Part shown: piece by piece, positions 1-37,502 of the stretch
Position numbering within the stretch: the stretch's first letter is position 1
Layout of the letters: the number at the start of each line of letters is the position of its first letter
DNA from: a virus
Virus record (IMG/VR): IMGVR_UViG_3300046512_000059
Location: 1-37,502 of that record
DNA length: 37,502 nucleotides
Strand: one strand, 5' to 3'
Notes under the pieces: generated by a model
The model's input: only the letters and a program-made list of their open reading frames with translations
Database searches by the model: none
Told to the model about the DNA's origin: nothing
Made by a program: the position numbers and the translations under genes

Positions 1-6
1 ACAAAA

Positions 7-28
7 AAGCCGACGGAGAAGGTCGGCT
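7..28 (-). terminator. Hairpin with U-tract on the minus strand
   Basis: AGCCGAC and GTCGGCT form a 7-bp stem with an 8-base loop. On the minus strand the stem is followed by a run of T, so it would stop leftward transcription; on + there is no T-run. No minus-strand gene feeds it within the window, so it may be one half of a bidirectional element or simply an upstream hairpin. Confidence 0.4.
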
Positions 29-55
29 GATTCGCAAAACTAGAGAGGCCCGATT

Positions 56-814
56 TTGCAGAGCCAACCCAATTCAAGCAATACCCCCCAAAGTGTCGCG
101 ACACGTTTTTCGAATTCTGAAAGCGTGTCGCGTACCGTTTCAACGATCACGCTGCGCGACATGATCAATGAAGCACGCCAGCAGGCTGGAGAGCCAAAGG
201 TTCGCAATGACCATTTCCTTTCCCGGGTCGAGGATGAGCTGGGCGATGATCTGGAGGGGGTGCAAAAATATTTCACCCCCCTGCACGGCAATCAGGTCGC
301 CACTTATGGCCTGACCCTGGACCAATGCATGCTGGTGGGGATGCGCGAGTCGAAAGCCGTTCGCCGATCTGTCCTGAAAAAGCTCAAAGAGCTGGAAGGG
401 CCGCGGGTGCTCGCCACACTGCCTGACTTTTCCAATCCCGCCGCTGCCGCCCGCGCTTGGGCCGAACAGTTCGAACTTCAGCAGGCAGCCAATCAGGCGC
501 TGATTGAGGCAGCGCCAAAGATCGCCTTCGTCGAGCGTTATGTCGAGTCGACAGGCCTTAAGGGCTTCCGCCAGGTAGCAAAGCTGCTCAAGGCCAACGA
601 GTCGCGATTCCGAGAGTTCCTGCTCGACAAAAAAATCATTTACCGCATGGGCGGCGAATGGCAGGCCTACCAGCCTCACATCGACGCCGGCCGCTTCGAA
701 GTAAAAGCCGGCACCAGCGACAGCGGCCACGCCTACAACCAATCCAAATTCACTCCCAAGGGCGTCAACTGGATTGCCGGCCTTTGGGCTCAGTACAAGC
801 TGGCCGAGGCCTGA
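56..814 (+). CDS. Phage regulator: Rha domain plus KilAC (ANT) antirepressor domain
   Basis: A 252-residue protein with the two-part build of phage antirepressor-like regulators. Residues about 33-115 look like the Rha domain (R-N-D-H-F core, then a K-x-L-K-E-L-E helix). Residues about 145-250 look like the KilAC/ANT DNA-binding domain (APKIAFVERYVES, later the FTPKGVNWI ending). Such proteins counter or replace a repressor during induction. The start is TTG at 56, supported by AGAGAGG eight bases upstream; an ATG at 161 (residue 36) would remove a stretch carrying a strong inverted repeat (93-132). The stop lies one base before the next ATG, so it is coupled to the gene that follows. The family call is by pattern; the target is unknown. 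Confidence 0.8.
   Translation: MQSQPNSSNTPQSVATRFSNSESVSRTVSTITLRDMINEARQQAGEPKVRNDHFLSRVEDELGDDLEGVQKYFTPLHGNQVATYGLTLDQCMLVGMRESKAVRRSVLKKLKELEGPRVLATLPDFSNPAAAARAWAEQFELQQAANQALIEAAPKIAFVERYVESTGLKGFRQVAKLLKANESRFREFLLDKKIIYRMGGEWQAYQPHIDAGRFEVKAGTSDSGHAYNQSKFTPKGVNWIAGLWAQYKLAEA
93..132. repeat. Inverted repeat CGCGACAC / GTGTCGCG, copy A
   Basis: Inside the first codons of the regulator, GTGTCGCGACAC (93-104) is a perfect palindrome. Its right arm CGCGACAC (97-104) is matched by GTGTCGCG at 125-132 across exactly 20 bases. The same arms with the same 20-base gap recur at 6813-6848. This may be a regulator binding site, an mRNA hairpin, or a chance effect of GC-rich coding sequence. Confidence 0.5.
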
Positions 815-815
815 T

Positions 816-1415
816 ATGCAATTCACCGTCACGATCAATCAGGTGAAGGCGTTGGAGTGGGGGCTGAACTCTCAGCAGGCGCTGCTGTTCGCCTTCGTCT
901 ACGGCTGCCCGAGCTGGACCAAGCCAATCAAGACTGACGACGGGATCTTCTTCGCGCTGAGCAAGGCCAAGATCACTGAGGAGCTGCCGCTGCTCACCGA
1001 CAAGCCAGACACTGCTTATCGCATGCTGAAGGCCCTGGAAGAGGCAGGGTTGATTGAGCTTTCCAGCACCTCGAACATCACGCTGTTCCGCCTCACCGAG
1101 AAGGCGATTGAGTGGAGCCCGGATCGCATGGGGCACTTCAGTGCATCCCAGCCGCCTATTCAGCCACCTCGCCGTCGAACGAAGAAAAAGCCCATCCCTT
1201 CGGCTTTGCGAGCACGCGTTTTTGCGCGCGATGGCCACGCCTGCCTGCGTTGTGGCTGTTCCATGCTTCTTCGTTTGAGAGCTGATCATGTCATTCCAGA
1301 GAGCCTGGGTGGCGAAGCATCCATGGAAAATCTTCAAACACTGTGCATGTCCTGTAATAGCTGGAAGGGTGTTCAGACCATCGATTTTCGCGGTCTCACC
1401 GGAGGTTCTGCATGA
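816..1415 (+). CDS. Winged-helix-like protein fused to an HNH nuclease domain
   Basis: A 199-residue protein. Residues 1-100 read as a helix-turn-helix/winged-helix domain of the phage replication-initiator type (a TAYRMLKALEEAGLI recognition-helix pattern followed by a beta-wing). A basic linker (RRRTKKK) follows. Residues about 128-195 are an HNH endonuclease: CLRCG and CMSCN zinc-binding pairs, DHVIPESLGG and NLQTLC. HNH proteins are metal-dependent nickases or nucleases. ATG at 816 starts one base after the previous stop, and the stop overlaps the next ATG. Its place just before the O-like gene suggests a part in replication or recombination, but the fusion could also be a captured homing-type nuclease. 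The function of the N-terminal part is inferred. Confidence 0.75.
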   Translation: MQFTVTINQVKALEWGLNSQQALLFAFVYGCPSWTKPIKTDDGIFFALSKAKITEELPLLTDKPDTAYRMLKALEEAGLIELSSTSNITLFRLTEKAIEWSPDRMGHFSASQPPIQPPRRRTKKKPIPSALRARVFARDGHACLRCGCSMLLRLRADHVIPESLGGEASMENLQTLCMSCNSWKGVQTIDFRGLTGGSA

Positions 1416-2338
1416 GCATGGGCCTTATGGTTGCCGCTATGAAGCTTCGCGTTGGCAATCCGCTTCGCAAGCTAGTGCTCATCAAGCTGGCAGACAATGC
1501 CAGCGATATGGGGGAGTGCTGGCCGTCCTACCAACACATCGCCGATCAGTGCGAGATCAGCAAGCGTTCCGTTATGAATCACATTGCTGCCTTGTGCGAC
1601 TCGGGACTACTTCGCAAAGAAATCCGGAAGGGTGGGCCGAAGGGCAATTCGTCGAATGTTTACTTCCTTACCCTTGATGGTGGTGCACCTCCTGCACCAG
1701 GGGTAGTGCAGCAGATTCACCAGGGTAGTGCAGCAGGTTCATCCCCTAGTGAATCTCCTGCACTAGGGGGTAGTGCAGGAGCTGCACCCAGAACCAGTCA
1801 CTCTTCTGAACCAGTCAATGAACCGGTCATTGAACCAATTGCACCCCCGGCTTCCGCCGAGGTTGTGTCGGCTCAGTCTCGCAATCTGGTTCTGGTGGTT
1901 GATCGTACCGATGCGCCACGGGTTGAGATCCCCGCCGACATGCCAGGCCCAAAAGACCAGTCCTGCAAAACCTTCAAGGTCTGGGCGAACTTCGCCATGG
2001 CCTACCGCAAGCGCTACAGCACCTGGCCGGTGTGGAACGCCAAGGTCGGTGGCCAACTCGGCCAACTGGTCGACCGCCTCGGTGCCGATGTTGCCCACCA
2101 CGTCGCGGCTCACTTCCTGAAAACCAGCGATGCCGGCGTCCTGCGCAAGTGCCACAGCCTCAACGAACTGCTGGCCAACGCTGAGAGCTATCACACCCAG
2201 TGGGTTACTGGTCAGCGCATCAACGGGACCACCGCCCGCCAGATGGAGCGCACCGAGGCAAACGTCTCCGCCGCCGAGCAGGCCGCGCAAATGGTCTTGG
2301 CCAAGCGCCAAGCGGGAGAGCGCAATGAGTACCTCTGA
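1412..2338 (+). CDS. O-like phage replication initiator with helix-turn-helix domain
   Basis: A 308-residue protein. Residues about 20-90 form a MarR/Hth_36-like winged helix (CWPSYQHIADQCEISKRSV, HIAALCDSGLLRKE) that would bind DNA. The middle, residues about 90-150, is a low-complexity Gly/Ser/Ala/Pro stretch encoded by the iteron cluster at 1681-1840. The C-terminal part (about 190-300) is helical and may bind the next protein or the host helicase. This is the plan of lambda O, whose gene holds the origin. GGAGG precedes ATG 1412, which overlaps the previous stop (ATGA). The 3' end overlaps the next gene by 14 bases. The family call is firm for helix-turn-helix; the initiator role rests on gene order and the repeats. 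Confidence 0.75.
   Translation: MSMGLMVAAMKLRVGNPLRKLVLIKLADNASDMGECWPSYQHIADQCEISKRSVMNHIAALCDSGLLRKEIRKGGPKGNSSNVYFLTLDGGAPPAPGVVQQIHQGSAAGSSPSESPALGGSAGAAPRTSHSSEPVNEPVIEPIAPPASAEVVSAQSRNLVLVVDRTDAPRVEIPADMPGPKDQSCKTFKVWANFAMAYRKRYSTWPVWNAKVGGQLGQLVDRLGADVAHHVAAHFLKTSDAGVLRKCHSLNELLANAESYHTQWVTGQRINGTTARQMERTEANVSAAEQAAQMVLAKRQAGERNEYL
1681..1790. repeat. Iteron cluster, candidate replication origin
   Basis: Five related units of about 22 bases share the core TAGTGCAGSAG or TGGTGCAGGAG. Direct copies begin near 1701, 1723 and 1766. Inverted copies span 1681-1702 and 1747-1770. The two direct copies at 1701 and 1723 are in exact 22-base register and nearly identical. The cluster lies in the middle of an O-like initiator gene, as lambda ori does in gene O, and encodes a flexible linker, which leaves the DNA free to serve as binding sites. 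Confidence 0.65.
1791..1840. repeat. Short GAACC repeats next to the iterons
   Basis: GAACC(A/G)(G/A)T occurs at 1791, 1808, 1820 and 1832. The last three are in strict 12-base register and encode repeated (S/N/I)EPV-type units. The block is less GC-rich than its surroundings and adjoins the 22-base repeats, where an origin's unwinding element would be expected. It could equally be simple coding repetition. Confidence 0.45.
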
Positions 2339-3122
2339 AATGAACGATCAACAGGTTGCCGGACTGGCTGCTGCGATCTGCGCCACCGCCGAGGCCATGG
2401 GTCAGGAAATGAACCCAGGCACCGCGGCGATGATGGCCGAAGACCTCTGCGCTTACTCGGTGCCAACCGTGAAAGCTGCGCTGAAGGCCTGTCGCTTCGA
2501 GGTGAAGGGCAAGCTGGCCATGGCTGACATTCTCCAGCGCGTGCAGGCCGCTGATGGTCGCCCGGGCAAAGACGAAGCATGGGCGATCGCCCTATCCGGA
2601 CATGACGAGAGTGAAACCGTCGTGTTGACCACAGAGATCCAGCAAGCCATGACCGCAGCCGCACCGATCCTTCAAGTTGGCGACAAGGTAGGGGCTCGCA
2701 TGGCGTTCATGAGTGCTTACGAGCGTCTGGTGACCCTAGCTCGCGCGCAAGCGGTACCGACGAGTTGGAATGTATCGCTTGGCCATGACCCAGTACGGAG
2801 AGTTACTGCGATTGAGTCGGCAGTACGTATGCAGCTAATTACCCAACAGGCTGGTACCCAGTACCTGACAGATCTGCGCATAGCGCCAGTTACTTCCGAC
2901 GGCCAGGCAATTGCCGGATTGCTCACAGGTAATGCGGTCGAGGCGTCTCCAAGGGTGCGTGAAAAATTGGCAGAAGTGCGTTCGATTGTTCAGGACAACC
3001 AAAACCAGCAGACCCGCCAGAGGCTGAAAAAAGCTCAAGCTGCGCGAGTCGATATCTACCTGCGCCGGCGCCGGTTCCGCGCACAGGTCGAATCATTGCA
3101 AGGAAAGGAAACCAGCAGATGA
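2325..3122 (+). CDS. Hypothetical replication-region protein, possible helicase-loader-like
   Basis: A 265-residue protein with no Walker motifs. Residues about 10-90 are helical and carry the pattern (AxDLxxYSVxTVxAALKACRFEVKGKLxxADIL) seen in helical N-terminal domains of some phage helicase loaders. The C-terminus is very basic (RLKKAQAAR, LRRRRFRAQ), fitting DNA or RNA contact. It directly follows, and overlaps by 14 bases, the O-like initiator, the place held by P in lambda. ATG 2325 was chosen because it overlaps the upstream stop and follows GGGAGAG. The stop overlaps the next start (ATGA). The loader role is inference from place and helical pattern. Confidence 0.6.
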   Translation: MSTSEMNDQQVAGLAAAICATAEAMGQEMNPGTAAMMAEDLCAYSVPTVKAALKACRFEVKGKLAMADILQRVQAADGRPGKDEAWAIALSGHDESETVVLTTEIQQAMTAAAPILQVGDKVGARMAFMSAYERLVTLARAQAVPTSWNVSLGHDPVRRVTAIESAVRMQLITQQAGTQYLTDLRIAPVTSDGQAIAGLLTGNAVEASPRVREKLAEVRSIVQDNQNQQTRQRLKKAQAARVDIYLRRRRFRAQVESLQGKETSR

Positions 3123-3406
3123 CCATTGATAAAAAGAAGCTCCAGAAGCTGCTGTGGGCTGAAGCCGCATCGTGGAGCGCGGACTGCGCCGACTGGAAGC
3201 GCAACACCGAGGCCCTACAGGAATTCCTCGGTGAAAAAACCGTGGAGGAGGTGGCGCTCGAGCTGCTGGCCGAGAACGAGGCGCTGCGTAATGCGCTGAG
3301 TGGCGTTCGTGAGTCTGTGCAGCGCGAATACTGGGATGAATATGCGGGGCTTGAAGGAACTCGCGCGATCCTCGATACCGCCTTGAGCAAGGCGGTACAG
3401 CCATGA
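3119..3406 (+). CDS. Hypothetical phage protein, 95 aa
   Basis: A small, mostly helical, acidic protein that I do not recognise. It starts at an ATGA overlap with the previous gene after AGGAAAGGAAA, and its own stop overlaps the ninB start. A perfect 10-bp inverted repeat with a 2-base gap (3376-3397, TACCGCC arms) lies in its last codons. It lacks a U-tract and is probably an mRNA hairpin rather than a terminator. Tight coupling on both sides argues that it is a real gene of the early operon. Confidence 0.7.
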   Translation: MTIDKKKLQKLLWAEAASWSADCADWKRNTEALQEFLGEKTVEEVALELLAENEALRNALSGVRESVQREYWDEYAGLEGTRAILDTALSKAVQP

Positions 3407-3804
3407 ACCCCGAATACACAATCCGCGACCAGCGCGACATCAACCGCCTCGCCGGTGTGCTGCACGCCATCGACCTGAGCAAGCCGAAGGTGGTGGTGAT
3501 CCGCGACGAGAAGCGTCCGGACATCTGCAACCGCAAGATGTGGGCAATGCTCAAGGACGTTTCCGAACAGGTGATCTGGCACGGCAAGAAACTGACCAGT
3601 GAGGACTGGAAGTGCCTCTTCAGTGCCTCGCTGGAGAAGCAGCGCGCCGAGCCTGGCCTCGACGGCGGATTCGTCGTGATGGCCGTATCGACCCGCAAGC
3701 AGTCGCAGAAATGGTTCAGCGATCTGTTCGAGCTGATGCATGCCTTCGGCGCCGAGCATGGCGTGCGCTGGACGGAGCAGGACAAGTGGGGAGGGCGGTA
3801 TTGA
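3403..3804 (+). CDS. ninB: NinB recombination protein
   Basis: A 133-residue protein of the NinB (lambda Orf) family, a single-strand DNA-binding recombination mediator that helps the phage recombinase replace RecFOR. Recognisable features are the IRDQRDINRL start, the conserved NRKMWAMLKDVSEQV helix, GKKLTSEDWK and the aromatic C-terminal WTEQDKWGGRY. The length fits the family (about 140). It lies in a chain of ATGA-coupled genes, with NinG two genes further on, as in lambdoid nin regions. Confidence 0.85.
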   Translation: MNPEYTIRDQRDINRLAGVLHAIDLSKPKVVVIRDEKRPDICNRKMWAMLKDVSEQVIWHGKKLTSEDWKCLFSASLEKQRAEPGLDGGFVVMAVSTRKQSQKWFSDLFELMHAFGAEHGVRWTEQDKWGGRY

Positions 3805-4034
3805 TGCGAGAGGCCAAAACTTTCACCATCGCCGACGCGCTCACCAAGTACGTCACCACCTGGTATCTCGGCAAAACGGCGATCATCAAAACGGCGGAGG
3901 AGACGCCGCCCGAAATTGGCGAAACCTTCCGCCTCGGGCTCAAGGATTACACGGTCATGGTGGTGATGGGCGAACACAGCCCTCGCTGGGTGAATGCCGT
4001 GATCGTACCGAAGGAGGCCGAACCATGCGCGTAG
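3804..4034 (+). CDS. Hypothetical nin-region protein, 76 aa
   Basis: A short protein rich in beta-type residues, with no recognised domain. ATG 3804 overlaps the ninB stop and its end overlaps the ninG start by ten bases, so it is translated as part of the same operon. GAGGGCGG shortly upstream is a possible ribosome site. The function is unknown. Confidence 0.65.
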   Translation: MREAKTFTIADALTKYVTTWYLGKTAIIKTAEETPPEIGETFRLGLKDYTVMVVMGEHSPRWVNAVIVPKEAEPCA

Positions 4035-4615
4035 CCATCAAGGAAAAGAAGGCGCCCAAGCCGAAGAAGTGCAAGAACCCAGCGTGCGGAGATTCATTCG
4101 TCCCGCAGCGCCTCGGGCAGGCGGTATGCGGATACAAGTGCGGCCTGGCCATCAAGGACGTGAATCAGGCGAAAGCCCGGAAAGCGCTGGATAAGGTTGG
4201 GCGCGCGGAGATCAAAGTCCGCAAGGAGAAGCTGAAGAGTCGAGCCGATCATCTGCGCGAAGCCCAGACGGCATTCAACGAGTGGGTTCGCCTGCGTGAC
4301 GTTACTCGCCCTTGCGTGAGCTGTGGTCGCCACCACGAAGGCCAATATCACGCCGGCCACTATCGCTCAGTGGGAGCGAACCCAGAGTTGCGCTTCGAAC
4401 CGCTGAACGTGTGGAAACAATGCGCCCCATGCAACACGCACCTGTCCGGCAATTTGGTGAACTACCGGATCGCGCTCGAGCAGCTCATCGGCGCCGAAAC
4501 AGTCGCATGGCTCGAAGGGCCTCATGCGGCCCGTAAGTACACCGTTGAAGAAATCAAAACCATCAAGGCCGACTACCGAGCCAAGACCCGCGAATTGAAG
4601 AGGGCTGCAGCATGA
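4025..4615 (+). CDS. ninG: NinG recombination protein (Rap-like)
   Basis: A 196-residue NinG/Rap family protein, which in lambda binds and cleaves branched recombination intermediates. It shows the family order: an N-terminal KPKKCKNPACGDSF Cys motif, QxVCGYKC, a long basic coiled region (residues about 40-85), then an HNH-like zinc part with CVSCGR, YHAGHYRSVGANPELRF and QCAPCNTHLSGN. ATG 4025 follows AAGGAGG closely (4012-4018). The stop overlaps the next ATG. It works with NinB in phage recombination. Confidence 0.88.
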   Translation: MRVAIKEKKAPKPKKCKNPACGDSFVPQRLGQAVCGYKCGLAIKDVNQAKARKALDKVGRAEIKVRKEKLKSRADHLREAQTAFNEWVRLRDVTRPCVSCGRHHEGQYHAGHYRSVGANPELRFEPLNVWKQCAPCNTHLSGNLVNYRIALEQLIGAETVAWLEGPHAARKYTVEEIKTIKADYRAKTRELKRAAA

Positions 4616-5157
4616 CTTATCGCAATGTGATTTCCGCCGTAGTCCGAGCCTTGGCCGCCGAGACAATCAGCTCCACCGGTGGCTGCGACTTTGAGCCTAA
4701 GGTGCAGTGCGCCAAGCAGAAAGGAGAGATCGTAGGTAAGGAGGCGGCGCTCCTGCAGGACTGTTGGGTGTTTGGTCGGCTGCACAAATCGCTAACTCCA
4801 GCTCACTGGCGTGCACTCGTAGCAAAGTACTCCACCCACGAGGAGCGTAAGCACGGCGCCATTCTGGAGCTGCTCAACTCGGTGAAGACGCCAGCGCCGA
4901 AGCGCTTCCAGGAATGTGCAGTGCTGACCTGGGCAATTCCTCAAGTTGCCGGTGCTGAGGGTAAGCGTTCTGCCTCCGTACTGCCGGCCGCCTGGTACGA
5001 CATCACCAACTGGGGCAACGACGGCAAGCCGGAATCGACCCGTTATCGGTGGCGCTCTTCGATTCGCAAGGCTCTGGACGATCAAGTAAATGAGGCGCTC
5101 ACCGCCGCTCAAGAGCTACTAGACGCAGAGGGTTTAATCGAAAGTTGCGCGGCGTAG
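4612..5157 (+). CDS. Last early gene; positional candidate for late antiterminator Q
   Basis: A 181-residue protein without a motif I can name with certainty. It is the last gene of the early operon, directly after ninG, where lambdoid phages keep Q. A sigma70-like promoter with an immediate terminator follows within 110 bases. Its C-terminal part (SLTPAHWRALVAKYSTHEERK, then NWGNDGKPESTRYRWRSSIRKALDDQ) is basic and helical, which would fit DNA or polymerase contact. Q proteins vary greatly in sequence, so the assignment is by position. It could be another late regulator or a protein of unknown role. Confidence 0.5.
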   Translation: MTYRNVISAVVRALAAETISSTGGCDFEPKVQCAKQKGEIVGKEAALLQDCWVFGRLHKSLTPAHWRALVAKYSTHEERKHGAILELLNSVKTPAPKRFQECAVLTWAIPQVAGAEGKRSASVLPAAWYDITNWGNDGKPESTRYRWRSSIRKALDDQVNEALTAAQELLDAEGLIESCAA

Positions 5158-5196
5158 CAAAAAGCCATTGCAATGAATGAGAAAGTGAGAGAGTAT

Positions 5197-5225
5197 TTGC
5201 CCATCCTGTCGATCTTGCGCATTAT
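5197..5225 (+). promoter_or_regulatory. Candidate late promoter (pR'-like)
   Basis: TTGCCC (5197-5202), a 17-base spacer and CATTAT (5220-5225) make a good sigma70 promoter on +. Just upstream, 5171-5193, purine-rich direct repeats (TGAATGAGAAAGTGAGAGAG) occupy the place of a Q-binding element. Transcription would start near 5232 and run into the terminator at 5241. Confidence 0.55.
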
Positions 5226-5240
5226 GGATTGACATTAGAA

Positions 5241-5267
5241 AGCCTCGCCAACGTGCGGGGCTTTTTT
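5241..5267 (+). terminator. Intrinsic terminator directly after the late promoter (tR'-like)
   Basis: AGCCTCGC (5241-5248) pairs with GCGGGGCT (5255-5262) with one G-T pair; the loop is six bases and the T-run is 5262-5267. It would end the early operon and also stop any RNA begun near 5232 after about 35 bases, as expected for a Q-controlled late unit. Confidence 0.8.
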
Positions 5268-5357
5268 GTGGCCGCTCGTCGAGGAAATTGCACTCCGTGT
5301 TTTCGAAACTTCTCTCAGTAGTAAGCGCAGACCCTGCGCGTCTGACGGGAGAGAATC

Positions 5358-5660
5358 ATGATCGAAGACAACAACGGCCCTGAAGCGCCATATCCAGGAC
5401 CAAGCGAGCTAGCGCCTGACGCTGGCGGAAGTCATGACTCAGGCCTAGAGAAGGCTGAATCTGAGCCGAAGCAAGGCACTGACGAACGACCAGAAGATTG
5501 GAACCCACCGCCCGGAAACCCTGGCTCTGATCAAGACGCCCAGACAGGGCGCGGTAATGGTGGTGCGGCTCCTAATGCTGATTCGAACTTTGTCGACCAG
5601 AGCGATGATTTGAAGGAGCCGCGCGACGTTCCGGCGTCCGATCCTGAATCCGGCGCTTGA
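5358..5660 (+). CDS. Hypothetical disordered acidic protein, 100 aa
   Basis: The protein is almost wholly Pro, Gly, Glu, Asp, Ser and Asn, with no hydrophobic core, and is predicted by composition to be disordered. GGGAGAG seven bases before ATG 5358 supports translation. It is followed by a terminator at 5677. It is the first gene after the late promoter. I do not recognise a family. Confidence 0.55.
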   Translation: MIEDNNGPEAPYPGPSELAPDAGGSHDSGLEKAESEPKQGTDERPEDWNPPPGNPGSDQDAQTGRGNGGAAPNADSNFVDQSDDLKEPRDVPASDPESGA

Positions 5661-5676
5661 AATAGAAGTTCTTTTT

Positions 5677-5698
5677 GCCCGCTCGTCGTGGGCTTTTT
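5677..5698 (+). terminator. Intrinsic terminator
   Basis: GCCCGC (5677-5682) pairs with GTGGGC (5688-5693), the loop is five bases, and TTTTT follows at 5694-5698. It lies just after the 100-aa acidic protein gene. Confidence 0.65.
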
Positions 5699-5715
5699 CC
5701 TGCGACCAATTGCGC

Positions 5716-5738
5716 AAGCCCCGCACATAGCGGGGCTT
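5716..5738. repeat. Perfect 9-bp inverted repeat between converging genes
   Basis: AAGCCCCGC (5716-5724) and GCGGGGCTT (5730-5738) enclose ACATA. There is no long T-run on either side. It lies ten bases beyond the end of the minus-strand gene 5748-5987 and may help end transcription from both directions. Confidence 0.5.
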
Positions 5739-5747
5739 CGAAAAGCA

Positions 5748-5987
5748 TCACTTTCGCATCGCTCGTTTTATTCGCATCCAGTCCTGATAGGCGGCCGTGC
5801 GTTTCGCATCAGCAACAGCTTTTGCTTCAGAGAAGCGCGCCCAAGCTTCAGCGCTCCCTCGGTCGTACTGAATGATCTTATAAGCTGCCTCATCGAGCGC
5901 GTCTGCTTGACGAAAAAGCTCAGTGTTGGCGGCTATTTCGTCATCCCAAAAATGCTCATCTCTAAAACCCAGAATGCTCTCGGTCAT
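5748..5987 (-). CDS. Hypothetical protein, 79 aa
   Basis: A small helical, charged protein (starts MTESILGFRDEHFW; ends in a basic RIKRAMRK). ATG 5987 was chosen because AGGAG stands eight bases upstream; extension to 6125 lacks this. The start overlaps the end of the upstream DUF6555 gene by 26 bases, so the two are likely translated together. The function is unknown. Confidence 0.6.
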   Translation of the reverse strand: MTESILGFRDEHFWDDEIAANTELFRQADALDEAAYKIIQYDRGSAEAWARFSEAKAVADAKRTAAYQDWMRIKRAMRK

Positions 5988-6240
5988 GTGAGTGCTCCTC
6001 GTCCCATGCGAGGGCTGCTGACTCCCGCCACTGGACATCTGTAACGCCAAACCTTTCCGCCATGGGTTTGGAAAAACGTTTAAGCGGCGGCCGGCCTGGC
6101 TTGGGTATTGGAACGAGACCTGCATCGCAGCTCGCCCACTGCCACGCTTCCGTGTTGTTCATCATCTTTGTTCGAATGATGAATGACTTCGGCTTTCCAT
6201 GAAGTCTGTACTCGATTACGAAGAGATCTACCGGTTTCAT
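5962..6240 (-). CDS. DUF6555 family protein
   Basis: A 92-residue protein matching the pattern I associate with DUF6555, small conserved Pseudomonas proteins: LFVIEYRLHGKPKSFIIRT, the NTEAWQWASCDAG block and a KPMAERFGVTDVQWR ending. AGGAGG lies five bases before the ATG, an unusually strong ribosome site. The last 15 residues run past the conserved part into the next gene. No biochemical role is known to me. It is transcribed against the late operon, so it is probably an accessory gene. Confidence 0.65.
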   Translation of the reverse strand: MKPVDLFVIEYRLHGKPKSFIIRTKMMNNTEAWQWASCDAGLVPIPKPGRPPLKRFSKPMAERFGVTDVQWRESAALAWDEEHSHDREHSGF

Positions 6241-6477
6241 GAGTCCTCCTGTTGCTCATGAAGTAGAGATTTTTTTGTGCCCGAAAAATTCAAAGAATTG
6301 TCCGACAATCCTTAACGAAGTGTATTTCATCAATTTCTGGCCTCAGCATCTGCTGGGCTTTTCGTTTTAGGCTCCCCACACCCATCGCTCCGAGCTGGGA
6401 GTGCAGATGGAGCTGATTCAAATCCGCAGGGGAGTCCCTGCCAATTGACCACCACTCCCTGATGGGGAGGAACCGAG
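6241..6477. other. Intergenic region between diverging accessory gene and holin
   Basis: The region holds a 13-base palindrome ATTGTC-C-GACAAT (6297-6309), which might be an operator for the minus-strand DUF6555 unit. It also holds a terminator-like hairpin (6340-6368) and a GGGAGT/ACTCCC stem (6430-6459) just ahead of the holin ribosome site. I see no promoter close to consensus on either strand. Confidence 0.4.
6340..6368 (+). terminator. Probable intrinsic terminator upstream of the holin
   Basis: The stem GCC(T)CAGC with GCTGGGC (6340-6358, one bulged T) is followed by TTTTCGTTTT. No + strand gene ends close by, so it would act on read-through from the late promoter, or end a short untranslated transcript. 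Confidence 0.5.
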
Positions 6478-6810
6478 ATGCCAAACATGCCAGACAAACC
6501 AGACACATGGGCGATAGCGCTTGCGTGGTTGAGCCAGCATTCGCCAATCCTCTATGCGGCTGCGCTGTCCTGCGCCATGGCCGTCTTGCGGATCACGTAC
6601 GGTGGCGGTACTCGTCGCCAGATGCTGGTGGAGGGCGCCATTTGCGGCGGCCTCACATTGACCATCATCAGCGGCCTGGACTTTTTCGGCTTGCCCCAGA
6701 GCATGGCCACCTTCGCCGGCGGCTGGGTTGGCTTCCTGGGCGTGGAGAAGATCCGCAACATCGCGGATCGGGTGACTGAGTTCAAGCTGCCGAGCCGCAA
6801 GCCTGAATAA
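6478..6810 (+). CDS. Holin, lambda (class I) type
   Basis: A 110-residue inner-membrane protein with three hydrophobic segments at about residues 22-40, 50-69 and 75-92, and a charged C-terminal tail, the plan of lambda S-type holins. It forms the membrane lesion that releases endolysin. It begins MPNM, with ATG codons at 6478 and 6487, which resembles the dual-start holin/antiholin arrangement. GGGGAGG (6464-6470) serves the first ATG with good spacing. The endolysin lies 26 kb downstream, so the lysis genes are split. Confidence 0.8.
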   Translation: MPNMPDKPDTWAIALAWLSQHSPILYAAALSCAMAVLRITYGGGTRRQMLVEGAICGGLTLTIISGLDFFGLPQSMATFAGGWVGFLGVEKIRNIADRVTEFKLPSRKPE

Positions 6811-6812
6811 TC

Positions 6813-6848
6813 CGCGACACGTTTCGCGAGTCAGCAAATTGTGTCGCG
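6813..6848. repeat. Inverted repeat CGCGACAC / GTGTCGCG, copy B
   Basis: CGCGACAC (6813-6820) and GTGTCGCG (6841-6848) are 20 bases apart, the same arms and gap as at 97-132. Both gaps begin GTTT and contain TTCG. It lies in the short space between the converging holin gene and the minus-strand gene at 6858. Confidence 0.5.
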
Positions 6849-6857
6849 CTAACCATT

Positions 6858-7406
6858 TTAGAGGCCGGACAATGGGGCTCGAACGCCCATACAGCGATCT
6901 AACGAATCTTTGCTGTTTTCGAGCTTCTTGATCGCTTCTTGGCGCCGCTCTCCACGAAGAGAGAACACGTCTATATCGGAAATCGCTAGCTGTCGTTCCA
7001 TATGAGCTACAGCATTCTTGTAAGGCTCGCAGCGCTTATCAGCTTCCGTGAGGTCTTTGTAGATTTGAGCTTCGGCTTTTGATTTTTCAGCCTCATGGTT
7101 AGCGGATGCAGTCTGTTTCCTCGTGTCGTCTAGCAATGCCTCAATTACTGCGACACGAGTTTGACTTTCGCGTAGAGAGTCAGTCAGCCCCTTGTTCGTG
7201 GCTCTGAGTTCATTGGCGATCGTTCTCGACTCATTGAGTGCATCTGTTAGGTTTTTCACATCGCTGCGTAGTTGCCCCCGCTCTTCTACGACATTCAAAC
7301 CGTAAATTACGAAGGGCATGATTGCCGCAAGCAGTGCAGCATTTGCCAGCAAGCTTACGAACAGGAATTTTGGTTTCGAGAGGGGTGGTGTTTTGCTTCT
7401 TGTCAT
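6858..7406 (-). CDS. Hypothetical membrane-anchored coiled-coil protein, 182 aa
   Basis: One hydrophobic segment at residues about 14-37 (FLFVSLLANAALLAAIMPFV) follows a basic N-terminus. A long charged helical region (about 40-170) has coiled-coil heptads, and two Cys lie far apart near the C-terminus. ATG 7406 was chosen over a TTG at 7445 because it starts just before the membrane segment; neither has a clear ribosome site. It looks like an inner-membrane protein with a periplasmic or cytoplasmic stalk. Base use is more AT-rich than the flanking late genes and it runs against them, so it is probably an accessory gene expressed from the prophage. The function is unknown. Confidence 0.6.
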   Translation of the reverse strand: MTRSKTPPLSKPKFLFVSLLANAALLAAIMPFVIYGLNVVEERGQLRSDVKNLTDALNESRTIANELRATNKGLTDSLRESQTRVAVIEALLDDTRKQTASANHEAEKSKAEAQIYKDLTEADKRCEPYKNAVAHMERQLAISDIDVFSLRGERRQEAIKKLENSKDSLDRCMGVRAPLSGL

Positions 7407-7532
7407 TGGTACGGGCTCAAGAATGGGGCGAGCTACTAAATACAACTTTGGGCAGACGCATATTGCTAGGCTTAGAAAGCGGCTGCGGTCTGGGCAGATA
7501 GGTGTGCCGCAGGTGAGTGCGGCACTGGCAGT

Positions 7533-7742
7533 TCATTTGGCTTTCAGGGCTTCCTGAATCTGATCTGCATACTTCGAGAGGTTGTCCAGTTCTTGGCTCA
7601 GATGCACGGACGCGGAGCTTAGGACTCGGTTGGAAATCAATTCCAAAGCAGCGCCTACCGCTACTGCTCTTTGGGTGTCCGTTTGGAGTCGAGCGTATGC
7701 CAAGTTGCCATTTACAGAAATTGCTTTGATCGCGTCAGACAT
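7533..7742 (-). CDS. Hypothetical protein, 69 aa
   Basis: A short helical protein with no membrane segment and no recognised domain. AAGGAAGG five bases before ATG 7742 is a strong ribosome site. It lies upstream of, and in the same direction as, the membrane coiled-coil gene, 126 bases apart, so the two may form one accessory unit. Confidence 0.6.
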   Translation of the reverse strand: MSDAIKAISVNGNLAYARLQTDTQRAVAVGAALELISNRVLSSASVHLSQELDNLSKYADQIQEALKAK

Positions 7743-7819
7743 GTTGCCTTCCTTGCGCAGAGTTAGTTGATTCCCATCAATACCGGCATCCAGCCATCAT
7801 TTCAAGCTCAAGGTGATCC

Positions 7820-8443
7820 GTGGACAGGCCATACCCGCCAGCGTCATTGCTTGAGCTGTCTGAGCTATCCGATTTCGGCATCCGTCTGACTCCGGCACCG
7901 GATGTATGGGAATGGCTCCAAACCGAGATCCTTGCCGACACCGGAAGCATTCACAACGAAGACCATGCCCATCTGATCGATGCGGACATCCGTGTGATGT
8001 GGGCGTCTGCTGCTTTCACGAAGAAGGGTCGCACTGTGGTGGGCCAGGCCGAACAGGTAGCGTTCCGCGCCGGCGGTTGGCAGAAAGCCCGAATGGAACA
8101 GCAGATGCTGGATTGGTTCGGCGACGTGCCGGCCTACATCATCACGTTGGCTGCTGACTACTGCGCTCAGTGCAGTGACGCTGACTTTTGCGCGCTGGTT
8201 GAACATGAGCTGTATCACATCGCCCAGGCGACCGATAAATACGGTCAGCCAGCCTTCACCCAGGAAGGATTGCCCAAGCTTGAGATGCGCGGACACGACG
8301 TTGAAGAGTTCGTCGGTGTGGTGCGTCGTTATGGGGCAAGCCCTCAAGTTCAAGAGCTGGTGGACGCTGCAAACAATCCTGCCGAGGTGGGGAAAATGAA
8401 CATATCGAGGGCCTGCAGAACCTGTCTGCTCAAGTCGGCCTGA
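7820..8443 (+). CDS. Putative phage metallopeptidase
   Basis: A 207-residue protein with the zinc-protease motif HELYH at residues 129-133 (within ALVEHELYHIAQATD) and a conserved downstream MRGHDVEEF that could give the third metal ligand. It fits the putative phage metallopeptidase family found next to terminase genes. The start is GTG 7820 with AAGGTGA just upstream. The last 15 residues are Cys-rich (SRACRTCLLKS). The substrate is unknown; a part in head maturation is possible but not shown. Confidence 0.75.
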   Translation: MDRPYPPASLLELSELSDFGIRLTPAPDVWEWLQTEILADTGSIHNEDHAHLIDADIRVMWASAAFTKKGRTVVGQAEQVAFRAGGWQKARMEQQMLDWFGDVPAYIITLAADYCAQCSDADFCALVEHELYHIAQATDKYGQPAFTQEGLPKLEMRGHDVEEFVGVVRRYGASPQVQELVDAANNPAEVGKMNISRACRTCLLKSA

Positions 8444-8473
8444 CTTTGACAGTACTTTGACGGATGCCCACTT

Positions 8474-8935
8474 ATGGCCGCACTCAGAGACGAGGTGAAA
8501 GCCTTTGTTGTACAGGCGCTGGCCTGCTTTGACACGCCATCTCAAGTGGTGGCCTCAGTCAAAGAAACATTCGGGATCGATGTCACTCGCCAGCAGTGCG
8601 AGGCATACGACCCCACGAAATATGTCGGGCGGAGCCTGAACCAGAAGTGGAAGACGCTGTTTGAAGACACGCGCGCCCGCTTCCGAGAAGAAACCGCCGA
8701 GATCCCGATCGCCAACCGCGCTTACCGTCTTCGGGCCATGAACAGGTTTGTTGAGCGGGCGGAGACGATGAAGAACATCGGCCTCGCCATGCAGATCCTC
8801 GAACAGGCCGCGAAGGAAGTCGGCGACGTCTACGTCAATCGCCACCGGAAGGATGAGCCTGACGACGAACCGGCAATCCCGACGCGCATTCAGGTCGACG
8901 TAGTGGATGCGAGGAAGCCGAATGCCGAGCCTTAA
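8474..8935 (+). CDS. Terminase small subunit (DUF2280)
   Basis: A 153-residue DUF2280 protein, which acts as the small terminase subunit that recognises phage DNA for packaging. The family pattern is clear: VQALACFDTPSQVV, QQCEAYDPTK, then RFREETAEIPIANRAYRLRAM and a helical LEQAAKEVG. The N-terminal helix-turn-helix would bind DNA. It directly precedes and overlaps the large subunit gene by 14 bases. The ribosome site at ATG 8474 is weak. Confidence 0.85.
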   Translation: MAALRDEVKAFVVQALACFDTPSQVVASVKETFGIDVTRQQCEAYDPTKYVGRSLNQKWKTLFEDTRARFREETAEIPIANRAYRLRAMNRFVERAETMKNIGLAMQILEQAAKEVGDVYVNRHRKDEPDDEPAIPTRIQVDVVDARKPNAEP

Positions 8936-10223
8936 CGTTCCGCAGTCGCAGTTCCTCTTATTGCCCCACAAGTTTCGCGCTTTCGTTGCTGGCTTCGGCT
9001 CCGGGAAGACTTGGGTCGGATGCTCGGCGCTCAGCAAGCATTTCATGGAGTGGCCCGGCGTCAACGCTGGTTACTTTGCACCGACTTACCCGCAGATTCG
9101 AGACATCTTCTATCCAACGATGGAGGAGGTGGCCTACGACTGGGGGCTGAAGACCAAGATCAACCAGGCGAACCATGAGGTTCACATCTACAGCGGCCGG
9201 CAGTATCGCGGCACTGTGATTTGCCGGTCGATGGAGAAGCCACAGACCATCGTCGGCTTCAAGATCGGCCACGCTCTGGTCGATGAGCTGGACGTGTTGA
9301 CGTCGATCAAGGCGCAGCAGGCCTGGCGCAAGATCATTGCCCGGATGCGTTACAACCTGCCCGGGCTGAAAAACGGCGTGGACGTGACCACAACGCCGGA
9401 AGGCTTCAAGTTCGTCTTTCTGCAGTTCGTGAAGCAGTTGCGCGATAAGCCGGCGCTGAAGGAAATGTATGGGCTGATCCAAGCCAGCACCTTCGACAAC
9501 GAACTAAACCTGCCTGACGACTACATCGCCTCGCTGATGGAGTCGTATCCCGAGCAGCTGATCCGCGCGTACTTGAACGGCCAGTTCGTCAACCTGACGT
9601 CCGGGTCGATCTACCACGCCTACGACCGCAAGCTGAACCAGTGCTTCGACACAGTCCAGCCCGGTGAGCCTTTGTTCATCGGTATGGACTTCAACGTCGG
9701 CAAGATGGCGGCAATCACACACGTCAAACGTGATCAGGGCCTGCCGCGCGCCGTGGACGAGTTGATGGATGGCTATGACACACCGGACATGATCCGTCGG
9801 ATTAAAGAGCGGTACTGGGAACACACCGGCAACGACTACAAGAAGACCTGCGAGATCCGGATCTACCCGGACGCCTCCGGCGATTCGCGCAAGTCGGTCA
9901 ATGCCAGCCTCACTGATATCGCCATGCTCAAGCAGGCAGGTTTCACGGTCATCGCGCCGGCGGCTAACCCACCCGTAAAGGATCGGATCAATGCCATGAA
10001 CGCCATGTTCTGCAATGCGCAGGGCGAGCGGCGTTACCTGGTTAACCCGTTTACATGCCCAACCTACGCCGATGGCCTGGAACAGCAAATCTGGGCACCC
10101 AACGGCGAGCCGGACAAGAGCCAAGGCAACGACCACGCCAACGACGGCGGCGGTTACTTCATTCACCGCGAGTACCCGATCATCAAACCGGTCACCGCTA
10201 TCAAAATGGGATACGCCCGATGA
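8922..10223 (+). CDS. Terminase large subunit
   Basis: A 433-residue packaging motor and headful or cos nuclease. The ATPase half shows Walker A GFGSGKT (residues 24-30) and Walker B ending in D121-E122 (GHALVDELD). The nuclease half shows the RNase H-like motifs FIGMDFNVG (Asp at about 256), IYPDASGD, and a late DHANDGG near residues 403-409. AGGAAG stands five bases before ATG 8922, which overlaps the small-subunit gene. An upstream in-frame ATG at 8907 lacks this. Confidence 0.93.
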   Translation: MPSLNVPQSQFLLLPHKFRAFVAGFGSGKTWVGCSALSKHFMEWPGVNAGYFAPTYPQIRDIFYPTMEEVAYDWGLKTKINQANHEVHIYSGRQYRGTVICRSMEKPQTIVGFKIGHALVDELDVLTSIKAQQAWRKIIARMRYNLPGLKNGVDVTTTPEGFKFVFLQFVKQLRDKPALKEMYGLIQASTFDNELNLPDDYIASLMESYPEQLIRAYLNGQFVNLTSGSIYHAYDRKLNQCFDTVQPGEPLFIGMDFNVGKMAAITHVKRDQGLPRAVDELMDGYDTPDMIRRIKERYWEHTGNDYKKTCEIRIYPDASGDSRKSVNASLTDIAMLKQAGFTVIAPAANPPVKDRINAMNAMFCNAQGERRYLVNPFTCPTYADGLEQQIWAPNGEPDKSQGNDHANDGGGYFIHREYPIIKPVTAIKMGYAR

Positions 10224-11638
10224 GCAACGACGTCTCCTTCAAGCGGGCGGACTACATCGAAGTGCTGGATCGCTGGGCAACTGTGCGTGACGTTTGCGCC
10301 GGTCAGCACAGGGTTGTTGACCGACTGCCGTACATCAACGCTCACGACAAGTCGCCGGAGAACGTAGACCGAAACAAAGCCTATCGCGAACGGGCGGTGT
10401 TCAAGAACGCTACCGGTCACACGCGCAATGGCTTGCTCGGTTTGGCGTTTCACAAAGACCCGACGCTGACAGTCGCCAAGAAGATGGAGTACTTACAGGA
10501 CAACGCCAACGGCTCCGGTGTGAGCATCTACCAGCATTCGCAGGGCACGCTGGAAAAGGTGCTTGAGGCTGGGCGGCATGGTCTGTACGTCGATTATCAC
10601 CAAGACAGCGGCACCGGTGGGCACTCGGTGATCCTGTCGTACTACGCAGAAGACATCATCAACTGGCGTACAGGCATGGTGAACGGTCACAGCGTGCTGA
10701 CCCTTGTGGTGCTGCGCGAGTCGCCGGAGATTGAAGACGGTTTCGGTTTCAAGGTGGTCGAGCAATACCGGGAGCTGGCTCTCGAGGATGATGGCTTCGT
10801 CTGCCGCGTTTGGCGCCGATCCGGGCCGAAAGGTGGTGGGCCGCTGGCCGTTGTTCAGGAATTCAAACCCACCGGCGCCGCCGGCCGCTTGAAGGAGATT
10901 CCGTTCACCTTCGTCGGCGCGCAGAACAACGATCCAAGCATCGATGAATCACCGCTCTACGACATCGCCATGATCAACCTGGGCCACTATCGGAACAGCG
11001 CCGACTACGAGGACAGCGTCTTCTGGTGCGGCCAAGCCCAGCCATGGATTTCCGGTCTGGACGAGCAGTGGCGCGACTGGATGGAGAAGAACGGCGTTTA
11101 CGTCGGCTCCCGCGCCCCGATGATGCTGCCAACAGGTGGCGCCTTCGGTTATGCGCAGCCGCTGCCGAACACATTGGTGAAGGAGGCCATGGCCGACAAA
11201 AACCAGATGATGATCGAGCTCGGCGCACGGATGGTCGTGGCTTCTCTCTCGTCCAAGACGGCGACCGAAGCCCGTGGTGATCAGTCGGCATCGACATCGG
11301 TGCTCGCCGGCTGTGTGGCGAACGTCACCGAGGCGTACACCCGGGCAATCATGTGGTGCTGCACCTACATGGGCGTCGACGACGCGAAGGTTGCGTACCA
11401 GATCAACCAAGAGTTCGTGGAACTGACGGCAGATCCGCAAATGATCACCGCGCTGGTCGGCCTCTGGCAGAACGGTGGATTCGCCAAAGCGGATCTTCGG
11501 GCCTATCTGCGCAAACTGGGCCTGATCGCGCCAGAGCGCACTGACAAGCAGATCGACGGTGAGCTGGCAGAGCAGGGCGACGGCCTGGGCCTGGACGATG
11601 AGGACAAAGTAGATGGCGGCAAACCAAGCAATCCTTGA
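10220..11638 (+). CDS. Portal protein (DUF4055)
   Basis: A 472-residue protein of the DUF4055 type, the dodecameric portal through which DNA enters the head. Family signs are the N-terminal VRDVCAGQHRVVDRLPYI, YRERAVFKNATGHTRNGLLGL, and ARMVVASLSSKTATEARGDQ in the C-terminal half. ATG 10220 overlaps the terminase stop (ATGA). The acidic C-terminus overlaps the next gene by 26 bases. Confidence 0.88.
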   Translation: MSNDVSFKRADYIEVLDRWATVRDVCAGQHRVVDRLPYINAHDKSPENVDRNKAYRERAVFKNATGHTRNGLLGLAFHKDPTLTVAKKMEYLQDNANGSGVSIYQHSQGTLEKVLEAGRHGLYVDYHQDSGTGGHSVILSYYAEDIINWRTGMVNGHSVLTLVVLRESPEIEDGFGFKVVEQYRELALEDDGFVCRVWRRSGPKGGGPLAVVQEFKPTGAAGRLKEIPFTFVGAQNNDPSIDESPLYDIAMINLGHYRNSADYEDSVFWCGQAQPWISGLDEQWRDWMEKNGVYVGSRAPMMLPTGGAFGYAQPLPNTLVKEAMADKNQMMIELGARMVVASLSSKTATEARGDQSASTSVLAGCVANVTEAYTRAIMWCCTYMGVDDAKVAYQINQEFVELTADPQMITALVGLWQNGGFAKADLRAYLRKLGLIAPERTDKQIDGELAEQGDGLGLDDEDKVDGGKPSNP

Positions 11639-12698
11639 CGCCACGATTCGGCACGCGGTCTTCCTCGAAAAGCTGAAGGCTGGGGAGGTCGGCAAGTTCG
11701 CTCCCTTCCTGAAGGAGATCGACCGCTCGATCCGCGACCGGCTCACCCAGTCGGATCTGACCGAGTACAACGTGAAGCGGCTGGAAGCGCTGCTGAAAGA
11801 GGTCGACAGTCTGCTGCTGGGCATCTTCGACCGCTACAGCGCGCAACTGAACCTCGACCTGATCGACATCGCCAACTACGAGGCTGAGTTTGAGGCTTCG
11901 AGCCTGGCCCGGTCTGCGCCGGTTGGTGTCTCGTTGGATGTGGTTGCGCCGACGGCAGTGGCTATCCGCACGGCGGTGCTAACCAATCCCCTCAGTGTGC
12001 GCGGCACCGGCGGAGGTAAGCTGCTGAAGTCGTTCATCAAGGGATGGACGAGTGCCGAGCGCGATCGCGTCACCGGCACGATCCGGCAGGGCTTCTTCGA
12101 AGGGCAAACGAACTTCCAGATCATCCGCAACATCCGCGGCACTAAGTTGGCCGGATACAAGGATGGCATTCTCGCCACCACAAACCGTAATGCCAGCACT
12201 GTCGTGCACACCGCGATACAGCATGTGTCGTCTCAGGCACGCATGGAGGTGGCGAAGGCCAACACCGACATCGTTGAGGAGATCCAGATAGTCGCAACGC
12301 TGGATAGCAAGACGAGCCAGCAATGCCGCTCATTGGATGGTCGTCGGTTTCCCGTAACGTCGGGGCCGCGGCCGCCGTTTCACCCGAATTGCCGATCCAC
12401 TTTCATCATGCTGACCAGGCTCAGCGAGATGTTCGCAAAGGGCGCGACGCGAGCAGCAGTAGGCGCAGGCGGAGCAGGTCAGGTCAGTGCCAGTCTCGAT
12501 TACTACAACTGGCTGAAAGATCAGCCAGCAGCGTTTCAGGACGAAGCAATCGGGCCGGTGCGAGCAAAACTGTTTCGCGAAGGGGGCTTGACGGTCGAGC
12601 GCTTCACCGAGCTGCAACTCGATCGCAATTTCGCGCCTCTGACACTTGCACAAATGAAAGCGCTGGAGCCTTTGGCATTCGAGCGTGCCGGCATTTGA
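11613..12698 (+). CDS. Head morphogenesis protein (SPP1 gp7 / Mu F-like)
   Basis: A 361-residue minor head protein. The diagnostic region is residues about 195-270: HTAIQHVSSQARMEVAKAN, then ATLDSKTSQQCRSLDGRRF and PPFHPNCRST, the Cys/His core of the Mu F-like family. Such proteins sit at the portal and help assembly or DNA delivery. ATG 11613 lies inside the end of the portal gene. A strong terminator follows. Confidence 0.87.
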   Translation: MAANQAILDATIRHAVFLEKLKAGEVGKFAPFLKEIDRSIRDRLTQSDLTEYNVKRLEALLKEVDSLLLGIFDRYSAQLNLDLIDIANYEAEFEASSLARSAPVGVSLDVVAPTAVAIRTAVLTNPLSVRGTGGGKLLKSFIKGWTSAERDRVTGTIRQGFFEGQTNFQIIRNIRGTKLAGYKDGILATTNRNASTVVHTAIQHVSSQARMEVAKANTDIVEEIQIVATLDSKTSQQCRSLDGRRFPVTSGPRPPFHPNCRSTFIMLTRLSEMFAKGATRAAVGAGGAGQVSASLDYYNWLKDQPAAFQDEAIGPVRAKLFREGGLTVERFTELQLDRNFAPLTLAQMKALEPLAFERAGI

Positions 12699-12716
12699 CG
12701 CAAGAAACTCAACCAG

Positions 12717-12736
12717 CCGCCTTCGGGCGGTTTTTT
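12717..12736 (+). terminator. Intrinsic terminator inside the late operon
   Basis: CCGCC (12717-12721), a stable TTCG loop, GGCGG (12726-12730) and six T. It separates the head morphogenesis gene from the scaffold gene and must be read through for capsid expression unless a promoter lies between. Confidence 0.8.
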
Positions 12737-12780
12737 ATTGCCTGCAAAGCGGGCAACACATACCCAAGGGGTGCATCAAC

Positions 12781-13509
12781 GTGGCAGAAGAAAACGAAAT
12801 CGACCTGGACAATCCGGCAATCAAGGCCGCTATCGCGACTGCCGTTGAGACCTCTGTTTCTGGTCTGAAAACCAAAAACTCCGAGCTGCTGGGCAAGCTG
12901 AAGGAAACCACCGGCAAGCTGACTCAGTTCGAAACGCAATTCGAGGGCATCGATATCGACGCCGTCAAAGGCCTGCTCAGTCGGGCCGGTCAAGACGAAG
13001 AAACCAAGCTGCTGACTGAGGGCAAGGTGGACGAGGTGTTCAATCGTCGCACCGAGCGCTTGCGCGCCGACAACGATAAGCAGTTGAAAGCCGTTACAGC
13101 GCGCGCAGAGAAGGCTGAAGCGTTTGCCACTAAGTTCCAGGGCAAAGTCCTGGGCGATTCGGTGCGCGGTGCAGCACTGAAAGCCGGCGCTCTGCCGGAA
13201 GCCACCGACGACATCATCCTGCGCGCCAAAGGCGTGTTCTCGCTTAACGAAGAGGGTGAAGCGGTCGCCGTCGATGAATCCGGCCAAGTCATCCTCGGCA
13301 AAGACGGCAAGACCCCTCTGGCTCCGCTCGAATGGGCGGAATCTCTGCGCGAAAGCGCACCTCATCTGTGGCCAAGGGCCTCAGGGACACAAGCCCCGGG
13401 CGGGGGTAGCGGCCAGGCTGCATTCAAGCGCTCCGAAATGAATGCCGAGCAAAAGCGTGACTACCAGCGCAAGCACGGCCAAACCGCATACCTGCAATTG
13501 CCCAAGTAA
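12781..13509 (+). CDS. Capsid scaffold protein (minor structural)
   Basis: A 242-residue protein with the plan of scaffolding proteins: an acidic start, a long coiled coil (residues about 25-120) and a C-terminal part with PLAPLEWAESLRESAPHLWP, a Gly-rich hinge and a basic helix (MNAEQKRDYQRKHGQ) that would bind capsid subunits. The start is GTG 12781; AAGGGG lies upstream. It immediately precedes the major capsid gene, as scaffold genes do. Confidence 0.8.
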   Translation: MAEENEIDLDNPAIKAAIATAVETSVSGLKTKNSELLGKLKETTGKLTQFETQFEGIDIDAVKGLLSRAGQDEETKLLTEGKVDEVFNRRTERLRADNDKQLKAVTARAEKAEAFATKFQGKVLGDSVRGAALKAGALPEATDDIILRAKGVFSLNEEGEAVAVDESGQVILGKDGKTPLAPLEWAESLRESAPHLWPRASGTQAPGGGSGQAAFKRSEMNAEQKRDYQRKHGQTAYLQLPK

Positions 13510-13521
13510 GGGGATCCACCC

Positions 13522-14484
13522 ATGGCAACGACTGTGAACAGCGACCTGATCATCTACAACGATGAGGCGCAAACTGCATACCTGGAACGTGTCCAGGACA
13601 ATCTCGATGTGTTCAACGCATCGTCCAATGGTGCGATCGTGCTCGACAACGAGCTGATCGAAGGCGACTTCCGCAAGCGCTCGTTCTACAAGATCGGCGG
13701 CTCGCTGGAGCATCGCGACGTCAACTCCACCGGCAAAGTGACCGCGAAGAAGATCGGCGCCGGTGAGGCCGTCGGCGTCAAGGCTCCGTGGAAATACGGC
13801 CCATACCAGACCACCGAAGAAGCTTTCAAGCGCCGCGGCCGGCCGGTAGACGAGTTCTCCCAGATCATCGGCGCCGACGTTGCAGACGCCACTCTGGAGG
13901 GTTTCATCCAGTACGCCACTGCGGCGCTGCGCGCTTCGATCAGCTCCAACGCTGAAATGGTGGTTACTGCCAACATCGAGACCGACGGCAAGAAGACCCT
14001 GACCCGTGGTATGCGCAAGTTCGGCGACAAGTTCGGTCGTATCGCGCTGTGGGTCATGCACTCCAGTGCTTACTTCGACATCGTCGACGAGGCGATCGCG
14101 AACAAGGTCTACGAAGAGGCGGGTGTCGTCATCTACGGCGGCTTGCCAGGCACTCTCGGCAAGCCGGTGCTGGTCACCGACACCGCGCCCGCAGATGTGA
14201 TCTTCGGCCTACTGCCAAACGCTGTGGTGATCACCGAGTCGCAGGCGCCTGGCTTCCGCTCCTACGCGGTGAATGACGAAGAGAACCTGGGTATCGGCTA
14301 CCGCGCTGAAGGCACCGTCAACATCGATGTGCTCGGCTACAGCTGGAAGGAAGCCGCTGGTGGTGCGAACCCAACGCTTGCCGCCGTGGGTTCGGCTGCG
14401 AACTGGGTCAAGCATTCCAACAGCAACAAAGTGACTGCTGGTGTGCTGATCACTCTGACCACCACGCCACCAGCCGGCGGCTGA
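13522..14484 (+). CDS. Major capsid protein
   Basis: A 320-residue capsid protein with an HK97-like fold by place and pattern: an N-terminal helical part, a domain with GVKAPWKYGPYQTTEEAFKRRG, and a C-terminal GGLPGTLGKPVLVTD, GFRSYAVNDEENLGIGYRAEG region typical of this Pseudomonas phage family. It sits between scaffold and connector genes. There is no protease gene near, so it probably assembles on the separate scaffold. AAGGGGATCC precedes ATG 13522. A 7-bp hairpin follows the stop. Confidence 0.88.
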   Translation: MATTVNSDLIIYNDEAQTAYLERVQDNLDVFNASSNGAIVLDNELIEGDFRKRSFYKIGGSLEHRDVNSTGKVTAKKIGAGEAVGVKAPWKYGPYQTTEEAFKRRGRPVDEFSQIIGADVADATLEGFIQYATAALRASISSNAEMVVTANIETDGKKTLTRGMRKFGDKFGRIALWVMHSSAYFDIVDEAIANKVYEEAGVVIYGGLPGTLGKPVLVTDTAPADVIFGLLPNAVVITESQAPGFRSYAVNDEENLGIGYRAEGTVNIDVLGYSWKEAAGGANPTLAAVGSAANWVKHSNSNKVTAGVLITLTTTPPAGG

Positions 14485-14497
14485 TAATGGCCCTGAC

Positions 14498-14517
14498 AGC
14501 GGCCAGCGATGGCCGCT
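14498..14517. other. 7-bp hairpin after the capsid gene
   Basis: AGCGGCC (14498-14504) and GGCCGCT (14511-14517) pair across AGCGAT. No T-run follows, so it is more likely to protect or space the capsid mRNA than to terminate it. Confidence 0.5.
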
Positions 14518-14529
14518 ACGGAGACTTTT

Positions 14530-15120
14530 ATGGAACTGGTTTACTCCACTCAGAATTCGGACTTCGATCCGGAAAAGCGGTACCGCAATCCAGCGCATTT
14601 TGATCGGCCGGAAGCGGGCGTGACCCATGTAGTGGTAATCGGTGACTGGTCGAAGGTGGTCGACGCCTATGAGACGTTGGGCGTCGAAGTTTCGGTGACG
14701 ATGCCTTTGATCAGCCAGCGTGTTGATTCGGACTGCTCCGACGCTATTGCTAGCCTGGAACAGGACAACGACACCCTCCGCGCTGAGCGTGACGGCATCC
14801 TTCGACTGATCGAAGCCGCCGAGGGGCAATCGGACCTGGAACATCCGGGCGCGGGCGAACTGCCGATCCGACTATTCGATGCGCTGAGAGCCATTCACGA
14901 AGGCGTCGTCACGATCGAGGGCAAACGCGATAATCTGGCGGGCGAGGTTGAATCGCTTCGTGCTGAAGTTGAGCGCCTGAAGGCATCAGCGGAACCGGTC
15001 GACAATGCCGAGAAGATCGCTGGTCTCAAAGCGAAGCTCGACGCCGCCAATGTGCCGTATCGAGCAAATGCTTCGGTTGAGTCGCTGGAAAAGGCGGTCT
15101 CTGAGCTTCCGAACGCGTAA
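14530..15120 (+). CDS. Head-region protein with coiled coil and HeH/LEM-like end
   Basis: A 196-residue protein. Residues 1-65 are a small alpha/beta part (NPAHFDRPEAGVTHVVVIGDW). The middle is coiled coil (residues about 70-160). The C-terminal 30 residues (LKAKLDAANVPYRANASVESLEKAV) match the HeH/LEM two-helix pattern seen at the ends of several phage structural proteins. ATG 14530 with GGAGA upstream is preferred to an ATG at 14509. It lies between capsid and connector genes, so it is probably a head-associated or head-decorating protein. Confidence 0.6.
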   Translation: MELVYSTQNSDFDPEKRYRNPAHFDRPEAGVTHVVVIGDWSKVVDAYETLGVEVSVTMPLISQRVDSDCSDAIASLEQDNDTLRAERDGILRLIEAAEGQSDLEHPGAGELPIRLFDALRAIHEGVVTIEGKRDNLAGEVESLRAEVERLKASAEPVDNAEKIAGLKAKLDAANVPYRANASVESLEKAVSELPNA

Positions 15121-15175
15121 TAATCCGGGTGCGCATTCATTGGTGCCCGATTCAAAAAACACAGCGAGCTGATTC

Positions 15176-15679
15176 ATGACTCTCATCATTGAGGACGGTA
15201 CCGGCAAGCCTGACGCCGAAAGCTACGCATCCGCCGAAGACCTGGCCATGTACGCCTTGAAGTTCGGCGTGACCATCCCGGCAGAAGTGCTAGCACAGGA
15301 AGCCCTGCTGCGCCGGGCCGCGCTGGCAATGAATGGCATGACGTGGAAAGGGCGAAAGTCCAACAGCGAACAGGCCCTGTCCTGGCCGCGCCGCGGCGTC
15401 GAATTGGATTACGAACTCAAGCCCGACAACTACCTGCCTGCGCGGATCCAGTACGGGCAAATGGCGCTGGCTGCTGAGATCCACACCGACGACGTTGACC
15501 CGATCGAAAAACGCAAAGGCGCGATTACCCGGGAGCGGGTTGAAGGTGCGGTTGATCGCGAGTACGCGACGATCCCGAATACTAGTGGCCGACTGTTGCC
15601 GGCGGCGCCGGATCGCCCGAGCGCAACGCAGTTTGCTGACTACCTACAACGGCGGGGGGTTTTTGCCGTCAGGGCGTAG
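15176..15679 (+). CDS. Head-tail connector, DnaT-like family
   Basis: A 167-residue protein of the family labelled putative DnaT-like ssDNA-binding protein: DGTGKPDAESYASAEDLAMYALKFG, the AxxxxxLRRAAxxMN helix, GRKSNSEQALSWPRRGVE and the NTSGRLLPAAP end. By place after the capsid it is the adaptor joining portal and tail completion proteins; the DnaT label is historical and replication activity is unlikely. Ahead of it, 15126-15149 forms a weak hairpin. Confidence 0.75.
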   Translation: MTLIIEDGTGKPDAESYASAEDLAMYALKFGVTIPAEVLAQEALLRRAALAMNGMTWKGRKSNSEQALSWPRRGVELDYELKPDNYLPARIQYGQMALAAEIHTDDVDPIEKRKGAITRERVEGAVDREYATIPNTSGRLLPAAPDRPSATQFADYLQRRGVFAVRA

Positions 15680-15719
15680 TGGGACTAGGATTGTTGCTCC
15701 AATGACAAGGAGCCTGATT

Positions 15720-15923
15720 ATGACTGGCGAACATCTGATTTACGCAAAGCAAAAAGAACAGGATGAGAAAGACGCCTGGGACATGTATGCAAGCTCGGCC
15801 TTGGGGGCGGTTGTCATGCCGGGCGCTGCGAGGCGTGAAATGGTTGCGCTGGCTGCCGAGTACGCGTCGATGCTGCTCGAAGAGCGCAGGAAGATATTCG
15901 CAGGCTCCACATCTCAAACTTAA
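15720..15923 (+). CDS. Hypothetical protein, 67 aa
   Basis: A short helical, charged protein with no known domain. ACAAGGAG six bases before ATG 15720 supports this start over an ATG at 15702. It lies between two connector genes. The function is unknown. Confidence 0.6.
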   Translation: MTGEHLIYAKQKEQDEKDAWDMYASSALGAVVMPGAARREMVALAAEYASMLLEERRKIFAGSTSQT

Positions 15924-15959
15924 AAACCAACCAATAAGGTTTCTGCATCTGGAGCCACC

Positions 15960-16328
15960 ATGGCCTTCTACGACGAAATGGCCGTGATGGCTCTGGAGAT
16001 GATCACAGAGTTCGGCCAGCCCGTGACCATTAGTAAGACGGAGCCAGGAGAGTACGACCCTGATATCGGGGGCGAGTCGCCTGGCGCCACAATCGTGCAG
16101 ACCGCCCAAGGCATCCTGCTCGACTTCACCGGTCAGGAATTCCAGAACAACAGCCTCATCAAGCAGGGCGACAAGAAATTAAAGATCGCCGCGCAAGGGC
16201 TGGATTGGGTACCGGACCTGCTGAACAAGGTGATCATTCAGGGGCGCACCTGGTCAATCGTGCCGCCGCTGAAAGAGGTGAATCCCGCCGGGACGCCGAT
16301 CCTTTACGAGCTGCAGGTGCGGTCATGA
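15960..16328 (+). CDS. Head closure / head-tail joining protein
   Basis: A 122-residue beta-rich protein (QPVTISKTEPGEYDPDIGG, LLDFTGQEF, VIIQGRTWSIVPP) resembling small head-closure proteins of siphophages. The position between the connector and the HK97 gp10-like gene supports it. The stop overlaps the next ATG. Confidence 0.65.
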   Translation: MAFYDEMAVMALEMITEFGQPVTISKTEPGEYDPDIGGESPGATIVQTAQGILLDFTGQEFQNNSLIKQGDKKLKIAAQGLDWVPDLLNKVIIQGRTWSIVPPLKEVNPAGTPILYELQVRS

Positions 16329-16921
16329 GCCGGGCGGGCGCCGGCCAGTCCGGCAGCTTCGCCCTAAGCCTAGCCGAGTTCGCCGCGCAGACCAGCGAAG
16401 CGATTGATGCCAGTGTGCGCGAGATCATCATCGAGGTCGGCAGCAGCCTGATCCGCATGTCTCCCGTGGGTAATCCGGAGATTTGGGCGCAGAACGCGGT
16501 AGCAACCCAGTACAACAAGGCCGTCGACGACCACAACACCGCGCTGCGCGGCGATCCGGCCAGCCTCACAAAGGGCGGCAGGCTGAAGAAAGGCCGCAAG
16601 CTCAACGACGGCATGGATATCGTTGCACCGGAAGGATATGTCGGCGGCCGCTTCCGCGCGAACTGGCACATTTCCCTCGGAGTGGTCGAAAGCGTCACCT
16701 TCGACGAGGTAGACCCGAGCGGCGCCGAAACCACTGCTGCGCTGGTAGCAGCAATGAGCGACTTCACCGCCGGCCAGATGGCCTACATCATCAACAACTT
16801 GCCCTACGCGATTCCGCTGGAGTTCGGTCATTCGACTCAGGCCCCCGGCGGCATGGTCCGGGTAACCGTGGCTCGCTTTCAGCAGATCGTGCAGGAGGCC
16901 ATCAGGAACAATCAGGTATGA
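16325..16921 (+). CDS. HK97 gp10-like neck/tail-completion protein
   Basis: A 198-residue protein. The N-terminal SLAEFAAQTSEAIDASVREIIIEVGSSLIRMSPV helix and the C-terminal NLPYAIPLEFGHSTQAPGGMVRVTVARF are the two marks of the HK97 gp10 family. It bridges the head-closure protein and the tail terminator. It starts and ends in ATGA overlaps. A basic Gly/Lys insert (GGRLKKGRKL) lies at about residues 80-92. Confidence 0.78.
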   Translation: MSRAGAGQSGSFALSLAEFAAQTSEAIDASVREIIIEVGSSLIRMSPVGNPEIWAQNAVATQYNKAVDDHNTALRGDPASLTKGGRLKKGRKLNDGMDIVAPEGYVGGRFRANWHISLGVVESVTFDEVDPSGAETTAALVAAMSDFTAGQMAYIINNLPYAIPLEFGHSTQAPGGMVRVTVARFQQIVQEAIRNNQV

Positions 16922-17346
16922 GTCACGCACGCGCCCGTCAGGCCATCGAAACGAAGCTGGCCGCATGGTCGGCTGCGCGTCCAATACGAGTGGCCTACTC
17001 GAATCAGCCATTCACGCCAAATCCATCTGAAACTTATCTCCGGGCCTTTCAGCTTCCAGCCAGCACTACCTGTCGGTATCTCGGCGGGGATGCCTACGAA
17101 TACGCCGGTGTTTATCAGATCAGCATCGTCTGTCCATCTGCCCAGGCCATGGCCACCGCAGAGACGCTTGTTGAAGAGCTGACCCAACTCTTTCGCGTAG
17201 ACACGCCACTGGCCCGCAACGGGTTCGATGGCCTCATCACGGAACCAGTAGATCAAGGGCCAACAATCACAGAGTCGGCGACCTACACGGTCCCGGCCAG
17301 CTTCACCTACTCAGGTGTCGCAGACCAACCGCCCGCTGGGGCATAA
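16918..17346 (+). CDS. Tail terminator protein (DUF4128-like)
   Basis: A 142-residue protein that fits phage tail terminators: the RQAIETKLAAWSAARP start with IRVAYSNQPFTPN, a central YAGVYQISIVCPS strand pair, and the AETLVEELTQLFR helix. Such proteins cap the tail tube and join it to the neck. It directly precedes the tail tube gene. A hairpin without U-tract (17351-17364, CCGCC/GGCGG) follows. Confidence 0.75.
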   Translation: MSHARARQAIETKLAAWSAARPIRVAYSNQPFTPNPSETYLRAFQLPASTTCRYLGGDAYEYAGVYQISIVCPSAQAMATAETLVEELTQLFRVDTPLARNGFDGLITEPVDQGPTITESATYTVPASFTYSGVADQPPAGA

Positions 17347-17385
17347 CCTACCGCCGTCAGGCGGGCATTTAAGAGGAAACACACC

Positions 17386-18045
17386 ATGGCCGCACGCTTT
17401 CCGCTGCCGAACGGCGCCGTGCTGGAGATCGCCAGCATTATGGGTTCTGCCGTCGCTTTCACTGCATTGACCAATGCGAAACCGCCGGTCGCTGCCTCAG
17501 TAGGGCACGACATTGAAAACGGCGACGTTTTGCTGGTCAACTCCGGTTGGGCGCTGATCAATGACCGCGCAGTAAAGGCGTCCGGCGTAACCGCCGATGC
17601 TTTTGCGTTGGCTGGTCTCAACACCACCAACACCGACAAATTCACTGTCGGTGCAGGTTCTGGCTCTGTGATCCCGGTGTCCGGATGGACGCAAATCTCG
17701 AAAGTCACTTCTTTCACATCCTCCGGCGGCGAGCAGCAATATCAAACTGTCGGCTACCTGGAAGATGACGACGACAAGCAGTTTCCTACTAACCGCAACC
17801 CGACCACGATCACCATCGTGGTTGAGGATCAGCCGACCGCTCAATACGTCGAGACTGTCGAAGGCTTCGACGACACCAAAGAGCTGGCCGTCGTGCGCAT
17901 GAAGTTGCGTAACGGTGATCAGATCCTCTACCCGGGTTATGTGAGCATCACTCCTGATCCGACGATGGAGCGAAACAACGTCATGACGCGAACCATCAGC
18001 ATCGGGCTTTCGGCTCGATCGCTCCGTTACTTGGCCGGCGCATAA
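17386..18045 (+). CDS. Major tail (tube) protein
   Basis: A 219-residue beta-rich tail tube protein. It begins with RFPLPNGAVLEIASIMG, has a Gly/Ser hinge and a WTQISKVTSFTSSGGEQQYQTV region, and ends in the strand series typical of tube proteins. AGAGGAAA precedes ATG 17386. It stands between tail terminator and tail-assembly chaperone, as usual in siphophages. Confidence 0.85.
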   Translation: MAARFPLPNGAVLEIASIMGSAVAFTALTNAKPPVAASVGHDIENGDVLLVNSGWALINDRAVKASGVTADAFALAGLNTTNTDKFTVGAGSGSVIPVSGWTQISKVTSFTSSGGEQQYQTVGYLEDDDDKQFPTNRNPTTITIVVEDQPTAQYVETVEGFDDTKELAVVRMKLRNGDQILYPGYVSITPDPTMERNNVMTRTISIGLSARSLRYLAGA

Positions 18046-18054
18046 GGATTTCCC

Positions 18055-18435
18055 ATGGCAAAGATCAGGATCGCCCAGAACCCTACGTTCAAGGCTCTCG
18101 TGCACATCCCCATTGTTGGGTGTGAGCCCGAAGCGATCGAGTTTACCTTCAAGTATCGCGACCGACCGGCACTCGCCGCGCTGTTCGACGAGTGGAACCT
18201 GAAGGCGAAGGAAATGCGCGAGGGATTCGGGGAAGGCACCACATTGTCAGAAGTCGTTGCTGCTGAAACCGAGTATCAGGTGCAGCAGATCAAGGATCTG
18301 GTCGCGGGCTGGGGCTTCGATGACAAGTTCGACGACAAGAGCATCCTCGCCCTTGTGAAGTCATGCCAGGGAACTGCTGAAGCGGTGGTGAGTGCCTACC
18401 AGAGCGCATTCAATCAGGCCCGGCTGGGAAACTGA
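18055..18435 (+). CDS. Tail assembly chaperone, short form (G-like)
   Basis: A 126-residue chaperone that coats the tape measure protein while the tail tube forms. It is an acidic, helical protein (FKYRDRPALAALFDEW; C-terminal helices to QARLGN). AAGGA precedes ATG 18055. The last codons contain a GGGAAAC slippery heptamer in the phase needed for -1 frameshifting, which would fuse it to the next reading frame, as lambda G is fused to T. Confidence 0.83.
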   Translation: MAKIRIAQNPTFKALVHIPIVGCEPEAIEFTFKYRDRPALAALFDEWNLKAKEMREGFGEGTTLSEVVAAETEYQVQQIKDLVAGWGFDDKFDDKSILALVKSCQGTAEAVVSAYQSAFNQARLGN

Positions 18436-18477
18436 GGGCAGCAGCCGCAGCGTTGTACGAAAGCGGGCCATCTGCTG
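18426..18477 (+). promoter_or_regulatory. Programmed -1 ribosomal frameshift site
   Basis: G GGA AAC (18426-18432) is split X XXY YYZ relative to the G frame and sits directly before the TGA at 18433. Six bases further on, CAGCAG (18439-18444) can pair with CTGCTG (18472-18477), with CCGC/GCGG stacked inside, giving a stimulatory stem. After the shift, translation continues from 18432 into the DUF1799 frame without a stop. Confidence 0.85.
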
Positions 18478-18758
18478 AGCAGTTGGCAATCCTCGGGCTG
18501 ACGGCTGCCGATTTGTCGGGTGACGATGTAGAGGTCTGGCCATGCAACTGGCCGGCCTTTCTCCTGTTCAACCGAATGTCCACGCAGTGGCGGGTCGGCA
18601 CCGGTGGCGCCATCGGCCTTGATTACAACTGCATCCGCGACGTCGCCGGATTCCTCGGCATCAAGAAAAAGAAACTCGCTGAAATCTTCCCTGACCTTCA
18701 GGCGCTGGAAGGCGAAGCCCTGCGCGTCATGGCGGAGGAAAGGGAAAACAGCCCGTAA
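18432..18758 (+). CDS. T-like extension (DUF1799), made as a G-T fusion by frameshift
   Basis: This frame has no ATG and no ribosome site at its start; the first possible codon is TTG 18453. It adds 108 residues to the 126 of G, giving a 234-residue fusion. The sequence is DUF1799: LYESGPSAEQLAILGL, WPCNWPAFLLFNRMSTQWR, GLDYNCIRDVAGFLG. In lambda the T part brings tape measure to tail tube subunits. The stop is followed within 30 bases by the tape measure gene. Confidence 0.82.
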   Translation: MRAAAAALYESGPSAEQLAILGLTAADLSGDDVEVWPCNWPAFLLFNRMSTQWRVGTGGAIGLDYNCIRDVAGFLGIKKKKLAEIFPDLQALEGEALRVMAEERENSP

Positions 18759-18785
18759 GCACGAGCACTTATTCAAGGTGAGTCG

Positions 18786-21700
18786 ATGAACATTGCAGAA
18801 CTCGGCGTCAAGATCGACTCGGCCGATGCGATCGAGGCCAAAACGAGCCTGGATGAGATGGCGAAGGCCGGCGGCCGGGCCGAGCAGTCCGCCGTTTCGC
18901 TGATGAACGAAATGCAGGCGCTGGAGAAGTCGCTTTCTACCAACGCCAAGACCACACAGGACCTTGCCAAACAGCGCGATGCATTGGCGAAGCTGACCAA
19001 GACCGGCGCCTATGGTGAGGCTGAGGCCGCGAAGATCTCTGCGCAGTTCGACAAGCAACAGGTAGCGCTGGCCAAGTCGACCATGGATGAGCAGAAGGCA
19101 CTGAACAGCCTGTTGGGCGCCATTGACCCGGCCCGCGCCGCACTGGCGAAGCTGGACACCCAGGTTGAGCAACTGGGCAAACATCTGGATGCCGGCCGGA
19201 TCAGCCAGGACGAGTACAACACTGCCCTGAGCAAGATCGACAAGGACTACGACAAACTCAACAAAACCACCACCGGCTTCGACAAGCTGCGCCTCGGCAC
19301 GCGTCAGGCACAGGAAAACGTCGTGCAATTGGGGAATGCGCTTTCATCTGGTGACTGGGGTAGCGGCGTTCGCGCAGTCGCACAATTGGGCGCTGGTGCG
19401 GGTGAGGGAGCGGCGGGACTACTAGCCATTCTTGGCCCACTTGCGTTGGCCACCGCTGCCGTGGGTGGACTGGCATACGCTTTTTATAAGGGCAGCGAGG
19501 AGCAGGACAGCTACAACAAATCGTTGATTCTTACCGGCAACTACGCCGGCGTGAGTGCTGGACAGCTAGGCGATATGGCGCGCCAGGTGAGCGCCACAGT
19601 TGGCACCACCGGCCAAGCAGCAGCCGTGCTGGCTCTGCTGGCCGATAACGGAAAGATCGCCGGCGAGAGCTTCACCGGCATCACCCAAGCCGCCGTGTCG
19701 ATGCAGGAAGCGACAGGCAAGGCAGTGAGCGAGACAGTTGCCGAGTTCTCCAAGCTCGCCGACGACCCGGTCAAGGCGTCTGCCGCGCTGAATGAGCAGT
19801 ACCACTACCTAACCGCTTCGGTTTACTCGCAGATCACCGCGCTGGAGAAGCAGGGCGACCATGCCGGCGCCGTGAAGCTGGCCACCGAGTCGTTCGCTGA
19901 TGCAATCAACGAGCGCACACCGCGAATCCTCGAGAATCTGAGTTTCTGGGAGAAGGGCTACAACGCCGTTGCCCGGGCTGCTGATGGGCTGAAGAATATC
20001 GGGCGCAGCGATATCGGCGCCGATATCGAGCAAGCTCAACGCGACTTGGCGAGTGCTCAGGCAGGCAATGTCGGCCTGTTCCAGAACAAGCAAGAGATGA
20101 TCGATCTCTACCAGAATCGTCTCAATATGCTTGAGGACCAGAAAGCGGCAGAAGCCGATATCGGCAAGTGGCAGGGAGAGCAGGCGAAAGCTCAGGGCGA
20201 TGCCGTCTCCTCAATGGCGAAGGTCGACGCACTCACCAAGTCAGCATGGACGAATGAGCAGAAGCGTACCGATGCGATCAAGGAGTACAAGCGGCAGCTC
20301 GAAGACATCCGCAAGGTAGCACCGAACGACCCGCGCCTGAATCAGGCCGCAATCGACAAGAACCTGGCGAACATCAATGACCAGTTCAAGGACGCGAAAG
20401 CGGCAGGTACTCAGGTCGATCTGACCGGATTCAACAACGCCAAGAACAACCTCGCAGCCATCAGCGAAGAGTACAAAAACGCCCAGAAGGAACTGGACGC
20501 AGCACAGAAGACCGGACTCATTTCTCAAGCCGACTACGCCCTGAAGCGAGAAGCGCTGATCGGCAACGAGCGCGACGAGGTGACCGCGGCCTATGAGGCG
20601 GAGATCGCCGCGCTGGAAGCCGCGAAGGCGAAGAAGACAACCTCTGCTGCGCAAAGCATCCAACTGGACCAGAAGATCGCCGACGCCCGCGCGGGCATGG
20701 TCAAAGCGCAGAAGGACGCGGACAGCCAGCTTGGTGTTCTGGCCACAAATGAGACCGGCCGCCTTGCTCGACAAGAGCGAGCGATCATGACCTACGTTCA
20801 GGCCCTGGCTCAGCAACAGCGAGCGCTGGAACTGGCAGGGCAGCGAGCCGTTCTCGGCGTAGGGCAGGGCGATCGACAGAACGCGCTCAACAACGAGCTG
20901 AACAGCCAGCAGGATCGGTTCGCTCAGCAGTCGCTGGAACTGGCAAATCAGAAGTCCGACCCGTCGCGGAACATGTCGGAGGAGGAGTTCAGCCGGAAAT
21001 CGCAGGCTCTCGCCTACGCGAACAAGGCTGCCACCGACCAAATTCGTCAGAACTACGCAGATGTGGAGGCGGCGCAGGGTGATTGGACCAAGGGCGCGAC
21101 ATCGGCCTGGGCCAACTACTTGGATTCGGCGAGCAACATTGCCGGCCAGACGAAAACTCTGTTCGGCAACGCCTTCAGCTCGATGGAAGACGCGGTCGTC
21201 AACTTCGCCATGACCGGGAAGCTATCGTTCGCCGACTTCACTAAGTCGATTCTGGCGGACATGGCGCGGATCGCGACCCGTCAGGCCAGCTCTGCGCTGC
21301 TGAGCAGCCTCGTCGGCGCTGCCACCAGTTACTTCACGGGCGGTGGTGGCGGGAATGGGCTGGCGGCCGGATCAGCAGGTGCGACGTCGTCGAATCTCGG
21401 CGCGTCCTCGGCGGGCTACTCCAGCAACTACTTCCCGCAAGCGCTCGGCGGCGCCTGGTCGTCCGGCGTGCAAATGTTCGCCAATGGCGGCGCATTCACC
21501 AACAGCATCGTCAGCACACCGACCGCCTTTGGGATGACCGGTGGCCGAGCGGGCGTCATGGGTGAGGCGGGGCCGGAGGCGATCATGCCGCTGACCCGGA
21601 CTTCCAGCGGCAAGCTGGGTGTTCTCGCCGCCGGCGGTGGCTCCGGGACCGCGATCAGCATCAACGCACCGGTCACGGTGGTGACACAGGACCGAGGCTC

Positions 21701-21836
21701 TGAAGGGATGCAGATCGACCAGCAGGCACTGTCGAGAAACCTGCAATCGCAAATGCAGGCCGTGGCCGAGAAAGCCGTCGCTGACTCTTGGCGCGCGGGC
21801 GGTACCAGCTTCAGAAATGCAAATGGGAGGGCCTGA
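18786..21836 (+). CDS. Tail tape measure protein (lambda H-like)
   Basis: A 1016-residue protein whose length sets the tail length. Long coiled coils cover residues about 15-165 and 415-760. A hydrophobic stretch at about 205-240 (GLLAILGPLALATAAVGGLAYAFY) could cross the membrane during DNA entry. The C-terminal part shows the lambda H-family block: FADFTKSILADMARIATRQASSAL, GGAF and GEAGPEAIMPLTR. AAGGTGAG precedes ATG 18786. The stop overlaps gene M. Confidence 0.92.
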   Translation: MNIAELGVKIDSADAIEAKTSLDEMAKAGGRAEQSAVSLMNEMQALEKSLSTNAKTTQDLAKQRDALAKLTKTGAYGEAEAAKISAQFDKQQVALAKSTMDEQKALNSLLGAIDPARAALAKLDTQVEQLGKHLDAGRISQDEYNTALSKIDKDYDKLNKTTTGFDKLRLGTRQAQENVVQLGNALSSGDWGSGVRAVAQLGAGAGEGAAGLLAILGPLALATAAVGGLAYAFYKGSEEQDSYNKSLILTGNYAGVSAGQLGDMARQVSATVGTTGQAAAVLALLADNGKIAGESFTGITQAAVSMQEATGKAVSETVAEFSKLADDPVKASAALNEQYHYLTASVYSQITALEKQGDHAGAVKLATESFADAINERTPRILENLSFWEKGYNAVARAADGLKNIGRSDIGADIEQAQRDLASAQAGNVGLFQNKQEMIDLYQNRLNMLEDQKAAEADIGKWQGEQAKAQGDAVSSMAKVDALTKSAWTNEQKRTDAIKEYKRQLEDIRKVAPNDPRLNQAAIDKNLANINDQFKDAKAAGTQVDLTGFNNAKNNLAAISEEYKNAQKELDAAQKTGLISQADYALKREALIGNERDEVTAAYEAEIAALEAAKAKKTTSAAQSIQLDQKIADARAGMVKAQKDADSQLGVLATNETGRLARQERAIMTYVQALAQQQRALELAGQRAVLGVGQGDRQNALNNELNSQQDRFAQQSLELANQKSDPSRNMSEEEFSRKSQALAYANKAATDQIRQNYADVEAAQGDWTKGATSAWANYLDSASNIAGQTKTLFGNAFSSMEDAVVNFAMTGKLSFADFTKSILADMARIATRQASSALLSSLVGAATSYFTGGGGGNGLAAGSAGATSSNLGASSAGYSSNYFPQALGGAWSSGVQMFANGGAFTNSIVSTPTAFGMTGGRAGVMGEAGPEAIMPLTRTSSGKLGVLAAGGGSGTAISINAPVTVVTQDRGSEGMQIDQQALSRNLQSQMQAVAEKAVADSWRAGGTSFRNANGRA

Positions 21837-22174
21837 TGGCCATCGAGAAATTCACCTGGCCAACCGAGCGCGGGGAAACACCCGATATCAATTATCGGGT
21901 GCGCACCTCGAAGTTCGGCAACGGCTACGCGCAGAACGTCGGCGACGGCCCGAACAACAAAGAGGACTCCTATCCAGTTACGTGCGTCGGCCAGAAGGCC
22001 GTGGTGAAGCAGATCATGGCGTTCCTCGACCGGCACGCCGGGGCAAAGGCGTTTCTCTGGACGACCCCGCTCGGCGAACTCGGACTGTTCACCTGTAAAA
22101 ATCCGGCTCCCACACCAATGGGTGGCGGCGTCTTCAAACTCACCGCCACGTTTGAGCGGGCATTCCGACCATAA
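21836..22174 (+). CDS. Minor tail protein M-like
   Basis: A 112-residue protein of the lambda M family (phage_min_tail): VRTSKFGNGYAQNVGDGPNN, a central helix, FLWTTPLGELGLFTC and the TATFERAF end. It is a component of the tail tip, joining tape measure to the L/J hub. ATG 21836 overlaps the tape measure stop; the ribosome site is GGGAGG. Confidence 0.87.
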   Translation: MAIEKFTWPTERGETPDINYRVRTSKFGNGYAQNVGDGPNNKEDSYPVTCVGQKAVVKQIMAFLDRHAGAKAFLWTTPLGELGLFTCKNPAPTPMGGGVFKLTATFERAFRP

Positions 22175-22183
22175 GGGGCAAAC

Positions 22184-22933
22184 ATGCCGCTGATCAGTGA
22201 CATTCAGGTGCTTGAGCCTGGCAGCGAAGTGCTGCTCTTTGAGTTGGACGGCACGGAGTACGGCGCGGACGTGCTGCGCTTCCATGGGCACGCGATCCCG
22301 CACACCACGGCCGAGCTGATCGCCTCCGGCGACAATGTCGACCAACTGCCGGCGAAGGCCATCTACTGGCAGGGCAACGAGTACAGCGCCTGGCCAATGC
22401 AGATCGAAGGCATAGAGGCGAACGGGGATGGTACTGCGGTTCGACCGACGCTGTCGGTGGGCAACGTCAACGGGCGCATCACCGCGCTCTGTCTGGCGTT
22501 CGAAGATCTGCTCGAATTCAAGCTGACGATGCGCCACACGCTGGGCACGTACCTGGACGCGACGAACTTCCCGGCCGGCAACCCAACTGCGGATCCGACC
22601 CAGGAGACGATCGAGGTCTGGTACATCGACCAGAAAACGAACGAGGACGGGGAGAATGTCAGTTGGGAGTTGGCCAGCCCGGGCGACGTCGGTAACGAGT
22701 CCATCGGCCGGCAGGCTACGACGCTTTGTCACTGGGCGCTGACGGGGGGATACAGAGGCCCAGACTGCCAGTACACAGGCCCCTATTTCGATATGGAAGG
22801 TAATCCCACGGACAACCCAGAGAAAGACCAGTGCAACGCACTGCTTACCACTGGCTGCGAGTGTCGGTTCGGGGCAGGAAATCCTTTAAATTTTGGTGGG
22901 TTTCCTGCGGTGAGTTTGATCGCAAGGAGCTGA
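22184..22933 (+). CDS. Minor tail protein L-like, Cys-rich tail-tip protein
   Basis: A 249-residue tail-tip protein like lambda L. Its C-terminal domain carries C182, C195, C217 and C225 (also C227), the spacing of the cysteines that hold a [4Fe-4S] cluster in lambda L. The ending NPLNFGGFPAVSLI is typical of the family, so the gene is complete and not interrupted by the HNH gene that follows. AAGGGGC precedes ATG 22184. Confidence 0.88.
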   Translation: MPLISDIQVLEPGSEVLLFELDGTEYGADVLRFHGHAIPHTTAELIASGDNVDQLPAKAIYWQGNEYSAWPMQIEGIEANGDGTAVRPTLSVGNVNGRITALCLAFEDLLEFKLTMRHTLGTYLDATNFPAGNPTADPTQETIEVWYIDQKTNEDGENVSWELASPGDVGNESIGRQATTLCHWALTGGYRGPDCQYTGPYFDMEGNPTDNPEKDQCNALLTTGCECRFGAGNPLNFGGFPAVSLIARS

Positions 22934-22945
22934 TAGAATAGGCCT

Positions 22946-22996
22946 GTGCGGCTAGGTTGATCCCCGAAAAGCCGGCCCCTAACCGGCCTGCCGCAC
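22946..22996 (+). other. Structured leader before the HNH gene
   Basis: GTGCGGC (22946-22952) pairs with GCCGCAC (22990-22996), and inside it GCCGG (22971-22975) pairs with CCGGC (22983-22987). The element fills the space between gene L and the HNH gene, 37 bases before its ATG. No U-tract follows. It could limit translation of the nuclease from late mRNA. Confidence 0.5.
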
Positions 22997-23032
22997 TCCA
23001 TTAGTTAGGAATTCATACTGTAGGGGTGTGAA

Positions 23033-23656
23033 ATGAAAGGCAAAAAGACAGACCTGCTCGGCAGGTTGTTCGGCCGCTTGACTGTGACTGAAGAGTCGCC
23101 ATCCGTAGGGCGCAAAGCGCACTGGGTGTGCCGCTGTGAATGCGGAACCGTCAAGGTTGTTGGCGCGGATGCTTTAATCAGAGGGGCCACACTTTCATGC
23201 GGCTGCCTAAAGAAAGAACTTGCTACGACGCATGGGCTGTTTGGTCATGAGCTTTATCAGACCTGAGCCAATATGCGAGATCGATGCGAGAACGAAAAAT
23301 GCAAAGATTTTCCAAACTACGGGGCTCGCGGCATACGCGTATGCGATGAGTGGAAAGCTTTCGCTGTGTTCGTCAGTGACATGGGCCCGCGGCCAAAAGG
23401 GCACACCATTGAGCGTGTTGATGGAAGCATGGGGTATTCGCCAGGCAATTGTGTTTGGGCAACAACGCAAACACAGAACAGAAACAAAAGGACGAACCTA
23501 ACGCTGCGTCTTGGTGATACCGAAATGTGCGCCAGTAGGTGGGCAGAGCAAACAGGAATACCGCTGCACGTTATCTGCGAGCGGAAAGCTATCGGATGGT
23601 CTGACGAGGATGCGGTGACGAAATCCGTCAGGCGCTATACCAAGAAAACAGCATAA
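23033..23656 (+). pseudogene. HNH homing-type endonuclease gene broken by one in-frame stop
   Basis: One frame of 208 codons runs through 23033-23656 with a single TGA at 23264-23266. The first part (77 aa) has a zinc-ribbon-like region, CRCECGTVKVV and SCGCLKKE. The second (127 aa from ATG 23273) has the nuclease region: NYGARGIRVCDEW, GPRPKGHTIERVDGSMGYSPGNCVWAT and a C-terminal helix-turn-helix-like tail. In related proteins the residues are LYxTWxNMRxRC, so TGA stands where TGG (Trp) is expected. Either a recent nonsense mutation or, less likely, read-through. The gene sits between L and K, which are contiguous in lambda, so it is an insertion by a free-standing homing nuclease. A terminator follows. 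Confidence 0.8.
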
Positions 23657-23660
23657 CAAA

Positions 23661-23681
23661 GGGCGCTTAGGCGCCCTTTTT
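23661..23681 (+). terminator. Intrinsic terminator after the HNH gene
   Basis: GGGCGC (23661-23666), loop TTAG, GCGCCC (23671-23676), then TTTTTATT. It lies between the HNH gene and the K-like gene, in the path of late transcription. Confidence 0.82.
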
Positions 23682-23696
23682 ATTGGACTCATAAAA

Positions 23697-24461
23697 ATGC
23701 AGAAGAACCTCCTCAAGGCATTTACCGATCACGCTGCAGAAGCGTATCCGAATGAAGCGTGCGGGCTTGTGGTTCGTGACGGCAGGTCGCGGAGATACAT
23801 CAGGTGCACGAACGCGGCCAAGGACAGGTCTGAGCAGTTCAGTATTCCACCGGAGGAGTACGCGGCGGCTGAGGATATTGGGGAAGTCCTTGGGGTATTT
23901 CACAGCCACCCGGACGCGACGAGCCGACCTTCTCCGGCAGACCTTGCCATGTGCTGCGCTACGGCTTTGCCATGGTGGATTCTCAGCTGGCCTGAAGGAG
24001 ACTTCAGGGAAGTGCTGCCGGAGCCGCTAACTCCGCTGCTCAAGCGCCCATTCGTCCACGGCGCCTGGGACTGCTGGCAGGTGTGCGCCGATTGGTACAA
24101 GCGCGAGTGGGGGCTGGAGTTCGAAGCTTTCAAGCGTGCCGATGGCTGGTGGGAGAGCAAGGACAGCACCAGTCTTTACGAGGCGAACTACGAGGCCGCC
24201 GGCTTCTACCGCGTCGACCAACCACAGCGTGGCGACATGATCGTGATGGAAGTTGGGCGCACGGTTTACCCGAACCATGCTGGGATCTTTCTCGGCACTG
24301 ATCCCGCGCTGCCAGGTGAGGAGGCTGCGACGTTCGGCCCCGGGCCGTTCCTGCTCCACCACCTGTACGGCAGGCCGTCAGAGGTCATAGTTTTTGGTGG
24401 CCCTTGGCTGGATAGAACTCGCCTGATTCTCAGGCACAGAAATGCAAAGCCGGCAAAATGA
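23697..24461 (+). CDS. Tail assembly protein K-like: JAB plus NlpC/P60 domains
   Basis: A 254-residue protein with two peptidase-like domains as in lambda K. The JAB/MPN part has HSHPD at residues 69-73 followed by SRPSPAD. The NlpC/P60 part has the catalytic Cys at 126 (GAWDCWQV) and His at 194 (YPNHAGIF). It is thought to process peptidoglycan or the tail tip during assembly or entry. No good ribosome site stands before ATG 23697; the terminator hairpin ends only 15 bases upstream. Confidence 0.88.
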   Translation: MQKNLLKAFTDHAAEAYPNEACGLVVRDGRSRRYIRCTNAAKDRSEQFSIPPEEYAAAEDIGEVLGVFHSHPDATSRPSPADLAMCCATALPWWILSWPEGDFREVLPEPLTPLLKRPFVHGAWDCWQVCADWYKREWGLEFEAFKRADGWWESKDSTSLYEANYEAAGFYRVDQPQRGDMIVMEVGRTVYPNHAGIFLGTDPALPGEEAATFGPGPFLLHHLYGRPSEVIVFGGPWLDRTRLILRHRNAKPAK

Positions 24462-24486
24462 CGCGGCACGGCCGCAGGAGTTACAA

Positions 24487-24687
24487 ATGAACAAACCGTT
24501 TGCTATCGATGAAAATGGACGAACTTACATTAACGAATCGGAAATCCTGAAAGGCCAGATGATCGTCTCGGCTGCCGGTATTTCTTTACCGGCTGATTTT
24601 GCGGAAAAGGCGCAAGAGAAAGCCGACCTGTTAGAGCGCCGGCTTGCTCGGCTGGAAAACGAGCTTGGCCTTAATCCACTCAGCTAG
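24487..24687 (+). CDS. Hypothetical protein, 66 aa
   Basis: The first half has IDENGRTYINESEILKGQ, a pattern like short beta units in tail proteins. The second half is a coiled coil (AEKAQEKADLLERRLARLENEL). AGGAG six bases before ATG 24487 is a good ribosome site. It starts the accessory cluster between K and I and its 3' end overlaps the converging gene by 8 bases. The function is unknown. Confidence 0.6.
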   Translation: MNKPFAIDENGRTYINESEILKGQMIVSAAGISLPADFAEKAQEKADLLERRLARLENELGLNPLS

Positions 24688-24925
24688 GCTGGCGCGCCGA
24701 CTTGAAAAGCTGAGATATCAGGTTGGCGTTTGGTCGGACACCGAAAGCCGATCCCAGTGATTTCGATATGGTCATCGCACGCGCTTCGGCCGCCGCTATG
24801 CCTTCCTCGCCCTGAGACGCGTGGACTTGAGCGAGCAAGCCATAAACCATGGCCGTGAGAGCTTGAATGTCAGCGGCATGAGAGTTCACAACCTTTTGGA
24901 TCTCACGATATTGTTGCGTTTCCAC
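24680..24925 (-). CDS. Hypothetical protein, 81 aa
   Basis: The start is GTG 24925, chosen for GGAGG five bases upstream; an open frame continues to 25102 but without such support and with unlike composition. The protein is helical (VNSHAADIQALTAMVYGLLAQVH), with no known domain. It runs against the tail operon, downstream of another minus-strand gene, with two hairpins between them. Confidence 0.5.
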   Translation of the reverse strand: METQQYREIQKVVNSHAADIQALTAMVYGLLAQVHASQGEEGIAAAEARAMTISKSLGSAFGVRPNANLISQLFKSARQPS

Positions 24926-24946
24926 ATTAACCTCCAGGTCATTAAC

Positions 24947-24998
24947 GCGCCGAGATTGGCGCAATCCCAGTCCTTGGGCTTGCAGGCAAAGGACTGGG
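24947..24998 (-). other. Two hairpins between minus-strand accessory genes
   Basis: GCGCC/GGCGC (24947-24951 with 24958-24962) and the perfect 10-bp pair CCCAGTCCTT/AAGGACTGGG (24966-24975 with 24989-24998). Neither has a U-tract. They may separate or adjust expression of the two flanking genes. Confidence 0.45.
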
Positions 24999-25005
24999 AA
25001 ATCCT

Positions 25006-25287
25006 TCAAATGGCATGTAGTAGTTTCAGCATGTCGACAGTTTTGAACTGCAGATCTTGCGATGAATGAATGTAATCGCAGATGAGAGGAAGCATTGCCC
25101 ATCGCTCTTTGTCGATTGGCTTGCCCGGAGGGACAAATCGGTTCGCAAAGTCATCAGCATCGATTGAGCTACCTTCAAGCACGTCGAATATGAATAATCG
25201 AAAATGAAAGGCACCGTTCGGCACCTCAGGCATTTCTCTGAACGCATGCCTGAGCAGGTCTGCTCTCTGGGGGTTAGATAAAGCCAA
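25006..25287 (-). CDS. Hypothetical protein, 93 aa
   Basis: The start is TTG 25287 with AGGAG eight bases upstream. A soluble, mixed protein (FREMPEVPNGAFHFRLFIFDVLEGSSIDADDFANRF) that I do not recognise. Its size and orientation are those of accessory or immunity-type genes, but nothing in the sequence shows that role. Confidence 0.5.
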   Translation of the reverse strand: MALSNPQRADLLRHAFREMPEVPNGAFHFRLFIFDVLEGSSIDADDFANRFVPPGKPIDKERWAMLPLICDYIHSSQDLQFKTVDMLKLLHAI

Positions 25288-25408
25288 TTACGCCACTCCT
25301 GTGTATGGCTGAAAGCTACTATGGAGAGACAAGGCATTGCTACTGGGAATTCGTACAGGCAACTTCTGCGACAAGTTCCTCTCGACTACTTTTTTGAGGA
25401 TAGTTCTG

Positions 25409-25822
25409 GTGTCAAGATCGGTAGAGTTAAAGCTTGCAACCTCTAGCGATGAGGCGTGGGCGACCAATCTGTTAAGAGTGAGTGGCCCGTGTGGAGTTAG
25501 CTCTGTCCGGAGTGATTCTCTTGAACATGATGAAGTCGTTTATTTAATAGCCGAAACTGGAAACTTCGTCGGATTTATCACCTACCGAAAGATTGGTAGC
25601 CAATTATTTAACCTCTTTGTCTCGCCCCAGCATAGGAAGAATGGCGTGGGGAGGCTTGCGGTTGCGAAGCTCGTTTCCGAAATGCGAGATCGCGGAATAT
25701 TGCAGCTCACCGTCAACTCAGTGGATGAGTCAGTACCGTTTTGGACGAAGACGTTTCGGCAGTATCAGGTTCAGATGGAAGGAGACAACAAATTTATTGT
25801 GTGTATTTCATCTATCCCGTGA
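25409..25822 (+). CDS. GNAT-family N-acetyltransferase
   Basis: A 137-residue single-domain GNAT. The acetyl-CoA-binding motif is RKNGVG (R/Q-x-x-G-x-G) after the LFNLFVSPQH strand, followed by the LAVAKLVSEM helix and LTVNSVDESVPFWTK, a typical C-terminal part with the conserved aromatic. GTG 25409 follows GAGGATAG; a TTG at 25337 gives a longer form with an unlikely N-terminus. The substrate is unknown: it may modify a host protein, tRNA or a toxin. Base use is more AT-rich than in the tail genes. It is an accessory gene. Confidence 0.75.
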   Translation: MSRSVELKLATSSDEAWATNLLRVSGPCGVSSVRSDSLEHDEVVYLIAETGNFVGFITYRKIGSQLFNLFVSPQHRKNGVGRLAVAKLVSEMRDRGILQLTVNSVDESVPFWTKTFRQYQVQMEGDNKFIVCISSIP

Positions 25823-25907
25823 TCCGCTCGAAATCGTCGCTCACCCGGACTTCTTGCACTTCCCTAAGCAGTGCTACATTGCCGGTTTTCCCACAGGAGT
25901 GACCTGC

Positions 25908-26252
25908 ATGAAACTGATCGTAGGAGCGCTGGCGGTAGCGCTGTTGGCGGGGTGCTCGTCGCCCGGAGATGTGAAGAAGAACGATCCGACCATCAGCGCA
26001 TCCACCAATAAATCAGCCAAGAAGTACGCTCTGTGCGTATTCCCGAAGTGGCAGGAGCAGCGCTCGACTTCGACCATGTCTGAGACGGAGAACGGCTATC
26101 GGCTGGTCGTTGCTACTGACATGATGACCGATGAGGTGCTTGAAGTTTCCAGCGCTGGAACAGGCAGCAAAGTCGCACTGTATCAGCGGTTGCCGTGGTC
26201 AAAAATGTGGGGCCGCGCGGCACTTGAGGCAGCAGTTCGCGAGTGCCTGTAA
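25908..26252 (+). CDS. Small lipoprotein, possible exclusion factor
   Basis: A 114-residue protein with a lipoprotein signal: MKL, a hydrophobic stretch, then LLAGC with the modified Cys at 16. Ser at position +2 favours transfer to the outer membrane. The mature part has one further Cys in YALCVFPKW and one near the end (RECL), which could form a disulphide. AGGAG precedes ATG 25908. Phage lipoproteins of this kind may block receptors against superinfection; that role is inference. A terminator follows. Confidence 0.72.
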   Translation: MKLIVGALAVALLAGCSSPGDVKKNDPTISASTNKSAKKYALCVFPKWQEQRSTSTMSETENGYRLVVATDMMTDEVLEVSSAGTGSKVALYQRLPWSKMWGRAALEAAVRECL

Positions 26253-26270
26253 ACCGAGCAATTTATCAAA

Positions 26271-26293
26271 ACCGCCAATTGGCGGTTTTTTTT
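26271..26293 (+). terminator. Intrinsic terminator after the lipoprotein gene
   Basis: ACCGCC (26271-26276), loop AATT, GGCGGT (26281-26286) and eight T. It closes the accessory cluster just before the I-like tail gene. Confidence 0.83.
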
Positions 26294-26309
26294 CGTCAGG
26301 AGATAACCC

Positions 26310-26906
26310 ATGGCGGCCGCAACAATTTCTAAACCATCAATGACCACCATTCTCTTATCTGGCCCGCTGGCAAGGCTATTCGGACGCGTGCATTACCGAG
26401 AGCTTGGCAGTAAATCGGTTGGCGAAGCGTTCCAGGCATTGAAATGCACAATCGACGGGTTCGAAGGGGCGATCAAGGATCTGGACCGGCGTGGTATGCG
26501 ATTCGCGATATTCCGAAATCGGAAAAATGTGGGCGAAAAAGATTTTGCACTCGGGGGCGCTCAGGAAATTCGAATTGTTCCGGTGATTTCAGGAAGCAAG
26601 CGCGCTGGTGTACTTCAAACAATCATCGGCGTCGTGCTGATTGCCGCATCATTTTTTGCTGGTGGCGCTGGTCCCTCTCTGTTCTCCGCTGGTTTGGCAA
26701 TGACTGCCGGCGGCGTGATCCAGATGCTCAGCCCTCAAGCCTCAGGCCTGAAGCAAAGCGCATCTCCTGAAAACGCCCCGTCCTACGCCTTCGGCAGCGC
26801 CAAAAACACCACTGCCAGCGGCAACCCGGTACCGATCTGCATCGGCGAGCGCCGGTGGGGTGGGATGATTATCTCAGCCTCGATCCTGGCGGAGGACAAG
26901 GCATGA
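26310..26906 (+). CDS. Tail assembly protein I-like
   Basis: A 198-residue lambda I family protein needed for tail-tip assembly. The N-terminal SGPLARLFGRVHYRELGSKSVGEAFQALKCT ubiquitin-like part is followed by an RIVPVISGSKRAG junction, a hydrophobic Gly/Ala-rich segment (residues about 106-140) and the end region SPQASGLKQSASPENAPSYAFGSAKNTTASGNPVPICIG. AGGAGATAACCC precedes ATG 26310. The stop overlaps the next ATG. Confidence 0.88.
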   Translation: MAAATISKPSMTTILLSGPLARLFGRVHYRELGSKSVGEAFQALKCTIDGFEGAIKDLDRRGMRFAIFRNRKNVGEKDFALGGAQEIRIVPVISGSKRAGVLQTIIGVVLIAASFFAGGAGPSLFSAGLAMTAGGVIQMLSPQASGLKQSASPENAPSYAFGSAKNTTASGNPVPICIGERRWGGMIISASILAEDKA

Positions 26907-27169
26907 CCAAAGTGACCTACAGCATCACCATCCACGACCTGCATCGACTTGAAGGTGGAGTGGTTTGTGTCGACGAAGCAGTGGTGGCCGTTCTGGACAA
27001 CGGGCGCGAAATCCATCGAGAGCGCTTCTTTGGCAAATGCACATCGCCAAGCGGCTACACGCGAAAGTACCGCGGTAAGCCCGGTCTTAACGCCGCACTG
27101 ATCTCTGGCAATTGCCGCATGGGTTTTAGCTTGAGTGAGCCGGCAAAGGCTGCTCCAGCCCACCCATAA
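26903..27169 (+). CDS. Hypothetical protein between I and J, 88 aa
   Basis: A small mixed protein with three Cys (GGVVCVDEA, FGKCTSPSG, GNCRMGF). It is coupled to I by an ATGA overlap with GGAGG upstream, so it is very likely translated. Its 3' end overlaps the converging gene 27126-27371 by 44 bases. The function is unknown. Confidence 0.6.
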   Translation: MTKVTYSITIHDLHRLEGGVVCVDEAVVAVLDNGREIHRERFFGKCTSPSGYTRKYRGKPGLNAALISGNCRMGFSLSEPAKAAPAHP

Positions 27170-27371
27170 AATCGTCAGAACCAAGCCGGTGAGAGCCGTA
27201 TTCGACTCGATACCTAGGCCCGCGAGATTGCGCCTCGGCTTCAGCTGCCTCCTTAGAGGCGTAGATGTCTACGAATCGCCATGGCGAGCTTTGCACAACG
27301 CCCCAACCCAGCACGCAGTCTGCGTTATCCGGATCTTTCGGAAGGTTTTTAGCGAGGCTTCTGATTGACAT
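27126..27371 (-). CDS. Hypothetical protein, 81 aa
   Basis: A small protein with a regular fold pattern (DCVLGWGVVQSSPWRFVDIYASKEAAEAEAQSRGPRYRVEYGSHR) that suggests a two-strand, one-helix domain; I do not know its family. ATG 27371 with AAGGA seven bases upstream is preferred to 27416. It runs against the tail operon between I and J, so it is probably an independent accessory gene. Confidence 0.55.
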   Translation of the reverse strand: MSIRSLAKNLPKDPDNADCVLGWGVVQSSPWRFVDIYASKEAAEAEAQSRGPRYRVEYGSHRLGSDDFMGGLEQPLPAHSS

Positions 27372-27462
27372 GGCCGATCCTTGGTTGTGAGAAAGCAGGA
27401 AATTACTACTCCGCAACGTGTGGTCGTTACTGGCATTTCATCCACGCTGTATGGACACCCAC

Positions 27463-27485
27463 ACCGCCCGCGAGGCGGTTTTTTT
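27463..27485 (+). terminator. Intrinsic terminator before J
   Basis: ACCGCC (27463-27468), loop CGCGA, GGCGGT (27474-27479) and a seven-base T-run. It lies 17 bases before the J start codon. Confidence 0.82.
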
Positions 27486-27501
27486 ATGCCTGGAGGAAAG
27501 A

Positions 27502-30500
27502 ATGGGCGCAGCAGCACAGATCGATATCAGCGGCGAGAAGGGCGGCAGCAGCAAGCCGAAGTCGCCGACCGAAGCCAGCGACAGCCTGCGCTCGACCAAC
27601 CTGGCAAAGCTGCTGATCGCCGTGGGCGAGGGGGAGTTCGATAGCGTCCCGACCGATTACGACATCTACCTGGACAACACGCCGATCCGCGATGCCAGCG
27701 GCAACTACAACTTCCCGAACGTGAAGTGGGACTGGCGGCCAGGCTCTGTGGATCAGACTTACATCCCCGGCATTCCGTCGGTGGAGAACGAGACCTCGTT
27801 GAACATTGAGCTGCGCAGCGATTCGCCGTGGGTGCGCTCGATCACCAACACCCAGCTTTCCGCCGTGCGCATGCGTTTGGCTTGGCCAGCGCTGCAAAGG
27901 TCTGATGACCAAGGCAACGTCGGCGGCTACCGCATCGAATACGCGATCGACGTGTCCACCGACGGCGGTACCTATCAGCAAGTGCTGGTGGACGCCGTCG
28001 ACGGCAAGACCACCACGCGCTATGAGCGCTCGCGCCGCATCGATTTGCCGGACGCCACCACGGGATGGCAGATCCGCGTGCGCCGCCTGACCCCGAACCA
28101 GAACACCAACAAGATCGCCGACACCATGCTGGTGGCCGGTTATACCGAGGTGATCGACGCGAAGCTGCGATACCCGAACACCGCGCTGCTCTACATCGAG
28201 TTCGACGCCGAGCAGTTCACCAACATCCCGGCGGTGACCGTGAAGTGCAAGGCACGGCGCTGGATGGTGCCGAGCAACTACGATCCGATTCAGCGCACCT
28301 ACACCGGGACGTGGGACGGCTCGATGAAATCGGCCTGGACCAACAACCCGGCGTGGATCACCTACGGCATCTGCACCGAAGAGCGTTTCGGTCTGGGCAA
28401 GCGTATCAAGCCTTTCATGGTCGACAAGTGGGAGCTGTACCGGATCGCCCAGTACTGCGATCAGTTGGTGCCGAACGGCCTCGGCGGGCAGGAACCGCGC
28501 TTCCTCTGCGACATGAACCTGCAGGGCAAGGCTGACGCTTGGTCACTGCTGCGCGATATCTCGGCGATTTACCGGGGCATGACGTACTGGGCGCAGGGCC
28601 AGCTGGTGATGCAGGCCGACATGCCGCGCGCGCAGGATTTCGACTACGTCTTCACCCGGGCCAACGTTATTGACGGCAAATTCTCGTATGGCAGCGCCTC
28701 GGCTAAGACCCGGTACACCCGGGCGCTGGTCAGCTACGACAACCCAGCGAACAACTTCGACACCGACGTGATTCCGTTCGCTGACCTGAATCTGCAGCGC
28801 CGTTACGGCGACCGGCCGACAGAGCTGAGTGCCATTGGCTGCACCCGCGCCTCCGAGGCCCAACGCCGCGGCAAGTGGGCGATCTTGAGCAACAACCAAG
28901 ACCGCACTGTGTCGTTCAAGACCGGCATGGAGGGCGTGATTCCGCTGCCGGGTCACATCATCCCTGTAGCTGACTCGTTGCTGGCGGGCCGTGAAGTCGG
29001 CGGCCGGATCTCGGCGGTGGCAGGGCGGGTGATCACGCTTGATCGTGACACCCAGGCCAAGGCCGGTGATCGTTTGATCATCAACCTGCCCGGCGGCCGC
29101 GCTGAAGGTCGCACCGTGCAAAGCGTCAACGGCCGCGCCGTGACCGTCACGGTTGCCTACAGCGAACTGCCGGTGGTGCAGTTGCAATGGGCGCTCGACG
29201 CCGATGACTTGGCCATTCCGTTGTATCGCGTGTTGCGCACCAAGCGAACCACCGAGGGCGACTACGAAATCAGCGCGCTCCAGTTCGAGCCGAGCAAGTT
29301 CGCGTTCATCGACACCGGCGCACGCCTGGAAGAACGTCCGATCAGCGTGATACCAATCACGGTCGTTCCGGCGCCCGCCAGCGTTTCGTTGTCATCGATT
29401 TCATCGGTGGTGCAGGGCCTGGCCGTGGCCACCATGACCATCAGCTGGCCTGCGGTGGATGGCGCCGTCGGCTATGACGTGGAATGGCGCAAGGACAGCG
29501 GCAACTGGATAAAGCTGCAGCGCACCGGTATGACCAACGTGGACGTGGTCGGGATTTATGCCGGCGCATACGTGGCCCGCGTTCGCGCGGTGAGTGCGTT
29601 CGATATCTCGTCGATTTGGCGTAATTCGATCCTGACCAACCTCAAGGGGAAGGAAGGATTGCCGCCGGCTGTGTCGTACCTGACGCCGACCAGTCTTGTT
29701 TACGGCATTCGGATGGCGTGGGGCTTCCCACCAGGCGCAGAGGACACCCAGCGAACTGAGATCTGGTACAGCAAAACGACCTCTCGGGATGATGCGATCA
29801 AGCTCGGTGACTTCGCCTATCCGCAGGCATCGCACGAAATGCAAAACATCCTTGCCGGTGCAAGTTTCTTTTTCTGGGCGCGCCTCATCGATCGGACTGG
29901 AAACATCGGGCCATGGTATCCACAAGGTATCGGCGTCAACGGCCAAGCAAGTTCTGATCAAACCGAGTACGAGAAATATTTCTCCGGACAGATCGGCGAT
30001 TCCGCGCTTGGCAAGCGGCTTGGCGATCGCATAAGCCTGATTGATGGTCCGGCGGACTTACCGGGATCGGTGAACAACCGCATTCAGGTCGTAACCGGTG
30101 AGGTTGATGCAATCTCGGAAAAAGTCGACGGCGTGTTTGCCCAAGTGAATCCACCGATGGCGGGTGAAACTGAGGGCTTCGCCGGATCGACGGAAGCCTT
30201 CGTCGGCGTCTGGTCATTGCAGTCTGCCGTGATCGAAGGCGATGTAGCCACCGGCAAGCGTGTCGACACCGTTCAGGTTGAGATGGGCAAGAACAGCGCC
30301 GTCATTCAGCAGGTCAGCCAGGCGCAAGTTGCAGCGGATGGCAAAGCATCGACCATGTGGTCTGTGAAGATGCAGATTGACTCCAACGGTCGATACGTTG
30401 CCGCTGGAATCGGTCTCGGGATAGAGAACGGCCCCGCAGGATTACAGAGTCAGTTCATCGTCAGCGCTGATCGCTTTGCTGTCGTCAACAGCATCGCCGG

Positions 30501-30777
30501 CGGGCCTCTGGCAGTTCCCTTTGTCGTACAAAACGGCCAGACCTTTATCAGCTCCGCATTCATTGCCGACGGCACGATCACCAACGCCAAGATCGGCAGC
30601 TACATCAGCTCCACCAACTACATCGCCGGCCAGCAAGGCTGGATTCTGAACAAAGACGGCACGCTTGAAATCAACGGCATCGTTCCTGGTCAAGGGCGCT
30701 TAGTGATCAATTCGCTGAACGTCTCGGTCTACGACGCCAATAACGTGCTGCGCGTCCGTCTCGGCTATCTGGGGTGA
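27502..30777 (+). CDS. Host specificity / tail tip protein J-like
   Basis: A 1091-residue central tip protein that forms the hub and reaches the host receptor. The N-terminal two thirds follow the lambda J plan (NLAKLLIAVGEGEF, DIYLDNTPIRDASGNYNFPNV, QRSDDQGNVGGYRIEY, RYPNTALLYIEFDAEQF). Fibronectin type III-like repeats lie at about residues 620-815. A C-terminal DUF1983-type region (WSVKMQIDSNGRYVAAGIGLGIEN, ADRFAVVN, FIADGTITNAKIGSYI) ends the protein. ATG 27502 follows GGAGGAAAGA; the upstream open frame runs through the terminator and is not used. Confidence 0.93.
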   Translation: MGAAAQIDISGEKGGSSKPKSPTEASDSLRSTNLAKLLIAVGEGEFDSVPTDYDIYLDNTPIRDASGNYNFPNVKWDWRPGSVDQTYIPGIPSVENETSLNIELRSDSPWVRSITNTQLSAVRMRLAWPALQRSDDQGNVGGYRIEYAIDVSTDGGTYQQVLVDAVDGKTTTRYERSRRIDLPDATTGWQIRVRRLTPNQNTNKIADTMLVAGYTEVIDAKLRYPNTALLYIEFDAEQFTNIPAVTVKCKARRWMVPSNYDPIQRTYTGTWDGSMKSAWTNNPAWITYGICTEERFGLGKRIKPFMVDKWELYRIAQYCDQLVPNGLGGQEPRFLCDMNLQGKADAWSLLRDISAIYRGMTYWAQGQLVMQADMPRAQDFDYVFTRANVIDGKFSYGSASAKTRYTRALVSYDNPANNFDTDVIPFADLNLQRRYGDRPTELSAIGCTRASEAQRRGKWAILSNNQDRTVSFKTGMEGVIPLPGHIIPVADSLLAGREVGGRISAVAGRVITLDRDTQAKAGDRLIINLPGGRAEGRTVQSVNGRAVTVTVAYSELPVVQLQWALDADDLAIPLYRVLRTKRTTEGDYEISALQFEPSKFAFIDTGARLEERPISVIPITVVPAPASVSLSSISSVVQGLAVATMTISWPAVDGAVGYDVEWRKDSGNWIKLQRTGMTNVDVVGIYAGAYVARVRAVSAFDISSIWRNSILTNLKGKEGLPPAVSYLTPTSLVYGIRMAWGFPPGAEDTQRTEIWYSKTTSRDDAIKLGDFAYPQASHEMQNILAGASFFFWARLIDRTGNIGPWYPQGIGVNGQASSDQTEYEKYFSGQIGDSALGKRLGDRISLIDGPADLPGSVNNRIQVVTGEVDAISEKVDGVFAQVNPPMAGETEGFAGSTEAFVGVWSLQSAVIEGDVATGKRVDTVQVEMGKNSAVIQQVSQAQVAADGKASTMWSVKMQIDSNGRYVAAGIGLGIENGPAGLQSQFIVSADRFAVVNSIAGGPLAVPFVVQNGQTFISSAFIADGTITNAKIGSYISSTNYIAGQQGWILNKDGTLEINGIVPGQGRLVINSLNVSVYDANNVLRVRLGYLG

Positions 30778-30780
30778 TAA

Positions 30781-31098
30781 ATGGCATATGGAATGAGGAT
30801 CTGGGGCGCCGATGGCGCGCTCCAGATCGACGAAAACTCGTTCACTATTCGGGTGGTGCTTTCAACGTTAGTGACATTCACTGGAGGGAAGTCAAATCAG
30901 GACTTTGCGGTGCCTGGAGTTGGCCCCTCAAATGGCGCCGCGATTGTTGTCCCTGTCGGTACCTACACTGATCAGCAACAGCAGTTTGAAACCGAGCTGG
31001 TCGATAACGTGGCCCGGGTTTACAACCATACAAGAGGCTACGCCGCGAGCTATGTCGCGACCGGGACGATGCGACTGATCGTCATGAGGTTCAACTGA
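30781..31098 (+). CDS. Tail-tip accessory protein, DUF6453-like, 105 aa
   Basis: It begins MAYGMRIWGADGALQIDENS, the pattern of DUF6453-type phage tail proteins, and is otherwise beta-rich with aliphatic and Thr residues. It starts three bases after J and ends in an overlap with the next gene. Its opening motif recurs in the middle of the next protein. It is probably bound to the J tip. The ribosome site (GGGGTGATAA) lies in the end of J. Confidence 0.65.
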   Translation: MAYGMRIWGADGALQIDENSFTIRVVLSTLVTFTGGKSNQDFAVPGVGPSNGAAIVVPVGTYTDQQQQFETELVDNVARVYNHTRGYAASYVATGTMRLIVMRFN

Positions 31099-31778
31099 TG
31101 GCGTACGGACTAGAGTTTAGGAACAACAGCAATGTGGTAACCATTGATTCTGAATTCGCCAGGTTAATGGTGATTTCGAGTGGGAGGTATGCGCCGACGG
31201 AAGAAGGGGGCATGGGCTCAACGAATTACTTCGCAAGGCCGGTGACATCACAGGAGCCGCCGCTAGTATTCGTCCGCCCGGATACTGTCGCCGGCGTCGC
31301 CGGACTCAGCAGCATGAGATTGATCGGCTCCGCAGGCAACTGGACCGGATTCTATGTTCGCGCGTACAGCAACGCCACGGCCCAGCCTAATGGCCGCTAC
31401 TTCGTCGCCGCGTTTGCTGCTCAAGCGGTGGCACAGTACGGCATGCGGCTCTGGGACGGATCTGGAAAAATGCTCTTCGACTCAGGTACACCCAATGCCA
31501 GTTTCACGCGAGCTATCCAAAACTGGACTTATGTGAAGTCGGATCAATCCGACCAGGGACTGTACCGAAACTACTACTCGGTACCATTCAATTTTCCCCA
31601 AGACGAATTCATTCTGATCAACAACTTCGGCATGAGCATGGTGTCCGGCGGGAACATCCCAAGACAGCTGTACTGTACGTGGGATTTTGCGGCAAATACG
31701 CTCTACGCCATCACCTCTGCCGCCAATAATCCCTTCGCATTTTTCCTCCCCGCAATGTTTGCCAAGATGGCCGTGTAA
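31098..31778 (+). CDS. Tail-tip accessory protein, DUF6453-like, 226 aa
   Basis: It begins MAYGLEFRNNSNVVTIDSEF and has a second, internal unit at about residue 115 (QYGMRLWDGSGKMLFDSG), so it looks like two DUF6453-like units in tandem. It is beta-rich with many aromatic residues, fitting a receptor-facing tip protein. ATG 31098 overlaps the previous stop. Confidence 0.65.
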   Translation: MAYGLEFRNNSNVVTIDSEFARLMVISSGRYAPTEEGGMGSTNYFARPVTSQEPPLVFVRPDTVAGVAGLSSMRLIGSAGNWTGFYVRAYSNATAQPNGRYFVAAFAAQAVAQYGMRLWDGSGKMLFDSGTPNASFTRAIQNWTYVKSDQSDQGLYRNYYSVPFNFPQDEFILINNFGMSMVSGGNIPRQLYCTWDFAANTLYAITSAANNPFAFFLPAMFAKMAV

Positions 31779-31815
31779 TCGCGCGCGCCCAACCTCTCAA
31801 AATCAGGAACTTGTA

Positions 31816-32460
31816 ATGTCCAAGCAGACGATCACTCTCGGCTCTGCGCCTACAGGCGTGGGCGGCGATACGCCTCGAAGTGCGTTCACTAAAACACAGA
31901 GCAATTTCGACGAACTTTATGCAGCGCTTGGCGCCAGTGGTAGCCCGCTTGTGCTTCCGGCAGCACTCCCGATTGCTCAAGGCGGGACCGGCGGAACAAC
32001 GCAGCCGACAGCCCGAGCCGCGCTGGGCATAAAGTCCGGCGACGTTCGCTGGAAATCGAATACCAGCAACGTAACCATTCCGAACGGCACCTACACCACA
32101 ATAAACTGGACCAACGACGTCTACGGTGTAGGGGGAATTCACAGTCAGACTTCAAACTCAGATGCGTTCGTTTTGCCAGTAGGAATTTTCTTGGTGTCGG
32201 CGACGCTGACTTACGACTACGCCGCAAATGGTCGGCGTGGTCTGCGCTTCACACTGGGTAACGCCGCTTTTGCTGGATGCTTCCTGCTTTCACCGGTGAC
32301 ACCTTCGGGTTCAACCGTGTTGACGCTCACGATTATTATCAGGGTAACCGCTGCAGGTACGATTCTGAGGGTTCAGGGTTTTCAAGACAGTGGCGCCGAT
32401 CTAAACGCGGCGTTGAGTGGCGGCAGCAACCTCGAAATCTTTCAGCTTGGAGATGCCTGA
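31816..32460 (+). CDS. Tail-fibre-like protein, 214 aa
   Basis: The N-terminal part has GSAPTGVGGDTPRSAFTKTQSNFDELY, common in Pseudomonas fibres, then the fibre motif LPIAQGGTGGTTQPTARAALG at about residues 53-73. The C-terminal domain (residues about 78-214) is beta-rich and may be a C1q/TNF-like trimeric head that binds the receptor. It is much shorter than usual fibres, so it is probably a short side fibre. The stop overlaps the fibre chaperone start. Confidence 0.75.
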   Translation: MSKQTITLGSAPTGVGGDTPRSAFTKTQSNFDELYAALGASGSPLVLPAALPIAQGGTGGTTQPTARAALGIKSGDVRWKSNTSNVTIPNGTYTTINWTNDVYGVGGIHSQTSNSDAFVLPVGIFLVSATLTYDYAANGRRGLRFTLGNAAFAGCFLLSPVTPSGSTVLTLTIIIRVTAAGTILRVQGFQDSGADLNAALSGGSNLEIFQLGDA

Positions 32461-32852
32461 TGGCGACCATTGTCGTTCCACCCAACTATGACCTGGTCAA
32501 GATCGCCACTTCGGCGGGCCAGCCAGACCCTGAAATGCGCTCCTATCACGACGGGGTTCTCGAGGTTCTGGGGGTGACCCAGAAAAAACTGACCGCAGCT
32601 CTGGCGAATTACAGCTATTCAGAGACTGAAGTCGAGGTTGCCACCCTGAGCGCGATATCCAAACGCGATCAGCTGTTGGAATCAGCAGATAAGGCGACGG
32701 CCGGAATGTCTGACGCGTTCATCGCCGGCCTGTTGGACGAAGCTGACACCCAGCGGTTCAAGAGCTTCGCCGCTTATAAGCTGGCGCTGAGGAACATCAG
32801 TGCGCAGGACGGGTACCCGACAGCAATCGATTGGCCCCTCAATCCCGCCTGA
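32460..32852 (+). CDS. Tail fibre assembly chaperone
   Basis: A 130-residue protein whose C-terminal block (DEADTQRFKSFAAYKLALRNI, then QDGYPTAIDWPLNP) is the mark of tail fibre assembly chaperones, which fold or trimerise the fibre made by the gene just upstream. ATG 32460 overlaps the fibre stop, with GGAGATG close by. Confidence 0.8.
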   Translation: MATIVVPPNYDLVKIATSAGQPDPEMRSYHDGVLEVLGVTQKKLTAALANYSYSETEVEVATLSAISKRDQLLESADKATAGMSDAFIAGLLDEADTQRFKSFAAYKLALRNISAQDGYPTAIDWPLNPA

Positions 32853-32869
32853 TCAAGCCAAACACCGCA

Positions 32870-32895
32870 ACCCGCCATCGAGCGGGTATTTTTTT
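32870..32895 (+). terminator. Intrinsic terminator after the tail genes
   Basis: ACCCGC (32870-32875), loop CATCGA, GCGGGT (32882-32887), then ATTTTTTT. It separates fibre and lysis genes. Confidence 0.82.
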
Positions 32896-32909
32896 GCCTG
32901 GAGAAAATT

Positions 32910-33332
32910 ATGAGTGCCACTGAAAGAGAGCGCGACATCCTCGCCCGCACCATCTGGGGTGAGGCTCGCGGGGAGGGAACGGCCGGACAGATCGCCGTCG
33001 CCTGGACGATCCGCAACCGCGTTTTCGATGGAAAGGAAAAGTCTTGGTGGGGGGAGGGGTATGCAGGGGTGTGCCAGAAACCCTACCAGTTCAGCTGCTG
33101 GAACAAGACCGACCCGAACTATCAGTTCCTGATCGGCGTGAAGCAGATCCCGTTCCGCGAGCTGGCGCAATGTCGAATCGCTGCTGACCAGGTGATCGAC
33201 GGCAAGGTGCCTGATCCTACCGGCGGCGCCACGCACTACTACGCCACCAGCATCAAGGCACCGGCCTGGGCGGCGAAGGCAAAGCAGACGCTCAAGTTGG
33301 GCGGCCACGTTTTCTTCAAGGATGTGCCGTAA
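32910..33332 (+). CDS. Endolysin, SleB-type cell wall hydrolase
   Basis: A 140-residue hydrolase_2/SleB family enzyme that cuts the glycan strand of peptidoglycan. The catalytic Glu is probably E18 in IWGEARGEG; ANRV-type helix AVAWTIRNRVF, then YQFSCWN and GATHYYA complete the fold. There is no signal peptide, so it depends on the holin. GGAGAAAA precedes ATG 32910. The stop overlaps the Rz start. Confidence 0.88.
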   Translation: MSATERERDILARTIWGEARGEGTAGQIAVAWTIRNRVFDGKEKSWWGEGYAGVCQKPYQFSCWNKTDPNYQFLIGVKQIPFRELAQCRIAADQVIDGKVPDPTGGATHYYATSIKAPAWAAKAKQTLKLGGHVFFKDVP

Positions 33333-33838
33333 TGGTCGTGCCGTGGAAAGCGGTGGGCGCGCTGGCAATGGTGGTGATCGGCGCCGGCAGTGCCTGGCAG
33401 TTTCAGGACTGGCGCTTCGGCAAGCAGTTGGCCGAACAGGCCCAGCAGCACGCCAAAACCCTCAATCAACTGACCCAGGCCGCTGCCACCGCAGAGAAGG
33501 CTGAGCAGGACAAGCGGCTGGCGCTCGAGCAGCGGCTGGCGGCCAGTGAGCAAACCCACTTCAGGAAAATGACTGATGCCCAACGTGATCAAGATCGCTT
33601 GCGCGATCGCCTTGCCACTTCTGATCTGCGGTTGTCAGTCCTCCTCGACGCAACCGACGCTGCCAAAGGCTGTGGTGTGCCAGCCGCCTCCGGCGCCGGC
33701 GGCGTGGATCATGCAGCCTTACGAGCCCGACTTGACCCGGCGCATGCTCAACGAGTTATCGCCATCACCGATACAGGCGACCGGGGACTGATCGCGTTAC
33801 AGGCGTGCCAGTCGTATGTCAGGGCGCTGGAGCAATAA
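33332..33838 (+). CDS. Rz: Inner-membrane spanin Rz
   Basis: A 168-residue i-spanin: an N-terminal membrane anchor (residues about 6-22), then a long periplasmic coiled coil (about 30-110) and a C-terminal region ending LQACQSYVRALEQ. With Rz1 it fuses the inner and outer membranes in the last step of lysis. It starts in an overlap with the endolysin stop. Rz1 is nested in another frame. Its last 39 bases have a related copy at 34440-34478. Confidence 0.87.
   Translation: MVVPWKAVGALAMVVIGAGSAWQFQDWRFGKQLAEQAQQHAKTLNQLTQAAATAEKAEQDKRLALEQRLAASEQTHFRKMTDAQRDQDRLRDRLATSDLRLSVLLDATDAAKGCGVPAASGAGGVDHAALRARLDPAHAQRVIAITDTGDRGLIALQACQSYVRALEQ
33576..33791 (+). CDS. Rz1: Outer-membrane spanin Rz1, nested within Rz
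   Basis: A 71-residue lipoprotein wholly inside Rz in the +1 frame. The signal peptide ends LLICGC, with the lipid Cys at 20. The mature part is Pro-rich (QPTLPKAVVCQPPPAPAAW), as o-spanins are. AGGAAAA lies upstream of ATG 33576. The nested layout is the lambda Rz/Rz1 plan. Confidence 0.87.
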   Translation: MPNVIKIACAIALPLLICGCQSSSTQPTLPKAVVCQPPPAPAAWIMQPYEPDLTRRMLNELSPSPIQATGD

Positions 33839-33930
33839 ACAAACTGAAACGACCTCTGCTGGCAGATTGATATTCTCTAGATTAAATTGATCTCCCCTAT
33901 CATTTGTTACAGCTAAAAAGGAAGTCAGCA

Positions 33931-34290
33931 GTGAAATTAAGAATCGATTCAGTTCATGGTCATGGCGATCACAAAGAAGAGCGAGTTAGGTTGACCGCAT
34001 TAGAAGATTGCAATTTGCATTACTACATGATTTCCGACGCGACTTTCGCCAAGGGTGGCGGGCTCTCAAACAAGCACCGGCATTCTAAGTGGTTCGACCC
34101 GAAGGAAGTAAAGAAAGGGGATAGAGTGGTGCTTTATACCCGAAAGGGTAAGGACGTGACTGTCAAGAGTGATGGTGGAGTCGTATGGCACAAAGTGTAT
34201 TGGGGGCTTAACTCTGGAGTGTGGAATGACGATGGTGACGCTGCAGTTCTGATCAATATTAATGCGTGGAACAGCACGGCAGTGAAGTAA
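33931..34290 (+). CDS. Lamin-tail-domain-like protein, 119 aa
   Basis: The start is GTG 33931 with AAGGAAG six bases upstream. The whole protein fits the lamin tail domain plan: an opening IDSVHGHGDHKEERVRLTA strand pair, a KWFDPKEVKKGDRVVLYTRKG edge, and the closing GLNSGVWNDDGDAAVLIN, the family's most typical block. Bacterial lamin tail domains are often found next to nucleases or at surfaces; here the domain stands alone, with no signal peptide. The gene is AT-rich relative to its neighbours and lies between Rz and a vestigial Rz end, so it was probably inserted. Its role is unknown. Confidence 0.55.
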   Translation: MKLRIDSVHGHGDHKEERVRLTALEDCNLHYYMISDATFAKGGGLSNKHRHSKWFDPKEVKKGDRVVLYTRKGKDVTVKSDGGVVWHKVYWGLNSGVWNDDGDAAVLININAWNSTAVK

Positions 34291-34551
34291 AGTTCGTACC
34301 ACTTTTTTGTACCGTTCTTGCGTTTTTTCAAGGGGGCGGGGGGCTGAATGCCTCCTGAAGTCCATTAAAATCGCCCAAGCCAAAAACGCCAGCCAATCCA
34401 CATATAACGTCCTTCGCGCGTGGAGGGCTGACTGAGTCGCAGGCTTGCCAGCATTATGTGCGGAACCTGCAGCTCTGATGGCCTCACGCCATTCTTGCGA
34501 GAGCTCCAGTCGTAAACCATCATTCAGATTCGAATTGTGTGATTGGTGGAA
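34291..34551. other. Gap between the lamin-tail-like gene and a microprotein gene
   Basis: Apart from the Rz remnant, I see only T- and G-runs at 34305-34346 and weak inverted repeats; no good promoter or terminator. Confidence 0.4.
34393..34478 (+). pseudogene. Vestigial 3' end of a second Rz-like gene
   Basis: The open stretch ends QACQHYVRNLQL then TGA. It matches the end of the intact Rz, QACQSYVRALEQ then TAA. From the first CAG to the stop both have exactly 39 bases (33800-33838 and 34440-34478), with about two thirds identical. No spanin start or membrane anchor precedes it. The upstream border (34393) is approximate. It marks a recombination that inserted 33839 to about 34390. Confidence 0.65.
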
Positions 34552-34638
34552 ATGGACAAACAGCTGGCTGGCTACTCAATTGTGATGACGATTGTCTGGG
34601 TTTCAGTCGTTCTTTCTGTCATTTATTGGATGTCGTAG
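34552..34638 (+). CDS. Predicted 28-aa single-span membrane microprotein
   Basis: ATG 34552 opens a 28-codon frame: a short polar start (MDKQLAGYS), then an almost unbroken hydrophobic segment (IVMTIVWVSVVLSVIYW). GGTGGA stands very close upstream, a weak ribosome site. The next gene begins 12 bases after the stop. Size and plan are those of membrane microproteins, but so short a frame could be chance. Confidence 0.45.
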   Translation: MDKQLAGYSIVMTIVWVSVVLSVIYWMS

Positions 34639-34650
34639 TGAAGGTAATAG

Positions 34651-34890
34651 GTGGCTGACGTGGAAGGCGTGGTGCTGAGCGAGAAAATGAAGCGAGAGGC
34701 GGACCGGCTGCTGGCGCAGATTGTCAGGGCCGATTCGATGATCATTGCTGTAAAGGCGGGAGCGCGGGCTGATGGCTTCGTGCTTGGGCTGGAAACCGGC
34801 GGGACTTTGCGCGCCGGCGATGCGGAAAGGCTGTACATCATTTTTGAGGCCGCGCTGGTGGAGCGCCTGAAAACTCTGACGCACAGTTGA
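34651..34890 (+). CDS. Hypothetical protein, 79 aa
   Basis: The start is GTG 34651 with AAGGTAATAG upstream. A helical protein (SEKMKREADRLLAQIVRADSMIIAVKAGARADGFVLGL) with no known domain. Its stop touches the converging SRAP gene with no space between. The function is unknown. Confidence 0.6.
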   Translation: MADVEGVVLSEKMKREADRLLAQIVRADSMIIAVKAGARADGFVLGLETGGTLRAGDAERLYIIFEAALVERLKTLTHS

Positions 34891-35571
34891 TCAATCGACT
34901 GGCTTGATCAGGTCCGGACCCTGGTTCCGGACATTCCCCACTGCTCGGTCAACCTTGAACCACTCGAAAACCTCTGTCGGCTCACCCTGGTGCAGCACCA
35001 TCTGTTCGGCGCGATCTTTCGGTGTGGCCGGATCCAACCATTCCCGTGCGAGTTCAGGCGATAACGCCACCGGCCGCCGGTCGTGGATATCAACCATTCC
35101 GCCGGCACTGTCGGCGGTGATGATCACAAAGCCATCATGCTCGCTTGGGTCATGCTCGTTATTCGGGTATTGGCCGATAGCAGCGCAGAGAATGGGTGAC
35201 TGATCACGGTGACGGATTAGGTAAGGCTGCTTCTTAGGGCCTCCCTCATCAACCCACTCGAACCAATTGTTGATTGCGATGATCGCCCGGTTCGGCCAGA
35301 TTGCACGGAAGAAGGGGCCGTGCGCCACTTTTTCGACCCTGGCGTTGATCGGCGCCGCGCGATCCTTTGCCCAATGCGGGCGCCACCCCCAACGCACCAT
35401 ATCGGCGTGGAGGAACTCGCCCTCTTGGTGAAACAGCGCGAGCTGAGACGTAGGTGCCGCGTTGTAGCGTTCTAGCGGTTGTTCATTGACAGTGCTGATC
35501 AAAGCGTTCGGCATGCTGAGCGCCTCCACGAAGTCATGAATGCCGCTGTATTGGGTAAGTCGTCCGCACAT
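34891..35571 (-). CDS. yedK: SRAP / YedK-type SOS response-associated protein
   Basis: A 226-residue SRAP (HMCES/YedK) protein, which forms a covalent thiazolidine bond with abasic sites in single-stranded DNA and shields them from cleavage. All key residues are present: catalytic Cys2 after Met removal (MCGR), Asn76 (INARVE), Glu105 (NNWFEW) and His163 (DIHDRRPV). GAGGG stands seven bases before ATG 35571. It is 22 bases downstream of a LexA-box-controlled gene, so it is probably SOS-induced. Whether it belongs to phage or host is not settled. Confidence 0.9.
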   Translation of the reverse strand: MCGRLTQYSGIHDFVEALSMPNALISTVNEQPLERYNAAPTSQLALFHQEGEFLHADMVRWGWRPHWAKDRAAPINARVEKVAHGPFFRAIWPNRAIIAINNWFEWVDEGGPKKQPYLIRHRDQSPILCAAIGQYPNNEHDPSEHDGFVIITADSAGGMVDIHDRRPVALSPELAREWLDPATPKDRAEQMVLHQGEPTEVFEWFKVDRAVGNVRNQGPDLIKPVD

Positions 35572-35593
35572 TGTCAGGCCCTCGCATGATCTC

Positions 35594-36316
35594 TCAGCGT
35601 AGACCCGCTGCCGTTTTCTTTACAAAACCTTTTCCGGCGCAGGTCGGACAATCCTCCCGGGCATCAAAGCGATCGAGGCAGGTGGGGCACATGCAGAAGG
35701 CCGCCGACTCAATGTGGGGCCGCACCTTTTCAAAAGCGTGCAGATCGCGTTCTTCATGTGCGACTTGCGCTGCGTCTATAAGCGCTCGATAGGCGTCAGC
35801 GTCAGAGAGAGGGTGGTGGGTGATGCCGGCGATCATTCGTTCGGTCTCGACCAGCTGATACCGGCGCCCATTCATTTCCAGCACCAAGCCTGTAATCCGT
35901 CCAATCTTTCGGGAAAGTCCCAAGGTTAGCCGCACACCATCCGCGTCAGAGTAGACCTTGCCGTCGTAGGCGAAGGAAGCGCCGCGCGGCTCATCACTTT
36001 CGAAGTTGAAGATTGACCGGCTGATAGTGCCCAGCAGATTCCCGTTGTCGATCTGAACGACGTCATAGGTAGAGGCGCCGCGGTAGTGCCCGGGCGAGTT
36101 CTGCAGCTCCTCGACGGCGTGCCAGTACGCGGCGTCTGCCATTTCGTTCATGTCGAACTGCTCAAGCTGATCAATCAGGCCCTCATCGAGGAGCGTCGCC
36201 GCCATCTCGCGGAGGGTTTCCCTGTGCCCCTCTGGGTTTTGTAGGCGGAAGTCCTGATCATCGAGAGTTGCGCGCCATCGCTGGAGTCGGAGGGTTTTCG
36301 CTTGGTCGAAATTCAT
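35594..36316 (-). CDS. Hypothetical protein with C-terminal DnaJ-like zinc motif
   Basis: A 240-residue protein. The N-terminal 60 residues are helical. The middle is a mixed domain (GHYRGASTYDVVQIDNGNLLGTI, LVLEMNGRRYQLVETERM). The C-terminus has CPTCLDRFDAREDCPTCAGKGFV, a pair of CxxC motifs 15 apart that would bind one zinc, like half of the DnaJ Cys-rich region. It leads an operon with the SRAP gene, and a LexA box stands 25 bases upstream of the ATG, so it is expected to rise after DNA damage. The exact function is unknown. Confidence 0.7.
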   Translation of the reverse strand: MNFDQAKTLRLQRWRATLDDQDFRLQNPEGHRETLREMAATLLDEGLIDQLEQFDMNEMADAAYWHAVEELQNSPGHYRGASTYDVVQIDNGNLLGTISRSIFNFESDEPRGASFAYDGKVYSDADGVRLTLGLSRKIGRITGLVLEMNGRRYQLVETERMIAGITHHPLSDADAYRALIDAAQVAHEERDLHAFEKVRPHIESAAFCMCPTCLDRFDAREDCPTCAGKGFVKKTAAGLR

Positions 36317-36340
36317 GAAACGGGATTCACTGTACGAACG

Positions 36341-36356
36341 CTGTATGTATGTACAG
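36341..36356 (-). promoter_or_regulatory. LexA box (SOS operator)
   Basis: CTGTATGTATGTACAG matches the consensus CTG-N10-CAG, with the TATA-type alternating core. It is 25 bases upstream of the zinc-motif gene on the minus strand. The response regulator gene ends on the other side, so the box can serve only the zinc-motif/SRAP unit. Confidence 0.85.
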
Positions 36357-36463
36357 TAATCGAGCTGCGTCGAGCAGGCGAGGGGGAGTCGACGAACAGC
36401 AGGGGAAGCTGCTTTTTGTCTAAAGGCGCCTCCGTGCCTGAGCGTTTCGATCCTAAACTGAAG

Positions 36464-36877
36464 TTAAGTGTTTTTTCGAAGGGGATGATTGGGCTGAAGT
36501 AGATCTGTTACAGCCATCACTAGCTCATCCATAGACCAAGGCTTTTCTAAGTAAATTGTTGAGGATGGGATCTCCAGGGGATCTAGCGCGTAGCCAGAAG
36601 TGAGAATCGTAGCTGTATCGGGCCACTTTGCCTTGACCAACGCTATGAGTTCTGCGCCTTGAAGTTGACCAGGTAAGCCGTGGTCCGAAATCACAAGAGG
36701 ACAATTCTCTTGCATGCTCAGCAAGTGTTCAAAGGCGCTGTCTGCGGTGTCGAAAGCCAGGCACTGAAGACCGATCTCGGTCAAAATCTCAACCATCAAT
36801 AATCGAATTGTCGGGTCGTCCTCTACGACGATCACGAATCCGGATACAGGAGAAAGCTTGCCCCATTCTTCGTTCAT
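36464..36877 (-). CDS. Single-domain response regulator
   Basis: A 137-residue CheY-like receiver without output domain. The acidic pair is D20-D21 (VVEDDP), the phosphoacceptor D65 (ISDHGLPG), the switch Thr93 (ILTSGY) and the conserved Lys112 (LEKPW). It is probably a host-type or transferred signalling protein that passes phosphate or binds a partner. No kinase gene is near. Confidence 0.85.
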   Translation of the reverse strand: MNEEWGKLSPVSGFVIVVEDDPTIRLLMVEILTEIGLQCLAFDTADSAFEHLLSMQENCPLVISDHGLPGQLQGAELIALVKAKWPDTATILTSGYALDPLEIPSSTIYLEKPWSMDELVMAVTDLLQPNHPLRKNT

Positions 36878-36999
36878 GTGATTGTTCCTGTATCCACCAT
36901 TTTTGCTGCACGAGCATTGTCGGTTCCCAGTTTAGGCCTCTTCTCAATATCCGATTTGGTTGAAGAGCGGTTTGAGCATCCTCTATCGGCTTAAAGCGG

Positions 37000-37209
37000 T
37001 CATTCCGGCGTCATTAGCACGGCCAGAGTCATTTTGATAAATTCTTCATTTTTGTCGATTGCCCAGAGCGCACCGCGGACGTTCTCGGCGACATCGGCGG
37101 ATCCGCGCTGTTCCACCCAGTTCGACAGCTCCATGATGGCGGCTTCGAGGGCGAGCTGGTTTTCGTTGATCTTGAAGAGCAGGGAAGGGAGCAGGTCGGA
37201 GTTGGGCAT
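37000..37209 (-). CDS. Conserved small protein, 69 aa
   Basis: A helical, acidic protein (KINENQLALEAAIMELSNWVEQRGSADVAENVRGAL) with a pattern I associate with small proteins near prophage ends in Pseudomonas. ATG 37209 was chosen for AAGGA seven bases upstream. The function is unknown. Confidence 0.6.
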   Translation of the reverse strand: MPNSDLLPSLLFKINENQLALEAAIMELSNWVEQRGSADVAENVRGALWAIDKNEEFIKMTLAVLMTPE

Positions 37210-37309
37210 TTTGGATTCCTTAGCAGTCAAGGAACCAGCGTAGCACCGTGTTACATGAAGAGTGTTTTAACCATTGGCAGGACGCCAGAGAGGGGAAAAC
37301 TCGGTCGAG

Positions 37310-37341
37310 TTATGGAACGCGTCCACAAAAGTTATGGAACG
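37310..37341. repeat. Direct repeat GTTATGGAACG
   Basis: Two perfect 11-base copies begin at 37313 or nearby and 37331 or nearby, about 21 bases apart. They lie in the non-coding stretch before the tRNA. The meaning is unknown; arm-type integrase sites or a mobile-element remnant are possibilities. Confidence 0.4.
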
Positions 37342-37364
37342 GATTCCGCTAGGCGGAAATTTTT
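37342..37364. terminator. Terminator-like hairpin with T-run on +
   Basis: TTCCGC, loop TAG, GCGGAA, then ATTTTT. No + strand gene precedes it closely, so it may be a remnant or protect the chromosome from prophage read-through. Confidence 0.45.
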
Positions 37365-37378
37365 CAGGACGCGAGAAA

Positions 37379-37410
37379 CGACAAAGCCCTGAATAATCAG
37401 GGCTTTGTCG
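37379..37410. terminator. Perfect 14-bp hairpin downstream of tRNA-Ser
   Basis: CGACAAAGCCCTGA (37379-37392) and TCAGGGCTTTGTCG (37397-37410) enclose ATAA. It lies nine bases beyond the tRNA 3' end on the minus strand and is the likely terminator of that tRNA. Confidence 0.75.
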
Positions 37411-37419
37411 TATCAGATA

Positions 37420-37502
37420 TGGCGGAGGCGATGGGATTCGAACTCATGGACCTGTTACAGTCGACGGTTTTCAAGACCGTTGCCTTAAACCACTCGGCCA
37501 CA
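37420..37502 (-). tRNA. tRNA-Ser (anticodon UGA), 5' end cut by the window edge
   Basis: On the minus strand the sequence has the D arm (GGCCGAGTGGTTTAAGGC), anticodon stem and loop with TGA (ACGGTCTTGAAAACCGT), a long variable arm, the GTTCGAATCCC T arm, and an encoded CCA at 37420-37422. The long variable arm confirms Ser. About seven bases of the 5' acceptor strand are outside. The 3' end faces the prophage, a common attachment site. Confidence 0.93.

Follow-up and report, generated by a model that had tools for sequence, protein, structure and literature searches.

A LexA-box-preceded operon of Pseudomonas prophages combining an SRAP gene with an exchangeable first gene

The window, i.e., the whole DNA analyzed here, comprises the 37,502 bases of an IMG/VR virus record, and its genes (among them those for tape measure, central fibre J and spanin) are typical of a siphophage prophage of Pseudomonas. 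At its right end an operon was identified on the minus strand, in which a LexA box precedes a gene for a 240-aa protein with a zinc motif (the zinc gene), followed by a gene for a 226-aa SRAP protein. The coordinates originally predicted for this layout were confirmed (Table 1). Both reading frames lie on one strand and are separated by 22 nt. To the left, the operon is bounded by a small convergent gene and by the lysis genes. In many relatives lacking SRAP, this phrog_36962 gene comes directly after the zinc gene. A 128-aa protein encoded behind the lysis genes (33904-34290, plus strand) revealed a sub-threshold match to the Lamin Tail Domain (E=1e-4). The right-hand neighbors of the operon are a response-regulator gene, a small gene of phrog_12397 and a tRNA-Ser in truncated form. 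The first of these (36464-36877, minus strand), situated between the LexA box and the tRNA, encodes a stand-alone receiver domain of 137 aa, a 50-60% identical copy of which exists in opposite orientation in some relatives. The tRNA-Ser fragment at the window end (37420-37502) was read by eye, ARAGORN making no call there, and probably marks the attachment site. The description of the locus as the prophage edge was about right, with the qualification that in some relatives up to ~4 kb separates the operon from the conserved tRNA-adjoining gene.

Table 1. Position of the operon, its elements and its downstream neighbour in the window
Feature	Position	Strand	Evidence
Small convergent gene, phrog_36962; downstream boundary of the operon	34651..34890	+	
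SRAP gene, YedK/HMCES type, 226 aa; second gene	34891..35571	-	Pfam, YedK structures, active-site residues
Zinc gene, 240 aa, phrog_19595; first gene	35594..36316	-	ORF, profile match, AlphaFold
Zinc tail CPTCLDRFDAREDCPTCAGKGFV, residues ~210-232	35624..35692	-	Cys conservation
N-domain-coding part of the first gene, residues ~10-72	36101..36289	-	Matches to small LexA-controlled proteins
Additional half-site shortly after the box, TGTACAG (in the window CGTACAG)	36329..36335	-	Conservation
LexA (SOS) box CTGTATGTATGTACAG; minus-strand reading CTGTACATACATACAG	36341..36356	-	Pattern match and conservation

The LexA box lies 24 nt ahead of the zinc-gene ATG at 36316 and is the sole CTGT-N8-ACAG sequence of the window. 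Since this bare pattern is expected by chance about once in every two windows (0.53 per window), the single copy alone constitutes little proof. Compared to the extended consensus CTGTATATATATACAG, the box exhibited two mismatches, and only 0.01 sites with up to three mismatches are expected per window. Conservation is a stronger test than a pattern match. The zinc gene had 87 distinct relatives, 82 of which possessed enough upstream sequence for this test. In 76 of these 82, an exact box was located 38-41 nt ahead of the start codon, in 63 cases exactly at -40. In four of the six exceptions, CTGT-N8-CCAG stood at the corresponding position. The information content of the half-sites, calculated from 73 distinct upstream regions, was 1.96 bits per position, compared to 1.14 bits in the 45 nt upstream and 1.37 bits in the 20 nt downstream. 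Hence, the zinc gene shows what characterizes members of the LexA (SOS) regulon, a conserved CTGT-N8-ACAG near the start codon. The fixed spacing and the better conservation of the half-sites than of their flanks corroborated the claim that the zinc gene is under LexA control, and for the operon as a whole the predicted LexA control is strongly supported.

At the extra half-site, the G-T-A-C-A-G positions reached 1.8-2.0 bits in the same 73 upstream regions. This site may belong to the promoter or represent an additional LexA half-site. A search for a sigma-70 consensus promoter at the operon found none. At loci of the type known from phage F116 (L289-L310 and others), CTGT is in many cases replaced by CTGG at the same half-site of the box (16 of 43 are exact), and LexA control of the loci with CTGG may be weakened or lost.

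The second gene had been described as a complete SRAP gene, which proved to be correct. Its product matched the family model PF02586 over the full length (E=8e-47, profile positions 1-214 of 214) and the YedK structures with E=3e-50, and the catalytic set C2, N76, E105 and H163 was invariant in all 60 aligned sequences. For YedK, the roles of C2, E105 and H160 in the chemistry are established (PMC9436759). As the active site is complete, the protein is expected to cross-link to abasic sites, and its combination with LexA control makes an SOS-induced abasic-site function of SRAP a sound prediction.

The zinc protein matched the phrog_19595 profile over its full length (E=1.9e-96, residues 4-236) and ends in CxxC-x9-CxxCxGxG. 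Its four cysteines (positions 210, 213, 223 and 226) were found in 44 of 44 homologues, down to 30% identity. An AlphaFold model based on 44 sequences (mean pLDDT 84.6) is composed of a helical N-terminal domain (the N-domain, residues ~10-72), a beta middle domain (~82-167), two helices and the Cys-rich tail. Foldseek comparisons of the model with PDB and BFVD did not disclose any match at E<=0.001, nor did the sequence match solved structures. RIG-I-type proteins, the top fold matches in PDB, were discarded as noise (TM 0.1). The original prediction spoke of a DnaJ-like CxxC pair. While the spacing of one motif justifies this wording, kinship to DnaJ was rejected, since the protein possesses no J domain and gave no DnaJ family match in Pfam or NCBIfam. 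The first protein of the F116 type has no zinc tail, so that the cassette as such can do without it.

Overlooked in the earlier picture of the zinc protein was that its N-domain is common to small LexA-controlled proteins. Residues ~10-72 matched small proteins encoded in other Pseudomonas genomes, the first one found being an 83-aa protein with a LexA box of its own. An alignment of 16 sequences (A4), with the window protein as its first row, defined a helical domain of ~62 aa with the pattern W..(L)..D......P..H..L..A..L...G.ID...L.D..ELAD.A..A.E.L, to which the zinc protein conforms. The phrog_6137 profile matched 14 of the 16 members, and Pfam contained no matching model. The N-domain was detected in 217 of 399 sampled Pseudomonas genomes and in 56 of 298 genomes of a family-wide sample, but in a class-wide sample of 274 genomes only in the centre genome itself. 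Judged by these samples, the N-domain is restricted to Pseudomonas.

An exact LexA box was present within 450 nt upstream of 42 out of 90 sampled N-domain loci, and none occurred in the remaining 117,306 bases of these loci. The LexA-linked subfamilies mostly consist of proteins of ~80 aa; in these small subfamilies, 36 of 44 loci contained the box and 37 of 44 a neighboring phrog_5560-type gene. Two other subfamilies had neither a LexA box nor an SOS or phrog_5560 neighbor (0 of 47), and therefore the N-domain itself is no proof of an SOS role. The phrog_5560 protein (~98 aa, ending with ..YAQSWWCR) is the usual operon partner of the small N-domain proteins behind LexA boxes (e.g., at L367, L368, L392, L399, L401, L412 and L419) and did not match any model of Pfam or NCBIfam. 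At two loci for which longer flanks were available (L483, 3669-3684; L484, 4666-4681) a single LexA box resides between SRAP and a divergent phrog_5560/N-domain operon, possibly forming a two-way SOS promoter, and in phage pAN the SRAP gene is followed by that of a phrog_5560 protein. At least some of the small N-domain cassettes adjoin phage genes. We regard the shared N-domain as the best clue to the role of the zinc protein, which most likely assists the damage response by binding nucleic acid or protein.

Two further candidates for relationships of the N-domain were examined and dropped. At one locus (L494, 3958-4983; G328:C10) umuC apparently lies in two distant pieces, the N-domain gene being situated directly behind the 3′ piece. 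A link to UmuC (L381/L494) was not counted, as umuC is split there and the other umuC matches are 1-4 kb away. PA0922, the gene of the LexA regulon that is divergent from dinB, was not accepted as a member of the family, because the dinB-divergent gene at locus L517, in a P. aeruginosa-like genome, has a LexA box and no N-domain.

To judge the pairing of the zinc gene with SRAP, the neighbor survey proposed by the original prediction was performed. A full-length SRAP gene followed the zinc gene in 38 of the 87 relatives and a partial one in two, which means that the two genes are not rarely neighbors. In 37 of the 38 cases SRAP started 23-26 nt past the stop codon of the zinc gene. Among Pseudomonas genomes sampled regardless of SRAP, 10 of 15 full-length zinc-type loci contained it. 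At SRAP-less loci, convergent lysis-side genes or varied accessory genes come next; the slot behind the zinc gene is taken by Abi_C, DUF2971, acyltransferase and GAF/membrane protein genes at L173, L184, L039, L008 and L112. The converse survey covered the nearest 80 SRAP loci in IMG/VR, 77 of which had more than 200 nt upstream. Here the zinc gene preceded SRAP at 38 loci and the gene of an unrelated coiled-coil protein (PseuP_222 type) at 36. All 74 loci with an identified upstream gene were thus of one of these two types, and 62 of them had an exact box within reach. The pairing is accordingly real but loose, and the zinc gene and SRAP are no obligate pair, since the coiled-coil first gene is about as frequent.

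In a tree of 59 SRAP sequences, the well-supported branches cannot be reconciled with fewer than four changes for each type of first gene, so that repeated swaps of the first gene along this tree are required. In the phages F116 and Presto, the LexA box is followed by a 171-aa zinc-less relative and SRAP, and Meadow and LPPA36 harbor a diverged zinc family with the box kept and without SRAP, some IMG/VR relatives of which do have SRAP. From these layouts we concluded that the LexA promoter is constant and the first gene exchangeable, and that SRAP is the favored second gene. The zinc protein is probably not an obligate subunit of SRAP, because the coiled-coil protein takes its place in closely related operons.

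With moderate confidence, we interpret the operon as a LexA-driven accessory cassette of the prophage, in which SRAP shields abasic sites and the zinc protein acts as an SOS accessory. According to this reading, the two genes form an accessory ('moron') operon that the Pseudomonas siphophage prophage carries between its lysis genes and its att site, and that would be repressed in the lysogen by the LexA protein of the host. Upon DNA damage, RecA would become active, LexA would be cleaved and both genes would be transcribed, alongside and independently of the prophage's own repressor. SRAP would then link via Cys2 to abasic sites in ssDNA, shielding them during replication of damaged cells or of the induced phage. 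The zinc protein would contribute an N-domain typical of SOS-linked small proteins of Pseudomonas, joined to the beta domain and the zinc tail.

The swaps of the first gene make it a serious, though in our view unlikely, alternative that two independent morons merely share one LexA promoter, the zinc protein having no connection with abasic sites or SRAP. It would account for the presence of SRAP at just 38 of 87 zinc loci, for the at least four exchanges on the SRAP tree and for the diversity of the slot where SRAP is lacking, including Abi_C, acyltransferase and DUF2971. On the other hand, no other second gene is nearly as common as SRAP, its distance from the zinc-gene stop codon is conserved (37 of 38 loci), and SRAP is combined with N-domain proteins in several different arrangements.

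For the zinc protein itself, the main rival reading is that of a LexA-controlled antirepressor or induction regulator following the logic of phage 186 Tum, with SRAP as a passenger. A LexA-driven prophage gene of such a role exists in the genus: PP_3901 of P. putida KT2440, controlled by LexA1/LexA2, is reported in PMC4595014, citing Abella 2007, to be needed for prophage genes to be expressed upon damage. We located this gene by means of a published primer and found a LexA box 35 nt before its start codon; moreover, the zinc gene is kept without SRAP at more than half of its loci. However, neither tblastn nor HMM searches matched PP_3901 to the zinc, N-domain, coiled-coil or phrog_5560 proteins. 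Out of 35 prophage records with the zinc gene, 26, including most of those above 50 kb, encode an S24-type self-cleaving repressor of their own, which reduces the need for a separate induction switch. Besides, the zinc gene belongs to the accessory region near the lysis genes, and small proteins devoid of the beta and zinc parts also contain the N-domain. An induction regulator is thus distinctly improbable.

We consider it very unlikely that the cassette serves in phage conflict, SRAP guarding phage DNA against defences that generate abasic sites by DNA glycosylases, or the cassette guarding the lysogen against other phages. Glycosylase-based defence does exist, and abasic-site sensing of the YedK type is cited in this context (PMC11078745); Abi_C and other accessory genes also occupy the same slot in some relatives. 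But PADLOC gave no match for the zinc protein or SRAP, modified bases are not known for the present phage, and SOS timing suits damage tolerance better. A role of the zinc protein in late phage gene expression, as transcription factor or antiterminator, is hardly credible, as the very weak match of its zinc region (E=0.029) to TIGR02642, which we take to be a prophage family compared with lambda Q, scored 14 against a cut-off of 101 bits and covered the Cys-rich tail alone, and as the late genes are situated upstream of the zinc gene and run in the opposite direction.

Beyond the accessory cassette in which SRAP shields abasic sites, we tentatively suggest, with somewhat less than even confidence, that the N-domain may represent an undescribed, Pseudomonas-restricted family of SOS effectors, located in interchangeable LexA cassettes of prophages and repeatedly combined with SRAP. 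Cassettes with the N-domain alone, fused to the beta and zinc module, or beside phrog_5560 would then be interchangeable forms, and together they would provide a second damage response, timed by LexA and run by the prophage parallel to its CI switch. The domain provides a handle on a widespread unannotated family, which over half of the Pseudomonas genomes sampled contain; the subfamilies linked to LexA are a defined set of candidate SOS genes absent from Pfam and NCBIfam.

Several features of the locus have counterparts in known systems. The product of the second gene resembles the SRAP/YedK/HMCES family (PF02586) in its full-length match, in all catalytic residues and in its association with SOS genes. 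Whereas the classic neighbors of SRAP are umuDC, imuAB-dnaE2, dinB or Ku/ligase, it is here the second gene of a LexA-driven two-gene operon of a prophage, whose first gene is exchangeable. Prophage members of the family are known (SPBc2 YoqW and a Burkholderia prophage; Aravind 2013, PMC3765255), and the 2013 paper (PMC3765255) already described the occurrence of SRAP in SOS operons and prophages as well as zinc-ribbon proteins with genes next to SRAP and Ku. Like the zinc protein, these are small Zn-chelating proteins encoded next to SRAP, but they were reported from Ku/ligase operons and not from prophages, a distinction drawn from their description. With the DnaJ zinc-binding domain the zinc protein shares one CxxCxGxG motif and the CxxC-x9-CxxC arrangement; DnaJ, however, contains four CxxCxGxG repeats and a J domain, while the zinc protein has two CxxC motifs, only one of them CxxCxGxG. 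The cassette of F116 and Presto (F116p69 to F116p67), situated between integrase and lysis genes, likewise consists of a LexA box, an N-domain protein and SRAP, yet its first protein is the zinc-less one (phrog_8717), and a 30-aa ORF lies ahead of SRAP. PP_3901, too, is a Pseudomonas prophage gene with a LexA box near its start codon, and with measured damage induction; it encodes, however, an unrelated 86-aa protein that is reported as needed for induction of prophage genes.

The literature searched contained no description of the N-domain, of its link to LexA or of the exchangeable first gene. Thus, phage SRAPs in SOS contexts are known, whereas the N-domain and the exchangeable first gene appear to be new. 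Earlier explanations of phage SRAP, as a lysis switch (Aravind 2013, PMC3765255) or as a protection of viral replication (PMC8424206), came without regulatory evidence. As the architecture with the LexA box in front recurs in dozens of Pseudomonas prophages with varied first genes, phage SRAP becomes testable within the LexA regulon of the host.
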